Part shown: piece by piece, positions 1 through 64,000 of the stretch
Layout: each line of letters starts with the position of its first letter
Numbering within the stretch: the first letter of the stretch is position 1
Source: Streptomyces sp. NBC_00510
GTDB taxonomy: Bacteria; Actinomycetota; Actinomycetes; Streptomycetales; Streptomycetaceae
Length of the DNA: 64,000 bases
Assembly: GCA_036013505.1 (NCBI GenBank)
Contig: CP107851.1
Coordinates: forward strand, 4,473,501 to 4,537,500
Direction: 5' to 3'
The notes under the pieces: model-generated
Seen by the model: only the letters and a program-made list of their open reading frames with translations
What the model was told of the DNA's origin: nothing
The model's database searches: none
Position numbers and translations under genes: made by a program

Positions 1-2
1 CC

Positions 3-56
3 CTGCGCGCCGAGCGCGAGGGTGGCGCGGGTGAGCCGGAGGCGGTGGCAGCATGA
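3..56 (+). CDS. 3' end of an upstream element gene (partial)
   Basis: An open frame enters from the left edge and ends with LRAEREGGAGEPEAVAA and a TGA at 54-56. That stop overlaps the ATG of the GGDEF gene as ATGA, the tight coupling seen elsewhere in this element, so it is probably the tail of a real operon gene. Only 17 residues are visible and the function cannot be named. Confidence 0.55.
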   Translation: MRAEREGGAGEPEAVAA

Positions 57-676
57 GCGCCCTGATTGCCGCCACCATGGCCGCTGGTCCGCTGGTGGCC
101 GGGTGGTCGGTGCACCTGTGGTGGTTGCGGCGGCGGCTGGAGTCGGCCCGCCGCGACCCGCTGACCGGCCTGTGGACCCGCGAGGGGTTCGCCCGCCGCG
201 CCGCGGTACTGCTGCGCGACCCGCGGGCGGTAGTGGTGCTGGCGGACGTGGACCACTTCAAGCACGTCAACGACACCCACGGGCACGCTGCCGGGGATGC
301 GCTGCTGCGGGCGACCGCGGGCCGCCTGGCCCACTACACCGGCCCCACGGGAGTGGCGGGCAGGCTCGGGGGCGATGAGTTCGCTGCGGTGGTGATCGAC
401 CGGCACGGCATGGCGGACGACATGCTCGCCGTACTCGGCAGCGTCCTGGCACGGCCCGCTGAGGGGCTTGACCCGGCGGTGCACACCACGGTCTCGCTCG
501 GTTGGGCGAGGGTCACGGACTTCCCCGGCGAGGGCCTGCCGGAGTTGCTGCGCCGGGCCGATGAAGCGATGTACGCCGCCAAGCGCGCCCACGCCGGTGT
601 GAGGCGGGCGGGGATCGGGCGGCTGTTCGCCACCGTGGCTGGCCGCCGTTCCGGGCGCCGCGGAGCGGTGGCGTGA
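53..676 (+). CDS. Element-borne GGDEF diguanylate cyclase, membrane-anchored
   Basis: Predicted to make cyclic di-GMP from two GTP. The 207-residue protein starts with a hydrophobic stretch (about residues 3-25, probably one membrane anchor), then a full GGDEF domain (about 35-185): DPLTGLWTREGF entry motif, DVDHFKHVNDTHGH metal/GTP segment, RLGGDEFA active-site loop and ADEAMYAAK near the end. The active-site motif is intact. The inhibitory RxxD I-site normally five residues upstream of GGDEF is absent (GPTG there). The ATG overlaps the upstream stop and has GGAGG at 38-42; the stop overlaps the next gene. Inference: it links carriage or transfer of the element to the c-di-GMP/BldD developmental switch of Streptomyces. 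Confidence 0.88.
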   Translation: MSALIAATMAAGPLVAGWSVHLWWLRRRLESARRDPLTGLWTREGFARRAAVLLRDPRAVVVLADVDHFKHVNDTHGHAAGDALLRATAGRLAHYTGPTGVAGRLGGDEFAAVVIDRHGMADDMLAVLGSVLARPAEGLDPAVHTTVSLGWARVTDFPGEGLPELLRRADEAMYAAKRAHAGVRRAGIGRLFATVAGRRSGRRGAVA

Positions 677-1062
677 TGTCCCCGGCGTTCGGCAAGTGCT
701 ACGACCCGACCGGCGCCACGTGGGGCATACCGACCTTCCCATGGCGGCTCGCCCCGGACGGCTACGCCACGCGCCGGCAACTGCGCGCCCGCGGGCTGCG
801 GCCGGGCGGTCAGCCCGTTGCTGCGCAACTCATGCGACAGGCACGGCGCCGGAAAGCCGGCGTGCTGATCGCCTACCTGTACCGGATCGACCTTGCCTTG
901 CCGGTGCGGCCGATGACGCCGGGCAAACGGCGGGCGCTCGCTGCGGCGATGACCGCCCGCCGTACCTGCCCGCAGTGCCGTACCGACGCCGGATACGTCA
1001 TCCCCGGCTCACTCGGCACGTGCGTGCCGTGCGCCTACCCCGAGGAACAGCGCGCCGCCTGA
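673..1062 (+). CDS. RRQL motif-containing zinc-binding protein
   Basis: Protein of about 129 residues carrying TRRQLRARGLRPGGQP near residue 33 and a C-terminal CPQCRTDAGYVIPGSLGTCVPC segment, i.e. two CxxC pairs that should bind one zinc. It matches the actinobacterial family annotated as RRQL motif-containing zinc-binding protein, common in AICEs; its role is unknown. The GTG at 673 or the ATG at 676 could be the start; both overlap the GGDEF stop, so the two genes are translationally coupled. A 90-bp gap separates it from the tra gene. Confidence 0.75.
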   Translation: MMSPAFGKCYDPTGATWGIPTFPWRLAPDGYATRRQLRARGLRPGGQPVAAQLMRQARRRKAGVLIAYLYRIDLALPVRPMTPGKRRALAAAMTARRTCPQCRTDAGYVIPGSLGTCVPCAYPEEQRAA

Positions 1063-1152
1063 TCGGGCGGAAAGCTCCCGCGGGTCCGACCGCTCAACCT
1101 CTCACAGCGTCGGCCGGACCCGCTTCCCCTGCCATTTCTGGAAGGAACCTCA

Positions 1153-3393
1153 GTGAAGCACGAGGACGAGAACGACTTCTTCAACCGGTTGGAAGCCGAC
1201 CTGTCGTCCGACTTCGGCGGTGAGGTGGTGGACCTGGACAAGGCCCGCGCCGCCCGCGAGTCGGCCGACCCCCGACCCGACTCCGACACCGACGCGTCGT
1301 CCGACGCGATGGACGACCCGAACGCTTGGCGGTCCGGTGACGCGTCGGACGACGGCGGGCCGACTTTGGTGGACGCCCCGGGGCCGACCGGTCCGGGCGT
1401 GATGGAGCGCGTACGGGGTGCGCGGCGTCGGCCGGTGCTGCCCGGGTGGGCGACCTCGCGGCCGGAGTTCGTGAACGCGGCCGGGTGGCTGGCCGGATAC
1501 GCCGGGCACTCCACGGCGTTCCACGCGGTGCGCCTTCCCTGGTACGCAGCGGTGCTGACCGCCCGCGCGCCGGTGGGGTTCGCCAAGTTCGTCGGCGCCT
1601 CCCTGCGCTGGGTCTCCGACGCCGAGGGGGACCCGCTGCGTCGGGCCGCGGCCCGCCGTGAGGACGCCGGGGAGTACCTGAACCTGTCCCGGCAGCGGGA
1701 CCGGCGGGTGAAGCTGCGCGGCATCCTGTTCACCCTCGCCGCGATCGTCGGCCCGATCCTGGCGCTCGCGCTGTGGGTGCTGGGCCCGACGTGGATCCTC
1801 GCCGTGGCCGTCGCAGCACTCGTGACGGTGTTCGGGTTCGCCGGGGCGCCGGCCGACAAGCCCGTCGTCTCCCACGCCGTGGTCGCCACCGAGGTGGAAC
1901 GCCTCACCTCCACCGTCGTGGAACGCGCCCTCGGGGCGCTGGGCATTGCCGAGGTGAACAAGGCACTCGGCAAGGGCGGCGAGGGCATCCGCTTCCCCGC
2001 CCCGATCACCCGCGACGGCCCCGGCTGGCGCGCGGATGTCGACCTGCCCTACGGGGTGACGGTGACCGACATCCTCGACCGCCGGGACCGGCTCGCCTCC
2101 GGCCTGCGCCGCCCGCTCGGGTGCGTCTGGCCCGAGCCCGTCGCCGACGAGCACGCCGGCCGGATGATGCTGTGGGTCGGCGACAAGGCCCTCAACAAGC
2201 TGCCCCCGGTGGCCGGACCGCTGGCCAAGGCCGGCGCGGTGTCGCTGTTCAAGCCGGTCCCGTTCGGCCTTGACCAGCGCGGCCGGCCCATCGACATGAC
2301 GCTGATGTACGACAACGTGCTCATCGGCGCCATGCCCGGCATGGGCAAGACGTTCTCGCTGCGCCTGCCGCTGCTCGCCGCCGCGCTGGACCCGCTGGCG
2401 GAGCTGCTGGTGTGGGAGTTGAAGGGCACCGGCGACCTGGAGCCCCTGGCGAAGGTGGCGGCCGACTACGGCTCCGGGCCGGACGACGCCACCGCCGCGG
2501 CGGCGCTGGACTCCATCCGCTACGTCTACGGCGACCTGGAACGCCGCGCCAAGGTGATCAGTTCGCTGCCGAAGGACAAGTGCCCGGAGAACAAGGTCAC
2601 CCCCGACCTCGCCGCGGTGCGCTCGCTGGGCTTGCATCCGCTGGTCCTGGCGATAGACGAGTGCCAGGAACTGTTCTCCCACCCCGAGTACGGCAAGGAA
2701 GCCGGCGCGCTGTGCACCGGCATCATCAAGCGCGGCCGGGCCCTCGGAGTGATCCTGCTGCTGGCCACGCAGCGCCCGGACAAGGACAGCCTGCCCACCT
2801 CGATCAGCGCGAACGTGGGCACGCGGTTCTGCCTGCGGGTCATGGGTCAGATCGAGAACGACATGATCCTGGGGACTTCCGCGTACAAGAACGGGATCCG
2901 GGCGACGACGTTCACCAAGTCCGACAAGGGCATCGGCTACCTCGCCGGCGCCACCGACGATCCGCAGATCGTCCGGACCTACTACCTGGACAACCCGGCC
3001 GCGGACCGGATCTGCGAGCGGGCCCGCACTGCCCGCAAGAACGCCGGCACCCTCACCGGTCTCGCCGCAGGCGAGGCGCCGGAGCGCAGGGAGGCGGCGG
3101 ACACGCTGCTGGACGACGTGCTCGCCGTCGTGCCCTCCGGCGAGGCGAAGGTGTGGAACGACGTCGCGGTGGACCGGCTCGCCGAACTCCGGCCGGAACT
3201 GTACGGGCCGTGGGGCGAGATGGAGCCTGCCGACAAGGCACGGCAGCTCACCACCGCACTCAAGCCCCACGGCGTGTCCACGGGGCAGGTCGCCCGCCGG
3301 ATCAACGGCAAGACCGTCAACCGGACCGGCTTCGAGCGCGCCCACATCGCCGCGGCGATTGCGGAGCGTGACCGGAAGCGGTCCGCGGGCTGA
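1153..3393 (+). CDS. FtsK/SpoIIIE-type conjugative DNA translocase (TraB-like)
   Basis: A 746-residue ATPase expected to pump double-stranded element DNA between mycelia, the single-protein transfer mechanism of Streptomyces plasmids and AICEs. Visible parts: an acidic N-terminus (1-80), two membrane helices around 190-231, Walker A GAMPGMGKT near 392-400, Walker B LVLAIDEC near 497-504, and a C-terminal tail (about 690-740) with the sequence GVSTGQVARRING that looks like a small DNA-binding domain. GTG start with GAAGGA at 1141-1146. It is larger than pSAM2 TraSA and closer in layout to the long FtsK-like AICE proteins. A palindrome cluster follows its stop. Confidence 0.88.
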   Translation: MKHEDENDFFNRLEADLSSDFGGEVVDLDKARAARESADPRPDSDTDASSDAMDDPNAWRSGDASDDGGPTLVDAPGPTGPGVMERVRGARRRPVLPGWATSRPEFVNAAGWLAGYAGHSTAFHAVRLPWYAAVLTARAPVGFAKFVGASLRWVSDAEGDPLRRAAARREDAGEYLNLSRQRDRRVKLRGILFTLAAIVGPILALALWVLGPTWILAVAVAALVTVFGFAGAPADKPVVSHAVVATEVERLTSTVVERALGALGIAEVNKALGKGGEGIRFPAPITRDGPGWRADVDLPYGVTVTDILDRRDRLASGLRRPLGCVWPEPVADEHAGRMMLWVGDKALNKLPPVAGPLAKAGAVSLFKPVPFGLDQRGRPIDMTLMYDNVLIGAMPGMGKTFSLRLPLLAAALDPLAELLVWELKGTGDLEPLAKVAADYGSGPDDATAAAALDSIRYVYGDLERRAKVISSLPKDKCPENKVTPDLAAVRSLGLHPLVLAIDECQELFSHPEYGKEAGALCTGIIKRGRALGVILLLATQRPDKDSLPTSISANVGTRFCLRVMGQIENDMILGTSAYKNGIRATTFTKSDKGIGYLAGATDDPQIVRTYYLDNPAADRICERARTARKNAGTLTGLAAGEAPERREAADTLLDDVLAVVPSGEAKVWNDVAVDRLAELRPELYGPWGEMEPADKARQLTTALKPHGVSTGQVARRINGKTVNRTGFERAHIAAAIAERDRKRSAG

Positions 3394-3403
3394 CCGACCA
3401 GGG

Positions 3404-3493
3404 CCTCTAGCGCTAGGGGCTCAACCCTCTAGCGCTAGAGGTCCCGCTAGCAGCCCGCGCCCTATCTGATCTGGCCGCTAGCCGTTAGCGGCC
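3404..3493. repeat. Cluster of CTAG palindromes downstream of the tra gene
   Basis: Three palindromes lie between the translocase stop and the next gene: an imperfect CCTCTAGCGCTAGGGG (3404-3419), a perfect CCTCTAGCGCTAGAGG (3426-3441), and GGCCGCTA/TAGCGGCC arms around 5 nt (3473-3493). Six CTAG tetramers fall in about 75 bp, although CTAG is normally rare in Streptomyces DNA. The position fits a plasmid clt/transfer locus or an operator for a Kor-type repressor. Function is inferred only. Confidence 0.6.
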
Positions 3494-3533
3494 CTGCCTG
3501 CGAAAACCCCGAAAACACGCCTGGAGGCACCCT

Positions 3534-3785
3534 GTGACCCTCCCCCTGCTCGCTATCGCACTCCTGCTGGCCATCACGCTCGGTTATGCCGGTGTGTGTG
3601 CTACTCAGCCGTTCGCGCGCTGCCGGCACTGCAACGGTTTCGGCTTCGCCACGACCACTGACCGCAAGGGACGGCCGCAGCGCGGCAAGACCTGCCGCCC
3701 CTGCAAAGGCCACGGCATCCGCATACGCACCGGCCGGCACCTGTACAACCTCGCCCGCGCCATCCACCGCGACGGCACCCGCTGA
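3534..3785 (+). CDS. Small membrane protein with two CxxCxGxG zinc motifs
   Basis: 83 residues. An N-terminal hydrophobic helix (about 3-22) is followed by CRHCNGFGF and CRPCKGHGI, a pair of DnaJ-like CxxCxGxG repeats about 30 residues apart that should bind one zinc ion. The C-terminus is basic. GTG start with GGAGG at 3522-3526. It is the first of three small genes after the tra gene, a place usually taken by spread (spd) genes. No precise function is known; membrane-tethered zinc protein is the firm part. Confidence 0.65.
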   Translation: MTLPLLAIALLLAITLGYAGVCATQPFARCRHCNGFGFATTTDRKGRPQRGKTCRPCKGHGIRIRTGRHLYNLARAIHRDGTR

Positions 3786-3801
3786 CCCGAACGGAGACCC
3801 C

Positions 3802-3993
3802 GTGGCCCTGACTGTCTCCGCGGTGCTGCTGCTCGGCATCGCCGCCTACTTCACCGTCCGCACCAAAGCCGCCAACGGCGCCGCCGCCGTCGTCTTGTTC
3901 CTCTTCGGGTTCTTCACCGCCGGAACCGGCGCCTACGACCCCATCCGCAACCTGTGTGCCGCGCTCGCGGCCAGCCTCGCCGACCTCCGCTGA
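3802..3993 (+). CDS. Small two-helix membrane protein, spd-like
   Basis: 63 residues, almost all hydrophobic: MALTVSAVLLLGIAAYF, a short charged loop, then a second helix NGAAAVVLFLFGFFTAG. I chose GTG 3802 (preceded by GGAG at 3793-3796), because the longer in-frame ORF back to 3586 overlaps the upstream gene without a ribosome site. It sits 16 bp after the zinc-motif gene and 12 bp before the next, so the three look like one transcript. Its size and setting match small plasmid-spread proteins of Streptomyces elements, but no family can be assigned from sequence alone. Confidence 0.6.
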   Translation: MALTVSAVLLLGIAAYFTVRTKAANGAAAVVLFLFGFFTAGTGAYDPIRNLCAALAASLADLR

Positions 3994-4005
3994 GGAGAAT
4001 CCGCC

Positions 4006-4476
4006 ATGACACACCACAGCACCCACCCGGCCACTGCGAACGCGGCCGTGGAAGTCCACCAGCCCATACCGCTCACGCCCGCGCAGCCCTACCCGGCCCC
4101 GCTCATGCCCACCGCATCCGGCGCCGTCCCGGCAGTGCAGAGCGTGCAGCTCCCGGACGGGCGGATCGTCACCGGCTACACCCTCACACCACACGGCCTC
4201 GCCCCAGTGCCGGAGCAGGCACGGCCGGCTGTGTCCCGCGCAGCGGTGAACATCGCGCTCGGGGGTGTCGGCTTCGCCGCGGTGTGCGGCGGGCTGGTGC
4301 TACTGACGACGTTCATCGCCGCACTCGCGGCCCTGGTCCACCAGCTCATCATCCTGGCCGCGGTCATCTTCGGCGGATGGATCGCCGTACAGGTCCTCCG
4401 CAGCGACAAGGGCGACCGCGGGACCACAGTCAACATCCGCAAGGCCGTCTTCAAGCGCAACAACTTCCACGGTTGA
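4006..4476 (+). CDS. Putative plasmid-spread membrane protein (DUF6251-like)
   Basis: 156 residues. The first 80 or so are Pro/Ala-rich with a VQLPDGRIVTGY stretch; two membrane helices follow (about 84-107 and 109-128: IALGGVGFAAVCGG.. and LIILAAVIFGGWIAVQVL), and the tail TTVNIRKAVFKRNNFHG is basic. This layout is the one I associate with the AICE family annotated DUF6251 and with SpdB-type spread proteins; that match is from memory, not a search. ATG start with GAGGAG at 3992-3997. It is the last gene of the transfer block before the antisense gene. Confidence 0.6.
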   Translation: MTHHSTHPATANAAVEVHQPIPLTPAQPYPAPLMPTASGAVPAVQSVQLPDGRIVTGYTLTPHGLAPVPEQARPAVSRAAVNIALGGVGFAAVCGGLVLLTTFIAALAALVHQLIILAAVIFGGWIAVQVLRSDKGDRGTTVNIRKAVFKRNNFHG

Positions 4477-4481
4477 ACCAG

Positions 4482-4796
4482 TTAAGGCGTGCCGCTGCCC
4501 CGTCGACTGCTGCTCATGAACTGAGCCAACCCCATCACGATGACGCCGGCCAACAGAATCACGCTGCCGGCCAGGGTGCCCCACGCCCGAGCGCCCGGGT
4601 CGTTGAGCACCAACCCGAAAAGCGCCTGCCAGTAGAGGGCAAAGGCAAGCACCAACTGGCCCCAGCCGTAGAGGCGCAGGCGGTTGACATGGCGCCGGTT
4701 CCAGGGAAGCACCCAACCCCGGGCAAGCGCCGCCACGCCAGAGACGGCAACAAGCGACGCCAGCAACACGAGCGCTATGCCCAAGTAGAGCTTCAC
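4482..4796 (-). CDS. Hypothetical 3-helix membrane protein, antisense inside the element
   Basis: 104 residues with three hydrophobic stretches (about 3-25, 45-65 and 75-95) and a short charged C-terminus SSSRRGSG. It starts at GTG 4796 behind an AAGGGGG ribosome site. It is the only gene in the visible element on the minus strand, converges with the spread gene with 5 bp between stops, and is divergent to the primase gene. Its composition looks less GC-rich than its neighbours. No family recognised. An exclusion or immunity-type cargo is one possibility suggested by position only. Confidence 0.55.
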   Translation of the reverse strand: MKLYLGIALVLLASLVAVSGVAALARGWVLPWNRRHVNRLRLYGWGQLVLAFALYWQALFGLVLNDPGARAWGTLAGSVILLAGVIVMGLAQFMSSSRRGSGTP

Positions 4797-4982
4797 GGTT
4801 CCCCCTTACAAGCCGGACCCACGCCGAACACTCGCGTGATCATGACACCCGCCGGTCCGCGCGTCCACGCGCTTCCCCGCACCCGTCGACACCGACGACT
4901 AACGCCCCGAGCGGGCCGCCTCTCGCCAAAGACTGCGGCCCGCCCGGATCTCCGTCCCACCAGAGAACTGGAGACCTCCAGC
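4797..4982. promoter_or_regulatory. Divergent promoter region of the replication operon
   Basis: A 186-bp gap between the minus-strand membrane gene and the PrimPol start. It must hold promoters in both directions. I could not find a convincing -10/-35 pair or palindrome; TGGAG at 4969-4973 is the likely ribosome site of the PrimPol gene. Confidence 0.4.
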
Positions 4983-5891
4983 ATGACCTACGACGCACAA
5001 TCCGCGCTGCTGTCGGCAGCCTTACAGGCAGCCGAGCGCGGATGGCACGTCTTCCCGCTCCACGCCGGCCGCAAGACACCCGCCCTGCACGGGGAACGTC
5101 ACTGCCCCCGCACCGGCGACTGCACGACCGGGCACCGCAAGTGGGAACAGCGCGCCACCACCGACCCCGACCGCATCCGCGCCGCGTGGTCACAGAGGCC
5201 GTTCAACGTTGGCATCGCCACCGGCCCGGCCGGGCTGCTGGTCGTGGACCTGGACACGCTCAAGCCCACAGACAAGAAAGGAACACCTGACGGCGTAACC
5301 GCCTTCGCGGCGCTCTGCGAGCGCGCCGGACAGCCCGTGCCCACCACGCGCACCGTGCGGACCGCGGGCGGCGGAGTGCATCTGTACTTCACCGCCCCGC
5401 CCGGGGCCCGGCTGCATTCCACCGCGGGACGCCTGGCCAAGAAGATCGACACTCGGGGATGCGGCGGGTACGTCGTCGCCCCCGGCAGCAAGACGCCACA
5501 CGGCCCGTACACGGTCGTGGACAACACCCCCGTTGCAGAGCTACCCGAATGGCTCCACCACGCTCTGACGGCCCCTCAGGAGCCGACGGCGACGGCAATC
5601 CGGCTGGCGCCGGTCCGTAACGCCACCCGCTGCGCGGCGGTCGCCCTCGAACGCGAGAGTGCCGGCGTGGCCGCGCGCCGGGAGGCCGGGCGGCGCAATG
5701 AGGAACTGCTGCGGGCAGTCATCCGCGTGGGCCGGTACGTCGCGCGCGGCAACATCGACCGAACGGCCGTAGAGACGGCGTTTCAGGAGGCGGGCGAGTC
5801 GGCGGGACTCACCGCTGCCGAGTGCCGCGCCACGATCCGCAGCGCACTGGCCTACTCCCTGCGCACGGTCCGCCCGCGGGAGACGGCATGA
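4983..5891 (+). CDS. PrimPol-type DNA primase/polymerase of the element
   Basis: 302-residue protein with the bifunctional primase-polymerase N-terminal fold: WHVFPLHAGRKTPAL near the start, GIATGPAGLLVVDLD with the acidic metal-binding pair, and TAGGGVHLYF, the GGxHxYF-type catalytic motif. The C-terminal part is helical (REAGRRNEELLRAVIRVGRYV), as in primase C-terminal domains. The ATG at 4983 is chosen because the domain begins there; the frame stays open upstream only by chance. With the next two genes (both ATGA overlaps) it forms a replication operon; in AICEs such a PrimPol plus a DUF3631 ATPase takes the place of RepSA. Confidence 0.85.
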   Translation: MTYDAQSALLSAALQAAERGWHVFPLHAGRKTPALHGERHCPRTGDCTTGHRKWEQRATTDPDRIRAAWSQRPFNVGIATGPAGLLVVDLDTLKPTDKKGTPDGVTAFAALCERAGQPVPTTRTVRTAGGGVHLYFTAPPGARLHSTAGRLAKKIDTRGCGGYVVAPGSKTPHGPYTVVDNTPVAELPEWLHHALTAPQEPTATAIRLAPVRNATRCAAVALERESAGVAARREAGRRNEELLRAVIRVGRYVARGNIDRTAVETAFQEAGESAGLTAAECRATIRSALAYSLRTVRPRETA

Positions 5892-6250
5892 CCACGGCCG
5901 GATCCACCCCCCGCCTGAAACGCCTCACCTCCACCCCGGATCAGCCCAACCCCGCCACACCGGCCGGCAGGTCCGCGGCGGGTGGTGCGCCAAAGGTCGC
6001 CGCCGAAGGCGTCCTGTCATCTCTTCGCCCGGACCCGCCGCCCGGCAACGGACGCACCCCCGTGGCGTGGTTGCACGTGTCCGCGCCCACGTCCTGGCGC
6101 CGGGCCGCGGTCGCTCGGTCCTGGTGTGCCTGCGGACGCGACCGCAAAGCCACCGGGAAAGCCGCCGTCCTGCGCCTGATCGACGCCCACACCGCGCACC
6201 GGGACTTCTGTCCGTTGCGCACCCGAGACCAGAGGAGGAACGCCGCATGA
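5888..6250 (+). CDS. Small zinc-ribbon-like protein between PrimPol and helicase
   Basis: 120 residues. The first half is disordered (Pro/Ala/Gly-rich); the second half contains WLHVSAPTSWRRAAVARSW, then CACGRD and AHTAHRDFC, which would make a Cys/His zinc site. Both ends overlap neighbours as ATGA, so it is co-translated with the primase and the ATPase. A similar small protein is common at this point in AICE replication operons, and a role as primase or helicase adaptor is plausible. No activity can be assigned. Confidence 0.65.
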   Translation: MTTAGSTPRLKRLTSTPDQPNPATPAGRSAAGGAPKVAAEGVLSSLRPDPPPGNGRTPVAWLHVSAPTSWRRAAVARSWCACGRDRKATGKAAVLRLIDAHTAHRDFCPLRTRDQRRNAA

Positions 6251-7389
6251 GCGACGGCGCGGCTCTGCTGAGCGAGGTGGAAGCCTTCCACCGCCGATTC
6301 AACGTCTTCCCGCTGGAGGCCGCCTACGTCGCGGTGGTCCTGTGGGACGCCCACGCGCACCTACTGGACTGCTTCGACGCCACGCCCCGATTGGCGTTCC
6401 TGTCGCCGGAGCCGGCGAGCGGGAAGTCCCGGGCGCTGGAGATCGTGGAGACCCTGGTCCCGTATCCGATGGTCGCGGTCAACGCGTCAGCGTCCGCGCT
6501 GTTCCGGGCCGTGTCCGGGCTGAGCGCGCGGCCCACGATCCTGTTCGATGAGATCGACACCGTCTTCGGCCCCAAGGCCGGGGAGAACGAACAGCTCCGG
6601 GGATTCCTCAACGCCGGACACCGCCGCTCCGGAGTGATGTACCGGTGCGTGGGCGACGGCGCCAACCAGCAAGTGCAGGAGTTCCCCTCGTTCTGCGCCG
6701 TGGCCGTCGCCGGGCTCGGCTCGCTGCCGGACACGATCCTGACCCGCTCGGTCATCATCCGCATGCGCCGCCGGGCCCGCAACGAGCGCGTGGAGCCGTT
6801 CCGGCAGCGCGTCCACGAGGGCGAGGGACACGTACTGCGGGACCGCCTCGCCGCGTGGGCCGACAGCGTCCGGGACCGGGTCGAAGGTGCTTTCCCGCAG
6901 ATGCCCGAGGGCGTCACCGACCGGCCCGCAGACGTGTGGGAAGCCCTGCTCGCGGTGGCGGACGCTGCCGGCGGGGACTGGCCCAAGCGGGCCCGGGAAG
7001 CCTGCGTGGAGCTGGTCAACGCCGCCAAGGTGGACGACAAGGGCAGCACCGGCATTCGGCTGCTGACCGACCTGCGGGACCAGGTCTTCAACGGCATCGA
7101 CCGCCTGCCCACCGTCGCCGTACTGGACCGGCTCCACAGCCTCGAAGAGGCACCGTGGGCGGATATGGCCGGCAAGCCGCTGGACGCACGCGGGCTGTCC
7201 CGGATGCTGCGCGAGTACATGACCGGCGACAACACCCCCATCGCCGCCCGCAACATCAAGGCCGGCGGGAACGTCATGAAGGGCTACTACGCCACCGACC
7301 TCCACGACGCGTGGCAGCGGTACTGCCCACCCCCCTCTGAAAGTCCGCTACTTCCGCTACCTCCGCTACCGCGCAGGTCAGAGCCCTAG
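6247..7389 (+). CDS. DUF3631 AAA-type ATPase, putative replicative helicase
   Basis: 380 residues. LSPEPASGKSRALEIVETL (about 54-72) is a Walker-A-like loop, and PTILFDEIDTVFG (about 97-109) the Walker B. RSVIIRMRRR holds a candidate sensor/arginine finger. The C-terminal region with KPLDARGLSRMLREY and GNVMKGYYATDLHDAWQRY is the DUF3631 domain found behind primases in actinobacterial mobile elements. It probably unwinds DNA for the PrimPol at the iteron array, whose first three iterons lie inside the 3' end of this gene and encode SPLLPLPPLPR. The start ATG overlaps the preceding stop. Confidence 0.8.
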   Translation: MSDGAALLSEVEAFHRRFNVFPLEAAYVAVVLWDAHAHLLDCFDATPRLAFLSPEPASGKSRALEIVETLVPYPMVAVNASASALFRAVSGLSARPTILFDEIDTVFGPKAGENEQLRGFLNAGHRRSGVMYRCVGDGANQQVQEFPSFCAVAVAGLGSLPDTILTRSVIIRMRRRARNERVEPFRQRVHEGEGHVLRDRLAAWADSVRDRVEGAFPQMPEGVTDRPADVWEALLAVADAAGGDWPKRAREACVELVNAAKVDDKGSTGIRLLTDLRDQVFNGIDRLPTVAVLDRLHSLEEAPWADMAGKPLDARGLSRMLREYMTGDNTPIAARNIKAGGNVMKGYYATDLHDAWQRYCPPPSESPLLPLPPLPRRSEP

Positions 7390-7562
7390 ATGAGGTAGCG
7401 GATAGCCCCCGCGTATCCGCTACCTCGCCGCTTCATCCGCTACCCGCGCTGGCCACGCTGGCCCAGGGCCGGTAGCGGCTTTATCCGCTACCGCTACCCC
7501 TATCCGCTACCTCGATCATGCCCCTGACCAGGGCGGTAGCGGAGGTAGCGGAAGTAGCGGAC
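7343..7562. repeat. Iteron array with 30-bp perfect inverted repeat (putative origin)
   Basis: At least eleven exact TCCGCTAC/GTAGCGGA octamers plus near copies occur in 220 bp. Three in one direction with 9-bp period (7344-7369) are mirrored by three inverted ones with the same period (7536-7561), making 7343-7372 and 7533-7562 a perfect 30-bp inverted repeat. Single copies of both orientations fill the centre (7395, 7416, 7436, 7484, 7503; near copy 7472). The array sits between the replication genes and xis/int. It could be the replication origin bound by PrimPol/DUF3631, or a transfer site read by the translocase. Function inferred. Confidence 0.75.
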
Positions 7563-7612
7563 CTGACAGGAAGGGGGCCGACGACGGCCCACACACCCGA
7601 AGGAGTGCGTTC

Positions 7613-7801
7613 ATGGCCCGCCCGCCCGTACTCAAGCTCCCCGAAGTCCTCGAAGAGATCGGCATGAGCCGCGCCGCCTTCTACCGGATGCGCGCCCGCG
7701 GCCAAGCACCGCGTCTCATCAAGTTGCCCAACGGGCAGATCCGCTGCCGTCGCACGGATCTCGACACGTGGTGGGCGACCTACGAGCTGAACGCCCACTG
7801 A
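7613..7801 (+). CDS. xis: Excisionase (AlpA/MerR-like helix-turn-helix)
   Basis: 62-residue DNA-binding protein with a winged-helix excisionase fold: LPEVLEEIGMSRAAFYRMRARGQAPRLIKLPNGQIRCRRTDLDTWW, where MSRAAFYRM is the recognition helix and the end resembles the AlpA/HTH_17 family. It should bend attachment-site DNA and push the integrase toward excision. ATG start with AAGGAG at 7600-7605. The integrase gene begins 59 bp downstream beyond a strong hairpin, the usual xis-int order of AICEs. Codon use matches the element. Confidence 0.85.
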   Translation: MARPPVLKLPEVLEEIGMSRAAFYRMRARGQAPRLIKLPNGQIRCRRTDLDTWWATYELNAH

Positions 7802-7808
7802 TCAAGCC

Positions 7809-7842
7809 GTAGGGCCCGCCGGAGGCTACCGGCGGGCCCTAC
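7809..7842. terminator. Perfect 14-bp hairpin between xis and int
   Basis: GTAGGGCCCGCCGG (7809-7822) pairs perfectly with CCGGCGGGCCCTAC (7829-7842) across a 6-nt loop and is followed by TTCT. It lies 7 bp after the xis stop and 18 bp before int. It may partly terminate xis transcripts and so set the Xis/Int ratio, or protect the mRNA. Confidence 0.7.
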
Positions 7843-7860
7843 TTCTGCCATCGGAGATCC

Positions 7861-9276
7861 ATGAAACTGACGTACGACGTGCGCATTTACTCGCTGGAGA
7901 CCCGCTCAGACCGGCCCAAGCCGTACCGCTTGCGCTGGCTTGTGGGTACGAAGAAGCATTCCAAGAGCTACACGCTCAAGGCCCAGGCAGACGGGCGACG
8001 CTCGGAGTTGATGAGCGCCGTACGTTCCGGCGATCAGTTCGATGAAGAGTCCGGCCTGCCGGTATCGGAGCTGCGGGCGCAACGCGGTTCGGTCACCTGG
8101 TATCAGCACGCCCGTGACTACGTGGACCGCAAGTGGGACCTGGCGCCCGCTAAATCGCGCAAGTCGTACGCCGATGCCCTGGCCACGATCACGCCCGCCC
8201 TCGTCAGGACGCGCGCCGGCATGCCAGAGCAATCCGCCCTGCGACGTGCCCTCTACGGCTGGGCTTTCAACCGGAATCGCTGGGCTGAGACCCCGCCCAA
8301 GGAGATCAGCGACGCCCTCGCATGGATGGAGCGCCACTCACTGCCCATATCGGCGCTGGAAGATCCGGCGACTCTCCGACAGGCATTGGACGCCCTAGGG
8401 AAGAAGCTGGACGGCAAGCCGGCCGCCGCGCGTACCGCCCGCCGTAAGCGAGCGTGCCTGAGCGATGTCCTGGGCTTCGCTGTGGAGGCGCAGTACTTCA
8501 CCATGCCGGTCAATCCCCTCGCCGCCGTGAAGTGGACGGCGCCGAAGACCGTCGAAGACGTGGACCCCGAAGCCGTCGCAAATCCCCGGCAGGTGCGCGC
8601 TCTGCTGTCCGGAGTCCGGGAACAGGGCAAGCGAGGGGAACTCCTGGAAGCGTTCTTCGGGTGTCTCTACTATGCCGCCATGCGCCCGGCAGAGGCCGCG
8701 GCGCTAACCCGGGACCGGTGCCACCTGCCCGAGACCGGATGGGGTGTCCTGACCCTGCGGAGGGGCGTCGTGCGGGCGGGCCGCGGCTGGACTCGCGACG
8801 GCAAGGCACACGAGACCCGGCACCTGAAAGCCCGCGCCGAACAGGACTCCCGCCCGGTGCCCATCCCTCCGCACTTCGTCGCGATGCTCCGGGCCCACCT
8901 CGACCAGCACGGCACTGCCCCGGACGGCCGGCTGTTCCGCACGGCACGCGATGGGCTGCTGCAGGAGAGCGGCTACGGGGACGTGTGGGCCAAGGCGAGG
9001 GCCGCGGCGCTCTCGCAGGAGGAAGTGGCGTCTCCCCTCGCCCGGCGTCCGTATGACCTTCGCCATGCGGGGGTGTCGTTCTGGCTCAGCTCAGGAGTGG
9101 ACCCAATGGAATGCGCACGGAGGGCGGGGCACAGCCTCGCCGTCCTTCTCCGGGTCTACGCCAAGGTCCTGGCGCACACCCGGGAACGGGCAAACGAGCG
9201 CATCGACGCGGCGCTCAGGGAGTGGCACACGCCAGAGCCTCCGTCCCCCGGAGGACACCTGGAGGACACGCCCTGA
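7861..9276 (+). CDS. int: Tyrosine site-specific integrase of the element
   Basis: 471-residue tyrosine recombinase that should catalyse integration into, and with Xis excision from, tRNA-Tyr. Catalytic residues are readable: Arg275 in AAMRPAEAAAL, Arg401 in RPYDLRHAG (with Tyr in place of the box-II His, as in many actinophage enzymes), His424 in RRAGHSLA and the nucleophile Tyr433 in RVYAK. The N-terminal arm-binding and SAM-like domains fill residues 1-220. ATG with GGAGATCC in front. Its last 75 codons and terminator are repeated about 1.8 kb downstream next to tRNA-Tyr. Position and target resemble SLP1, which also uses tRNA-Tyr. Confidence 0.92.
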   Translation: MKLTYDVRIYSLETRSDRPKPYRLRWLVGTKKHSKSYTLKAQADGRRSELMSAVRSGDQFDEESGLPVSELRAQRGSVTWYQHARDYVDRKWDLAPAKSRKSYADALATITPALVRTRAGMPEQSALRRALYGWAFNRNRWAETPPKEISDALAWMERHSLPISALEDPATLRQALDALGKKLDGKPAAARTARRKRACLSDVLGFAVEAQYFTMPVNPLAAVKWTAPKTVEDVDPEAVANPRQVRALLSGVREQGKRGELLEAFFGCLYYAAMRPAEAAALTRDRCHLPETGWGVLTLRRGVVRAGRGWTRDGKAHETRHLKARAEQDSRPVPIPPHFVAMLRAHLDQHGTAPDGRLFRTARDGLLQESGYGDVWAKARAAALSQEEVASPLARRPYDLRHAGVSFWLSSGVDPMECARRAGHSLAVLLRVYAKVLAHTRERANERIDAALREWHTPEPPSPGGHLEDTP

Positions 9277-9398
9277 TCAGGGGCTGCCACTCACCCGAGA
9301 CAGGGCAAGACAAAGCCACTATTTTCGGTTCTCATTTGGTAATGCTGGAACCAGCACGAAAAAGCCCCTTTGATCGGCGTATCCACTGTTCAAAGGGG
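9052..9398 (+). repeat. Copy A of the int-tail direct repeat
   Basis: About 347 bp covering the last 75 codons of int, its 3' flank and terminator. It is repeated in the same direction at 10831-11177. By eye there are about 15 differences in the roughly 225 coding bases, nearly all at third positions, and more in the flank. The repeat ends sharply at the terminator's 3' arm. Confidence 0.85.
9365..9398 (+). terminator. Terminator after int
   Basis: CCCCTTTGA (9365-9373) pairs with TCAAAGGGG (9390-9398). It lies 88 bp after the int stop and is the counterpart of the hairpin next to tRNA-Tyr. Confidence 0.6.
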
Positions 9399-9568
9399 TG
9401 TACCCCCCATGCGGCCCTGGTGAAAATCGCCGGGATTCTCGGCGGGAGCCTCTGAGCCCGCGGGCAAACAAGCGAGGGTAACCCGCTCGCCGGGTGAGCA
9501 GGAGCGCGGGTACGGTGCCCTCACGGTGCGGCACGAAGCCTGTGCACGCCGCTATAGGGAGGGAAAGA

Positions 9569-10747
9569 ATGCGTATATCAATGCTCCGGCGCCTGGCCTC
9601 TGCGGCCGGCGCGCTGGGGCTCGCGTCGCTCGGCCTGCTCGGCGCGGGCGCGACGCCCGCGCAAGCCGCGGTCAGCAGCTGCCCATCGGGGTACTTCTGC
9701 GCCTGGAAGAACGAAAGCGGCACAGGGTCGATGTTCAAGACAAACACGAACAAGGCGACGCTGGGCACCTGGGACAACAGCTTCCGTTTGGTCATCAACC
9801 GCACGTCCCTGATCTCCTGCATGTACGACGACCCGAAGTACAGCACCGCGCACGGGTACAGAATCCATCAGCCCAAGGAGTCTTACCCCACCGGCATGAA
9901 CCCGGGCTACGCCAGCTCGCTGAAGTTCGTCCGCACCGTGCGTGAGTGCGAGGGTCCCGCCTACCCCTACTGGTATGCGGAGACCGCGCCCAAGCTGTCC
10001 GGTTTCGGCGACATGAACGCCGACCGGAGGTCGGACATCCTGGTTCGCGACACAGCCGGGCGCCTGTGGTTCCTGCCCGGTGACGGCACCGGCCGCCTGG
10101 TCGGCAGCAGCGGCTGGAACGCCTTCAACGCCCTCGTCCGGCACGGTGACTTCAGCGGCGACGGCCGGGAGGACGTGATCGCCCGCGAGGCGTCCACCGG
10201 CAAGCTCTGGTTCTACCCCGGCACGGGGAACGGCGGACACAGCGCGCGCAAGCTGATCGGCACCGGCTGGAACGGCATGACCAAGATCACCGCGTTCGGT
10301 GACCTGTCCGGCGACGGACGCGCGGACCTGCTCGCCGTGGAGAAGTCCACCGGCAAGCTCTGGCTCTACCCCGGCACGGGGAACGGCGGACACAGCGCGC
10401 GCAAGCTGATCGGCACCGGCTGGAACGGCATGAACGCCCTCGTGGGCGCGGGCGACATGAACGGCGACGGCCGGGCGGACCTGATCGCCCGCCAGGCCGC
10501 CACCGGCAAGCTGTGGTTCTACCCGGGCAAGGCCGGCCACCTCGGTACCCGGGTGCTGATCGGCAGCAGCGGCTGGAACGCCATGAGCTCTCTCATCGCC
10601 GTCGGCGACTGGTCGGGCGACGGCCGTGCAGACCTTCTCGCGACGAGCGGCGACTGGCTGGTCCAGTACCAGGGGAAGGGTACGGGCGGCCTGCGGCCGG
10701 CCGAGAAGAACAACGCCGACTGGTGGATCCTCAACGGCGCCTTCTGA
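9569..10747 (+). CDS. Secreted protein: I36-type inhibitor domain plus FG-GAP/VCBS repeats
   Basis: 392 residues. A Sec signal peptide (1-33, cleavage after ATPAQA) leads to a domain beginning SSCPSGYFCAWKN (about 35-125), typical of peptidase inhibitor family I36/SMPI-like proteins. About five FG-GAP/VCBS-type repeats follow (135-385) with calcium-style DMNADRRSD, DFSGDGRED, DLSGDGRAD, DMNGDGRAD and DWSGDGRAD loops; they should form a beta-propeller. The start ATG at 9569 follows AGGGAGGGA and begins a good signal peptide. The gene lies between two copies of the integrase tail, so it looks like cargo. Binding of an extracellular protein or polymer is likely; the target is unknown. Confidence 0.8.
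   Translation: MRISMLRRLASAAGALGLASLGLLGAGATPAQAAVSSCPSGYFCAWKNESGTGSMFKTNTNKATLGTWDNSFRLVINRTSLISCMYDDPKYSTAHGYRIHQPKESYPTGMNPGYASSLKFVRTVRECEGPAYPYWYAETAPKLSGFGDMNADRRSDILVRDTAGRLWFLPGDGTGRLVGSSGWNAFNALVRHGDFSGDGREDVIAREASTGKLWFYPGTGNGGHSARKLIGTGWNGMTKITAFGDLSGDGRADLLAVEKSTGKLWLYPGTGNGGHSARKLIGTGWNGMNALVGAGDMNGDGRADLIARQAATGKLWFYPGKAGHLGTRVLIGSSGWNAMSSLIAVGDWSGDGRADLLATSGDWLVQYQGKGTGGLRPAEKNNADWWILNGAF
10193..10432 (+). repeat. Near-identical internal repeat in the FG-GAP gene
   Basis: The stretch starting at 10193 recurs at 10346 (period 153 bp, 51 codons) over about 87 bp with one visible mismatch (TTC versus CTC codon). It encodes STGKLW(F/L)YPGTGNGG and HSARKLIGTGWNGM. Such identity points to recent blade duplication or gene conversion. 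Confidence 0.8.
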
Positions 10748-10755
10748 CCCATCGC

Positions 10756-10786
10756 GAGGGCCTTCGCTTCCAAGGCGAAGGCCCTC
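10756..10786 (+). terminator. Terminator after the FG-GAP gene
   Basis: GAGGGCCTTCGC (10756-10767) pairs perfectly with GCGAAGGCCCTC (10775-10786), 8 bp after the stop codon. Confidence 0.75.
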
Positions 10787-10830
10787 GTGCACACCCGGTC
10801 TCGATGCTTCAGGGTGACTGATGGCTCCGA

Positions 10831-11055
10831 TATAACCTTCGCCATGCCGGGGTGTCGTTCTGGCTCAGCTCGGGAGTGGACCCAATGGAGTGCGCACGGA
10901 GGGCTGGGCACAGCCTCGCCGTCCTTCTGCGGGTCTATGCCAAGGTGCTGGCGCACACGCGGGAGCGGGCCAATGAGCGCATCGACGCGGCGCTCAGGGA
11001 GTGGCACACGCCGGAGCCTCCGTCCCCCGGGGGACACCTGGGGGACACGCCCTGA
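10831..11055 (+). pseudogene. Orphan integrase 3' fragment (second int tail)
   Basis: In the int reading frame this encodes YNLRHAGVSFWLSS through HSLAVLLRVYAKVL to the same TGA, including box-II Arg, the GHS His and the nucleophile Tyr, but nothing upstream. It differs from the intact int tail by D to N and E to G plus about 13 silent changes. There is no ribosome site. The silent divergence means it came from a related functional integrase rather than from a recent copy of this one. It is probably the relic of an earlier SLP1-like element at the same tRNA. Confidence 0.85.
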
Positions 11056-11140
11056 TCAGGGCTGCCACTCACCCGAGACAGGGCGAGACAAAGCCACTGT
11101 TTTCGGTTCTCGTTCGGTAGTGCTGGAACCGGCACGAAAA

Positions 11141-11180
11141 AAGCCCCTCCGATCAGCGTTTCTGCTGGTCAGAGGGGCTT
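11141..11180. terminator. Bidirectional terminator between int relic and tRNA-Tyr
   Basis: Arms 11141-11157 and 11164-11180 (AAGCCCCTCCGATCAGC and its near complement) with a 6-nt loop. A run of A before it (read as T on the minus strand) makes it a good terminator for tRNA-Tyr, and TTTT after it serves the plus strand. Confidence 0.8.
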
Positions 11181-11190
11181 TTCGCTCCTG

Positions 11191-11272
11191 TGGCGGCGCC
11201 AGGATTCGAACCTGGGTAGGCTAAGCCGACGGATTTACAGTCCGCTCCCATTGGCCACTCGGGCACACCGCC
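11191..11272 (-). tRNA. tRNA-Tyr (anticodon GTA); attachment gene of the element
   Basis: Read on the minus strand it begins GGCGGTGTGCCCGAGTGG, has the GTA anticodon (complement at 11236-11238) in loop CTGTAAA, a long variable arm as expected for tRNA-Tyr, a T-arm GGTTCGAATCC and an acceptor end CGCCGCC plus discriminator A, without encoded CCA. The 3' end faces the integrase side, which is the geometry of integration into a tRNA 3' end that leaves the gene intact. SLP1 is known to use the tRNA-Tyr of S. coelicolor. Confidence 0.93.
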
Positions 11273-11460
11273 TGGGAAGTGTCTCCGCGGGCCGCTTGTG
11301 TGCGGTCCCCGTGGCGACGTCGTAAACAATACCCGATGCGCGGGGGTGCTTCGCCACCCTATTGATCAGCGCTTCGGGCGGGTCCGGTGGCTAGGCTTGC
11401 GGGGGCGGCCCGCAGGCGGGTCGCGGACCTGACGGATCAGAGCCAAGGAGCCAACAGAAG

Positions 11461-11949
11461 ATGGCCGACTCCAGTTTCGACATCGTCTCGAAGGTCGAGC
11501 GGCAGGAGGTCGACAACGCCCTCAACCAGGCCGCCAAGGAGATCTCGCAGCGCTACGACTTCAAGAACGTCGGCGCGTCGATCTCGTGGTCCGGGGACAA
11601 GATCCTGATGCAGGCCAACTCCGAGGAGCGGGTCAAGGCCATCCTGGACGTCTTCGAGACCAAGCTGGTCAAGCGGGGGATCTCGCTGAAGTCGCTGGAC
11701 GCGGGCGAGCCCCAGCTGTCCGGCAAGGAGTACAAGATCTTCGCGACCATCGAGGAAGGCATCTCGCAGGAGAACGCCAAGAAGGTCGCCAAGATCATCC
11801 GCGATGAGGGGCCCAAGGGCATCAAGGCTCAGGTCCAGGGCGAGGAGCTGCGCGTCACCTCCAAGAGCCGGGACGACCTGCAGGCCGTCATCGCGCTGCT
11901 GAAGGGCAAGGACCTCGACTTCGCGCTGCAGTTCGTGAACTACCGCTGA
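11461..11949 (+). CDS. yajQ: YajQ-family cyclic-di-GMP-binding protein
   Basis: 162 residues, the normal YajQ/DUF520 size. Family signatures include [21 protein letters not shown] at the start, [14 protein letters not shown], the central [16 protein letters not shown] and the C-terminal LQFVNYR, giving two ferredoxin-like halves. Xanthomonas YajQ (XC_3703) binds c-di-GMP; other members bind nucleotides or RNA, so the ligand here is inferred. ATG with AAGGAG at 11445-11450. First chromosomal gene beyond tRNA-Tyr, transcribed away from it; a hairpin follows its stop. Confidence 0.9.
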
Positions 11950-11964
11950 GCGAGGTCTTGCCGA

Positions 11965-11994
11965 GGTCCCGGCCGGGAGCAGGCGGCCGGGGCC
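11965..11994 (+). terminator. Terminator after yajQ
   Basis: GGTCCCGGCCG (11965-11975) pairs with CGGCCGGGGCC (11984-11994), with one wobble pair, followed by TTT. Confidence 0.65.
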
Positions 11995-12141
11995 TTTGCC
12001 ACGCGCACGACGGGGCGCATTCGGAGGGTGCCGCCCGGGAAGCCGCCGCAGGTGCGTAGTGTCTTCCTGTTAGGTCTCCCCGGGACCTACCCCGCCCGTC
12101 GACGGCGGACCCGGGGCAGCGTCTCGAGGATGGAGCCGGGC

Positions 12142-13464
12142 ATGCAAAGCCGCACCGCTTTGGTCGAGGACCTGATGAGCCGCTTCCCGCACGTCCCCCG
12201 CGAGGCGGTCATCAAGGAGGACCTGCTGCGCGGCGGGATCGCGTTCGACGAGTCCGCGCTCAGCGGCAACGAGGACGGCGACGTCAAGCCGAAGTCGTAC
12301 TTCATCTTCTCCTTCGACCACCGCACCCTCCCCGAGCTGGGGGCCGCCGCGCTGAAGCGGCCGCCGGAGGAGATCGTGCTCACCGGCGGGCCGTACGACC
12401 TGCGCCGCACGGTGGTGTCGGTGCGGGTGAACCCGGCCTCGCCGTACCGCGTGCGGGCGGGCGGGCGCGGTGTGCTCGGCCTCTACCTCGACGGGGTGCG
12501 CATCGCGGACGTCGGCCTGCCGCCGATGCCGGCGTACTACCGGCACACCCTGGAGAACGGCAAGTCGGTGATGGAGGTCGCGCCGACGATCCAGTGGGGC
12601 TACCTGATCTACCTGACGGTCTTCCGCGTGTGCCAGTACTTCGGCGCCAAGGAGGAGTGCCAGTACTGCGACATCAACCACAACTGGCGCCAGCACAAGG
12701 CGGCCGGGCGCCCCTACACGGGTGTGAAGCCGGTCGAGGAGGTGCTGGAGGCGCTGGAGATCATCGACAAGTACGACGAGACGAAGTCCTCCACCGCGTA
12801 CACCCTCACCGGCGGGGCGATCACCTCCAAGGTCGCCGGGCGGGACGAGGCGGACTTCTACGGCCACTACGCGAAGGCCATCGAGGAGCGCTTCCCCGGC
12901 CGCTGGATCGGCAAGGTCGTCGCGCAGGCGCTGCCCAAGGAGGACGTGCAGCGCTTCAAGGACTACGGCGTGCAGATCTACCACCCCAACTACGAGGTGT
13001 GGGACCGCCGTCTGTTCGAGCTGTACTGCCCCGGCAAGGAGCGTTACGTCGGCCGGGACGAGTGGCACCGCCGCATCCTGGACTCGGCGGAGATCTTCGG
13101 CCCGCGCAACGTGATCCCCAACTTCGTGGCGGGCGTGGAGATGGCCGAGCCGTTCGGCTTCGGCAGCGTCGGGGAGGCGATCGACTCCACGGCGGAGGGC
13201 CTGCGCTTCTTCATGTCGCGGGGCATCACGCCGCGCTTCACCACCTGGTGCCCGGAGCCGACGACCCCGCTGGGCAAGGCGAACCCGGAGGGCGCGCCGC
13301 TGGAGTACCACATCCGCCTGCTGGACGTGTACCGCGCGACGCTGGAGGAGTACGGGCTGAGTTCGCCGCCCGGGTACGGCCCGGCCGGCCCCGGCAACGC
13401 GGTGTTCTCGGTGAGCTCGTTCATGGACAGCCTGCCGGCGTCGGCGCCCGTCGGAGTGAGCTGA
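12142..13464 (+). CDS. Radical SAM protein with CX8CX2C cluster motif
   Basis: 440 residues from ATG 12142 (GGAG at 12133-12136); an ATG at 12130 is also in frame but has no spaced ribosome site. Cys164, Cys173 and Cys176 (CQYFGAKEECQYC) form a CX8CX2C motif instead of the classical CX3CX2C. The following TLTGGAIT is the SAM-binding glycine motif, and GRWIGKVVAQALP plus GVQIYHPNYEVWD suggest a TIM-barrel biotin-synthase-like fold. The substrate cannot be named. It is immediately followed, without spacing, by a small flavodoxin-fold gene that may supply electrons. Confidence 0.82.
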   Translation: MQSRTALVEDLMSRFPHVPREAVIKEDLLRGGIAFDESALSGNEDGDVKPKSYFIFSFDHRTLPELGAAALKRPPEEIVLTGGPYDLRRTVVSVRVNPASPYRVRAGGRGVLGLYLDGVRIADVGLPPMPAYYRHTLENGKSVMEVAPTIQWGYLIYLTVFRVCQYFGAKEECQYCDINHNWRQHKAAGRPYTGVKPVEEVLEALEIIDKYDETKSSTAYTLTGGAITSKVAGRDEADFYGHYAKAIEERFPGRWIGKVVAQALPKEDVQRFKDYGVQIYHPNYEVWDRRLFELYCPGKERYVGRDEWHRRILDSAEIFGPRNVIPNFVAGVEMAEPFGFGSVGEAIDSTAEGLRFFMSRGITPRFTTWCPEPTTPLGKANPEGAPLEYHIRLLDVYRATLEEYGLSSPPGYGPAGPGNAVFSVSSFMDSLPASAPVGVS

Positions 13465-13917
13465 GTGCCGACCCTGCTGATCGTGCATCACACGCCGTCG
13501 CCGAACCTGCAGGCGATGTTCGAGGCGGTGGTCGCCGGCGCGACCACCGACGAGATCGAGGGCGTGGACGTCGTGCGGCGGGCCGCCCTCGCGGCGACCG
13601 CCTCCGACGTGCTCGCGGCGGACGGCTACCTGCTGGGCACGACGGCGAACCTCGGCTACATGTCGGGGGCGCTCAAGCACTTCTTCGACCAGGTCTACTA
13701 CCCGTGCCTGGACGGCACGCGCGGCCGCCCGTTCGGCTACTACGTGCACGGCGGCAACGACGTGACGGGGACGGTGCGGGGGATCCGGTCGATCACCACG
13801 GGCCTGGGCTGGGAGCAGGCGGCGGCCGAGGTGACGGTCACCGGAGAGCCGTCCAAGGCCGATCTGCAGGCCTGCTGGGAGCTGGGCGCGACCCTGGCCG
13901 CCGGGTTGGCGGACTGA
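13465..13917 (+). CDS. Flavodoxin-fold NAD(P)H-dependent oxidoreductase
   Basis: 150 residues with a flavodoxin/WrbA-like pattern: LLIVHHTPSPNLQAM (phosphate loop), ADGYLLGTTANLGYMSGALKHFFDQV (flavin loop of the NADPH-dependent FMN reductase family) and YYVHGGND. GTG start directly after the TGA of the radical SAM gene, with GGAG upstream inside that gene, so the two are coupled. Likely binds FMN. It may reduce the Fe-S cluster of the radical SAM partner, an inference from adjacency. Confidence 0.75.
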   Translation: MPTLLIVHHTPSPNLQAMFEAVVAGATTDEIEGVDVVRRAALAATASDVLAADGYLLGTTANLGYMSGALKHFFDQVYYPCLDGTRGRPFGYYVHGGNDVTGTVRGIRSITTGLGWEQAAAEVTVTGEPSKADLQACWELGATLAAGLAD

Positions 13918-13993
13918 CCGCGCGGGCCCGGCGCCGACGTGCCGGGCCCATGCCCTCGTCCTACCGTGGAGGTGGAGAGAGGGGGCAGCGCCG

Positions 13994-15376
13994 ATGGCAC
14001 CCCGGGTCCTGGACGACGCGACCCTGGACGCCCTGCGCTCCGGCTTCGCGGGCGAGGTCGTCGCACCGGGCGACCCGTCGTACGACGAGAGCCGCACGCT
14101 CTTCAACGCCATGATCGACCGCAGGCCGTCCGTGATCGCCCTGTGCGAGTCGGTGGAGGACGTCGCCGCGGCGATCCGCTTCGGACGTGAGCGCGGGCTG
14201 GAGGTCGCCGTCCGCGGCGGCGGGCACAGTGTCGCCGGGAATGCCCTGACGGACGGCGGCATCGTCGTCGACCTGCGGCGCATGCACGCGGTCGTCGTCG
14301 ACCCGCAGGCGCGCACGGCGCGGGTCGGCGGGGGCGCCACGATGAGCCACCTGGACCGGGCGACGCAGCCGTACGACCTGGTCACCACCGGGGGCCGGGT
14401 GTCCACCACGGGCGTGGGCGGCTTCACCCTCGGGGGCGGATCGGGGTGGCTGGAGCGCGCGTTCGGGCTGGCCTGCGACAACCTGGTGGAAGTCGAGCTG
14501 ATGACGGCGGACGGCACCATGGTGCGGGCCGCCGAGGACGAGAACCCGGAGTTGTTCTGGGCTCTGCACGGGGGCGGCGGCAACTTCGGCGTCGCCACCT
14601 CGCTCACGCTGCGGCTGCACCCGCTGCCCGCGGTCACCATGGCCCTGCTGCTGTGGCCGCCGGACGCCGGCCCCGAGGTGCTGCGCGCCTACCGCACCCT
14701 GCTGGCGTCGGCGCCGGACGAGATGGGCGGGGGCCTGCTCTTCCTGACCGGCCCCCCGGAGGAGTTCGTGCCGGAGCACCTGGTGGGCGCGCTCACCTGC
14801 GCCGTCCTGGTGACGTACGCGGGCACCGGGGACGCGGCGCGCGAGGTGCTGGACCCGCTGCTCGCGCTCGGCCCCCAGGGCCGCCTGGTGATGGAGCTGC
14901 CGTACGCGGACCTGCAGTCCATGTTCGACGACCCGCCGGGCTACCGGAACCACTGGTCGGCGGAGTACCTGGACGACTTCCCCGACGAGGCCGTGGACCG
15001 CTTCTGCGCCCGGGCCCGGGACATGGTGGTCCCCTCCCCCTCCCAGCACGTGCTGTTCCCCGTGGGCGGCGCCGTGGCGCGCCCTTCCGCCGACTACCCG
15101 CTGCCCTGGCGACGGGCGCCGTGGGTCGTGCACCCGTTCGGCCTGTGGGCGGACCCGGCGGACGACGAGCGGGCCCGGCGGTGGGCGCACGGCATCCGCG
15201 CCGACGTACGGCAGTGGTCCTCCGGGGCGGTCTACCTCAACTTCATCGGCGACGAGGGCGAGGGCCGCGTGATCGCCGGGTTCGGCGCGCACAACCTGGG
15301 GCGGCTGGCCCGGGTGAAGACGGAGTACGACCCGCAGAACGTCTTCCGGCTCAACCACAACATCGAGCCGGACTGA
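13994..15376 (+). CDS. FAD-linked oxidase with BBE-type domain
   Basis: 460 residues, normal for the berberine-bridge/reticuline-oxidase-like family. The PCMH FAD domain includes EVAVRGGGHSVAGN, where His78 should carry FAD covalently, and TTGVGGFTLGGGSGWL. The second (cysteinyl) flavin anchor expected just before TxGxGG is replaced by Thr, so attachment is probably single. The C-terminal AHNLGRLARVKTEYDPQNVFRLNHNI is the BBE domain. ATG start with GAGAGAGGG at about 13975-13983. Alone in its transcription unit, convergent with yccF. Such enzymes oxidise sugars, alkaloids or secondary metabolites; substrate unknown. Confidence 0.85.
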   Translation: MAPRVLDDATLDALRSGFAGEVVAPGDPSYDESRTLFNAMIDRRPSVIALCESVEDVAAAIRFGRERGLEVAVRGGGHSVAGNALTDGGIVVDLRRMHAVVVDPQARTARVGGGATMSHLDRATQPYDLVTTGGRVSTTGVGGFTLGGGSGWLERAFGLACDNLVEVELMTADGTMVRAAEDENPELFWALHGGGGNFGVATSLTLRLHPLPAVTMALLLWPPDAGPEVLRAYRTLLASAPDEMGGGLLFLTGPPEEFVPEHLVGALTCAVLVTYAGTGDAAREVLDPLLALGPQGRLVMELPYADLQSMFDDPPGYRNHWSAEYLDDFPDEAVDRFCARARDMVVPSPSQHVLFPVGGAVARPSADYPLPWRRAPWVVHPFGLWADPADDERARRWAHGIRADVRQWSSGAVYLNFIGDEGEGRVIAGFGAHNLGRLARVKTEYDPQNVFRLNHNIEPD

Positions 15377-15400
15377 CCCCGGCCGGGGCCCCGGCCGGGG
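15377..15400. terminator. GC-only 24-bp palindrome between convergent genes
   Basis: Two tandem copies of the palindrome CCCCGGCCGGGG lie between the oxidase stop and the yccF stop. The whole is self-complementary and made of G and C only, without a T tract. It most likely ends transcripts from both sides. Confidence 0.65.
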
Positions 15401-15409
15401 GGCAGCGGC

Positions 15410-15811
15410 TCAGCGGGTGGCGTACGGGGCGTCGACGGGGACGATCTCGCGGCCGAGCGGCACCAGGGAGATCGGCACCATCTTGAAGTTCGCGATGCCG
15501 AACGGGATGCCGATGATCGTCAGGCAGAAGCCGATGCCCGCGAGCACGTGGCCGATGGCGAGCCAGATCCCCGCGAAGATCAGCCAGATGATGTTCCCGA
15601 GCAGCGACCCGACGCCCGCGTCGCGGCGTTCCACCGTGGTGCGGCCGAAGGGCCACAGCACGTAGTTGGCGATCCTCAGGGACGCGATCCCCCAGGGGAT
15701 GGTGATGATGAAGATGAACATCAGCAGGCCCAGCAGGGCGTAGCCGATGGCTATCCACAGACCCCAGATGATCAGCCACACGACGTTCAGGACGATGTTG
15801 ACCGCCTTCAT
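15410..15811 (-). CDS. yccF: YccF-domain inner membrane protein
   Basis: 133 residues containing two YccF repeats: WLIIWGLWIAIGYALLGLLMF then TIPWGIASLRIANYVLWPFGR, and WLIFAGIWLAIGHVLAGIGFC then GIPFGIANFKMVPISLVPLG. The repeated pattern (two helices plus an (I/P)xGxA-NxxPFG loop) is diagnostic of the family. Four or so membrane helices. ATG with GGGAGG upstream. Function is not established in any organism to my knowledge. It lies 117 bp downstream of htpX on the same strand. Confidence 0.88.
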   Translation of the reverse strand: MKAVNIVLNVVWLIIWGLWIAIGYALLGLLMFIFIITIPWGIASLRIANYVLWPFGRTTVERRDAGVGSLLGNIIWLIFAGIWLAIGHVLAGIGFCLTIIGIPFGIANFKMVPISLVPLGREIVPVDAPYATR

Positions 15812-15928
15812 TGCCCAAGCCTCCCATGCGTCCGGGGGCCCCGCCCGTCAGGAGGACGGGAGCCGCCGCTCCGTCAGCCGTCCCCCACAGGGCCCGTACC
15901 CGCGGGCGGGCCGGGCCGCACGTGGGCG

Positions 15929-16789
15929 TCAGCGGCGGTGGCCGGCCATCTCCTCGAGGCGGGCGATGCGCTCGCCCATCGGAGGGTGGGTCGAGAAGAG
16001 CTTGGACACGTCGCCGGGGCGGAACGGGTTGGCGATCATGAGGTGGCTGGTGGTCTCCAGCCGGGGTTCGGGCGGCAGCGGGGCGCGCTTGGTGCCCGTC
16101 TCCAGCTTGCGCAACGCCGAGGCGAGGGCGAGCGGGTCGCCGGTGAGGCGGGCGCCGGAGGCGTCGGCCTCGTACTCGCGGGAGCGGCTGACGGCGAGCT
16201 GGATGAGGGAGGCGGCGACCGGGCCGAGGATCATCATCAGGAGCAGGCCGAACAGGCCCGGGCCCTCGTCGTCGTCGGAGCGTCCGATGGGGATCAGCCA
16301 GGCGAAGTTGACGAGGAACATCACCACGGAGGCCAGGGCACCGGCGACGGACGAGATGAGGATGTCGCGGTTGTAGACGTGGCTCAGCTCGTGGCCGATG
16401 ACGCCGCGCAGCTCGCGCTCGTCGAGGAGGCGCAGGATGCCCTCGGTGCAGCACACGGCGGCGTTGCGCGGGTTGCGGCCGGTGGCGAAGGCGTTGGGGG
16501 CCTCGGTCGGGGAGATGTAGAGCCGCGGCATGGGCTGCCGGGCGGAGGTGGAGAGTTCGCGCACCATGCGGTACAGCGCCGGCGCCTCGAACTCGCTGAC
16601 CGGGCGGGCACGCATGGAGCGCAGTGCGATCTTGTCGCTGTTCCAGTAGGCGTAGGTGTTGGTCCCGAGGGCTACGACGAGTGCGACGATCAGTCCCGTA
16701 CGGCCGAAGAAACTGCCGATGACCAGGATGAGAGCCGACATTCCGCCCAGGAGCGCGGCGGTCTTCAGGCCGTTGTGCCGGCGGTGCAC
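15929..16789 (-). CDS. htpX: HtpX-type membrane zinc metalloprotease
   Basis: 286 residues. Two N-terminal helices (about 8-28 and 32-48), the catalytic HELSH at 133-137 with the third ligand in SREYEAD, and two further helices in between identify HtpX, which degrades damaged membrane proteins. [11 protein letters not shown] is a conserved substrate-groove motif. Start is GTG 16789 with GGAGG seven bases upstream; the longer ORF has no ribosome site. Stands apart from the nuo operon by about 120 bp that carry its own promoter. Confidence 0.92.
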
Positions 16790-16908
16790 GGTACACCCTC
16801 CAAGGTGTGCATCAGGAGGACCTTCTCTCCTCGTCCAAGGAGAACCTCCCGTAGGGGCCAACGCCACCGGAGGGGCGTTAGTTCCCTTGTGCACCTTCTT
16901 CCGGGTGC

Positions 16909-18417
16909 TCAGAGCAGGGTGTCGGAGGCGAAGCGGAGGATGAGCTGGGGTGCGCCGGACAGGACGATCCCGACGACGGCGGTGAGCGCGATGGCGGCGC
17001 TGAGCGGGCGCGGCGTGCCGGCCGGGCGGGCGGTGGCGGCCGGTTCCGTCCCGGGCTTGGCGAAGAGCAGGACCGTCCACCGAAGGTAGTAGACGAGTGC
17101 GATGACGACGTTGACGGCCATGACGGCGGCCAGCCAGCCGAGGTCCGCGTCGACGGCCGAGGAGAAGACGGCGACCTTGGCGAACAGGCCGATGACGCCG
17201 GGCGGCAGGCCGGCCAGGCAGAGCAGGAAGAAGGCCATGGCCAGTGCGGCGAGCGGGTGGCCGCTGTGGAGGCCGCGGTAGTCGGTGAGCCGGTTCTGCG
17301 GCGCGGTGCGGGCGACGAGCGCGACCACGCCGAAGGCGCCGAGGTTCACCGCGCCGTACATCAGCGCGTACGCGAGGGTGGTGCCGACCTGGCGGTCGGG
17401 GTCGGTGTACGCGGCGGCGGCGATCGGGACCAGCAGGTAGCCCGCCTGGCCGATGGACGACCAGGCCAGCAGGCGGACCGCGCTGCGCGGGCGGTCGGGG
17501 CGCTGCACCAGGGCGGCGACGTTGCCGACGGTCATGGTGAGGGCGGCCAGGACGGCGACGGCGGGGCCCCAGACGTGCGCGTACGGCCGGAAGGCGACGA
17601 CGGTCACGAGGATGAGGCCGGCGAACCCGGCGGCCTTGCCGACGACCGACAGGTAGCCGGCGACCGGGAGCGGGGCGCCGGTGTAGGTGTCGGGCACCCA
17701 GAAGTGGAAGGGCGCGACGGCGAGCTTGAAGGCGAAGCCGACGACGGTGAGGGCGGCGCCGGCGGCGGCGAGGGTGTCCAGGCGGGGGTCGACGCCCTGC
17801 AGTCCCTTGGCCATGGCCTCCAGGTGGAGCGTGCCGGTGGCGGCGTAGACGAAGCTGACGCCCAGCAGGGTGACGGCGGTCGCGGCGACCGAGGACAGGA
17901 AGAACTTCAGGGCCGCCTCGCTCGACAGCCGGTCGCCGCGGCGCAGGCCGACCAGGGCGAACGACGGGAGGGTGGTCACCTCCAGGGCGATCACGAGGGT
18001 CGCCAGGTCACGGGAGGCGGGCAGCAGCGCGGCGCCGGAGGCCGAGGAGAGCAGCAGGAACCAGAACTCGCCGGCCGGCAGCTCGTCGAGGGTGTGCACC
18101 GACAGCAGGGCGGCGACGAGCGCTCCGGCCAGGACCAGCAGCTGCACGACGAGCGTGAAGTGGTCGGCGACGTAGGAGCAGTCGGCGGGGCTGCCGACGA
18201 GGCAGAAGGTGGTGCGGTCGCCGTCGAGCAGCGGCAGCAGGCTCAGCCCGGCCAGCACGAGGCCGGCGAGGGTGATCCCCACCAGCGGCTGCTTGCGGCC
18301 GTCGGGCAGGAAGAGGTCGGCGACCAGCACGATGAGCGCGGCCGCCGCCACGATGCCGGGCGGGGCGATCGCGGCCCAGTCGACCGACTGGACGACGGAG
18401 GTGGCGAGGGTGCTCAT
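16909..18417 (-). CDS. nuoN: Complex I subunit N, second (reduced) cluster
   Basis: 502-residue antiporter-like proton-pumping subunit with about 14 helices. Key features: [21 protein letters not shown] carries the conserved TM5 Glu, and [28 protein letters not shown] the TM7/8 Lys-Pro segment. Start ATG 18417 overlaps the nuoM stop by one base (TGATG). Last gene of the ten-gene reduced operon. It is shorter than the other NuoN in this window (550). Confidence 0.9.
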
Positions 18418-19988
18418 CAGCTGCCTCCGAGCAGGGTGCGCACGGCCGGGTCGGTGAGGCCGAGCAGGGCGGCGGGCCAAAGGCCCGCGAGGACGGTCAG
18501 GACGACCAGCGGGGTCCAGGCCGCGAACTCGTAGCCCCGGACGTCGGCGAGGGCCGGCGCGGCGTGGACGGTGTCGCGTTCGCCCATGCAGACCCGGCGC
18601 ACGACGAGGAGGAGGTACGCGGCGGTGAGCAGGGTGCCGAAGGCCGCGACCGCGGTGAAGACGAGGTAGGCGCCGCGGTCCAGGCCCGGGGCGGGCTTGA
18701 AGGAGCCGAACATCGCCAGCATCTCGCCCCAGAAGCCGGCCAGGCCCGGCAGGCCGAGGGAGGCGACGGCCGCGAAGGCCAGCAGGCCGCCCATGCGTGG
18801 GGCCTTGCCGTACAGCGCGGCGCCGGTCTGCCCGGCGAGGCCGTCGAGGTCGGTGGTGCCGTAGCGGTCCTTGAGGGCGCCGACCAGGAAGAAGAGCAGG
18901 CCGGTGATGAGTCCGTGGGCGATGTTGGCGAAGAGCGCGCCGTTGACGCCGGTGGTGGTCAGGCTGGCGATGCCGAGCAGCACGAAGCCCATGTGGCCGA
19001 CGGAGCTGTACGCGATGAGGCGCTTGAGGTCGCCGCCGGCGCCGCGGCGGGCCAGGGCCAGGCAGGCCAGCGACCCGTAGACGATGCCGACGACCCCGAA
19101 GGCGGCCAGGTAGGGCGCGAAGGTCTGCATGCCCTCGGGGGCGATGGGCAGAAGGATCCGCACGAAGCCGTACGTGCCCATCTTGAGCAGGACGCCGGCC
19201 AGGAGCACCGAGCCGACCGTGGGGGCGGCGGTGTGGGCGTCGGGGAGCCAGCTGTGCAGCGGCCACATCGGGGTCTTGACGGCGAGACCGAGGCCGATGG
19301 CGAGGACGGCGACCAGTTGCGTGGAGTGACTGAGAGCCGCTCCGGGGCCACTGTCAGTGGCGAGTGCCACCATGTCGAATGTGCCCGCCTTCAGCCCGAT
19401 GAGGAGCAGGCCGAGCAGCATGATCACGGAGCCGAGCAGTGTGTAGAGGATGAAACGGAGGGCGGACTTCTCCCGGTTCTCGCCGCCCCAGCGGGCGATG
19501 AGGAAGTACATCGGGATGAGGACCGTCTCGAAGGCGAGGAAGAAGAGCAGCAGGTCGAGCACGGCGAAGGTGGCGAGCGTGCCCGTCTCCAGGAGGAGCA
19601 GGAGCGCCACGAAGGCCTTCGGGGAAGGACCCGCGGGCATCTTGAAGTAGCTGTAGAGCGCGCAGAGGAAGGTCAGCAGCGCGCTCAGGACGAAGAGGGG
19701 GAGGCTGATGCCGTCGATGCCGAGGTGGATGCGGATGCCGAGGGCCGGGATCCAGCTGATGTCGGTGCTCGCCTGCATCGTCGCGGGGTGGTCGTGGTCG
19801 AAGCCCACGGCGAGGACGATGCTCAGGGCGAGGACGAGACCGGTGACGGTGACGCCGTGGCGCAGCACGGCCTGGTCGGGGTCCTTCCCCCGCAGACCGG
19901 GCGGGGGCGGCAGCAGGGCCGCCGCGGCGCCGAGCAGCGGCAGGACGACGGCGGCCGCGAGGACGTACTGGAGGACGGTGTCGTTCAC
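18417..19988 (-). CDS. nuoM: Complex I subunit M, second cluster
   Basis: 523-residue antiporter-like subunit. LGIDGISLPLFVLSALLTF, FFLAFETVLIPMYFLIARWGG (TM5 Glu) and VKTPMWPLHSWLPDAHTAAPTVGSVLLAG (TM7 Lys and broken helix) mark NuoM. GTG start three bases after the nuoL stop. Should pump protons within the membrane arm. Compared with the full-operon NuoM the central loop is shorter. Confidence 0.92.
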   Translation of the reverse strand: MNDTVLQYVLAAAVVLPLLGAAAALLPPPPGLRGKDPDQAVLRHGVTVTGLVLALSIVLAVGFDHDHPATMQASTDISWIPALGIRIHLGIDGISLPLFVLSALLTFLCALYSYFKMPAGPSPKAFVALLLLLETGTLATFAVLDLLLFFLAFETVLIPMYFLIARWGGENREKSALRFILYTLLGSVIMLLGLLLIGLKAGTFDMVALATDSGPGAALSHSTQLVAVLAIGLGLAVKTPMWPLHSWLPDAHTAAPTVGSVLLAGVLLKMGTYGFVRILLPIAPEGMQTFAPYLAAFGVVGIVYGSLACLALARRGAGGDLKRLIAYSSVGHMGFVLLGIASLTTTGVNGALFANIAHGLITGLLFFLVGALKDRYGTTDLDGLAGQTGAALYGKAPRMGGLLAFAAVASLGLPGLAGFWGEMLAMFGSFKPAPGLDRGAYLVFTAVAAFGTLLTAAYLLLVVRRVCMGERDTVHAAPALADVRGYEFAAWTPLVVLTVLAGLWPAALLGLTDPAVRTLLGGS

Positions 19989-19991
19989 GGC

Positions 19992-21992
19992 TCACGCTCC
20001 GACGGCGACGAGGACGGCGAGGATCACGGAGCCGGCCAGCAGCACGCTGATATAGGTCTGCACGTTGCCCGTCTGGGTGCGGCGCACGAGCGCGCCGAGC
20101 AGCCGGGGCAGTCCGCCCGCGCCGCGGACGTACGTCTCGACGACCTCGCGGTCGAGGAAGCGGACGAGGCCGGAGGCGGCGAGCACGGGGCGGACGAAGA
20201 GCGCCGCGTACAGCGCGTCGAGGCGGAAGCCGTGCGAGGCGGGCTCGAAGAGCGGGCCGAGCAGCAGGCGTCCGGGGTCGCCGGGGTCCCGGGCGGCGGC
20301 GACGTCACCGTAGACCTGTTCGTGGGTCTGCAAGGCGGCGGCCTCGGTGAGCGCCGGCTCCTCGTCGGCCGCCGCGGGGACCAGAGCCCCCATGGGCGCG
20401 CCGCGGCGGGTCGCGGTGGCCTGCCAGGCGCCGTAGGTCGCCAGGATGCCGACGACGGCGAGGCCGACGCCGAGGATCGAGGTGACCAGGGTCGGGGCGA
20501 GCTCGTTGCCGTCGAGCCAGGCGGGGAGGTCGAAGAACTTCGGCACGAGGGAGACGGCACCGAAGGCGACCGTGGGGATCGCCAGCACCCACAGCACGGC
20601 GGTCATGACGGCTGGTTCCTTGCCGTGCGCCTGGGGTGCCGCGGCGCCCTGGCCGCGGAAGGCGAGGAGGAACAGGCGCGTGGCGTAGCCCGCGGTGAGC
20701 ACGGCGGTGACCAGCGCGGCGACCAGGACGAGCCAGCCGACGGCCGAGGGGACGCCCTCGGCGTGGCCGGAGGCGGCGTGCTCGGCCGCCCGCAGCACCG
20801 ACTCCTTGGAGAAGAACCCGGAGAAGGGCGGGATCGCGGCCAGGGCGGCCAGCGCGATGCCCATGGTCCACATGGCGTCGGGGACGCGCTTGCCGAGGTC
20901 GCCCATGCGGGACATCGCGGCCAGCGAGTTGGTGCCGGCGGCGTGGATGACGACGCCGGCGGCAAGGAAAAGGAGGGCCTTGAAGGCACCGTGCGAGACC
21001 AGGTGGAACACGGCGGCGCTGCGGTCGCCGACGGCGAGGGCGGCGGCCATGTAGCCGAGCTGACCGATCGTCGAGTAGGCGAGCACGCGTTTGATGTCGT
21101 CCTGGGCGAGCGCGGCCAGACCGGAGCCGATCATGGTGACGGCGGCCAGCACGCCGAGCACCGCGAGGGTGACGGTGGAGGCCTCGAAGACCGGCAGCAG
21201 CCGGGCGACGAGGTAGATGCCGGCCGCGACCATCGTGGCGGCGTGGATCAGCGCGGACACCGGGGTGGGGCCGGCCATCGCGTCGGGCAGCCAGGTGTGC
21301 AGCGGGAACTGCGCCGACTTGCCGGCGACGCCGGCGAGCAGCAGCAGGCCGACGACGGTCGGGTGCGCGATCCCGCCGTGGGTGGCCGCGGTGAGGATGC
21401 CGTTGATCCGGAACGTCCCGGCGTCGGCGGCGAGCGCGAAGACGCCGATCAGGAAGGGGACGTCGCCGAGCTTGGTGACCAGGAAGGCCTTGAGCGAGGC
21501 GGCCCGGGCGACCTCGGTCTCCCAGTAGTGGCCGACCAGGAAGTACGAGCAGATGCCCATGACCTCCCAGCCGACCAGCAGCACCATCAGGTCGCCGGTG
21601 TAGACGACCAGGAACATGGCGGCGGTGAAGAGGGAGACCAGGGCGGAGTAGGAGGCGTAGCGCGGGTCGTGGCGCAGGTAGGCCGTGGAGTACAGCTGCA
21701 CGCAGGTGGCGACCAGGCCGACGAGGACGGCGATAAGGACCGCGAAGCCGTCGAGGTGCAGGGCGAGGTCGACGGGCACCGAGCCGGTCGGCGTGAGCCG
21801 GGTCGCGGCGTCGGTGGCCGGGCCGCTGCCCTGCCGTACGGCGACGACGACGGCCAGCACGAAGGCGGTCGCGGTGGGCAGCACGGCCAGCGGCCGGACG
21901 AAGCCGGGGGCGGTGCGGCCGAGCAGCAGCCCGCCGACGGCGCCGAGGAAGGGGAGGAGGGGGACGAGGACGGCGAGGGTCGTCAGGGTCAC
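19992..21992 (-). CDS. nuoL: Complex I subunit L, second cluster
   Basis: 666-residue distal proton-pumping subunit with about 16 helices and the long C-terminal lateral helix region. [23 protein letters not shown] (TM5 Glu) and [31 protein letters not shown] (TM7/8) are diagnostic. An extra hydrophilic segment ([20 protein letters not shown]) lies before the C-terminal helices. GTG start overlaps the nuoK stop by 4 bp. Cluster context: reduced nuoABCHIJKLMN. Confidence 0.92.
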
Positions 21993-22357
21993 GCTGCGGC
22001 CTCGGCCTTCTCTTCGGGTGCGGAGGGCCCGTCCCCTTCGCCCTGCGGGTCGTGCTCGGCGAGGTCGGTGAGGCGGTCGACGTCCGAGCTGCCCCGGTTG
22101 CGGTACACCAGCAGGACGATGGCGAGGCCGATGCCGATCTCGGCGGCGGCGATGACGATGACGAACAGCGTCAGCGCCTGCCCGGCGTGGAGGGTGTCGC
22201 GGAGCCAGACGTCGAAGGCGACCAGGTTGAGGTTGACCGCGTTCAGCATCAGCTCGACCGACATCAGGACGAGGATCGCGTTGCGCCGGGCGAGGACGCC
22301 GTACAGGCCGACGGAGAACAGGAGGACGGCGAGGACGGCGGGATAGGCGAGATGCAT
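21989..22357 (-). CDS. nuoK: Complex I subunit K, second cluster
   Basis: 122 residues with three helices. [25 protein letters not shown] carries the first conserved membrane Glu, and [21 protein letters not shown] the second, both needed for the proton path. About 22 extra charged residues ([17 protein letters not shown]...) extend the C-terminus beyond the typical 100. ATG start overlaps the nuoJ stop (TGATG). Confidence 0.92.
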
Positions 22358-22914
22358 CAGCGCTCCCCCGGCTGCTGACGGAACTGCTTGCGGGACAGGA
22401 CGATCGCACCGACGAGCGCGGCGAGCAGGAGCACGGACAGCGCCTCGAACGGCAGCACCCAGTGCCGGAAGAGGATCTGGCCGGTGACCTTGGTGGAGCC
22501 CTGCGCGGCGCCGTCCACGTCGATCCAGGTGGCCCGGAAGGCATCCACCACGACCCACACCAGCGTGCCCGCGGCCGCGACGGCCACGGCCAGCGCCGCG
22601 ATCCGGTTGCCCGAATCGGCGTCCGGGGAGCGGCCGATGGGCGCCTTGGTGAGCATCAGCCCGAACAGGACGAGCACCACGACCGACCCGACGTAGATCA
22701 GCACCTGCACCCAGGCGATGAACTCGGCGGTGAGCAGCAGGTATTCGACGGCGACGCCGCCGAGTGCGACGACCAGCCACAGCGCGGCGTGCACCAGCTG
22801 CTTGGTGGTGACGCTGACGACGGCGGCGGCGAGGGTCGCGACGCCGACGAGGACGAAGACGATCTCGACCCCGGTCGGGGACAGGAAACCGGGGTGGGCT
22901 GCGGAGAGGTTCAC
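22357..22914 (-). CDS. nuoJ: Complex I subunit J, second cluster
   Basis: 185-residue membrane subunit with five helices; [44 protein letters not shown] is the characteristic TM2-3 region containing the pi-bulge helix. GTG start shares GTGA with the nuoI stop. It is 80 residues shorter than the NuoJ of the full operon, which has a long soluble tail. Confidence 0.9.
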
Positions 22915-23483
22915 GCGTCTCCCCCCGGCTGCCCGGCCTCGGGCTCGGCCTCGGCGGCGGCGACCGCGGCGGCGGCCTTCTCCGCGGCCTTGCGGGCGGC
23001 ACCGAGCTCCTTGGGCTCCTCGGCGGCCGGGTCGAGCGGCGGCGGGGCCGGCACCGTCCACATCCACTCGCGCAGCTTGTCGCGCTCGTGGGTGAGGTCG
23101 AGGATGTCGGTCTCCGCGTACTCGAACTCCGGCGACCAGAACAGGGCGTCGAAGGGGCACACCTCGATGCAGATGCCGCAGTACATGCAGAGCGAGAAGT
23201 CGATGGCGAAGCGGTCCAGCACGTTGCGGCTGCGCTCGCGGCCACCGGGGGTCACGGCGGGCACCGTCTCCTTGTGGGAGTCGATGTAGATGCACCAGTC
23301 GGGGCACTCACGGGCGCACAGCATGCAGACCGTGCAGTTCTCCTCGAACAGCGCGATCACGCCGCGGCTGCGGGGCGGCAGTTCGGGCTGCACCTCGGGG
23401 TACTGCGCGGTGTGCGAGCGCCGGGTCATCGTGCGCAGGGTGACGGCGAGGCCCTTGGCCAGGCCGGAACCGGGGATGCCCAT
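22911..23483 (-). CDS. nuoI: Complex I subunit I (2x[4Fe-4S]), second cluster
   Basis: 190 residues with two ferredoxin motifs, [12 protein letters not shown] and [12 protein letters not shown], that bind clusters N6a and N6b and pass electrons toward NuoB. An Ala/Glu-rich helical tail ([21 protein letters not shown]) follows residue 160. Start ATG 23483 overlaps the nuoH stop by one base. Because NuoE, F and G are not encoded here, this subunit would be the natural entry point for electrons from ferredoxin. Confidence 0.93.
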
Positions 23484-24445
23484 CAGGAGATCACCACCTT
23501 CACCACGCCGGTGAGCGCGATCTGGGCCAGGGCGAGCGGGATGAGGACGGTCCAGGCGAACCTCTGCAGCTGGTCCTCGCGCAGGCGGGGGTACGTGACC
23601 CGGAGCCAGATGACGACGAAGGCCAGGGCCGCGGTCTTGAGTAGCGTCCACAGCCAGCCGAGGCTGCCGGACCAGGGGCCGTGCCAGCCGCCGAGGAAGA
23701 GGACGGTGGTCAGGCCGCACAGCACGACGATGCCGGCGTACTCGGCGAGCAGGAACAGGGCGAAGCGCATGCCCGTGTACTCGGTGTAGGCACCGAAGAT
23801 GATCTCCGAGTCCGCGACGGGCATGTCGAAGGGCGGGCGCTGGAGTTCGGCGAGGCCGGCGGTGAAGAACACGAAGGCGCCGATCAGCTGCCACGGCGTC
23901 CACCACCAGGCGTACGCGTCGACGATGCCGGGCAGCGAGAGCGTCCCGGCCGCCATGGCGACGGACGCGGCGGCGAGCAGCATCGGCAGCTCGTACGACA
24001 TCAGCTGCGCGGCGGTGCGCAGACCGCCGAGGAGGGAGAACTTGTTGGCGGAGGCCCAGCCGGCCATGAGGGAGCCGAGCACGCCGACGCCCATGACGGC
24101 GAGCACGAAGAACAGGCCCGCGTCGATGTCCTGGCCGACGAGTCCGTCGGGGCCGACCGGGATCGCGATGAGGACCAGGAGGTAGGGCAGCAGCGCAACG
24201 GCGGGCGCGAGCTGGAAGATCTTCCGGTCCGCGTCGGCCGGGACCACGTCCTCCTTCTGCGCGAACTTCACGCCGTCGGCGACGAGCTGGGCCCAGCCGT
24301 GGAAGCCGCCGGCGTACATGGGTCCGAGGCGGCCCTGCATGTGGGCCATGACCTTGTGCTCGGTCTGGCCGACGACGAGGGGCAGGACGAGGAAGGCGAC
24401 GAGCACGGCGAGCAGCCGGAGGATCACTTCGAGGGCGTCGCTCAC
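23483..24445 (-). CDS. nuoH: Complex I subunit H, second cluster
   Basis: 320 residues, eight helices, forming the quinone-chamber floor. [30 protein letters not shown] and [29 protein letters not shown] (the charged loop facing quinone) are diagnostic. It lacks the long C-terminal tail of the other NuoH (445). GTG start overlaps the nuoC stop by 4 bp, so nuoC and nuoH are directly joined; nuoD, E, F and G are missing between them. Confidence 0.92.
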
Positions 24446-25584
24446 GGTGTGCTGCCTCCTTCTGCGTCGTCGTTGCCGGGGGTGTCCGGGGTGGTGCCGG
24501 GGGTGTCGCCGTCCGCGGGGGGCCGCGCGGGTTCGCCGTCCCGGCCCTCGTCCGGTGCGGTCGCGGGTTTCGCCGCGTCGGGCTGCGCGGGCCCGTCGGG
24601 GCTCGCCGGTGCGGCCGGCGCGGGCTCGGCGTCGGGCTGCGCTTCCGCTGCCGGGGCGGCGGCCGGTTCGGGGTCGCGGGGGACGTCCCAGGGAGCGTCC
24701 GGGGTGCGCTTGCGGGGCGTCGCGGGCTCCGCCGGAGCCGCGGGGGTCCCGGGAGCCGCCGGGGTCTCGGCGATGCCGGCTTGGCTGACGGAGCCATCGC
24801 CCGCCGAGCGGGTGCGGCGCGGGGTGGCGGCGGGGGCCGCGGCGGCGGCCTGGCTCGCCGAGCCCTCGGTGACGCTGCGGGTGCGCCGGGCGGGACGCTC
24901 CGCGGCGCCCGCCGCACCGGCCTCGCCGGCGGCACCGGCGGCTCCGGCCGCGCGCGGGGTGCGGGCGGGCCTCGCCGGGGCGGGCGGCAACTGCCCCTTC
25001 AGCGGGCCCCACTCGTTGGGGTCGGGCACGCCCGGCGGCAGCATCTGGCGGCGCTTGGGGCCGCCGTGCGCTGCTCCCGCCGCAGGCTCCCCCGGCTCCT
25101 TGGCGCCCGGCCACGCCTTCGCCACACGCGCCGCCAGGACGAAGTCCTTGCGCAGCGGGTGCCCCTCGAAACCCTCGGGCAGCAGCAGCGGCACCAGGTG
25201 CGGGTGGCCGGTGAAGTCGACGCCGAACATCTCGTGCGTCTCGCGCTCGTGCCAGGCGGCGCCCGCGTAGACGCCGACGGCGGTCGGCAGGGCCGGGGCC
25301 TCGTGCGGGACGGTCGTACGGATCATCAGGCGCCGCACGGAGCCGACCGCGGGGGCCACGACGTGGGCGCAGACCCGGAACCCGGTGGCGCCCTCGTCGA
25401 CGGCGCTGAGCCAGTCGAAGAAGGTGCAGCCGAGGGTGTCCCGGGCGGCCCGCAGGGCGTCGGTCCAGGAGGCGGCGGGGACGTCGACGGTCAGCAGGCC
25501 GTACGCCTCCTCCGCCGTGGCCTCGGCGCCGAAGACCTCGGCGACGGCGTCCGGCTCGGGGAGCCGGTCGAAGGGCGTGGTCAC
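24442..25584 (-). CDS. nuoC: Complex I subunit C with long Pro/Ala-rich tail, second cluster
   Basis: 380 residues, far above the 200-245 usual for NuoC. The conserved domain (about 1-155) includes [22 protein letters not shown] and [11 protein letters not shown]. Residues 200-380 are low-complexity Pro/Ala/Asp with two copies of RRTRSxxxGSxSQA. Such a tail is probably disordered and cytoplasmic. GTG start overlaps the nuoB stop by 4 bp. The frame is uninterrupted and the tail keeps the same start-stop coupling with nuoH, so it is not a fusion artefact of the reading. Confidence 0.9.
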
Positions 25585-26198
25585 TTCGCGGCCTCCCCGG
25601 GCGGCGGCGGGGCCTGGACGAGGCCGCTGCGCAGCGCGGCGGTGGACGCGGGCGGGGTGCCCCCGTCGCCGTAGCGTTCGCCGAGCGACTCGCGGGCGAT
25701 CTTCTCCTGGAGCTTGAGGATGCCCTGCAGCAGCGCCTCGGGCCGCGGCGGGCAGCCGGGCACGTAGACGTCGACGGGGATGATCTGGTCGACGCCCTTG
25801 GTCACGGAGTACGAGTCCCAGTAGGGGCCGCCGCAGTTGGAGCAGGCGCCGAAGGAGATGACGTACTTCGGCTCGGGCATCTGCTCGTACAGGCGCTTCA
25901 CGGCCGGGGCCATCTTGTCGGTGACGGTGCCCGAGACGATCATGAGGTCGGCCTGGCGCGGGCCGGGCGCGAAGGGGATCACGCCGAGCCGGATGAAGTC
26001 GTGCCGGGCCATGGACGCGGCGATGAACTCGATGGCGCAGCAGGCCAGCCCGAAGTTGAAGACCCACAGGCTGTAGCGGCGGCCCCAGTTCAGGACCACC
26101 TTCATCGGCTCGGGTGCCAGCCGCGCGAGCGTACCGAGGCGGCGCGGCTCCGGCAGGTACTCGGGAGTGCTCACATCGGTCACATCGGTCACGTCCAT
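25581..26198 (-). CDS. nuoB: Complex I subunit B (cluster N2), second cluster
   Basis: 205 residues. Cluster N2 ligands are present: the adjacent Cys pair in [10 protein letters not shown], then GACSNCGG and [17 protein letters not shown], with an extra Cys, differs from the GVCASSGG of the full-operon NuoB and is closer to small subunits of energy-converting hydrogenases. ATG 26198 overlaps the nuoA end by 10 bp; the N-terminus has a VTDVTDVST repeat. NuoB needs NuoD to build the quinone site, and no nuoD is encoded here. Confidence 0.92.
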
Positions 26199-26557
26199 TC
26201 CAGGACGCCCTTCTTCCAGGCGTAGAGCAGACCGACGGCGAGGAAGCCGAGGAAGACGAACATCTCGACCAGCGTGGTGCCGCCGTACCCCTCGGCGGCG
26301 AACACCGTCGCCCAGGGGAAGAGGAAGATCGCGTCGACCGCGAAGACGACGTACAGGAAGGAGTAGACGTAGTAGCGGATCTGGGTGTGCGCCCAGCCCT
26401 CGCCGACGGGGTCGACGCCGCACTCGTACGTGAGCATCTTCTCCTGCGTCGGCACGACGGGCCGCAGCAGGCGACCGGCCCCGAAGGCCACGGTCACGAA
26501 GAGCACCCCGAGCACGGCGACCAGCCCGACGACCGAGTAGCCGTGGAAGTAGTCCAC
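26189..26557 (-). CDS. nuoA: Complex I subunit A, second cluster
   Basis: 122 residues with three helices. [44 protein letters not shown] holds the YECG loop that lines the quinone channel and the conserved acidic TM2. GTG start at 26557 with GAGGGG in front. First gene of the operon; its promoter shares the 202-bp gap with the divergent histidine kinase gene. No Rex-type operator is visible there, in contrast to the full operon. Confidence 0.92.
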
Positions 26558-26759
26558 GTCCGTCCGCCCCTCGTTTCTCGTCGTAAGCGCGTTGTCCAGC
26601 GATCCCGGTGGATCTTTAGACGATCTGTACGATCGGAGTCTAGGCCCTGCCTCCCGGAGCGGAACCACCCGTCCTGTCCGGTGGTACGGATAACCCCACC
26701 TTGTCCTGGCAGGCGCACCCCATGGCGGTGGCCGCCCGGTCCCCGGCAGGCTTGGCGTC
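26558..26759. promoter_or_regulatory. Divergent promoter region nuoA (second cluster) / histidine kinase
   Basis: 202 bp. It contains direct ACGATC repeats around 26619-26636 and is otherwise unremarkable. I looked for TGTGA-N6-TCACA (Rex) and found none. Confidence 0.5.
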
Positions 26760-27923
26760 ATGACCATCAACTCCCAGCGCGGGGAAGCCGCCCCGCTGCC
26801 GCCGGCGCGCTTCGCCTTCGACGCCGTGACGTGGAAGGAGATCGCGTATCTCCTGGCGAACCTGCCCGTGGACCTCGTGGGCTTCGTCTACGTCGCCGTC
26901 GTGCTCTACCTCGGCATCGGGCTGTCGGTGACCGTGGTCGGCCTGCCGCTGCTGGCGCTGGGACTGGCCGGGTGCCGGCTGCTGGGGCGGCTGGAGCGGA
27001 TACGGGCGCGCGGCATGCTCGGGGTGGCCGTGGACGAGCCCCGGTCGCTGCGTCCCGGGCGGATGGGGTTCTTCCCCTGGCTGTGGACCTCGCTGAAGGA
27101 CCCGGTGGGATGGCGGCACGCGCTGTACTTCTTCATCCGGCTGCCGTGGGGGATCGCGACCTTCACCGTCGCCTTGACCTCGCTCTTCGTGGCGTGGCCC
27201 GTGCTGCCGTTCATCGCCCGGGGGCTGGCCAACGCGGACCGCGCGATGGTCCGCGGCCTGCTGTCGCCCTCCGACGAGCTGGAGCGGCGGATCGCCGAGC
27301 TGGAGTCGGACCGCGGCACGGTGGTGGACACCGCCGCCGCCGACCTGCGCCGCATCGAGCGCGACCTGCACGACGGCGCCCAGGCCCGGCTCGTGGCGCT
27401 CGCCATGGACCTCGGCCTGGCCAAGGAGAAGCTGCAGGAGGACCCGGAGGCGGCGGCGAGGATGGTCGGCGACGCCCACGGCGAGGTGAAGCTGGCCCTC
27501 CAGGAGCTGCGCGACCTGGCCCGCGGCATCCACCCGGCCGTCCTCACCGACCGCGGCCTGGACGCCGCCCTGTCCTCGGTGGCCGCCCGGTGCACGGTGC
27601 CGGTGCAGGTCCAGGTGGACCTGGCGGGCCGGCCGGCCGCGGCGATCGAGGGCATCGCGTACTTCACCGTCTCCGAGCTGCTGCAGAACATCAGCAAGCA
27701 CAGCGGGGCGCGCCGGGCCGTCGTCGAGCTGTGGCGCTCGGACGGCCGGCTGATGATCCAGGTCCGTGACGACGGGCGGGGCGGGGCGAGCGCGTCGGAC
27801 GGCAGCGGGCTGGGCGGGCTGGCCGAACGGCTGGACGCGGTGGACGGCCTGCTGGTGATCGACTCCCCGGCCGGCGGCCCGACGACGGTGACGGCCGAGC
27901 TGCCCTGGCGCGACCGCGGCTGA
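26760..27923 (+). CDS. NarL-type sensor histidine kinase, copy 1
   Basis: 387 residues. The N-terminal sensor has about four membrane helices (25-70, 120-150) and no large extracellular domain. The HisKA_3 dimerisation helix ERDLHDGAQARL has the phosphoacceptor His204, and the HATPase is seen in ELLQNISKHSGA (N box) and DDGRGGA...GSGLGGLAERL (G boxes). Its kinase half is nearly identical, even at DNA level, to the second kinase at 30516. Only one response regulator gene is nearby (32086), so both kinases may feed it. Convergent with the MFS gene across a perfect terminator. Confidence 0.88.
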   Translation: MTINSQRGEAAPLPPARFAFDAVTWKEIAYLLANLPVDLVGFVYVAVVLYLGIGLSVTVVGLPLLALGLAGCRLLGRLERIRARGMLGVAVDEPRSLRPGRMGFFPWLWTSLKDPVGWRHALYFFIRLPWGIATFTVALTSLFVAWPVLPFIARGLANADRAMVRGLLSPSDELERRIAELESDRGTVVDTAAADLRRIERDLHDGAQARLVALAMDLGLAKEKLQEDPEAAARMVGDAHGEVKLALQELRDLARGIHPAVLTDRGLDAALSSVAARCTVPVQVQVDLAGRPAAAIEGIAYFTVSELLQNISKHSGARRAVVELWRSDGRLMIQVRDDGRGGASASDGSGLGGLAERLDAVDGLLVIDSPAGGPTTVTAELPWRDRG

Positions 27924-27934
27924 GCCGCGTGCGG

Positions 27935-27970
27935 GAAGGCCGGTGCCCTCCAGCGAGGGCACCGGCCTTC
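27935..27970. terminator. Perfect bidirectional terminator
   Basis: GAAGGCCGGTGCCCTC (27935-27950) and GAGGGCACCGGCCTTC (27955-27970) form a perfect 16-bp stem with a CAGC loop, between the stops of the kinase and the MFS gene. Confidence 0.85.
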
Positions 27971-27980
27971 TGTGCTCGCG

Positions 27981-29480
27981 TCAGGCGGCGAGTTCCGTCT
28001 CCTGCGCCGGGGTGGCGGAGGGCTCGGGCCTGCTGTCGCGCATGACCAGGGCGGCCAGCAGGGCGGCGGCGAGGACGCCGATCGCGCTGATGGTGAAGGT
28101 GGCCGACATCGAGGCGGTGAACGCCTCCCGGGCCGCGCGGACCATCCCGCTGTCGCCCTGGGCGACGGCCAGCGCGCCGGCGATGGAGTGCCTCGCCTCC
28201 TCGGGGGTGCCTGCGGGCATCTCGCGGGCGAAGCCGCTCGCCAGCAACGAGCCGAGGATCGCGATGCCGAGCGCGGTACCGGCCTGCTGGATGGTGTCGT
28301 TCAGGGCGGAACCGACACCCGCCTTCTCCGCGGGGATGGTGGCCATGAGGGCGCCGACGGCGGCCGGCATCGCCAGCCCCGCGCCGAGGCCGAGCAGGCC
28401 GAGGGCGGCTGCCGGGACGGCGAAGCCGGTGCCGGCCGAGACGGTGGTCAGCAGCGCGAAGGAGGAGGCCATGACGAGCATGCCGCCGAGGATCAGCAGG
28501 CGGTTGCCGATCCGCGCGGCGAACGTGGTGCCCAGGACGTTGCCGGCCAGCGCGGCGACGGCCAGCGGCACGAAGGCGACACCCGCCTTGACCGGCGAGT
28601 AGCCCAGCACGAACTGCAGGTACTGGGTGAGCACCAGCAGCAGGCCGCCGTTGCCGATCTGGACCAGGGTCAGCGAGAGCGAGCCGCCGCTGAAGTTGCG
28701 GTGCCGGAACAGGACCAGCGGGACCATCGGCGCGGGGGTGACGTTCTCCCAGACCACGAAGGCGCCCAGGGCGACGACGGCGACGGCCAGGGTGACCCCG
28801 GAGCGGCCACCGAAGGCGCCGTGCTGCGGGAGCTCGATGATCCACCAGACCAGGGCGGTCATGCCGGCCGCGGACAGCACCGCGCCGAGCGGGTCGGGCT
28901 TGCTCCACGGGCCCTTGGACTCCGGCATGAGGGTGAGGCCGGCGGCGACGGCGAGCGCGACGACCGGGACGTTGATCAGGAAGATCGCGTGCCAGGAGAA
29001 GTGGTCGATCAGCACGCCGCCGAGCACCGGGCTGCCGACCAGGCCGAGCATCGACACCGAGCTCCACGCCGCCATGGCCCTGCCGCGCTCCTCCTCGTCG
29101 AAGACGGTGATGAGGATCGACAGCGTCGAGGGCATGATCAGCGCGCCGCCGACGCCCATCGCGACCCGTACGGCGATGACCTCACCCGGGCTGGTGCAGA
29201 AGGTGGCCGCCAGGGAGGCCGCCCCGAAGAGCAGCAGGCCGGCGAGCATCACCTTCCGGCGCCCGAACCGGTCCCCGAGGCTTCCCGAGGCCAGCAGCAG
29301 ACCGGCGAAGACCAGGATGTAGGAGTCGAGGATCCACTGCGTGTCCTGGGCGCTCGCGCCGATGTCCGCGGTCATCGCGGGCACCGCCACGGTCAGCGCC
29401 ATGCTGTCGACCACCAGGACCAGCGAGCTGAGGCACAGCACGATCAGGATCCACCAGCGGCGGGGGTTGCGGGTCTCCAT
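27981..29480 (-). CDS. MFS drug exporter, DHA2/EmrB-QacA type
   Basis: 499 residues, about 14 membrane helices. Motif A appears as GSLGDRFGRRKVMLAG after helix 2, and motif C as GVGGALIMPSTLSIL in helix 5, both typical of proton-coupled exporters. WILDSYILVFAGLLLASG is helix 2. ATG start at 29480; the TetR gene is divergent 157 bp away, with operator palindromes between, so expression is probably induced by its own substrate through that repressor. Confidence 0.9.
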   Translation of the reverse strand: METRNPRRWWILIVLCLSSLVLVVDSMALTVAVPAMTADIGASAQDTQWILDSYILVFAGLLLASGSLGDRFGRRKVMLAGLLLFGAASLAATFCTSPGEVIAVRVAMGVGGALIMPSTLSILITVFDEEERGRAMAAWSSVSMLGLVGSPVLGGVLIDHFSWHAIFLINVPVVALAVAAGLTLMPESKGPWSKPDPLGAVLSAAGMTALVWWIIELPQHGAFGGRSGVTLAVAVVALGAFVVWENVTPAPMVPLVLFRHRNFSGGSLSLTLVQIGNGGLLLVLTQYLQFVLGYSPVKAGVAFVPLAVAALAGNVLGTTFAARIGNRLLILGGMLVMASSFALLTTVSAGTGFAVPAAALGLLGLGAGLAMPAAVGALMATIPAEKAGVGSALNDTIQQAGTALGIAILGSLLASGFAREMPAGTPEEARHSIAGALAVAQGDSGMVRAAREAFTASMSATFTISAIGVLAAALLAALVMRDSRPEPSATPAQETELAA

Positions 29481-29506
29481 GGGGCGTCCTTTCGGGCATC
29501 GGCTCG

Positions 29507-29562
29507 TGCGTACACCGTTCCTTCAATGCGAACACTGTACGCATGGCGGAACGGTGTGCGCA
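29507..29562. promoter_or_regulatory. Nested palindromic operator for the TetR repressor
   Basis: ATGCGAACACTGTACGCAT (29526-29544) is a 19-bp palindrome with one arm mismatch. It is framed by TGCGTACACCGTTC (29507-29520) and GAACGGTGTGCGCA (29549-29562), inverted copies centred on the same axis. It lies in the MFS/TetR divergent gap. Confidence 0.8.
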
Positions 29563-29583
29563 ACACTCGCTCCTGTACGCTGA

Positions 29584-29602
29584 ATGCGAACGCCGTACGC
29601 AG
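29584..29602. promoter_or_regulatory. Second TetR-type operator
   Basis: ATGCGAACGCCGTACGCAG repeats the core operator with two arm mismatches, 36 bp before the TetR start codon, suiting autoregulation. Confidence 0.7.
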
Positions 29603-29637
29603 CAGTCCGCCCGCACGCCGGTCCCCGAAGGAGCGCC

Positions 29638-30369
29638 ATGGCCGCCAGGACGAAGCCGAGCCCGATCCCGTCCGTGTGGGCCCGGCAGCAGCGCGAGGCC
29701 GACCAGCCCGCGCTCAGCCGCGGCGCGATCGTCCGCGAGGCGATCGCCATGCTGGACGCCGAGGGCGTCGACGCCCTCAGCATGCGCAAGCTGGGGGCCC
29801 GGCTGAACGCCGGCGCGACCTCCCTCTACCGGCACGTCGCGACCAAGGACGAGCTGATGGAGCTGGCCGTCGACGAGGTCGCCGCCGAGATCGCCGTCCC
29901 CGCCGCCGGCGGCGCGGACTGGCGCGCCGCGGTCACCGAGGCCGCCGGGTCCTTCCGCGCGACGGCGCTGCGCCACCCGTGGCTGTCCTCGGTCCTGGGC
30001 CAGGCGGGCCTCGCCTACCTCGGCCCCAACCTCATGTCGTACTCCGAGCGGCTGGCCGCCCTGTTCGCCGCCGCCGGCTTCCCCGAGCCGAGCCGGGCGA
30101 TCGACACCCTCCTGAGCTACGTGATCGGCATGAGCACCACGGAAGCCGCCTGGCTCACCACGGTCGCCCGCTCCGGCGAGACCGAGGCCGGCTTCATCGC
30201 CCGTCTCATGCCCGCAGCCCAGGCCGCCGCGGCGCCCCACGACCACCTGTCCGGCTCCTACGCCGACCCCACGGCCGCCATCGAGGACCCGGTCGCGCTG
30301 CGCGAGGCCAAGTTCGCCTACGGCCTGGACGTCGTCCTCGACGGGCTGGCGCTGCGGCTCCCCCGCTGA
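29638..30369 (+). CDS. TetR-family repressor of the MFS exporter
   Basis: 243 residues from ATG 29638 (GAAGGAG upstream). The helix-turn-helix is ALSRGAIVREAIAMLDAEGVDALSMRKLGARLNAGATSLYRHVATKDELMEL, a textbook TetR N-terminus; the C-terminal ligand domain (about 95-235) resembles TetR_C_1. It is divergent to the MFS gene and should bind the palindromes between them. An upstream in-frame ATG at 29584 sits inside an operator and has no ribosome site. Confidence 0.9.
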   Translation: MAARTKPSPIPSVWARQQREADQPALSRGAIVREAIAMLDAEGVDALSMRKLGARLNAGATSLYRHVATKDELMELAVDEVAAEIAVPAAGGADWRAAVTEAAGSFRATALRHPWLSSVLGQAGLAYLGPNLMSYSERLAALFAAAGFPEPSRAIDTLLSYVIGMSTTEAAWLTTVARSGETEAGFIARLMPAAQAAAAPHDHLSGSYADPTAAIEDPVALREAKFAYGLDVVLDGLALRLPR

Positions 30370-30515
30370 CACCGCCCCGGTCCCGGCCGCCGCACCGCGG
30401 GGGTGGGGTTTTCCCCAGGTCCAAGACGCCGATCCGCACCATGGGCGCGAGGGGCCCGCAGGACGAGGCTGGAGGCATCACCAGCGGACGCAGAGGTACG
30501 ACGAAGAGGACGGAC

Positions 30516-31835
30516 GTGACCATGGCATACGGTTTCCCGGAGCCGCGCGAGCACCGGCTGCCCGCGGCGCTGCGCGCGCCGATCGAGGCCCGCACCTGGC
30601 GCGAGTTCCTGTATCTCCTGCTGAACCTGCCAATGGGCATCATCGGCTTCGTCTTCACGGTGACGATGCTGTCGCTGGGCGCGGGCCTGCTGGTCACCTT
30701 CCTCGGACTGCCCGTCCTCGCCGTGATGCTGGCCGGGTGCCGGGGGCTCGGCGTCGTGGAGCGCGAGCGGGCGCGCCAGTGCCTGCGCATCGACGTGGCC
30801 GCGCCGGAACCGCTGCGCCGGCGGCCGGGCCAGGGCTTCATGTCGTGGCTCGGCGGCCAGCTGACCAGCGGCGCCTCCTGGCGGCACATCCTGTACTTCT
30901 TCGTGCACTTCCCGTGGGGCGTGTTCACCTTCTCGGTGGCCATCTCCTTCTTCACCTACGGCTGGGGGCTCCTCACGTACCCGCTGTGGCAGTGGGTGTT
31001 CCCGGCCTACACCGACCAGCCCGGGCTCCAGCTGTACGGGGACGGCAACGGCAACGGCTGGTGGCTGGACTCGCCGTTCGAGGTGGCCATGACCTCCGTG
31101 CTGGGACTGCTGCTGGTCCTGGCCACCCCCTGGCTGATCCGGGGCATGGCGTACGTCGACCGGGGCCTGGTCGCCGGGCTGCTGGGGCCCTCGCGGCTGG
31201 CCAGCCGCGTCACGGAACTGGAGTCGGACCGGGGCACGGTGGTGGACACCGCCGCCGCCGACCTGCGCCGCATCGAGCGCGACCTGCACGACGGCGCCCA
31301 GGCCCGGCTCGTGGCGCTCGCCATGGACCTCGGCCTGGCCAAGGAGAAGCTGCAGGAGGACCCGAAGGCGGCGGCCACCATGGTCGAGGAGGCGCACGGC
31401 GAGGTGAAGCTCGCGCTGCAGGAGCTGCGCGACCTGGCCCGCGGCATCCACCCGGCCGTCCTCACCGACCGTGGCCTGGACGCCGCCCTGTCCTCCCTCG
31501 CGGCGCGCTGCACCGTGCCGGTGCAGGTGAGCGTGGACCTGCCGGGGCGTCCGGTGCCGGCGATCGAGGGCATCGCGTACTTCACCGTCTCCGAGCTGCT
31601 GCAGAACATCAGCAAGCACAGCGGCGCCTCGCGCGCCACGGTCGACCTGTGGCGCTCCGGAGACCGGCTGATGATCCACGTCGTCGACAACGGGCGCGGC
31701 GGCGCCTCCACGGCCCGCGGCTCCGGCCTGGCCGGGCTCGCCGAGCGGCTGGGGGCGGTGGACGGCGTCCTCGCGGTGGACTCCCCCGCCGGCGGCCCGA
31801 CCACCGTCGCGGCCGAGCTGCCCTGGCGGACCTGA
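30516..31835 (+). CDS. NarL-type sensor histidine kinase, copy 2
   Basis: 439 residues, paralogue of the kinase at 26760. Sensor part: four or so helices (about 30-70, 120-150, 195-220) with an extra extracellular-type loop (PAYTDQPGLQLYGDGNGNGWW) not in copy 1. Phosphoacceptor His258 in ERDLHDGAQARL; ATPase N box ELLQNISKHSGA and G box GSGLAGLAERL. GTG 30516 is preferred over ATG 30522 because AGAGGA lies five bases before it. The response regulator gene follows 250 bp later on the same strand. Confidence 0.88.
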   Translation: MTMAYGFPEPREHRLPAALRAPIEARTWREFLYLLLNLPMGIIGFVFTVTMLSLGAGLLVTFLGLPVLAVMLAGCRGLGVVERERARQCLRIDVAAPEPLRRRPGQGFMSWLGGQLTSGASWRHILYFFVHFPWGVFTFSVAISFFTYGWGLLTYPLWQWVFPAYTDQPGLQLYGDGNGNGWWLDSPFEVAMTSVLGLLLVLATPWLIRGMAYVDRGLVAGLLGPSRLASRVTELESDRGTVVDTAAADLRRIERDLHDGAQARLVALAMDLGLAKEKLQEDPKAAATMVEEAHGEVKLALQELRDLARGIHPAVLTDRGLDAALSSLAARCTVPVQVSVDLPGRPVPAIEGIAYFTVSELLQNISKHSGASRATVDLWRSGDRLMIHVVDNGRGGASTARGSGLAGLAERLGAVDGVLAVDSPAGGPTTVAAELPWRT

Positions 31836-31861
31836 CCCCGCGGGGGACCGACCGCCGGGGC

Positions 31862-31960
31862 AGCAGGACCGCAAGAGCCGGAAGAGCCGGAAGAGCCGGA
31901 AAAACCAGAAGAACCGCAAGGACCAATAGGACCGGGAAGACCGGAAGAACCGAGAGGACG
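31862..31960. repeat. Tandem 9-bp repeat, 11 imperfect units
   Basis: Eleven consecutive 9-mers close to GGAAGAACC (AGCAGGACC, GCAAGAGCC, GGAAGAGCC x2, GGAAAAACC, AGAAGAACC, ...) fill the gap between the second kinase and its regulator. Purine-rich on the plus strand and unlike the surrounding composition. No known element matches. Confidence 0.85.
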
Positions 31961-32085
31961 CTGACCGCGCCCCCTCCGTCCCTCCCCGCACTCCGCCCCG
32001 GCGGCAAGGCCGTGTGCCCGCCGCCGGAAGCTGGAATGCTGGGGAGGGACAGCACGTCGACGTCGACACGGGGGAGCCGGTAGCG

Positions 32086-32757
32086 GTGGAGGACAGGGTG
32101 CGGGTGGTCATCGCCGAGGATTCGGTGCTGCTGAGGGAGGGACTGACCCGCCTGCTGACCGACCGCGGGCACGAGGTCGTCGCCGGGGTCGGCGACGCCG
32201 AGGCCCTGCTGAAGGTGATCGGCGAGCTCGCCGCCGAGGACGCGGTGCCCGACGTGGTCGTGGCCGACGTGCGGATGCCTCCGACCCACACCGACGAGGG
32301 CGTACGCGCCGCGGTGCGGCTGCGCCGCGACCACCCGCGGCTGGGCGTGCTCGTGCTGTCGCAGTACGTGGAGGAGCGGTACGCCACCGAGCTGCTGGCC
32401 GCCAGTTCCCGCGGGGTCGGGTATCTGCTCAAGGACCGGGTAGCCGATGTGCGGGAGTTCGTCGACGCGGTCGTACGGGTGGCCGGCGGCGGTACCGCCC
32501 TGGACCCGGAGGTGGTCGCGCAGCTGCTGGGACGCAGCCGCAAGCAGGACGTGCTGGCCGGTCTCACCCCGCGGGAGCGCGAGGTGCTGGGGCTGATGGC
32601 GGAGGGACGGACGAACTCCGCGATCGCCAAGCAGCTGGTGGTGAGCGACGGGGCGGTGGAGAAGCACGTCAGCAACATCTTCCTCAAACTGGGGCTGGCC
32701 CCCAGCGAGGGCGACCACCGGCGTGTCCTGGCCGTGCTCACGTACCTCAATTCCTGA
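32086..32757 (+). CDS. NarL/FixJ-family response regulator
   Basis: 223 residues from GTG 32086, with GGGGGAG upstream. Receiver domain: VVIAEDSVLLREGL acidic pocket, phosphoacceptor Asp61 in VVADVRMPP, and Lys in GYLLKDRV. The LuxR helix-turn-helix is LTPREREVLGLMAEGRTNSAIAKQLVVSDGAVEKHVSNIFLKLGL. It is the only regulator near two paralogous kinases and is probably the target of both. Targets unknown; nuoA of the reduced cluster and korA are adjacent candidates. Confidence 0.9.
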   Translation: MEDRVRVVIAEDSVLLREGLTRLLTDRGHEVVAGVGDAEALLKVIGELAAEDAVPDVVVADVRMPPTHTDEGVRAAVRLRRDHPRLGVLVLSQYVEERYATELLAASSRGVGYLLKDRVADVREFVDAVVRVAGGGTALDPEVVAQLLGRSRKQDVLAGLTPREREVLGLMAEGRTNSAIAKQLVVSDGAVEKHVSNIFLKLGLAPSEGDHRRVLAVLTYLNS

Positions 32758-32760
32758 TCG

Positions 32761-32777
32761 TCTGACGTATCGTCAGA
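32761..32777. promoter_or_regulatory. Perfect short palindrome upstream of korA
   Basis: TCTGACG-TAT-CGTCAGA starts 4 bp after the response regulator stop. It could be an operator or a weak terminator stem; no T tract follows. The rest of the 257-bp gap to korA contains the korA ribosome site (AAGGAGG, 32999-33005). Confidence 0.5.
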
Positions 32778-33014
32778 GGATCCCGCGGAGCGTAGAACCG
32801 AAGCGGCGCCGGAAGGCGTCCCATATGGAGGAAGCAGGCAGCACGGGCTCCGGGGGGCGGTGACCGTGACCCATCAGGGCACAAAGGGAGCCCAGCGCGG
32901 CGTTCACGATGCGGGAAGACCCGGGAAGGCGACCCTTACCCACGTACGATGGCGCGTGGGACACAAGGTCACGGCCCCGGTCGTGAGCCGCCGCCTCGAA
33001 GGAGGTCCGATTCA

Positions 33015-36018
<3,004 letters not shown>

Positions 36019-36058
36019 CCCCCCGGCGTCCCTCACATCGACCGCAGCGGCCGTACGG

Positions 36059-36087
36059 GGCCCGGACCTGACGATCAGGTCCGGGCC
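36059..36087. terminator. Bidirectional terminator korB / HxlR gene
   Basis: GGCCCGGACCTGA (36059-36071) pairs perfectly with TCAGGTCCGGGCC (36075-36087) over a 3-nt loop. Its right arm is inside the last codons of the HxlR gene. Confidence 0.8.
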
Positions 36088-36470
36088 TCGTCGTATGCCC
36101 GGCGGGCCGCCATCACCTGCTCCGTGCGGCCCTCGGTCCAGCGGGCCAGGGCCCAGACCTGGTCCGCGGCCTCCTTGCCGAGCGGGGTGAGGGAGTACTC
36201 CACGCGCGGCGGGATGACGGGGTGCGCCTCGCGGTGCACGAAGCCGTCGCGCTCCAGGGTCTGCAGGGTCTGGGCGAGCATCTTCTCGCTGACCCCGCCG
36301 ACCGTGCGGCGCAGCTCGCTGAAGCGCAGGGTGCCGTCGGTCAGTGCGGCGAGCACCAGTACGCCCCAGCGGCTGGTGACGTGTTCGAGGATCACCCGCG
36401 AGGGGCAGTTGCGCGCGTTCACGTCCGGGGGCGCCTGCAGCACGGCGGTGAGCTCGTCCCTTACGTCCAT
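36075..36470 (-). CDS. HxlR/DUF24-family redox regulator (QorR/YodB-like)
   Basis: 131 residues with the winged helix KMLAQTLQTLERDGFVHREAHPVIPPRVEYSLTPLGKE typical of HxlR. One N-terminal Cys in NARNCPSRVILEHV matches the redox-sensing Cys of QorR, YodB and HypR. It is divergent to a quinone oxidoreductase gene with a palindrome between, the same layout as QorR-qor. Likely a repressor released when quinones or diamide modify that Cys. Confidence 0.85.
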   Translation of the reverse strand: MDVRDELTAVLQAPPDVNARNCPSRVILEHVTSRWGVLVLAALTDGTLRFSELRRTVGGVSEKMLAQTLQTLERDGFVHREAHPVIPPRVEYSLTPLGKEAADQVWALARWTEGRTEQVMAARRAYDEART

Positions 36471-36492
36471 ACCACTAGCTTACTTTGAAGTG

Positions 36493-36515
36493 GGTACTTT
36501 CTGGAAGTTAGTACC
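36493..36515. promoter_or_regulatory. Putative HxlR operator
   Basis: GGTACT and AGTACC arms separated by 11 bp, in the 105-bp divergent gap; the neighbouring ACTTTGAAGT (36482-36491) is a second small palindrome. This matches the TAC-N-GTA style of DUF24 regulators. Confidence 0.65.
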
Positions 36516-36575
36516 GGCCCTAGGGTTAGTCCCGTCAGCACGCACAAGGACACCAGGGACTGGAGAGAACCCGTC

Positions 36576-37433
<858 letters not shown>

Positions 37434-37456
37434 CCCCGGCCGCCCGCCCGGACGGA

Positions 37457-37496
37457 GGGGCCCCCACGGCGGATCCCCTCCTGCCGCGGGGGCCCC
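37457..37496 (+). terminator. Terminator after the quinone oxidoreductase
   Basis: GGGGCCCCC (37457-37465) pairs with GGGGGCCCC (37488-37496), 23 bp after the stop. Confidence 0.65.
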
Positions 37497-37631
37497 GCCC
37501 CGTGTCCGCCCGGTCCCGGTGCGTTCCCGGCCCGCGACGAGGGTGTCATGACCGTCATGCGATACGCAGATGACGGGAGAAGGCCCCGCACGCTACCTTC
37601 GAGCGGTCGGCCAGCGCCCCGGGAGGAACGA

Positions 37632-38576
37632 GTGAACGAGCAGCGTGCCGGTCTGCTGTACGGATTCGCCGCCTACGGGCTCTGGGGGCTCTTCCCCCTC
37701 TACTGGCCGCTCCTCGAACCGTCCGGCGCGGGCGAGATCCTCGCCCACCGCATGGTCTGGTCGCTGGTCGTCGTCTCCCTCGTACTGCTGGTGATGCGCC
37801 GCTGGGCGTGGGTCCCCGAACTCCTGCGCCAGCCGCGGCGGCTGGCGCTGCTGGCCGTGGCCGCGGCCGTCATATCCGTGAACTGGGGCCTGTACATCTG
37901 GGGCGTCAACAGCGGCCACGTCGTCGAGACCTCGCTGGGCTACTTCATCAACCCGCTCGTCACCATCGGCCTCGGCGTCCTCGTCCTGCACGAGCGGCTG
38001 CGTCCCGCGCAGTGGGCCGCCGTGGGCGTCGGTGCCGCCGCCGTCCTGGTGCTGACCCTGGGCTACGGGCGGCTGCCCTGGATCGCGCTGACCCTGGCCT
38101 GCTCCTTCGCCACCTACGGCTTCATCAAGAAGAAGGTCGGCATGGGCGGCCTGGAGTCGCTGGCGGCCGAGACGGCCCTCCAGTTCCTGCCGGCGCTCGG
38201 CTACCTGGCCTTCCTCGGCACCCGCGGCGACACCACCTTCGCCTCGCACGGGGCCGGCCACGCCGCCCTGCTCGCCGCGTGCGGCGTCGTCACCGCGGTG
38301 CCGCTGATCTGCTTCGGCGCGGCGGCCATCCGCATCCCGCTGAGCATGCTGGGGCTGCTGCAGTACCTCGCGCCGGTCTTCCAGTTCGGGCTCGGACTGC
38401 TCTGGTTCCACGAGGAGATGCCGGCCGAGCGCTGGGCCGGCTTCGCCCTCGTCTGGCTCGCCCTGGCCCTGCTGACCTGGGACGCGCTGCGCGCCGCGCG
38501 GCGCGGCCGGATCGCGGTGCGCGACGCCGCGGTGGTGCCCGGCGAGGCGGCGCCGCGCGGGGCCGTCACCGGCTGA
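37632..38576 (+). CDS. rarD: RarD-type EamA transporter
   Basis: 314 residues with ten membrane helices in two EamA halves. GLLYGFAAYGLWGLFPLYWPLL and EILAHRMVWSLVVVSLVL at the start, SVNWGLYIWGVNSGHVVETSLGYFINPLVTIGLGVLVLHERL in the middle and QYLAPVFQFGLGLLWFHEEMP late are family hallmarks. GTG start with GGGAGGA. Members are annotated as chloramphenicol-sensitivity proteins, but the true substrate is usually unknown. Monocistronic. Confidence 0.9.
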   Translation: MNEQRAGLLYGFAAYGLWGLFPLYWPLLEPSGAGEILAHRMVWSLVVVSLVLLVMRRWAWVPELLRQPRRLALLAVAAAVISVNWGLYIWGVNSGHVVETSLGYFINPLVTIGLGVLVLHERLRPAQWAAVGVGAAAVLVLTLGYGRLPWIALTLACSFATYGFIKKKVGMGGLESLAAETALQFLPALGYLAFLGTRGDTTFASHGAGHAALLAACGVVTAVPLICFGAAAIRIPLSMLGLLQYLAPVFQFGLGLLWFHEEMPAERWAGFALVWLALALLTWDALRAARRGRIAVRDAAVVPGEAAPRGAVTG

Positions 38577-38613
38577 GCGGCGTTCACGCACGGGCGCGCG
38601 GGGCGCACGGTCA

Positions 38614-39228
38614 CTAGCCTTCCGGCGCCTCGTACGCCTGTCTGCGGGAGCGGTGGGCACGGACCTTGTGGCGGTTGCCGCAGTGCTCCATGGAGCACCA
38701 GCGACGCCGGCCGGGGCGTGAGGTGTCCACGAAGACCAGTCGGCAGTCGTGGGCGGAGCATTCGCGGACGCGGTCGGCGTGGGGGCCGGAGAAGAGCTCC
38801 ACCGCGTCCCGGGCGACGGCCGCCAGCACCTGGGTGCCGGTGATCGGGGTACGCCAGGTGCGGCCCCCGTTGGGGGCGAGACGCAGGGCGGGGGGACGCC
38901 AGGCGGCGGCCTCGTTGAGGACAACGAGGTCCGGGGCGGGGAGGGGTTCCCCGTGGACGCGGGCGACGGCGATGTGCCAGAGCGCGTCGCGCAGGTAGCG
39001 GGCCGCGGCGACGTCCTCCGGGGAGACGGCGAGGCCGCCCGGCTCGGGGCGCAGCCGGGACGCCACGGCCCAGCGGACCAGGTCGCCGGGCTCGTGGAGG
39101 ACCTCGTGGCGCGCGTAGGCGCCGGGGCCGCCCGTGGGCAGCAGCTCCAGGCCGAGCGCGCCCGGATCGAAGCGGTAGGCGACTCCTTCGGATGAATGGA
39201 GGACCAGACCGATTGCGGGCTCCGTCAC
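38614..39228 (-). CDS. CGNR zinc-finger regulator (ABATE domain), leaderless start
   Basis: 204 residues. The ABATE domain (about 1-145) is followed by the zinc finger ECSAHDC...RRWCSMEHCGNRHKVRAHR, the CGNR signature. These are predicted transcription regulators. The GTG start at 39228 has no ribosome site; a TATATT -10 box at 39240-39235 puts transcription start at the GTG itself, and a perfect palindrome covers the -10. Leaderless, probably self-regulated expression is the best reading. Confidence 0.85.
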   Translation of the reverse strand: MTEPAIGLVLHSSEGVAYRFDPGALGLELLPTGGPGAYARHEVLHEPGDLVRWAVASRLRPEPGGLAVSPEDVAAARYLRDALWHIAVARVHGEPLPAPDLVVLNEAAAWRPPALRLAPNGGRTWRTPITGTQVLAAVARDAVELFSGPHADRVRECSAHDCRLVFVDTSRPGRRRWCSMEHCGNRHKVRAHRSRRQAYEAPEG

Positions 39229-39249
39229 GTAACCAATATAACTGGTTAC
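39229..39249. promoter_or_regulatory. Operator-promoter of the CGNR gene
   Basis: GTAACCA (39229-39235) and TGGTTAC (39243-39249) form a perfect 7-bp inverted repeat around AT-rich ATATAAC. It abuts the GTG start and includes TATATT on the minus strand. Confidence 0.75.
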
Positions 39250-39293
39250 AGACCGGCCGAGGGCCGGAGGAGACGCGAACGAGGGGGCTCGGC

Positions 39294-39743
39294 ATGGCGG
39301 TTCACTGGAAGCTCGTGATCGACGCGGCGGATCCGCACCGGCAGGCCGCTTTCTGGGCGGAGGCCCTGGAGTACACGCTCGAGGACCACAGCGTGCTGAT
39401 CGGGAAGTTGCTGGGGTTCGGCGCCGTGACGGAGGACGTCCTGACGGAGGCGGCCGGCCGCAAGGCCTGGCGGGACCTGGCCGCCGTGCGCCACCCCGAC
39501 GACCCCCACGACGAGGAGAAGGGCTCGGGCCTCGGGCGGCGCATCCTCTTCCAGCGGGTGCCCGAGGCCAAGACGGTGAAGAACCGGCTGCACATCGACC
39601 TCCACCCGGGCACCGGACGGCTGGAGGCGGAAGTGGCCCGGCTGGAAGGGCTCGGCGCGACGGTGCTGCGGCGGATAGCGGAGCCCTCCGGCACCTGGGT
39701 CACCATGGCCGACCCGGAGGGGAACGAGTTCGACGTCGAGTAG
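39294..39743 (+). CDS. VOC-family (glyoxalase-like) protein
   Basis: 149 residues from ATG 39294 (GAGGGGG upstream). WKLVIDAADPHRQAAFWAEALEY opens the first VOC beta-alpha-beta unit, LHIDLHPG supplies the mid-domain metal-side His and MADPEGNEFDVE ends the fold. This is the glyoxalase-like subgroup often found beside CGNR or MarR regulators. Enzyme, binding or resistance role cannot be decided. Divergent to the CGNR regulator, which may control it. Confidence 0.85.
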   Translation: MAVHWKLVIDAADPHRQAAFWAEALEYTLEDHSVLIGKLLGFGAVTEDVLTEAAGRKAWRDLAAVRHPDDPHDEEKGSGLGRRILFQRVPEAKTVKNRLHIDLHPGTGRLEAEVARLEGLGATVLRRIAEPSGTWVTMADPEGNEFDVE

Positions 39744-39802
39744 CCCGCCGGCCCTCCGGCACTCGCCTTGACGGCGGGGGCGGCGCGGTGACAACATCTC
39801 CA

Positions 39803-39827
39803 TGCGTACGCAACTAATGCATACGCA
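39803..39827. promoter_or_regulatory. Two palindromic decamers before the FMN-reductase gene
   Basis: TGCGTACGCA (39803-39812) and TGCATACGCA (39818-39827) lie 15 bp apart; the second overlaps the AAGGAGA ribosome site (39827-39833). Occupancy would block translation start or a promoter there. Regulator unknown. Confidence 0.6.
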
Positions 39828-39840
39828 AGGAGATGACGGG

Positions 39841-40398
39841 GTGTCGGACTCAGAGCGGACCTTCCTGTTCCTGGTGGGAAGCAGCCGCGCCGACGGCAAC
39901 ACGGAGATGTTGGCGCGGCACGCCGCCGAGCAGCTTCCGCCCGCGGTGGACCGGCGCTGGCTGCGACTGAAGGACCTGCCGCTGCCGCTCTTCGAGGACC
40001 TCCGGCACGACGGCGAGGGCCGCTATCCCGCACCGTCGGGGCACGCCGCGACACTCCTGGAGGCCACTTTGGCGGCCACCGACATCGTGGTGGTCTCCCC
40101 CCTGTACTGGTACAGCGTCTCGACCAGCACCAAGCTCTACCTGGACCACTGGTCGGGCTGGATGCGGGTGCCGGGGCTGGACTTCCTGGAGCGGATGCGC
40201 GGCAAGACCCTGTGGTCGGTGACCGTGCACGGCGGCCAGGACCCGGCGACGGCCGCCCCGCTGGTGGGGACGCTGCGCCACACGGCCGACTACGCCGGGA
40301 TGCGCTGGGGCGGGGCGCTGCTGGGCTACGGCACCCGGCCGGGTGACGTGCTGAGGGACACGGCGGCCCTGGGCCGGGCCAAGACCTTCTTCAGCTGA
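39841..40398 (+). CDS. NAD(P)H-dependent FMN reductase (flavodoxin-like)
   Basis: 185 residues from GTG 39841. FLFLVGSSRADGNTEMLAR is the phosphate loop, and SPLYWYSVSTSTKLYLDHW the FMN loop of the flavodoxin-like FMN_red family. TLWSVTVHGGQDP follows. Likely reduces FMN or quinones with NADPH. The first decamer palindrome overlaps an alternative upstream ATG at 39802, which I do not favour because AAGGAGA is correctly spaced for the GTG. Confidence 0.85.
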   Translation: MSDSERTFLFLVGSSRADGNTEMLARHAAEQLPPAVDRRWLRLKDLPLPLFEDLRHDGEGRYPAPSGHAATLLEATLAATDIVVVSPLYWYSVSTSTKLYLDHWSGWMRVPGLDFLERMRGKTLWSVTVHGGQDPATAAPLVGTLRHTADYAGMRWGGALLGYGTRPGDVLRDTAALGRAKTFFS

Positions 40399-40408
40399 CC
40401 GGCGGGGG

Positions 40409-41281
40409 TCAGGCCGTGATGTCGCGGGTGGTGAAGCGGGCCCAGGCCGCGGAGCCGAACACGGCGACGTAGAGGGCCTGGAGCTGGAAGTTGCTGCGCA
40501 TCTCGTCCCAGTAGACGGGGTCGCGGACCAGGTCGGCGAAGCTCAGCCAGTAGTGGGGGAAGAGGTAGGGCTGCACGGCGTGCAGTTGGGGGATGGTGTC
40601 GACGATCTGCACGGTGATCAGCAGGCCCACGGTGGTGGCCATGGCGGCGATGCCGCTGTCGGTGAGCGTGGAGATGAACAGGCCCAGCGCGGCGATGCCG
40701 GTGAGCGAGGCGGCCACGACCAGGGCGACCAGCAGGGCGCGCAACAGCCCCTCGGAGAAGGGGACCGTCGTACCCGACAGCAGGGTGACGTCGCCGAGCG
40801 GGAAGAGCAAGGCACCGGTCACCAGTGCCGAGACGGCCACGACGAGGGTGCCGATCAGGCAGAAGGCCAGGACGGAGGCGTATTTGGAGACCAGCAGACG
40901 GGTGCGCCCGGCCGGGGCAACCAGCAGATAGCGCAGGGTGCCCGCGTTGGCCTCGCCGGCGACGGCGTCTCCGGCCACGACACCGATCGCCATGGGGAGG
41001 AAGAAGGGCAGCGTCGCGGCGAGCGAGGCGAAGACCAGGAAGAGGCCGTTGTTGGTGATCAGCGCGACGAAGGCCGGGCCGTCGCCGCCCCCGCCGCCGG
41101 CCGAGCCGCCGTCACCGGTCTCGATCCGCACCGCGATCCCGATGAGCACCGGGACCCCGGCCAGGACGGCCAGCAGGGCCAGGGTGCGCCAGCGGCGCAG
41201 CACGGTCACCAGTTCGCTACGGAACAGCCCGAGCGAGCGGATCGGCCACACCGACCTGGTCAGGGTGTCAGCCTGCGACAT
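40409..41281 (-). CDS. ABC-2 type transporter permease
   Basis: 290 residues with six helices, beginning SLGLFRSELVTVLRRWRTLALLAVLAGVPVLIGIAV. GVVAGDAVAGEANAGTLRYLLVAPAGRTRLLVSKY is the conserved ABC-2 segment after helix 2. It overlaps the ATPase gene by 14 bp and should form a 2+2 exporter with it. A Gly/Asp loop (GDGGSAGGGGGDGPA) faces outward. Substrate unknown. Confidence 0.9.
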   Translation of the reverse strand: MSQADTLTRSVWPIRSLGLFRSELVTVLRRWRTLALLAVLAGVPVLIGIAVRIETGDGGSAGGGGGDGPAFVALITNNGLFLVFASLAATLPFFLPMAIGVVAGDAVAGEANAGTLRYLLVAPAGRTRLLVSKYASVLAFCLIGTLVVAVSALVTGALLFPLGDVTLLSGTTVPFSEGLLRALLVALVVAASLTGIAALGLFISTLTDSGIAAMATTVGLLITVQIVDTIPQLHAVQPYLFPHYWLSFADLVRDPVYWDEMRSNFQLQALYVAVFGSAAWARFTTRDITA

Positions 41282-42233
41282 CGAAGCCCTCTCCGGTCAG
41301 CGCGACGAACGCGTCCTCCAGTGACGCCCGTTCGACGCCGAAGCCGCGGACGCGGACCCCGGCGGCGACCAGTGCGGCGTTGAGGTCGGCCAGTTCGGGG
41401 AGTGCCGCGGGGTCCTGCGGCAGTTCCCCGGTGACCCGGTCGCCCTCGGCGGCCAGGCCGGTGACCCCCTGCTCCTTCAGGACCCGCACCGCCTCGGCGG
41501 GGTCGGGGGTGGTGACCACCAGGCGTCCGGCGGAGGAGAGCGCCTCCACCGGGCCCTGGGTGATCAGCCGGCCGCGGGACATCACGGCGGCATGGGTGCA
41601 GACCTGTTCGATCTCGTCGAGGAGGTGGGAGGAGAGGAACACCGTGGTGCCGTCCGCCGCCAGCTCGCGGACGAGCGAGCGGATCTCCCGCATGCCCTGC
41701 GGGTCCAGGCCGTTGGTGGGCTCGTCCAGCACCAGCAGGTCGCGGGGCCGCAGCAGCGCGGCGGCCAGGCCGAGCCGCTGCTTCATGCCGAGGGAGTAGG
41801 CGCGCGCCTTCTTGCCCGCGGCGGCGGCCAGGCCGACCCTCTCCAGGGCCGCGTCGACCCGGTCCCCGCGGGTGCGGGGACCGGCGGTCGGATCGGCCGC
41901 GTCGAAGCGCAGCAGGTTGTCACGGCCGGAGAGGAAGCCGTAGAGGGCGGGGCCCTCGATCAGCGCGCCCACGCGCGGCAAGACGCTGCGCACCGCGCGC
42001 GGCATGGGCTCGCCGAGTACCCGCGCCGTGCCGGAGGTCGGGGCGATGAGCCCCATGAGCATGCGGATCGTCGTCGTCTTCCCGGAGCCGTTGGGCCCCA
42101 GGAAGCCGAAGACGCTGCCCCGGGGGACGGCCAGGTCGAGGCCGTCGACGGCGAGCTGTCCGCCGCGGTACCTCTTGGTGAGTCCGCTCGTGGAGATCGC
42201 GTGCTCACCGGTCTCGGCGGACGGCTCCCCCAT
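41268..42233 (-). CDS. ABC transporter ATP-binding protein
   Basis: 321 residues. Walker A GPNGSGKTTTIRML, signature YSLGMKQRLGLAAALL, Walker B LLVLDEPTNGLDPQGM and the switch His in VFLSSHLLDEIEQ. The C-terminal 80 residues match the DrrA/CcmA-like DUF4162 region. ATG start at 42233 lies 40 bp after the LolA-like gene, so the three genes are likely one transcript. Probably exports a lipid, lipoprotein or antibiotic. Confidence 0.92.
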   Translation of the reverse strand: MGEPSAETGEHAISTSGLTKRYRGGQLAVDGLDLAVPRGSVFGFLGPNGSGKTTTIRMLMGLIAPTSGTARVLGEPMPRAVRSVLPRVGALIEGPALYGFLSGRDNLLRFDAADPTAGPRTRGDRVDAALERVGLAAAAGKKARAYSLGMKQRLGLAAALLRPRDLLVLDEPTNGLDPQGMREIRSLVRELAADGTTVFLSSHLLDEIEQVCTHAAVMSRGRLITQGPVEALSSAGRLVVTTPDPAEAVRVLKEQGVTGLAAEGDRVTGELPQDPAALPELADLNAALVAAGVRVRGFGVERASLEDAFVALTGEGFDVAG

Positions 42234-42273
42234 CGGCGCTCCTTCGGTCTGTGCCGGTGCCCTGCTCCGGGCC

Positions 42274-43551
42274 CTACTCGGCGGCCGCGTCGGCGGCCTT
42301 GATCAGGGCGTCCTGGGTCACGGTGCCCACGTAGACCTTGCCGCTGTCGGTGATCAGGGCGTTCACCAGGCGGGTGCCGACCACCGTGCCGGTGCCGAAC
42401 TCGCCCTTGACCTCCTTGCCGAAGGTGCCGAGCAGCCCCTGTCCGCCGAGGCCCGGGGCCTTGTCCCCGCCCTCGGACGGGCCGGCGTTCAGCGCCTCCT
42501 GAGGCAGCTTCAGCTCGGCGATCGAGTCCCAGCCCTTGCCGAGGACGCCGAGGCCCTCCAGACCGTCCAGGCCGCCGAGGTCACCGAACTCCTCGTGCGC
42601 CCCGCGGGCCTCCCGCCCGGCCTTCCCGTCCGCCGTCCCGTCCGCCTTCTCGCCGGCCTTCTCCGTCGTCACCTTCGCGCCCTTCGGCGGGGTGAAGTCG
42701 AAGACCGAGGCGGCGGGCCGGGAGAAGTCGACCTTGGTGAAGGCGACGTCGACGATGGCCTTGCCGCCGCCCCTCGGGGCGAGGGTGAACTTCAGCGGCA
42801 CACCGGTGCCGGCGTCCACGCCGATCCGGATCGACCCGACCGTGGAGTCGGTGGCCTTGGGCCTGACCACCAGCTGGTAGGCGTCCCGCCCGGCGATGCG
42901 CGCGGTGCCGTCCACCGTGACGGTGGAGCTGTCGTCCGCCGCGTCGAGGATCTTCTTCGCGGCTTCCTGCGGGGTGGCCGGCCAGCCCTCGGGCAGTTCT
43001 CGGTCGCCCTTGGCCTGGTCCTCACCCTGCGCCTCCCGCGGGAGACCGGTGAGGTGGTAGGCCTGGTTGCTGCCGCTGTCGTAGGCCCAGACCTCGTCAC
43101 CGCTGTGGATGAGGCTGTACTCCGCGGCGTTCTGGACGATCGACACCTTCTGCTTCTGCGGGCCGTCGGCCGCCACGCGCAGGGTGTGGGAGCCGGCCAG
43201 CAGCTGGGTCAGCTGCTCCTTCGGGTCGGCCGAGGAGTCGCCGCGGCCGCCACCACCGCCGCCGAAGGGCCCACCGGCGCCCGTGGCGCCGGTCAGCAGG
43301 GCCGGCAGGCCGAAGTCCGTGCTGATGCGGACCGAGCCGGAGATCGTCTGGGTGTCCGAGGCCGCGACCTTCGCGATCAGCTCCTCGGCCGTGATCCCGG
43401 GCAGATCCGGGCTGCCCGCGTTCGCGAGCGCCGGTACGAGCCCGATGGTCGCCGCGGCGACTCCCGCCGCCGCCACCGGGACCGCGTAACGTATCGCCTT
43501 GGTCCGGCGCCGGGGCTCCCGGTCGTCGTCCATGGGCTGGATGGGTGCCAT
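42274..43551 (-). CDS. LolA-like/DUF2092 exported protein
   Basis: 425 residues. Membrane anchor or uncleaved signal AIRYAVPVAAAGVAAATIGLVPALA (about 19-43), then a large LolA/LolB-like beta-barrel region (AYDSGSNQAYHLTGLP, TARIAGRDAYQLVVRPK, GVPLKFTLAPRGGG) and a low-complexity linker (KAGEKADGTADGKAG) in the second half. In Gram-positives such proteins are lipid-binding partners of ABC systems or of sigma-E-type signalling. It precedes the ABC genes. Role in supplying substrate to that transporter is inference. Confidence 0.8.
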   Translation of the reverse strand: MAPIQPMDDDREPRRRTKAIRYAVPVAAAGVAAATIGLVPALANAGSPDLPGITAEELIAKVAASDTQTISGSVRISTDFGLPALLTGATGAGGPFGGGGGGRGDSSADPKEQLTQLLAGSHTLRVAADGPQKQKVSIVQNAAEYSLIHSGDEVWAYDSGSNQAYHLTGLPREAQGEDQAKGDRELPEGWPATPQEAAKKILDAADDSSTVTVDGTARIAGRDAYQLVVRPKATDSTVGSIRIGVDAGTGVPLKFTLAPRGGGKAIVDVAFTKVDFSRPAASVFDFTPPKGAKVTTEKAGEKADGTADGKAGREARGAHEEFGDLGGLDGLEGLGVLGKGWDSIAELKLPQEALNAGPSEGGDKAPGLGGQGLLGTFGKEVKGEFGTGTVVGTRLVNALITDSGKVYVGTVTQDALIKAADAAAE

Positions 43552-43815
43552 TACGTCCCTACCTCCGTTGTCAACGGCGGGTTCCCGTCATCGTCGCACT
43601 CGTCCACCTCGGGCCATTGTCACCCGATCCGCCGTGTGGTGGTGCCTCTTATCCCATCAATCCGGCCACTCAGGCGCATCGCCCGCCGGGATCAACTCGG
43701 CATACACCTCTGGGATGACGATCCCTGACAACGGCTCAGGGCGGAAGGCGCCCTTCGCCCCCGGTGACCGCTCGGGCGCCGGGGGACGGCCGTCCGGGTC
43801 ACCTCCCGGGCCGGC
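43552..43815. other. 264-bp intergenic region, LolA gene promoter side
   Basis: It holds the upstream region of the LolA-like gene (minus strand) and the tail of the polyprenyl synthase transcript. GC hairpin potential near 43785-43815 may end the latter. No recognisable operator seen. Confidence 0.4.
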
Positions 43816-44838
43816 CTAGCCCGCGCGGTGCACCACGGCCTCGCAGAGCCCCTCCAGGGCCTGCTTGGCGGCACAGCCGGGGAGCGGTGCCAGCAGGGCC
43901 CGCGCCTCGTCCGCGTAGCGCACGGTGTCGCGCCGGGCCTGCTCCAGCGCCGGATGGGCGCGCATCAGCTCCAGCGCCTCGGCGTGCCGCCGGTCGTCCG
44001 TCAGATCGCCGTCCAGCAGTTCGCACAGCCGCAGGTCGTCCGCCGAGGCGAATCCGTCGGCCTTGGCCACGGCCGAACGCAGGTGCAGCACGGGCAGGGT
44101 CGGCACGCCCTCGCGCAGGTCCGTGCCCGGGGTCTTGCCGGACTCGTGCGAGTCGCTGGCGATGTCCAGCACGTCGTCGGCGAGCTGGAAGGCCGTGCCG
44201 ACGCGCTCCCCGTACTGGGTGAGGATGTCGACGACGCTCTCGTCCGCGCCGGACATCATGGCGCCGAAGCGGCACGAGACGGCGATCAGCGAACTCGTCT
44301 TGCCGGCGATCACTTCCAGGTAGTGGTCGATCGGGTCGCGTCCGTCGCGCGGGCCGACGGTCTCCAGGATCTGACCGGTGACCAGCCGCTCGAAGGCCTC
44401 GGCCTGGATGCGTACGGCCTCCGGCCCGAGGTCGGCCAGTATGTGCGAGGCCTTGGAGAACAGGAAGTCGCCGGTCAGCACGGCGACCGAGTTGTCCCAG
44501 CGGGCGTTGGCGCTCGGCACGCCGCGGCGCACCGCGGCCTCGTCCATGACGTCGTCGTGGTACAGCGTCGCCAGGTGCGTCAGCTCCACCACCACGGCCG
44601 ACGGCACGATGCCGGGCGCGTGCGGATCGCCGAACTGGGCGGCCAGCAGCGACAGCAGCGGACGGAACCGCTTCCCGCCCGCGTGCACGAGGTGGCGGGC
44701 CGCCTCCGTGATGAACGGCACATCGCTCTTGGTGGCCTCCAGGAGGCCTGCCTCGACGGCGGACAGCCCGGCCCGGACGGCGGACTCGAGGTCCTCGTCC
44801 ATTACGCTCAGCCCGAAGGGCCCGACGACGGTCGTCAC
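43816..44838 (-). CDS. Long-chain polyprenyl diphosphate synthase
   Basis: 340 residues from GTG 44838 (AGGAGA upstream); the ATG at 44865 would put the ribosome site inside the gene. First aspartate-rich motif DDVMD at 95-99 and second DDVLD at 221-225, with GGKRFRP and GKTSSL motifs. Small residues before DDVMD (ATLYH) allow a long chain, so a hepta- to nonaprenyl product is likely, the side chain of menaquinone. Next to nuoN of the full complex I operon, whose electron acceptor is menaquinone. Confidence 0.9.
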   Translation of the reverse strand: MTTVVGPFGLSVMDEDLESAVRAGLSAVEAGLLEATKSDVPFITEAARHLVHAGGKRFRPLLSLLAAQFGDPHAPGIVPSAVVVELTHLATLYHDDVMDEAAVRRGVPSANARWDNSVAVLTGDFLFSKASHILADLGPEAVRIQAEAFERLVTGQILETVGPRDGRDPIDHYLEVIAGKTSSLIAVSCRFGAMMSGADESVVDILTQYGERVGTAFQLADDVLDIASDSHESGKTPGTDLREGVPTLPVLHLRSAVAKADGFASADDLRLCELLDGDLTDDRRHAEALELMRAHPALEQARRDTVRYADEARALLAPLPGCAAKQALEGLCEAVVHRAG

Positions 44839-45192
44839 CTGGGATTCTCCTGTCGCTGAGATCACTTCTGCGGCTTGCGGCGTGGCGCTGCACTACACCT
44901 GGCAGAGTAACCGGTCGCCTCTCGATCACTGCGAGGGCATGGCCCCCGCGGGCCACTACGCCCGGTTTTGCCCGCGTGTACGGCCGGTCCTTTCCGGTAC
45001 CACGCCCGGCCGCGGGGCCTCACCGCCGCCTCGCACACGCCCCCGCACGGCACCCGGAGCGGGCTCCGCGAGGGGCCTCCGTCGCTCTCCCGCCTTCCCC
45101 GCGAGCCGCCCGCCATGCCGAACGGCGCGGCCCCCGCCAAGTGCGGGGAGCCGCGCCGTGGATGGCCGCACGGGCAGGGCCGTGCGGTGGGG
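44839..45192. terminator. Gap with stacked terminators of the nuo operon
   Basis: 354 bp. Two hairpins follow nuoN on the minus strand: 45166-45187 (CCGCACGG/CCGTGCGG) and 45124-45157 (GGCGCGGCCCCCGC with a near-complement). The rest (44839-45120) should contain the promoter of the polyprenyl synthase. I saw no other gene. Confidence 0.6.
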
Positions 45193-46845
45193 TCAGCGGA
45201 CGAAGACGCCCGCCTGGCTCGCGAGGTCCAGGAAGTACTGGGGCGCGACACCCAGCACGAGGGTGACCGCCACGCCCAGTGCGATGGCCGTGGACGTCAG
45301 CGGCGAGGGCACGGCGACCGTGGGACCGTCGGCCTTGGGCTCGCTGAAGAACATGAGCACGATGACCCGGATGTAGAAGAACGCCGCGATGGCGGACGAG
45401 ATCACACCCACGATCACCAGCGGCACCGCCCCGCCCTGCGCGGCGGCGCTGAAGACCGCGAACTTCCCGGCGAAGCCGGACGTCAGCGGGATGCCGGCGA
45501 AGGCGAGCAGGAAGACCGCGAAGACCGCGGCCACCAGCGGGGAGCGCCGTCCCAGGCCCGCCCAGCGCGACAGATGCGTGGCCTCCCCGCCGGCGTCGCG
45601 CACCAGCGTGACGACGGCGAAGGCGCCCAGCGTCACGAAGGAGTACGCCGCCAGGTAGAAGAGCACCGAGGAGATGCCCTCCGGCGTGGTCGCGATGACA
45701 CCGGCCAGGATGAAGCCGGCGTGCGCGATCGAGGAGTACGCGAGCAGGCGCTTCACGTCGGTCTGGGTGACCGCGACGATCGCGCCGACCAGCATCGTGA
45801 GGATCGCCACGCCCCACAGCACCGGCCGCCAGTCCCAGCGCAGCTCCGGCAGGACCACGTAGAGCAGTCGCAGCAGCGCGCCGAAGGCGGCGACCTTGGT
45901 GGCCGCGGCCATGAAGCCGGTGACCGGGGTCGGAGCGCCCTCGTAGACGTCCGGCGTCCACATGTGGAACGGCACGGCGCCCACCTTGAACAGCAGGCCC
46001 ATGCCGACCAGCGCGGCACCGATCAGCAGCAGCGCGTCGTTGCCCGCGGAGTCGGCCAGCGCCGGGTTGAGCTTGGCGGTGCCGTCCACGACCGACGCGA
46101 TGCCGGAGTAGGAGACGGTGCCCGCGTAGCCGTACAGCAGGGCGATGCCGAACAGCAGGAAGGCGGAGGAGAAGGCGCCCAGCAGGAAGTACTTGACCGC
46201 CGCCTCCTGCGACATCACACGCCGCCGCCGGGCGAGGGCGCAGAGCAGGTAGAGCGGGAGGGAGAAGACCTCCAGGGCCACGAAGAGCGTCAGCAGGTCG
46301 TTGGCCGCCGGGAAGATCAGCATGCCGCCGACGGCGAACATCAGCAGCGGGAAGACCTCGGTGGTGGTGAAACCGGCCTTGACGGCGTTCTTCTCCTGGT
46401 CGCTGCCCGGCACCGCGGAGCCCTGTGCGGCGAAGGAGTCGACGTGCCGGCCGTGCGCCTTGGGGTCGAGCCGGCGCTCGGCGAAGGTGAACACCCCGAC
46501 CAGGCCCACCAGCAGGATCGTGCCCTGCAGGAAGAGGGCCGGGCCGTCGACGGCGACCGCGCCCATGGCGGCGATGTGGGCCTTCGTCGTGGCGTAGCCG
46601 CCCGCCGCGAGCGCCACGACCGCGGCGAAGGCGGAGGCCATGCCGACGACCGCGAGGCCGACCTGCCCGGTGTAGCGCAGGCGCCGCGGCAGGAACGCCT
46701 CAATGAGGATGCCGAGGATGGCCACACCGAAGACGATCAGGACCGGAGCCAGCTGGGCGTACTCGATCTTCGGCGCGTTGATCTTGTCGGCGGCGAGCGG
46801 TGCCGCCGTTGTCCACAGGCTGTGGACGGCAACTGTGCTGCTCAC
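45193..46845 (-). CDS. nuoN: NADH-quinone oxidoreductase subunit N (full operon)
   Basis: 550 residues, proton-pumping antiporter-like subunit. LLTLFVALEVFSLPLYLLCALARRR (TM5 Glu) and LLFKVGAVPFHMWTPDVYEGAPTPVTGFMAAATK (TM7/8) are diagnostic. GTG start overlaps the nuoM stop by 4 bp. Last gene of the 14-gene operon, followed by hairpins. About 50 residues longer than the second-cluster NuoN because of an insert after AERRLDPKAHGRHVDSFA. Confidence 0.93.
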   Translation of the reverse strand: MSSTVAVHSLWTTAAPLAADKINAPKIEYAQLAPVLIVFGVAILGILIEAFLPRRLRYTGQVGLAVVGMASAFAAVVALAAGGYATTKAHIAAMGAVAVDGPALFLQGTILLVGLVGVFTFAERRLDPKAHGRHVDSFAAQGSAVPGSDQEKNAVKAGFTTTEVFPLLMFAVGGMLIFPAANDLLTLFVALEVFSLPLYLLCALARRRRVMSQEAAVKYFLLGAFSSAFLLFGIALLYGYAGTVSYSGIASVVDGTAKLNPALADSAGNDALLLIGAALVGMGLLFKVGAVPFHMWTPDVYEGAPTPVTGFMAAATKVAAFGALLRLLYVVLPELRWDWRPVLWGVAILTMLVGAIVAVTQTDVKRLLAYSSIAHAGFILAGVIATTPEGISSVLFYLAAYSFVTLGAFAVVTLVRDAGGEATHLSRWAGLGRRSPLVAAVFAVFLLAFAGIPLTSGFAGKFAVFSAAAQGGAVPLVIVGVISSAIAAFFYIRVIVLMFFSEPKADGPTVAVPSPLTSTAIALGVAVTLVLGVAPQYFLDLASQAGVFVR

Positions 46846-48437
46846 TTGGATGCCTCCAGCGCCGGCTTGGGGTCGGTCTTGTGCACGTCGGAGAGCGTCT
46901 GCTGCACCGCCGGGTTGACGACGTCGGTGAGCGGCTTCGGGTACACCCCGAGCACGATCAGCAGCGCGATCAGCGGCGCCACGACGGCGAGTTCCCGGAC
47001 CTTCAGGTCGGGCATCCCCTGCACCTCGGCCTTCACCGGGCCGGTCATCGTCCGCTGGTACAGGACGAGGACGTACAGCGCGGCGAGGACGATGCCGGTG
47101 GTGGCGACGATCCCGACGGCCGGGTAGCGGCTGAACGTCCCGACGAGGACGAGGAACTCACTGACGAAGGGGGCGAGCCCCGGCAGCGACAGGGTGGCCA
47201 GACCGCCGATCAGGAAGGTGCCGGCCAGCACCGGGGCCACCTTCTGCACCCCGCCGTAGGACGCGATGAGACGGGAGCCGCGACGGGAGATCAGGAAGCC
47301 CGCGACCAGCATCAGCGCGGCGGTGGAGATGCCGTGGTTGACCATGTACAGCGTCGCCCCGCCCTGGCCCTGGGAGGTCATCGCGAAGATGCCCAGGATG
47401 ATGAAGCCGAAGTGGGAGATCGACGCGTACGCGACCAGCCGTTTGATGTCGCGCTGGCCGACGGCGACCAGGGCGCCGTAGACGATGCTGATCAGCGCCA
47501 GCACCAGGATCACCGGCGTCGCCCACTTGCTGGCCTCGGGGAAGAGCTGGAGGCAGAAGCGGAGCATCGCGAAGGTGCCGACCTTGTCGACGACCGCGGT
47601 GATGAGCACCGCGACCGGCGCCGTGGCCTCGCCCATGGCGTTGGGCAGCCAGGTGTGCAGCGGGAACAGCGGGGCCTTGACCGCGAACGCGAAGAAGAAG
47701 CCGAGGAACAGGGCGCGTTCCGCGGTGGTGGACATGTCGAGCTTGCCGGCCGCCCGGGCCTGCAGGATCTCCTGGAGGGAGAAGGTGCCCTGGCCGAGCT
47801 GGTCGGCGGTGACGGCGTAGAGCCCGATGACCGCGGCCAGCATGATGAGCCCGCCGGCCAGGTTGTAGAGCAGGAACTTCACCGCCGCGTAGGAGCGCTG
47901 ACGGGCCGCCTCCTCCTCGCCGTGCTCGTGGGCACGGTCCCCGAAGCCGCCGATGAGGAAGTACATCGGGATGAGCATGGCCTCGAAGAAGATGTAGAAG
48001 AGGAAGACGTCCGTGGCCTCGAAGGAGATGATCACCATCGCCTCGACCAGCAGGATCAGCGCGAAGAAGCCCTGGGTGGGCCGCCAGCGGCGGTTTGGGT
48101 TCTTCTCCTCCAGCGGGTCGGCGTCGTGCCAGCCCGCGGCGATGACGAACGGGACGAGCAGCGCGGTCAGCCCGATGAGCGCGACGGCGATGCCGTCCAC
48201 GCCGAGTTCGTAGCGGACCCCGAAGTCGGCGATCCACGCGTGGGACTCGGTGAGCTGGTAGCGGGCACCGCCCGGGTCGAAGCGGACGAACACGATCACG
48301 GCCAGCACGAGCGTCGCCAGTGAGACGGCCAGCGCCAGCCACTTGGCGGCCTCGCGCCGCGCCGCCGGCACGGCGGCGGTGGCGATCGCGCCGAGCGCCG
48401 GCAGGCCGGCGGTCAGGGTGAGCAGGGGGAAGGACAT
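46842..48437 (-). CDS. nuoM: NADH-quinone oxidoreductase subunit M (full operon)
   Basis: 531 residues. LFYIFFEAMLIPMYFLIGGFG (TM5 Glu) and [35 protein letters not shown] (TM7/8) identify NuoM. Extra hydrophilic loop DRAHEHGEEEAARQRSYA. ATG overlaps the nuoL stop by one base. Pumps protons in the membrane arm. Confidence 0.94.
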   Translation of the reverse strand: MSFPLLTLTAGLPALGAIATAAVPAARREAAKWLALAVSLATLVLAVIVFVRFDPGGARYQLTESHAWIADFGVRYELGVDGIAVALIGLTALLVPFVIAAGWHDADPLEEKNPNRRWRPTQGFFALILLVEAMVIISFEATDVFLFYIFFEAMLIPMYFLIGGFGDRAHEHGEEEAARQRSYAAVKFLLYNLAGGLIMLAAVIGLYAVTADQLGQGTFSLQEILQARAAGKLDMSTTAERALFLGFFFAFAVKAPLFPLHTWLPNAMGEATAPVAVLITAVVDKVGTFAMLRFCLQLFPEASKWATPVILVLALISIVYGALVAVGQRDIKRLVAYASISHFGFIILGIFAMTSQGQGGATLYMVNHGISTAALMLVAGFLISRRGSRLIASYGGVQKVAPVLAGTFLIGGLATLSLPGLAPFVSEFLVLVGTFSRYPAVGIVATTGIVLAALYVLVLYQRTMTGPVKAEVQGMPDLKVRELAVVAPLIALLIVLGVYPKPLTDVVNPAVQQTLSDVHKTDPKPALEASK

Positions 48438-50335
48438 CAGGCAACACCCCTCATCAGCAGCGTCGCGGCGACCAGCACCGCGGTGCCCGCCAGCATCGAC
48501 ACGGCGTAGCTGCGCACATAACCGTTCTGGAGGCGGCGCATCCGGCCGGAGAGGCCGCCGACGGCGGCCGCGGTGCCGTTGACGACGCCGTCCACACCCT
48601 TGTGGTCCACGTAGACCAGACCGCGGGTGAGGTACTCGCCGGGCAGCACCAGGGCGACGTGGTTGAAGTCGTCCTGGAGCAGGTCGCGCCGGGCGGCGCG
48701 GGTGAGCCAGCTGCCGCGCGGGGCGACGGACGGCACCGGGCGGCGTCCGTACACGGCCCAGGCCAGGGCGACGCCGAGCACCATCACCACCATCGTGGCG
48801 CCGGTGACGGCGGCCGCGCCGATCGGCGGGTGGCCCTCCTCGTGACCGGTGACCGGCTCCAGCCACTTCACGAAGGCCTCGTTCCAGCTGAACAGGAAAC
48901 CCGCGAAGACCGAGCCGAAGGCCAGGACGATCATCGGGATCGTCATCGACTTCGGCGACTCGTGCGGGTGCGGCTCGTGGCCGTCCGCGTCGGGCTGCCA
49001 GCGCTTCTCGCCGAAGAAGGTCATCAGCATCACGCGGGTCATGTAGAACGCGGTGATCGCCGCGCCCAGCAGGGCCGCGCCGCCGAGGATCCAGCCCTCG
49101 GTGCCGCCCTTGGCGAAGGCGGCCTCGATGATCTTGTCCTTGGAGAAGAAGCCGGACAGTCCCGGGAAGCCGATGATCGCCAGGTAGCCGAGGCCGAAGG
49201 TGACGAAGGTGACCGGCATGTACTTCCGCAGGGCCCCGTACTTCCGCATGTCCACCTCGTCGTTCATGCCGTGCATGACCGATCCGGCGCCGAGGAAGAG
49301 CCCGGCCTTGAAGAAGCCGTGGGTGACCAGGTGCATGATCGCGAAGACGTAGCCGATCGGGCCGAGGCCCGCGGCCATCACCATGTAGCCGATCTGCGAC
49401 ATCGTCGAGCCGGCCAGCGCCTTCTTGATGTCGTCCTTGGCGCAACCGACGATCGCACCGAAGAGCAGCGTGACCGCGCCGACCGTCACCACGGCCACCT
49501 GTGCGGTGGGCGCGGCGTTGAAGATCACCCCGGAGCGGGTGATCAGGTAGACGCCGGCGGTCACCATCGTCGCCGCGTGGATCAGGGCCGAGACCGGGGT
49601 CGGGCCCTCCATCGCGTCGCCGAGCCAGGACTGCAGCGGGACCTGGGCCGACTTGCCGCAGGCGGCGAGCAGCAGCATCAGGCCGATGCCGGTCAGGACG
49701 CCCTCGCCCGCCTTGTCCACCTGGCCGAAGAGCGGCTCGAAGGTGAAGGTGCCGAAGGTGGTGAACAGCAGCATGATCGCGATCGACAGGCCGACGTCAC
49801 CGACGCGGTTGACGATGAAGGCCTTCTTGGCCGCGGTCGCCGCGCTGGGCTTGTGCTGCCAGAAGCCGATCAGCAGGTACGAGGCCAGGCCCACGCCCTC
49901 CCAGCCGACGTACAGCAGCAGGTAGTTGTCGGCGAGGACCAGCAGGAGCATCGCCGCGAGGAAGAGGTTGAGGTAGCCGAAGAAGCGGCGGCGCCGCTCG
50001 TCGTGCTCCATGTAGCCGATCGAGTAGATGTGGATGAGCGTGCCCACACCGGTGATCAGCAGGGCGAAGGTCATCGACAGCTGGTCGAGCTGGAAGGCCA
50101 CGTCCGCGTGGAAGCCGCCGACGGAGATCCAGGTGAAGGCGGTCGAGTGCAGCGCGCGGTCCTCGCCGCCGCGGCCCAGCATGTCGAAGAAGAGCACCGC
50201 CGCGCCGACGAAGGACGCCCCCGCGAGCGTGGTGCCGATCCAGTGGCCCGTGCGGTCCAGCCTCCGTCCGCCGGTGAGCAGCACGCCGGCGCCCAGCAGC
50301 GGCAGGAGGACGAGCCATCCGATCAAGTAGTCCAC
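48437..50335 (-). CDS. nuoL: NADH-quinone oxidoreductase subunit L (full operon)
   Basis: 632 residues with the long lateral helix at the C-terminus. [21 protein letters not shown] (TM5 Glu) and [34 protein letters not shown] (TM7/8) are family hallmarks. GTG start at 50335, 12 bp after nuoK, with AAGGGG upstream, the only spot in this part of the operon with a clear gap. Confidence 0.94.
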
Positions 50336-50347
50336 TTTCGCTACCCC

Positions 50348-50647
50348 TTAGAGCTTCATCAGGCTGGCGTCGTCGACCGAGGCCGAGTGGCGGGAGCGGA
50401 AGATCGTCACGATGATCGCCAGGCCCACGACCACCTCGGCGGCGGCGACGACCATCGTGAAGAAGGCGATGATCTGGCCGTCGAGGTTGCCGTGCATGCG
50501 GGAGAAGGTGACGAACGCCAGGTTGGCGGCGTTCAGCATCAGCTCGACGCACATGAAGACGACGATCGCGTTGCGCCGGATCAGCACCCCGGCCGCGCCG
50601 ATGGTGAACAGCAGCGCCGACAGGTACAGGTAGTTGACCGGATTCAC
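50348..50647 (-). CDS. nuoK: NADH-quinone oxidoreductase subunit K (full operon)
   Basis: 99 residues, the standard size, three helices. [27 protein letters not shown] and [22 protein letters not shown] contain the two conserved membrane Glu residues. GTG start overlaps the nuoJ stop by 4 bp. Confidence 0.94.
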
Positions 50648-51441
50648 TTCGACGCCTCCTCGGAGCGCTGTTCCAGCTCGGCGACCCTGTCGACCGCCTC
50701 CGCGGACACGTCCCGGTACTGGCCGCGGCCGCGCAGCGTCGGGCTGACGCTGAGCTCCGAGACCGTGCCGTCCGGCAGCAGGCCGGGGACGTCGACCGCG
50801 TTGTTGCGGGCGTAGACGCCGGGCGCGGGGAGCGGGGTGATCTGCTTGCCCTCGCGCACGCGCCGCTCGGCGAGTTCGCGCTGGGTGGCACGGGCCTCGG
50901 TGCGCTCGCGGTGGGTGAGGACCATCGCGCCGATCGCGGCGGTGATGAGCAGCGCACCGGTGATCTCGAAGGCCCACACGTACTTGGTGAAGATCAGCGA
51001 GGCGAGTCCCTCGACGTTGCCGCCGGCGTTGGCCTGGCCGAGCCCCTGGAAGTTCTTGATCGAGGCGTTGGCGATGCCGGCGATCAGCAGCACGCCGAAG
51101 CCGATGCCGGCTCCGGCGGCCAGCCAGCGCTGCCCCTTCAGCGTCTCCTTGAGCGAGTCGGCGGCGGTGATGCCGACCAGCATGACGACGAAGAGGAAGA
51201 GCATCATGATCGCGCCGGTGTAGACGACGATCTGGACGACGCCGAGGAAGTACGCGCCCTGGGCCAGGTAGAAGACCGCCAGGACGATCATCGTCCCGGC
51301 CAGCGACAGTGCGCTGTGCACGGCCTTCTTCATCAGCACGGTCGAGAGCGCGCCGAGCACCGCGACGGTGCCGAGCACCCAGAACTGGACCGCCTCCCCG
51401 GTGGAGGTGGTGTACGCGGCCAGCGTGGTCACGCCGTTCAT
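50644..51441 (-). CDS. nuoJ: NADH-quinone oxidoreductase subunit J (full operon)
   Basis: 265 residues. Five helices in the first 170 residues ([50 protein letters not shown] contains the hallmark TM3), then a soluble tail of about 90 residues ([19 protein letters not shown]...). Such tails are known in actinobacterial NuoJ. ATG start shares ATGA with the nuoI stop. Confidence 0.92.
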
Positions 51442-52094
51442 GCCTCGCCTCCCGTCCCGGCCGGAGCGGCGCCGCCCGTCGCGGGGACCTCGGTGCCCGC
51501 CGTGCCGTCGCCGTCCCGCTCGCCCTCCACCGTCTCGTCCGGCTTCTCGCCCTTGGAGACCGCGACCTGGCGCTCGGTCCCGGGGGCCGCGTGCGTCACC
51601 GCGCCGCGGTAGTAGTCGCCCTCGTCCATGCCGGGGAAGATCGCGTGGGGGCTGTCGACCATGCCCTCCTCCAGGCCCGCGAGCAGCTGCTCCTTGGTGA
51701 AGATCAGCGACTCGCGGCTGCTGTCGGCGAGCTCGTACTCGTTGGTCATGGTCAGCGCGCGCGTCGGGCAGGCCTCGATGCACAGCCCGCACAGGATGCA
51801 GCGGGCGTAGTTGATCTGGTAGACGCGGCCGTAGCGCTCGCCCGGCGAGTAGCGCTCCTCGTCGGTGTTGTCGGCGCCCTCGACGTAGATCGCGTCCGCC
51901 GGGCAGGCCCAGGCGCACAGCTCGCAGCCCACGCACTTCTCCAGCCCGTCCGGGTGACGGTTGAGCTGGTGGCGGCCGTGGAACCGCGGCGCGGTCGGCT
52001 TCTTCTCCTCGGGGTACTGCTCGGTCAGGCGCTTCTTGAACATGGCCTTGAAGGTCACGCCGAAGCCCGCGACCGGGCCCAGGAACTCAGGCAT
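51438..52094 (-). CDS. nuoI: NADH-quinone oxidoreductase subunit I (full operon)
   Basis: 218 residues. Two 4Fe-4S motifs, [12 protein letters not shown] and [12 protein letters not shown] (clusters N6a/N6b), with [15 protein letters not shown] before. A disordered C-terminal tail (about 165-218, [19 protein letters not shown]) extends past the conserved core. It overlaps nuoH by 8 bp. Transfers electrons from NuoG to NuoB. Confidence 0.94.
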
Positions 52095-53424
52095 CGTCGG
52101 CCTCCTTGCCTACGAGTTGACGCTCCGCGCGGGACGGCCGCCGCGGGACGGGCGGCAGCTCCTGGCCGGGCAGCGGCGGCACGGGGTACCCGCCCGCCAT
52201 GGGATCGAACGGCTCCTGCGGCCCGGCCTGTTCGGCCGCCTCCTTCGCCTTGTCGCCGCGGTCGCGGAAGACGTCGAAGACCAGCGAGACCAGGAGCAGC
52301 AGGACGATTCCTCCACCGACGTAGAGCACGATCGACTGGAAGTCGTAGTTCTCGTTGCGCAGCGCCCGGACGGTGGCGACCAGCATCAGCCACACCATCG
52401 AGACCGGGATCAGGACCTTCCAGCCCAGCTTCATCAGCTGGTCGTAGCGGACGCGGGGCAGCGTGCCGCGCAGCCAGATGAAGAAGAAGAGCAGCAACTG
52501 CACCTTCACCACGAACCACAGCAGCGGCCACCAGCCGTGGTTGGCGCCCTCCCAGAAGGTGCTGATGGGCCACGGGGCCCGCCAGCCGCCCAGGAAGAGG
52601 GTGGTCGCCACCGCCGAGACGGTCACCATGTTCACGTACTCGGCGAGCATGAAGAGCGCGAACTTGATCGACGAGTACTCGGTGTTGAAGCCGCCGACCA
52701 GGTCGCCCTCGGACTCGGGCATGTCGAAGGGGGCGCGGTTGGTCTCGCCGACCATCGTGCCGATGTAGATGATGAAGGAGACCGGCAGCAGCAGGACGTA
52801 CCAGCGGTCCTCCTGCTGGGCGACGATCTGCGAGGTCGACATCGAGCCGGAGTAGAGGAAGACCGACGCGAAGGCGACGCCCATCGCGATCTCGTACGAG
52901 ATCATCTGCGCGCAGGAGCGCAAGCCCCCGAGCAGCGGGTACGTCGAGCCGGACGACCAGCCGGCCAGCACGATGCCGTAGATGCCGACGGAGGCGGTGG
53001 CCAGGATGTAGAGGACGCCGATCGGCAGGTCGGTGAGCTGCATCGGCGTACGGTGGCCGAAGATCGAGATCTCGTTGCCCGCCGGGCCGAAGGGGATCAC
53101 CGCGACCGCCATGAAGGCCGGGATGGCCGCCACGATCGGGGCCAGCACGTAGACGACCTTGTCGGCCTTCTTGACGATGAGGTCTTCCTTGAGCATCAGC
53201 TTGATGCCGTCGGCGAGCGACTGGAGCATGCCCCAGGGGCCGTGCCGGTTGGGGCCGATGCGCAGCTGCATCCACGCGACGACCTTGCGCTCCCACACGA
53301 TGGAGAAGAGCACGGTCACCATCAGGAACGCGAAGCAGAAGACCGCCTTGATGGCGATCAGCCACCACGGGTCCCGCCCGAACATGGACAGGTCCTCGGC
53401 GGCGAGGGTCGTCAGTCCCGTCAC
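52087..53424 (-). CDS. nuoH: NADH-quinone oxidoreductase subunit H (full operon)
   Basis: 445 residues, eight core helices plus an extra C-terminal helix ([20 protein letters not shown]) and a Pro-rich tail. [27 protein letters not shown] and [30 protein letters not shown] line the quinone cavity. GTG start overlaps the nuoG stop by 4 bp. The additional helix and tail are absent from the second-cluster NuoH. Confidence 0.94.
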
Positions 53425-55922
53425 GGGGTCACCTCCGGTGCGGCAGCGGCGTCCACGGCGGCCGGGGCGATCCGGACGACCTGGCCCGGCAGGGCGCCGG
53501 TGTCCGAGGCGACTCCCCCGCCGGCCGAGTTGAGGGGCACCCACACGACCCGGTCGGCCATCGCCGTCACCTGCAGCGGCAGCCTGACCGAGCCCAGCGG
53601 GCCGGTCACCTCCATCAGCTCGCCCTCGGCGACGCCGATCTCCTGAGCGGTCGTCGCCGACAGGCGCGCGACCGCCGGGTGGCGGGTGCCGGCGAGGGCG
53701 TCGTCACCCTGTTGCAGCAGGCCCCGGTCGAGCAGCAGCCGGTGGCCCGCGAGGACCGCCTCGCCGCTGCCGGGCTTCGGCAGCTGCCGGCCGGTCTCCT
53801 GCGGAGCCTCGGCGCGCGGGCCCTCGTACGGGGCGAGCCGGGACAGCTCGGCGCGGGCCGAGCGGACGTCGGCGAGGCCCAGGGAGACGTCCATCGCGTC
53901 GGCCAGCATGGTCAGCACCCGGGCGTCCGGGTACTGGTGCCGCTGGACCTGCTGGGCCGGCTTGATCGCGGCCTCGAAGAGCCGTACCCGGCCTTCCCAG
54001 TTGAGGAAGGTGCCGGCCTTCTCGGCGACCGCGGCGACCGGCAGGACGACGTCGGCGCGGTCGGTGACCTCGCCGGGTCGCTGCTCCAGGCTGACCACGA
54101 AGCCCGCCGCGTCCAGGGCCGCGCGGGCCCGGGCCGGGTCGGGCAGGTCGGCCGGCTCGACGCCGCCGACCAGCAGCGCGCCGAGCTCGCCGCTCGCCGC
54201 CGCCTCCAGGATCCGGCCGGTGTCGCGTCCGTGGCGGGACGGGAGCGTGGTCACGCCCCAGACCTCGGCGACCTCGTCGCGGGCCCGCGGGTCGGTGACC
54301 GGGCGGCCGCCGGGCAGCAGCCCGGGCAGGGCACCCGCCTCGACGGCACCGCGCTCGCCCGCGCGGCGCGGGATCCACGCCAGCCGGGCGCCGGACGCCT
54401 GGGCGAACCGCACGACCGCGGTCAGCGCGCCGGGGACGGCCGCCAGCCGCTCGCCGACCAGGACGACCGCGCCCTCGGCGCGCAGCGCCTCGTGGGCGGT
54501 CAGGCCGTTGCCGTCCAGGCCGACGCCACTGGCCAGGGCGTCCAGCCACTCGGTCTCGGTGCCGGGCGCGGCGGGCAGCAGGGTGCCGCCCGCCTTCTCC
54601 AGACCGCGCGTGGCGAACGGCGCCAGCGCGAAGGTGCGCTGCTTGTGCCCTCGCCAGGCCTTGCGCAGTCGCAGGAAGACGCCGGGCGCCTCCTCCTCGG
54701 CCTCCAGTCCGGCCAGCAGGACGGCGGGGGCCTTCTCCAGCAGGGTGTAGGTGACGCCGTCGCCGGACAGGTCCCGGCCGCGGCCCGCCACGACGGCCGC
54801 CAGGAAGTCGGCCTCCTCCGCGGAGTGGGCGCGGGCCCGGAAGTCGACGTCGTTGGTGTCGAGGGCGACGCGGGCGAACTTGGCGTAGGCGTAGGCGTCC
54901 TCGACGGTGAGCCGGCCACCGGTCAGCACACCGGTGCGGCCGCGGGCCGCCGCGAGTCCGCGGGCCGCGGCCTCCAGCGCCTCGGGCCAGCTCGCGGGCT
55001 CCAGTTCACCGCTGTCGGCGTTGCGGACCAGCGGGGTGGTGAGCCGCTCCGGGCGCTGCGCGTAGCGGAACGCGAAGCGGCCCTTGTCGCAGATCCACTC
55101 CTCGTTGACCTCGGGGTCGTCCTGCGCGAGCCGGCGCATGACCTTGCCGCGCCGGTGGTCGGTGCGGGTGGCGCAGCCGCCCGCGCAGTGCTCGCACACG
55201 CTCGGCGAGGAGACCAGGTCGAAGGGCCGGGACCGGAAGCGGTAGGCCGCCGAGGTCAGGGCGCCGACCGGGCAGATCTGGATGGTGTTGCCGGAGAAGT
55301 ACGACTGGAAGGGGTCGCCCTCACCGATGCCGACCTGCTGCAGCGCGCCGCGCTCCACCAGCTCGATCATCGGGTCTCCGGCGATCTGCTGCGAGAAGCG
55401 GGTGCAGCGCGCGCACAGCACGCAGCGCTCGCGGTCCAGCAGCACCTGCGTGGAGATCGGGACCGGCTTCTCGTAGGTCCGCTTGCGGCCCTCGAAGCGG
55501 GTGTCGACCTGCCCGGCGGACATCGCCTGGTTCTGCAGCGGGCACTCGCCGCCCTTGTCGCAGACCGGGCAGTCCAGCGGGTGGTTGATGAGCAGCAGCT
55601 CCATCACCCCGCGCTGGGCCTTGTCCGCGACGTCGGAGGTGAGCTGGGTCCTGACGACCATCCCGTCGGTGCAGGTGATGGTGCAGGACGCCATCGGCTT
55701 GCGCTGGCCCTCGACCTCGACGATGCACTGGCGGCAGGCGCCCGCGGGGTCGAGGAGGGGGTGGTCGCAGAAGCGCGGGATCTCGATGCCGATCAGTTCG
55801 GCGGCACGGATCACCAGGGTGCCCTTCGGCACGGAGATCTCGACACCGTCGATGCTGACGGACACCAGGTCCTCGGGCGGCACCGCCGCCTCACCGGAGG
55901 CGGCGTTGGTCGTGACGGTCAC
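53421..55922 (-). CDS. nuoG: NADH-quinone oxidoreductase subunit G (full operon)
   Basis: 833 residues. N-terminal 2Fe-2S ferredoxin domain ([16 protein letters not shown]...ASC), the His-Cys motif [17 protein letters not shown] for N5, CVLCARC plus CPVGAL for N4, and CEHCAGGC followed 27 residues later by WIC, the four Cys of the off-path cluster N7. A molybdopterin-type domain, no longer catalytic in NuoG, follows. GTG start overlaps the nuoF stop. Passes electrons from NuoF/E to NuoI. Confidence 0.94.
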
Positions 55923-57256
55923 GCGTTCACCTCCAGGTGAGACTTGTCGGCCCAGACCGTGGACTTGGACGGGTCGAAGGGGCAGCCGCGGCCCTCCAGG
56001 TGCTCCACGTACTCGTCGCGGAAGTACTGGAGGGAGGAGAAGATCGGGCTGGCCGCTCCGTCGCCGAGGGCGCAGAAGGACTTGCCGTTGATGTTGTCGG
56101 CGATGTCGGCGAGCTTGTCGAGGTCCGCCAGGGTCCCCTTGCCGGCCTCGATGTCGCGCAGCAACTGGACGAGCCAGTAGGTGCCCTCGCGGCAGGGGGT
56201 GCACTTGCCGCAGGACTCGTGGGCGTAGAACTCGGTCCAGCGCGTGACGGCCCGCACCACGCAGGTCGTCTCGTCGAAGCACTGCAGCGCCTTGGTGCCG
56301 AGCATGGAGCCCGCGGCGCCGACGCCCTCGTAGTCCAGCGGGACGTCGAGGTGCTCGTCGGTGAACATCGGCGTCGAGGAGCCGCCCGGGGTCCAGAACT
56401 TCAGCTTGTGGCCGGGACGCATCCCGCCGCTGAGGTTCAGCAGCTGGCGCAGTGTGACGCCGAGGGGGGCCTCGTACTGGCCGGGGTTGGCGACGTGGCC
56501 GCTGAGCGAGTACAGCGTGAAGCCCGGGGACTTCTCGCTGCCCATCGAGCGGAACCAGTCCTTGCCCTTGAGCAGGATCGACGGCACCGAGGCGATGGAC
56601 TCGACGTTGTTGACCACCGTCGGGCAGGCGTACAGGCCCTCGACCGCCGGGAAGGGCGGGCGCAGCCGGGGCTGGCCGCGGCGTCCCTCCAGGGAGTCCA
56701 GCAGCGCGGTCTCCTCACCGCAGATGTACGCGCCGGCGCCGGCGTGCACGGTCAGCTCCAGGTCGAAGCCGCTGCCGAGGATGTCCTCGCCGAGGAGTCC
56801 GGCCTCGTACGCCTCGGCCACCGCGTGGTGCAGCCTCCGCAGCACGGGGACGACCTCGCCGCGCAGGTAGATGAAGGCGTGGTTCGAGCGGATCGCGTGG
56901 CAGGCGATCACCATGCCCTCGATGAGCGAGTGCGGGTTGGCGAAGAGCAGCGGGATGTCCTTGCAGGTGCCGGGCTCCGACTCGTCCGCGTTGACGACGA
57001 GGTAGTGCGGCTTGCCGTCGCCCTGCGGGATGAACTGCCACTTCATCCCGGTGGGGAAGCCCGCGCCGCCGCGGCCGCGCAGGCCGGACTCCTTGACGAG
57101 GGCGATCACGTCGTCCGGGGGCAGGGCCAGCGCCTTGCGCAGGCCCTCGTAGCCCTCGTGGCGGCGGTACGTGTCGAGGGTCCAGGACTGCGGATCGTCC
57201 CAGAAGGCCGAGAGAACGGGTGACAGCACCTTCTCCGCCGAGTCGACCATGGTCAC
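55919..57256 (-). CDS. nuoF: NADH-quinone oxidoreductase subunit F (full operon)
   Basis: 445 residues. [16 protein letters not shown] binds [29 protein letters not shown] the FMN phosphate side, and [12 protein letters not shown] with a later Cys the N3 [4Fe-4S] cluster. This is where NADH hands two electrons to FMN. GTG 57256 (overlap with the nuoE stop) or ATG 57250 could be the start; GGAGG lies upstream of both. Confidence 0.95.
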
Positions 57257-58110
57257 CGGTCCTCCTCACCTTCCGTCGGACGCTCCTGCGTGACCGGTCC
57301 CGCCGGGTGCTCCGGGTCGGAGACCGCGGAGTCCAACGGAGCGTCGTGGGAGCTGGGGTGGGCCGGGGGTGTCTCGTCCTGCGGCGGGGCGGAGGTCTGC
57401 CGGGGCACGCCGGCCCCGGTGCCCGGCAGCGATTCGCCGCGGGCGAGCCGCAGGCCCGCCAGCGAGGCGGGGCCGGCGCCGCCGCTCGCCTCGACGGCGC
57501 CGGGGCGCTCGTCGGGGAACCCGGCGAGGATCCGGGACGTCTCCTTGTACGTGCAGAGCGGAGCGCCGCGGGTGGGTTCGACGGTGCGGCCGGCGCGGAG
57601 GTCGTCGACGAGCCGCTTGGCCGACGCGGGGTCCTGGTTGTCGAAGAACTCCCAGTTGACCATCACCACGGGGGCGAAGTCGCACGCCGCGTTGCACTCG
57701 ATGTGCTCCAGCGTGATCTTGCCGTCGTCGGTGGTCTCGCCGTTCCCGACGCCGAGGTGCTGCTTGAGCTCGTCGAAGATCGCGTCGCCGCCCATGACCG
57801 CGCACAGGGTGTTGGTGCAGACCCCGACCTGGTACTCGCCGGAGGGCCCCCGCCGGTACATCGAGTAGAAGGTGGCCACCGCGGTGACCTCGGCCGTGGT
57901 CAGCCCCAGCTGCTCTGCGCAGAAGCGCACCCCGGTGCGGGAGACGTAGCCCTCCTCCGCCTGCACCAGGTGCAGCAGCGGCAGCAGGGCACTGCGGCTG
58001 CCGGGGTAGCGCGCGATGATCTTCGCCGCGTCCGCGTCCAGTTGTTGCCGTACGTCGGCCGGGTAGTCCGGCGCGGGCATCGCGGGGATGCCGAGTGATA
58101 CCTCAGTCAC
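57253..58110 (-). CDS. nuoE: NADH-quinone oxidoreductase subunit E with C-terminal extension
   Basis: 285 residues, versus about 160-240 in most bacteria. The thioredoxin-like 2Fe-2S domain has [12 protein letters not shown] and [14 protein letters not shown], the four ligands of N1a. After about residue 195 the chain becomes Pro/Gly/Ser-rich and probably disordered. GTG start overlaps the nuoD stop by 4 bp. Partner of NuoF in NADH oxidation. Confidence 0.93.
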
Positions 58111-59441
58111 CGGTCGACGCCTCCCATCACGGGGTCGATGGACGCCACCGCGACGATGACGTCGGCGACCTGGCCGCCCTCGCACATCGCCGCCATGGTC
58201 TGCAGGTTGGTGAAGGACGGGTCGCGGAAGTGGACGCGGAAGGGGCGGGTGCCCCCGTCGCTGACCACGTGGACGCCGAGTTCGCCCTTGGACGACTCGA
58301 CGGCGACGTACGCCTGGCCGGCCGGGACCCGGAAGCCCTCGGTCACCAGCTTGAAGTGGTGGATCAGGGCCTCCATGGAGGTGCCCATGATCTTCTTGAT
58401 GTGGTCGAGCGAGTTGCCGAGCCCGTCCGGGCCGAGCGCGAGCTGCGCGGGCCAGGCGATCTTCTTGTCGGCGACCATGACCGGGCCGGGCTCCAGCCGG
58501 TCCAGGCACTGCTCGACGATGTCCAGCGACTGCCGCATCTCCTCCAGGCGGAGCAGGAACCGCCCGTAGGAGTCGCAGGTGTCGACGGTCGGGACCTCGA
58601 ACTCGTAGGTCTCGTAACCGCAGTACGGCTGGGACTTGCGCAGGTCGTGCGGCAGGCCCGTGGAGCGCAGGATCGGGCCGGTGGCGCCGAGCGCCATGCA
58701 GCCGGCCAGGTCCAGGTAACCCACGTCCTGCATGCGGGCCTTGAAGATCGGGTTGCCGGTGGCGAGCTTGTCGTACTCGGGGAGGTTCTTGCGGAACTTC
58801 TTCACGACCTCGCGGACCTGGTCCACGGCGCCGGGCGGCAGGTCCTGGGCGAGGCCGCCGGGGCGGATGAACGCGTGGTTCATCCGCAGGCCGGTGATCA
58901 GCTCGAAGACGTCCAGGATCATCTCGCGGTCGCGGAAACCGTAGATCATGATCGTGGTGGCGCCGAGCTCCATGCCGCCGGTGGCGATGGCCACCAGGTG
59001 CGAGGAGATGCGGTTGAGCTCCATCAGCATCACGCGGATGACCGAGGCGCGGTCCGGGACCGCGTCGGTGATGCCGAGCAGCTTCTCCACCGCCAGGCAG
59101 TACGCCGTCTCGTTGAAGAACGGCGTGAGGTAGTCCATGCGCGTCACGAACGTGGACCCCTGGGTCCAGGTCCGGAACTCCATGTTCTTCTCGATGCCGG
59201 TGTGGAGGTAGCCGATGCCGCAGCGGGCCTCGGTGACCGTCTCGCCGTCGATCTCGAGGATCAGCCGGAGCACGCCGTGGGTCGACGGGTGCTGCGGGCC
59301 CATGTTGACGACGATGCGCTCGTCGTCGGCCTTGCCGACGGTCTCGGACAGCTCGTCCCAGTCGCCGCCGGTGACCGTGAAGACCCGGCCCTCGGTGGTC
59401 TCCCGCTCCGATGCCTGCCGGGGTGCGTGGTGAGTGCTCAC
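58107..59441 (-). CDS. nuoD: NADH-quinone oxidoreductase subunit D (full operon)
   Basis: 444 residues, the 49-kDa subunit that forms the quinone pocket with Nuo[23 protein letters not shown] holds the HxxxH region contacting quinone; [18 protein letters not shown] and [21 protein letters not shown] follow. This is the only nuoD in the window and could also serve the cluster that lacks one. GTG start overlaps the nuoC stop by 4 bp. Confidence 0.94.
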
Positions 59442-60175
59442 GAGTACGACCTCCGCTGGTCCGGAGCAGGGATCTGGGCGCCCTTGTACTCGACGGGGAT
59501 GCCGCCGAGGGGGTAGTCCTTGCGCTGCGGGTGGCCCTGCCAGTCGTCCGGCATCATGATCCGCATCAATGCGGGATGGCCGTCGAAGACGATCCCGAAG
59601 AAGTCGTAGGTCTCGCGCTCGTGCCAGTCGTTGGTCGGGTAGACCTCGACGAGCGACGGGACGTGCCGGTCCTCGTCGGAGACGCTCACCTCCACCCGGA
59701 TCAGCCGGTTGTGGGTGATCGAGCGCAGGTGGTACACGGCGTGCAGCTCGCGGCCCTTGTCCTCGGGGAAGTGGACGCCGCTCACGCCCGTACAGAGCTC
59801 GAAGCGCAGCGCGGGGTCGTCGCGCAGGGTCCTGGCCACCAGCGGGAGGTGCTCGCGCGCGACGTGGAAGGTGATCTCGTCGCGGTCCACGACGACCTTC
59901 TCGATCGCGTTGTCCGGGACGAGGCCCTGCTCCTCGAGGGCACCCTCGAGCTCGTCGGCGACGTCGTCGAACCAGCCGCCGTACGGCCGGCTCGCCGCCC
60001 CGGGCAGCCGCACGGTGCGCACCAGGCCGCCGTACCCGGAGGTGTCGCCGCCGTTGCGGGCACCGAACATGCCGCGCTGGACGCGGATCGCCTCCCCGTG
60101 GTCGCCGCGCTGGCCGGGCAGCCCGGCCGCGTTGACGTCCTTGTCCGGGTTCGGGGTGTCCGGGGAATCCGTCAT
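59438..60175 (-). CDS. nuoC: NADH-quinone oxidoreductase subunit C (full operon)
   Basis: 245 residues. The conserved [38 protein letters not shown] lies near the C-terminus. An N-terminal extension ([25 protein letters not shown]) is usual in actinobacteria. ATG start shares ATGA with the nuoB stop. Separate from nuoD, unlike the E. coli nuoCD fusion. No Pro/Ala-rich tail, unlike the second-cluster NuoC. Confidence 0.93.
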
Positions 60176-60726
60176 CGGAGGAGCCCCTTCATCTCAATCG
60201 TCGGCAGCGCCTTCAGCGCCGCTTCCTCCGCCTCGCGCGCGGCCTCTTCGCGGTTCACGCCGAGCTTGCTGTGCTGGATCTTCTGGTGGAGCTTGAGAAT
60301 CGCGTCCATCAGCATTTCGGGACGGGGCGGACATCCAGGGAGATAAATGTCAACAGGCACCACATGGTCAACACCCTGCACAATGGCGTAGTTGTTGAAC
60401 ATCCCGCCGCTCGATGCGCAGACCCCCATCGAGATCACCCACTTGGGATTCGGCATCTGGTCGTAGACCTGGCGCAGGACGGGGGCCATCTTCTGGCTCA
60501 CCCGGCCGGCCACGATCATCAGGTCCGCCTGGCGCGGGGACCCGCGGAAGACCTCCATGCCGAAACGGGCCAGGTCGTACCGCCCGGCCCCGGTCGTCAT
60601 CATCTCGATGGCGCAGCACGCGAGGCCGAACGTGGCCGGGAAGACCGAGGCCTTCCGGACCCAGCCGGCCGCCGCCTCGACGGAGGTGAGCAGGAAGCCG
60701 CTCGGCAACTTCTCTTCAATACCCAT
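60172..60726 (-). CDS. nuoB: NADH-quinone oxidoreductase subunit B (full operon)
   Basis: 184 residues. N2 ligands in [21 protein letters not shown] and [30 protein letters not shown] is typical. This is a standard NADH-type NuoB. ATG start 15 bp after nuoA. It hands electrons to menaquinone at the interface with NuoD. Confidence 0.95.
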
Positions 60727-60741
60727 GGCTATTCTCCGCCC

Positions 60742-61101
60742 CTAGTCCCATTCCAGGCCGCCGCGACGCCAGACGTAGGCGTAGGCGACGAAGACGGTGA
60801 GCACGAAGAGGAGCATCTCGACGAGCCCGAAGACCCCGAGGGCGTCGAACGTGACGGCCCAGGGGTAAAGGAAGACGATCTCGATGTCGAAGACGATGAA
60901 GAGCATCGCCGTCAGGTAGTACTTGATCGGGAAACGGCCGCCCCCGGCTGGCTGCGGAGTCGGCTCGATGCCGCACTCATACGCCTCCAACTTGGCCCGG
61001 TTGTACCGTTTTGGGCCGATGATGGAGGCCATGACCACGGAGAAGATCGCGAAGCCGGCCCCGAGGCCGCCCAGCACGAGGATGGGCGCGTAGGCATTCA
61101 C
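60742..61101 (-). CDS. nuoA: NADH-quinone oxidoreductase subunit A (full operon)
   Basis: 119 residues, three helices; KLEAYECGIEPTPQPAGGGRFPIKYYLTAMLFIVFDIEIVFLYPWA has the YECG loop and acidic TM2. GTG start with GGAAGGAG six bases upstream. First gene of the 14-gene operon; a Rex-type operator lies 81-96 bp upstream. Confidence 0.94.
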   Translation of the reverse strand: MNAYAPILVLGGLGAGFAIFSVVMASIIGPKRYNRAKLEAYECGIEPTPQPAGGGRFPIKYYLTAMLFIVFDIEIVFLYPWAVTFDALGVFGLVEMLLFVLTVFVAYAYVWRRGGLEWD

Positions 61102-61656
61102 GTCCCCGCTCCTTCCAGTCGACGATGACTGATGACGGACCGTGCCCGGACGTGCGCCCCGCGCCACCTAGATCCTCTCCATGTGAGGCAGTTCACAAGC
61201 CCAGACTGCCCGCATCCTATGCCTCCTGGTCTGTGATCTGCGACACGGGGTTCACTCTGACCTTTGTGATCTCTGACACCAGGCGAACGATCATGAACGG
61301 GGATGAGCGGTGATCTTCTCACTCAGTAATCCCAAACGATCACCAGAAGTCACATTTTCCTGCGTTTCCGCTGGTGAACAAGGGTGCCGCACTATCAGGC
61401 GCCGACGATCGAAGGCAAATTGGAGCTGGACCGGGGGACGTGATAGCGCCTCGCCACTCCTGCGGATGAGCCGCGAAACACCCCGCTGACGGCGGCCGGA
61501 GGCACGTGAACGCGCGCACGAGGATTTGGACTTGAATGTCCAGAACATCCTGAATAAGGAAGATCAAAAAAGGGACAATACCACTGCTCGACAGCCAACT
61601 GTGGCGCATCACACTTTTGTTGAACGGAACCGACCGGGCCTGATACCCAAGTCTTC
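61102..61656. other. 555-bp divergent control region nuoA / NlpC-P60 gene
   Basis: It contains the Rex-type operator near nuoA and, on the other side, the promoter of the wall hydrolase gene. A small palindrome TGGAC-TTGAAT-GTCCA (61527-61542) lies 114 bp before that gene. No ydaO-type (c-di-AMP) leader, known before some Streptomyces hydrolase genes, was recognised. The composition around 61540-61640 is AT-richer than the genes. Confidence 0.55.
61182..61197. promoter_or_regulatory. Rex (NADH/NAD+ redox repressor) operator before nuoA
   Basis: TGTGAGGCAGTTCACA matches the Streptomyces Rex consensus TGTGAACGCGTTCACA at both TGTGA/TCACA ends. On the minus strand a TTGTGA -35-like box (61198-61193) overlaps it, with GATCTA 18 bp further as a possible -10. 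The nuo operon of S. coelicolor is a known Rex target. Confidence 0.82.
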
Positions 61657-62439
61657 ATGTCCCTTCAGACCTCGCATATACGCCGCCGGCGACGCGCCTC
61701 GCAGAGCCCCAACTGGGTGCGCCGCGCAGGAGTCGCCGGCGGCGTCATCGGAACGCTCGCCCTGACCGGAATGTCGTCTTCGGCGAACGCCGAGCCCTCG
61801 GCCGCCGACCCGGCGACCACGGGGAGCATCCCCGTCATCCCCGCCCTCTCCACCACCGCCACCGCCGCGGAGGCCGCTGACGCCATCGACGAGACCGTCG
61901 TCGAGCAGCAGCTGGACGCCGCCCGTGCGGAGGCCCGCACCGAGGCCATGAAGGCCGCCCAGAAGAAGAAGGCCGCCGCCGACGCGCGCGACCGCGCCGC
62001 GGCCAAGGCCGCCAAGGCGCGCGAGACCGCGACCGCGTCGCGCTCCGCCGGACGCACCGCGCTGGCCTCCTCCTCCAGCGCGACGGGCAGCGTCGCCTCC
62101 GTCATAGGCTTCCTGAAGGCCCAGGTCGGCAAGCCGTACGTCTACGGCGCCACGGGCCCCAGTGCGTACGACTGCTCCGGTCTCACCCAGGCCGCCTTCC
62201 GCACCATCGGCGTCGAGCTCCCGCGCACCTCGCAGGCGCAGTCGACCTTCGGCACCCAGATCTCCGTGAGCGCGGTCCAGCCGGGCGACCTCGTCTTCTG
62301 GGGCGGAGTCGGCTCCGCCTACCACGTGGCCGTCTACATCGGCGGCGGGCAGTACCTGGACGCGGCGAACCCGAGCAAGGGCGTCGTCATCCAGCAGATG
62401 TCCAACTACATGCCGACGTCCGCCGTCCGCGTGCTCTGA
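61657..62439 (+). CDS. Secreted NlpC/P60 peptidoglycan endopeptidase
   Basis: 260 residues. Signal peptide with twin-Arg-rich start (1-45, cleavage near SSANA), an Ala/Lys helical stretch (75-135, probably coiled coil) and a C-terminal NlpC/P60 domain: catalytic Cys173 in YDCSGLTQAAF and His223 in YHVAVYIGG. It should cut gamma-D-Glu-linked stem peptides of peptidoglycan and resembles Rpf-Rip-type hydrolases. ATG start has only a weak ribosome site. Divergent to nuoA. Confidence 0.9.
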   Translation: MSLQTSHIRRRRRASQSPNWVRRAGVAGGVIGTLALTGMSSSANAEPSAADPATTGSIPVIPALSTTATAAEAADAIDETVVEQQLDAARAEARTEAMKAAQKKKAAADARDRAAAKAAKARETATASRSAGRTALASSSSATGSVASVIGFLKAQVGKPYVYGATGPSAYDCSGLTQAAFRTIGVELPRTSQAQSTFGTQISVSAVQPGDLVFWGGVGSAYHVAVYIGGGQYLDAANPSKGVVIQQMSNYMPTSAVRVL

Positions 62440-62756
62440 TCACGCGCCCCGTCCCCACGGAGGCCGCCGGCCCGCACCGGGCCGGCGGCCTCCTCCGTTC
62501 CGCCCCGTGCGGTCCTCCGTGCCCCGGACAGGACCCACGCACGTGTGCGCCGGGCCACCCGGCGCCCTCCTCCCCCGCCGCCGCGAGGGGGCGCCGCCGC
62601 ACCGCGCCCCGCGGCAGGCGGCCGCAAACGAAAGTCCGGCCCCGCCGCAAGGAGACGTACCGCACACGGGGCCGGACGACCGGGGAGCCCCGTCCGGGGC
62701 TCACGGGCCGGAGCCCGGCTCCGCCGTGGCGGGGGACCGGGCTCCGGACGCCGGGT
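62440..62756. terminator. 317-bp gap with several strong hairpins
   Basis: GGAGGCCGCCGGCCC (62459-62473) and GGGCCGGCGGCCTCC (62479-62493) form a perfect 15-bp stem, terminator of the NlpC/P60 gene. GTCCGGCCCC/GGGGCCGGAC (62634-62677) and GGAGCCCGG/CCGGGCTCC (62710-62745) follow; the last serves the minus-strand gene. No credible gene in the gap. Confidence 0.75.
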
Positions 62757-63140
62757 TCATCGACGGTGGCAGTCACGGCCCCCGCTGTGCCAGACCCTGA
62801 CCCATTGGCCCGGCGTGCGGACCCACTTGGCGCGGCCGTGGCTGGACACCCGCACCAGGCGTCCGGGACGGTACTCCAGCTTCCAGGAACCGTGCCCGAC
62901 CGAGCACTGCCCCTGCCGGTCTCCCCGCCGGTCGTCGTCGCGCCGGTCGTCGCCCCGGCGGTCGTCGTCGCGGCGGTCGTCGCCCCGCCGGTCGTCACCC
63001 CGCCGGTCATCGCCCTGGCGGTCGCCCGGGCGGTGGTCCGTGGGGGCCGCCGAGGCCGGGCCGGCGGCGAGCACGCCCCCTCCGGCGAGCAGGACCGATG
63101 CGGCCGCGGCGGCCAGGACCTGGTTTATGCGCGTGCTCAT
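62757..63140 (-). CDS. Small secreted protein with GDDRR repeats
   Basis: 127 residues. Signal peptide (1-32, cleavage after AGPASA), then alternating acidic/basic repeats GDDRR/DDDRR (about 38-72), then a conserved-looking C-terminal part SVGHGSWKLEYRPGRLVRVSSHGRAKWVRTPGQWVRVWHSGG with two Cys overall. ATG 63140 has AGAAGGG upstream. No family recognised. Polyampholyte repeats suggest wall or polymer binding. A striking palindrome lies 108 bp upstream. Confidence 0.75.
   Translation of the reverse strand: MSTRINQVLAAAAASVLLAGGGVLAAGPASAAPTDHRPGDRQGDDRRGDDRRGDDRRDDDRRGDDRRDDDRRGDRQGQCSVGHGSWKLEYRPGRLVRVSSHGRAKWVRTPGQWVRVWHSGGRDCHRR
62926..63030. repeat. 15-bp tandem repeat coding GDDRR units
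   Basis: Seven consecutive 15-bp units (CGCCGGTCGTCGTCG type) with a few substitutions, in frame with the secreted protein, so copy number can change without frameshift. Confidence 0.85.
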
Positions 63141-63441
63141 GACTGCACCCTTCTCTTGATCACGGATCCCCGAGCAGTGATCAAAAGTATGAGCACAACG
63201 CCTCAAATCCCGCATTTCGGGCGCGAGCTGACTCCGGGGCAGGCGCATCTGACATCGATGTCAACGACATCGATGTCAGAGGATCGGCGATCCGCCCGGC
63301 CCACGCCCCTTCCCGCCGACCCGTGTCAACCGGTCCCCGAGACGGCGGAGTTCGCCGTCCCGCCCGGCGGGCCGCGGCGCCGGCCGGGGCAACGGGCGCC
63401 ATGATGCGGGGAATTCGCCCCTGGGGCCGGCCGGCGCCCGG
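63141..63441. other. 301-bp upstream region of the GDDRR gene
   Basis: Apart from the palindrome at 63248-63280 it contains TGATCA-type repeats around 63157 and 63178 and an AT-richer patch (63180-63220) that may hold the promoter. No gene seen. Confidence 0.5.
63248..63280. promoter_or_regulatory. Twin palindrome, likely operator
   Basis: TCTGACATCGATGTC (63248-63262) and GACATCGATGTCAGA (63266-63280) are perfect 15-bp inverted arms around AAC, and each arm itself contains the palindrome GACATCGATGTC. Such dimer-of-dimers symmetry fits a transcription-factor site for the minus-strand secreted gene. Confidence 0.7.
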
Positions 63442-63801
63442 TCAGCCCAGGCGGGCGTCGAGCGCTTCGAGGTCGTCGACGAACCAGGTGCGGTCGCCGC
63501 GGTTGCACTCGCGTACCAGGTCGCGAAAGGCCGTACTGGCCGCGGTGTACGCCGAGACGTCACCCACGACGGCGAGCCGGATGCGGTAGTTGACGAACTT
63601 CTGCAGGATCTCCCCCGCCAGCCCGGTGCGCAGGACGAAGAACCGCTCGTCGAACCGGCCGACGGGCACGGCCACCACCTCCGCCCGGGAGAAGGCGGAT
63701 CCGATCACGTCGAGCGCGTCCTGGACGCCGGAGATCCTCGCGCCCTCCTCGCCGCAGACGAGGACGGGCACGCCCCCTCGCTCGGTCACCACGTCAGCCA
63801 C
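63442..63801 (-). CDS. DUF4180 domain protein
   Basis: 119 residues. VPVLVCGEEGARISGVQDALDVIGSAF, then RFDERFFVLRTGLAGEILQKFVNYRIRLAVVGDVSAYTAASTAFRDLVRECNRGDRTWFVDDLEAL: the FFxLxTGLAGEILQKFxNYxxxLAIVGD stretch is the DUF4180 core. Function unknown. Its start at 63801 overlaps the upstream small gene by 8 bp, implying co-translation. Confidence 0.85.
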   Translation of the reverse strand: MADVVTERGGVPVLVCGEEGARISGVQDALDVIGSAFSRAEVVAVPVGRFDERFFVLRTGLAGEILQKFVNYRIRLAVVGDVSAYTAASTAFRDLVRECNRGDRTWFVDDLEALDARLG

Positions 63802-63988
63802 GGCCCGCCTCCGGGTCCTCGGCCTGCTCCTCCGGGAACATGTCGTTCTCCCCTCCCAGGACGCCGTCGACGGTGCGCAGGACGTCCGCCGTCGCCGCGG
63901 CGCCGCCGAGCACCACGACCTTCAGCCGCGAGCGCTCGTCGTCGTACGCCGTCCGGACCCGGGCCAACTCGTGGGGGTCCCGCGCCAT
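63794..63988 (-). CDS. Small hypothetical protein at the window edge
   Basis: 64 residues from ATG 63988, MARDPHELARVRTAYDDERSRLKVVVLGGAAATADVLRTVDGV, with an acidic tail. No family recognised. Only 12 bases remain to the window end, so a longer N-terminus cannot be excluded. Overlap with the DUF4180 gene supports its being real. Confidence 0.5.
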   Translation of the reverse strand: MARDPHELARVRTAYDDERSRLKVVVLGGAAATADVLRTVDGVLGGENDMFPEEQAEDPEAGRG

Positions 63989-64000
63989 CTGGGCGCCGGC

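Follow-up and report, generated by a model that had tools for sequence, protein, structure and literature searches.

A mirror-symmetric iteron array at the end of a DUF3631 (RepAM) gene is a probable replication origin of a Streptomyces integrative and conjugative element

The window, by which we mean the whole 64-kb stretch of Streptomyces DNA that was analysed, carries the right part of an integrated AICE-type element at a tRNA-Tyr gene. A 53-bp direct repeat lies at 11188 and has a second copy ~9.8 kb before the window start; because the two copies probably mark both ends, we estimate the element at ~21 kb. The window contains the following features of the locus:

53–676: GGDEF-domain (diguanylate cyclase-like) gene, upstream of tra (Pfam)
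1153–3393: FtsK-like Tra (homology)
5019–5891, + strand: PrimPol, the likely primer maker (Pfam; PF09250 domain at 5019–5552, frame stop at 5891)
6247–7389, + strand: RepAM, a DUF3631 (PF12307) AAA+ protein with a predicted C-terminal winged helix (Pfam)
7343–7562, unstranded: proposed RepAM-type replication origin (oriV), a mirror-symmetric iteron array (counts and conservation in relatives)
7613–7801, + strand: xis-like AlpA/HTH_17 gene, downstream of the proposed origin (Pfam)
7861–9276, + strand: site-specific integrase (50% identity to the integrase annotated in NZ_CP108827.1)
11188–11240, unstranded: probable attachment-site repeat, the 3' part of tRNA-Tyr (53-bp repeat; tRNA at 11190–11272)

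RepAM matches DUF3631 with an E value of 1.1e-62 and 211.9 bits, against a cut-off of 24. We assumed that it starts at the ATG at 6247 in a frame open from 6067, and its residues are numbered with codon 6250–6252 as residue 1. Tra has no Pfam match, is 30% identical to an annotated FtsK/SpoIIIE protein in NZ_CP108827.1, and hits the NCBIfam models TraB (E 1.2e-9) and FtsK (E 1.6e-5) far under their curated cut-offs. The integrase gave no Pfam or NCBIfam match at the limits used. Together, the DUF3631 initiator, the FtsK/SpoIIIE-like Tra, and the integrase with an att repeat at a tRNA gene are the features of a RepAM-type AICE. The available part of Ghinet et al. 2011 (PMC3218068) describes DUF3631 as the RepAM initiator family of pMEA300, reports that RepAM sometimes adjoins PrimPol and that AICEs carry an origin, and in that part makes no mention of an iteron or inverted repeat. 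DUF3631 matches occur in 93 of 150 sampled Streptomycetaceae genomes. Elsewhere in the element, two 16-bp near-palindromes, CCTCTAGCGCTAGGGG and CCTCTAGCGCTAGAGG (3404–3441), start ~10 bp past the tra stop codon and are a candidate clt site or terminator, and between xis and int lies a 14-bp perfect inverted repeat around a 6-bp loop (7809–7842), perhaps a terminator or attenuator.

Eleven exact copies of the octamer TCCGCTAC lie between 7344 and 7561, seven on the + strand and four on the − strand; the whole 64-kb window has 16, and shuffles predict 1.37 for a stretch of that size. Its tandem form, TCCGCTACNTCCGCTAC, occurs only at this array in the 10.1-Mb genome. Relaxing the word to CCGCTAC gives 13 copies in 7343–7562, with the map >9>9>32<22>20>35<13>6>13>32<9<9<. 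The triplets of 9-bp period at the two ends (7344–7369 and 7536–7561) are exact mirror images, and the ends form a 30-bp perfect inverted repeat that is the longest in the 64 kb for arms at most 600 bp apart (the next are 16, 16 and 15 bp). The symmetry extends further, with 54 of 63 bases matching between 7343–7405 and the reverse complement of 7500–7562, and each arm consists of an iteron triplet, then a box, then an opposed iteron. The array is genuine and greatly exceeds chance expectation. The first three iterons (7344–7369) lie within the RepAM reading frame, whose stop codon is at 7387–7389. A sequence-only reading of this DNA had described at least eleven octamers with mirrored 9-bp triplets, a 30-bp perfect inverted repeat, and first iterons that code for the helicase C-terminus, and our counts bear out each of these points. 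The parts of the array are:

7343–7405, + strand: left arm, with three direct TCCGCTAC iterons (7344, 7353, 7362), a spacer with the GGTCAG box, and an inverted iteron (7395–7402)
7343–7372, + strand: left half of the 30-bp perfect inverted repeat
7373–7381, + strand: left box, GCAGGTCAG, the second conserved origin element
7406–7499, unstranded: central region, with CCGCTAC at 7417, 7437, 7485 and 7491 and GTAGCGG at 7472
7500–7562, − strand: right arm, the mirror of the left, with an iteron (7503–7510), a spacer with the box, and three inverted iterons (7536, 7545, 7554)
7524–7532, − strand: right box, CCTGGTCAG, at the same offset from its iteron triplet as the left box
7533–7562, − strand: right half of the 30-bp perfect inverted repeat

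Within the array, which alone was measured for this purpose, there is no AT-rich unwinding region: it has 66% G+C, with 71% in its center and 71% in the window. Nor does the array hold a clear DnaA box, the single match to the consensus (7481) having two mismatches.

We looked for the same interval next to related initiators. From 242 confirmed RepAM relatives in genome contigs we took the best 80 as a close set (RepAM identity 72–90%, mostly in records named Streptomyces), of which 79 could be tested with at least 1.5 kb of downstream sequence, L014 ending at a contig edge. All 79 have an array, defined as one CCGNNNN word occurring six or more times; in L084 the word CCGCCACA replaces CCGCTAC. 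The wider set comprised 208 loci (80 + 40 + 3 + 4 + 80 + the window) from genomes and database records, with redundancy kept, and included other iteron words: CCGTCCC, CCGTACC, CCGTAAC, CCGGAAC, CCGCCAC, CCGCAAC and more. After dropping three short regions, we analysed 205 for their top 7-mer and for the box. The top 7-mer exceeds all 100 shuffles in 136 of the 205, divided by RepAM identity into 111/117 at 65% or more, 3/9 at 48–65%, 21/74 at 36–48% and 1/5 below 36%. Close relatives thus almost always have the array, whereas in distant ones it is patchier, shorter or missing. In the record of Pseudomonas phage Phipami28 (L140), which has a host of another phylum, a RepAM relative of 33–35% identity (5001–6257) carries TCCGCGACA-type repeats at the 3' end of its gene and the annotation note Rv2655c.

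A usable iteron word was present at 164 of the 208 loci, the other 44 lacking a CCGNNNN word of at least five copies, and 143 of the 164 have at least six clustered iterons from which geometry could be read. Outward ends of the > ... < type occur at 136 of these 143 loci, a left arm at 117, a right arm at 113, and both at 106. The same spacing and box offset recur on both sides, 59 left and 55 right arms having spacing 32 and offset 4. Among the relatives listed, spacing is often base-exact (for example >9>9>32<22>20>35<13>6>13>32<9<9<) while inner iterons are gained or lost. The part corresponding to 7406–7499 is the most variable or is absent, and both the inner iterons and the distance between the arms vary widely. 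The mirror layout is largely conserved, and the symmetry that had been remarked on in a single origin-type array is kept in most relatives. One locus, L057, has five tandem iterons of 9-bp period in its right arm where three are usual.

Two relatives with the array are complete circular records, NZ_CP108827.1 (13.5 kb, RepAM 93% identical) and NZ_CP108973.1 (14.3 kb, 77%). Both encode an integrase, a helix-turn-helix (xis-like) protein, RepAM, PrimPol and FtsK/TraB, and in both the array lies between RepAM and the xis-like gene. These records are in keeping with a replicating circle, or they may instead represent an excised, non-replicating form.

The second conserved element, the GGTCAG box, is retained while iteron words change. 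Searched as CAGSTCA, it is present in 179 of 205 regions, with a mean of 1.25 copies; shuffles average 0.09 and control segments 0.05. Its frequency by RepAM identity is 113/117 at 65% or more, 4/9 at 48–65%, 62/74 at 36–48% and 0/5 below 36%. Of 63 regions in which PrimPol was not detected, 49 also have the box, and so do 41 of the 46 such loci at 36–48% RepAM identity. A group with RepAM ~41% identical to that of the window (L160–L189 and others, mainly Streptomycetaceae) mostly has the box and no PrimPol in the stretch examined. A single box is not rare, as three exact copies in the 64-kb window show, so its case rests on its position across many loci. In right arms, the loose form G[GC]TCA is forward in 104 of 118, in both directions in one and missing from 13; in left arms it is forward in 78 of 126, reversed in 35 and missing from 13. 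These loose counts have no chance control of their own, the shuffle and segment controls applying to CAGSTCA. That strict form is forward in 73 of 117 left arms, reversed in seven and missing from 37, and forward in 66 of 113 right arms and missing from 47. Because the left box is reversed in 35 of 126, the mirror is not universal. Most reversed left boxes belong to a group with a left spacing of 44, and nearly all of 32 loci in that group retain TGACC. Loci with a reversed left box include L033, L036, L039 and L040, and their right arm is unchanged.

We asked which protein the iterons follow. PrimPol, detected with a domain-based profile, was found at 143 of the 208 loci, and several of the other 65 have short upstream sequence. 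The notion that PrimPol is missing from close relatives with long upstream sequence was largely abandoned once the domain profile had been applied; L017 is still without it. From the 164 loci with a usable word, 27 were set aside for want of PrimPol or for a short region, leaving 137 with a clear word and PrimPol. Across these, the RepAM tree requires at least 26 changes of the iteron 8-mer and the PrimPol tree 45, compared to ~66 with shuffled labels, and the choice of C or A at base 8 takes seven changes on the RepAM tree and 21 on the PrimPol tree. Iteron distance correlates with RepAM at a partial rank coefficient of 0.64 and with PrimPol at 0.08. Among pairs of loci, which are not independent of one another, 57 of 58 with PrimPol less than 30% but RepAM more than 30% different differ in their iteron. 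Less favorably, only eight of 15 with RepAM less than 20% but PrimPol more than 50% different share the 8-mer and seven do not. The tree changes, the partial correlation and the pair counts therefore tie the array to RepAM and not to PrimPol.

This covariation may trace to a short stretch near the end of the initiator:

7252–7275, + strand: proposed iteron-specificity segment of RepAM, with N335 (7252–7254), K337 (7258–7260), N341 (7270–7272) and V342 (7273–7275)

Among the 106 CCGCTAC loci, residue 337 predicts base 8 at 105, compared to 98 for the next column and 68 for the majority class: C accompanies Lys337 at 67 of 68 loci and A accompanies Arg337 at 38 of 38. Over all words, at 158 loci (the 164 less six with a short or badly aligned RepAM), C goes with Lys at 69 and Arg at two, A with Arg at 71 and Asp at two, G with Arg at 12, and T with Arg at two. 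The exceptions are L199 and one CCGTCCCC locus, both with Arg and C; residue 337 is Lys in two distant CCGGAACC loci and Arg in one CCGGAACA locus. As a control, we took 100 loci that have both proteins: base 8 is predicted at 99 of them by the best RepAM column and at 73 by the best PrimPol column, with a majority class of 62. PrimPol is thus disfavored as the iteron reader, by this count and by the fit of the iteron to the RepAM tree. A pair test corrected for descent gave five supported pairs for residue 337, a mean of 4.9 of 5 pointing one way, and a median p of 0.0625; with five independent pairs, p 0.05 is unreachable in this set. Among the columns listed, residues 335 and 342 track base 5, whose C/A states are few (11 CCGC loci) and related. 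The sequence-only reading had advised comparing the interval in related elements for covariation of iteron and protein, and this check turned out in its favor. It had suggested a PrimPol/DUF3631 machine as the partner of the array; covariation makes the DUF3631 protein the most likely partner, while PrimPol is not supported as the iteron reader.

The structural model of RepAM has a pLDDT of 80 and a pTM of 0.71, with residues 71–160 at 57–71. The C-terminal 102 residues are modeled as a winged helix with a pLDDT of 89.5, and the strands of its wing hairpin, 334–338 and 341–347, contain the residues proposed for iteron specificity. Fold matches to this domain alone are all weak (best Z 6.7), so we claim no specific relative for it. 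RepAM has no sequence match in the PDB. Its ATPase part aligns with the MCM 3f8t at Z 16.4 (3.0 Å over 217 residues), and RavA, which is not an MCM, scores 14.2. Foldseek, with modest TM-scores, also returned NrS-1, BrxL, ORC, RuvB, PriRep1, the SaPI5 primase-helicase and D5/E5, and the fold-level matches include 7pds and 7ola. An MCM-type N-terminal domain is absent: alignment to the ATPase part (3f8t 198 onward) begins at the first residue of the model, and the open frame allows at most 61 extra residues upstream.

A helicase with an iteron origin downstream of its gene is a known kind of arrangement. In SaPI Rep and SCCmec Cch2, the C-terminal domain binds iterons directly downstream of the protein's own gene, origin sequence is an efficient start point for the SCC primase, and SaPI Rep is said to bind apparently as two hexamers (PMC7581432, partial text). 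Like SaPI Rep and SCCmec Cch/Cch2, as far as that text describes them, RepAM belongs to a mobile element, is a putative AAA+ helicase with a predicted C-terminal DNA-binding domain, has iterons directly 3' of its gene, and is accompanied by an element-encoded primase; SaPI5 and PriRep1 are among its Foldseek matches. Unlike them, it is apparently of a different helicase family (DUF3631), and here 8-bp iterons form a two-arm mirror with an extra GGTCAG box in an origin that overlaps the helicase gene.

Closer to this host, the Streptomyces plasmid pWTY27 has a predicted primase-polymerase, RepB, a separate RepA that binds a repeat array, and evidence for bidirectional replication (PMC3583192, partial text). 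Its 300-bp iteron region next to repAB likewise combines a long inverted repeat with adjacent 7–8-bp repeats that run in both directions, although the iteron word differs. On pFP11 (NC_006911.1), too, PrimPol has an ATPase-like neighbor; its ATPase part gives a weak alignment to RepAM, and it has no DUF3631 domain. The RepA of pFP11 binds iterons (PMC3583192, partial text), and this neighbor is presumably that protein. The pRN1 protein ORF904 combines primase, helicase and C-terminal winged helix and has its origin directly downstream of its gene, but that origin is a stem-loop with no iterons (PMC4234260, partial text). As here, the RepAM of pMEA300 is of the DUF3631 family (PMC3218068, partial text).

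Taken together, sequence comparisons indicate that the array belongs to RepAM, that iteron and wing residues covary, that the two-arm layout and box are conserved, and that circular relatives carry the array. On this basis, the array is very probably a replication origin read by RepAM, in a RepAM-type actinomycete integrative and conjugative element. Physical binding by RepAM, ring loading, priming at the box and bidirectionality we infer. RepAM would read the CCGCTAC(C) iterons through the wing of its C-terminal winged helix and assemble an MCM-like AAA+ motor at the array. If each arm, with its iteron triplet, GGTCAG box and opposed iteron, is one loading site, then two rings would face each other. 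The box would probably be the point at which strands open or primers begin, and PrimPol may make the first primer there; host enzymes would then complete replication, and the excised circle would be copied, probably bidirectionally.

The SV40 T-antigen origin is a site of double-ring assembly. It and the RSF1010 origin are likewise sites for two initiations, on opposite strands or facing, although the proteins are unrelated. RSF1010 uses the ssiA/ssiB hairpins, unlike this array (PMC4234260, partial text). Two opposed loading arms are a sensible reading of the symmetry, and we lean slightly toward two opposed loading events at the mirror arms. Considerably more tentative, and in our view somewhat doubtful as a whole, is a double-ring origin in which each mirror half-origin loads one hexamer of a self-loading, MCM-like helicase on G+C-rich DNA without an AT-rich element, the GGTCAG box is a shared opening or start element, and a wing code (residue 337 Lys or Arg for base 8; residues 335 and 342 for base 5) sets specificity.

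Iteron arrays commonly serve copy-number control or handcuffing. The array could accordingly be an origin with a single loading event, its arms being duplicated binding sites and its replication unidirectional, and the wide variation among relatives in inner iterons and inter-arm distance would suit this reading. So would the reversed left box, since it means that the two arms need not be equivalent. Yet the same spacing and box offset in both arms would be unneeded for mere extra sites, and we regard single loading as unlikely, though worth keeping in view. The long inverted repeat might instead act as a DNA hairpin or cruciform, as at pRN1, where an essential stem-loop downstream of the primase-helicase gene is the origin (PMC4234260, partial text), and a single strand of the array does fold far better than shuffles (z −11.2). 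However, relatives with a left spacing of 44 and a right spacing of 32 have unequal spacers as well as the reversed left box, so their arms cannot pair throughout, and protein–iteron covariation accounts for the repeats without a fold; a hairpin is improbable.

A transfer site (clt/TRS) bound by the FtsK-like Tra, another role considered in the sequence-only reading, is very improbable. Streptomyces plasmid clt sites do have short direct and inverted repeats (PMC3583192, partial text), but Tra homologues in the close set (56 of 80 relatives, within limited flanks outside which more Tra genes may lie) are only 23–77% identical, with a median of 28%, against a nearly constant iteron word, and the near-palindrome pair after the tra stop codon is an alternative candidate. 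Although the array ends ~50 bp upstream of xis, a role as an operator, or as an accessory array for recombination, in Xis/Int expression or excision is extremely improbable, and Xis is not supported as a binder: only 12 of the 79 close relatives gave a homologue of this Xis (tblastn, E up to 0.01), and the array is kept in all 67 where none was found. Integrase homologues of at least 35% identity were found in 15 of the 79.

We return to the reading of the array as a RepAM origin. Three things appear new to us: a mirror of two arms that also carries a second conserved element, the box; an array that has no AT-rich region; and the wing code. In the literature that we searched, no origin is described for the DUF3631/RepAM family; the primary work on pMEA300 RepAM, reportedly te Poele et al. 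2006, lies outside that search. With an origin confined to 220 bp and a candidate specificity switch of one residue, helicase loading, incompatibility and the evolution of origins can be tested directly in a harmless host. If the wing code is true, K337R would swap the preference of RepAM between TCCGCTACC and TCCGCTACA, that is, from C to A at base 8. The array and RepAM could also supply orthogonal replicons for Streptomyces. Finally, if both the double-ring reading and the wing code hold, a small code in the wing would let elements diverge in replication compatibility.
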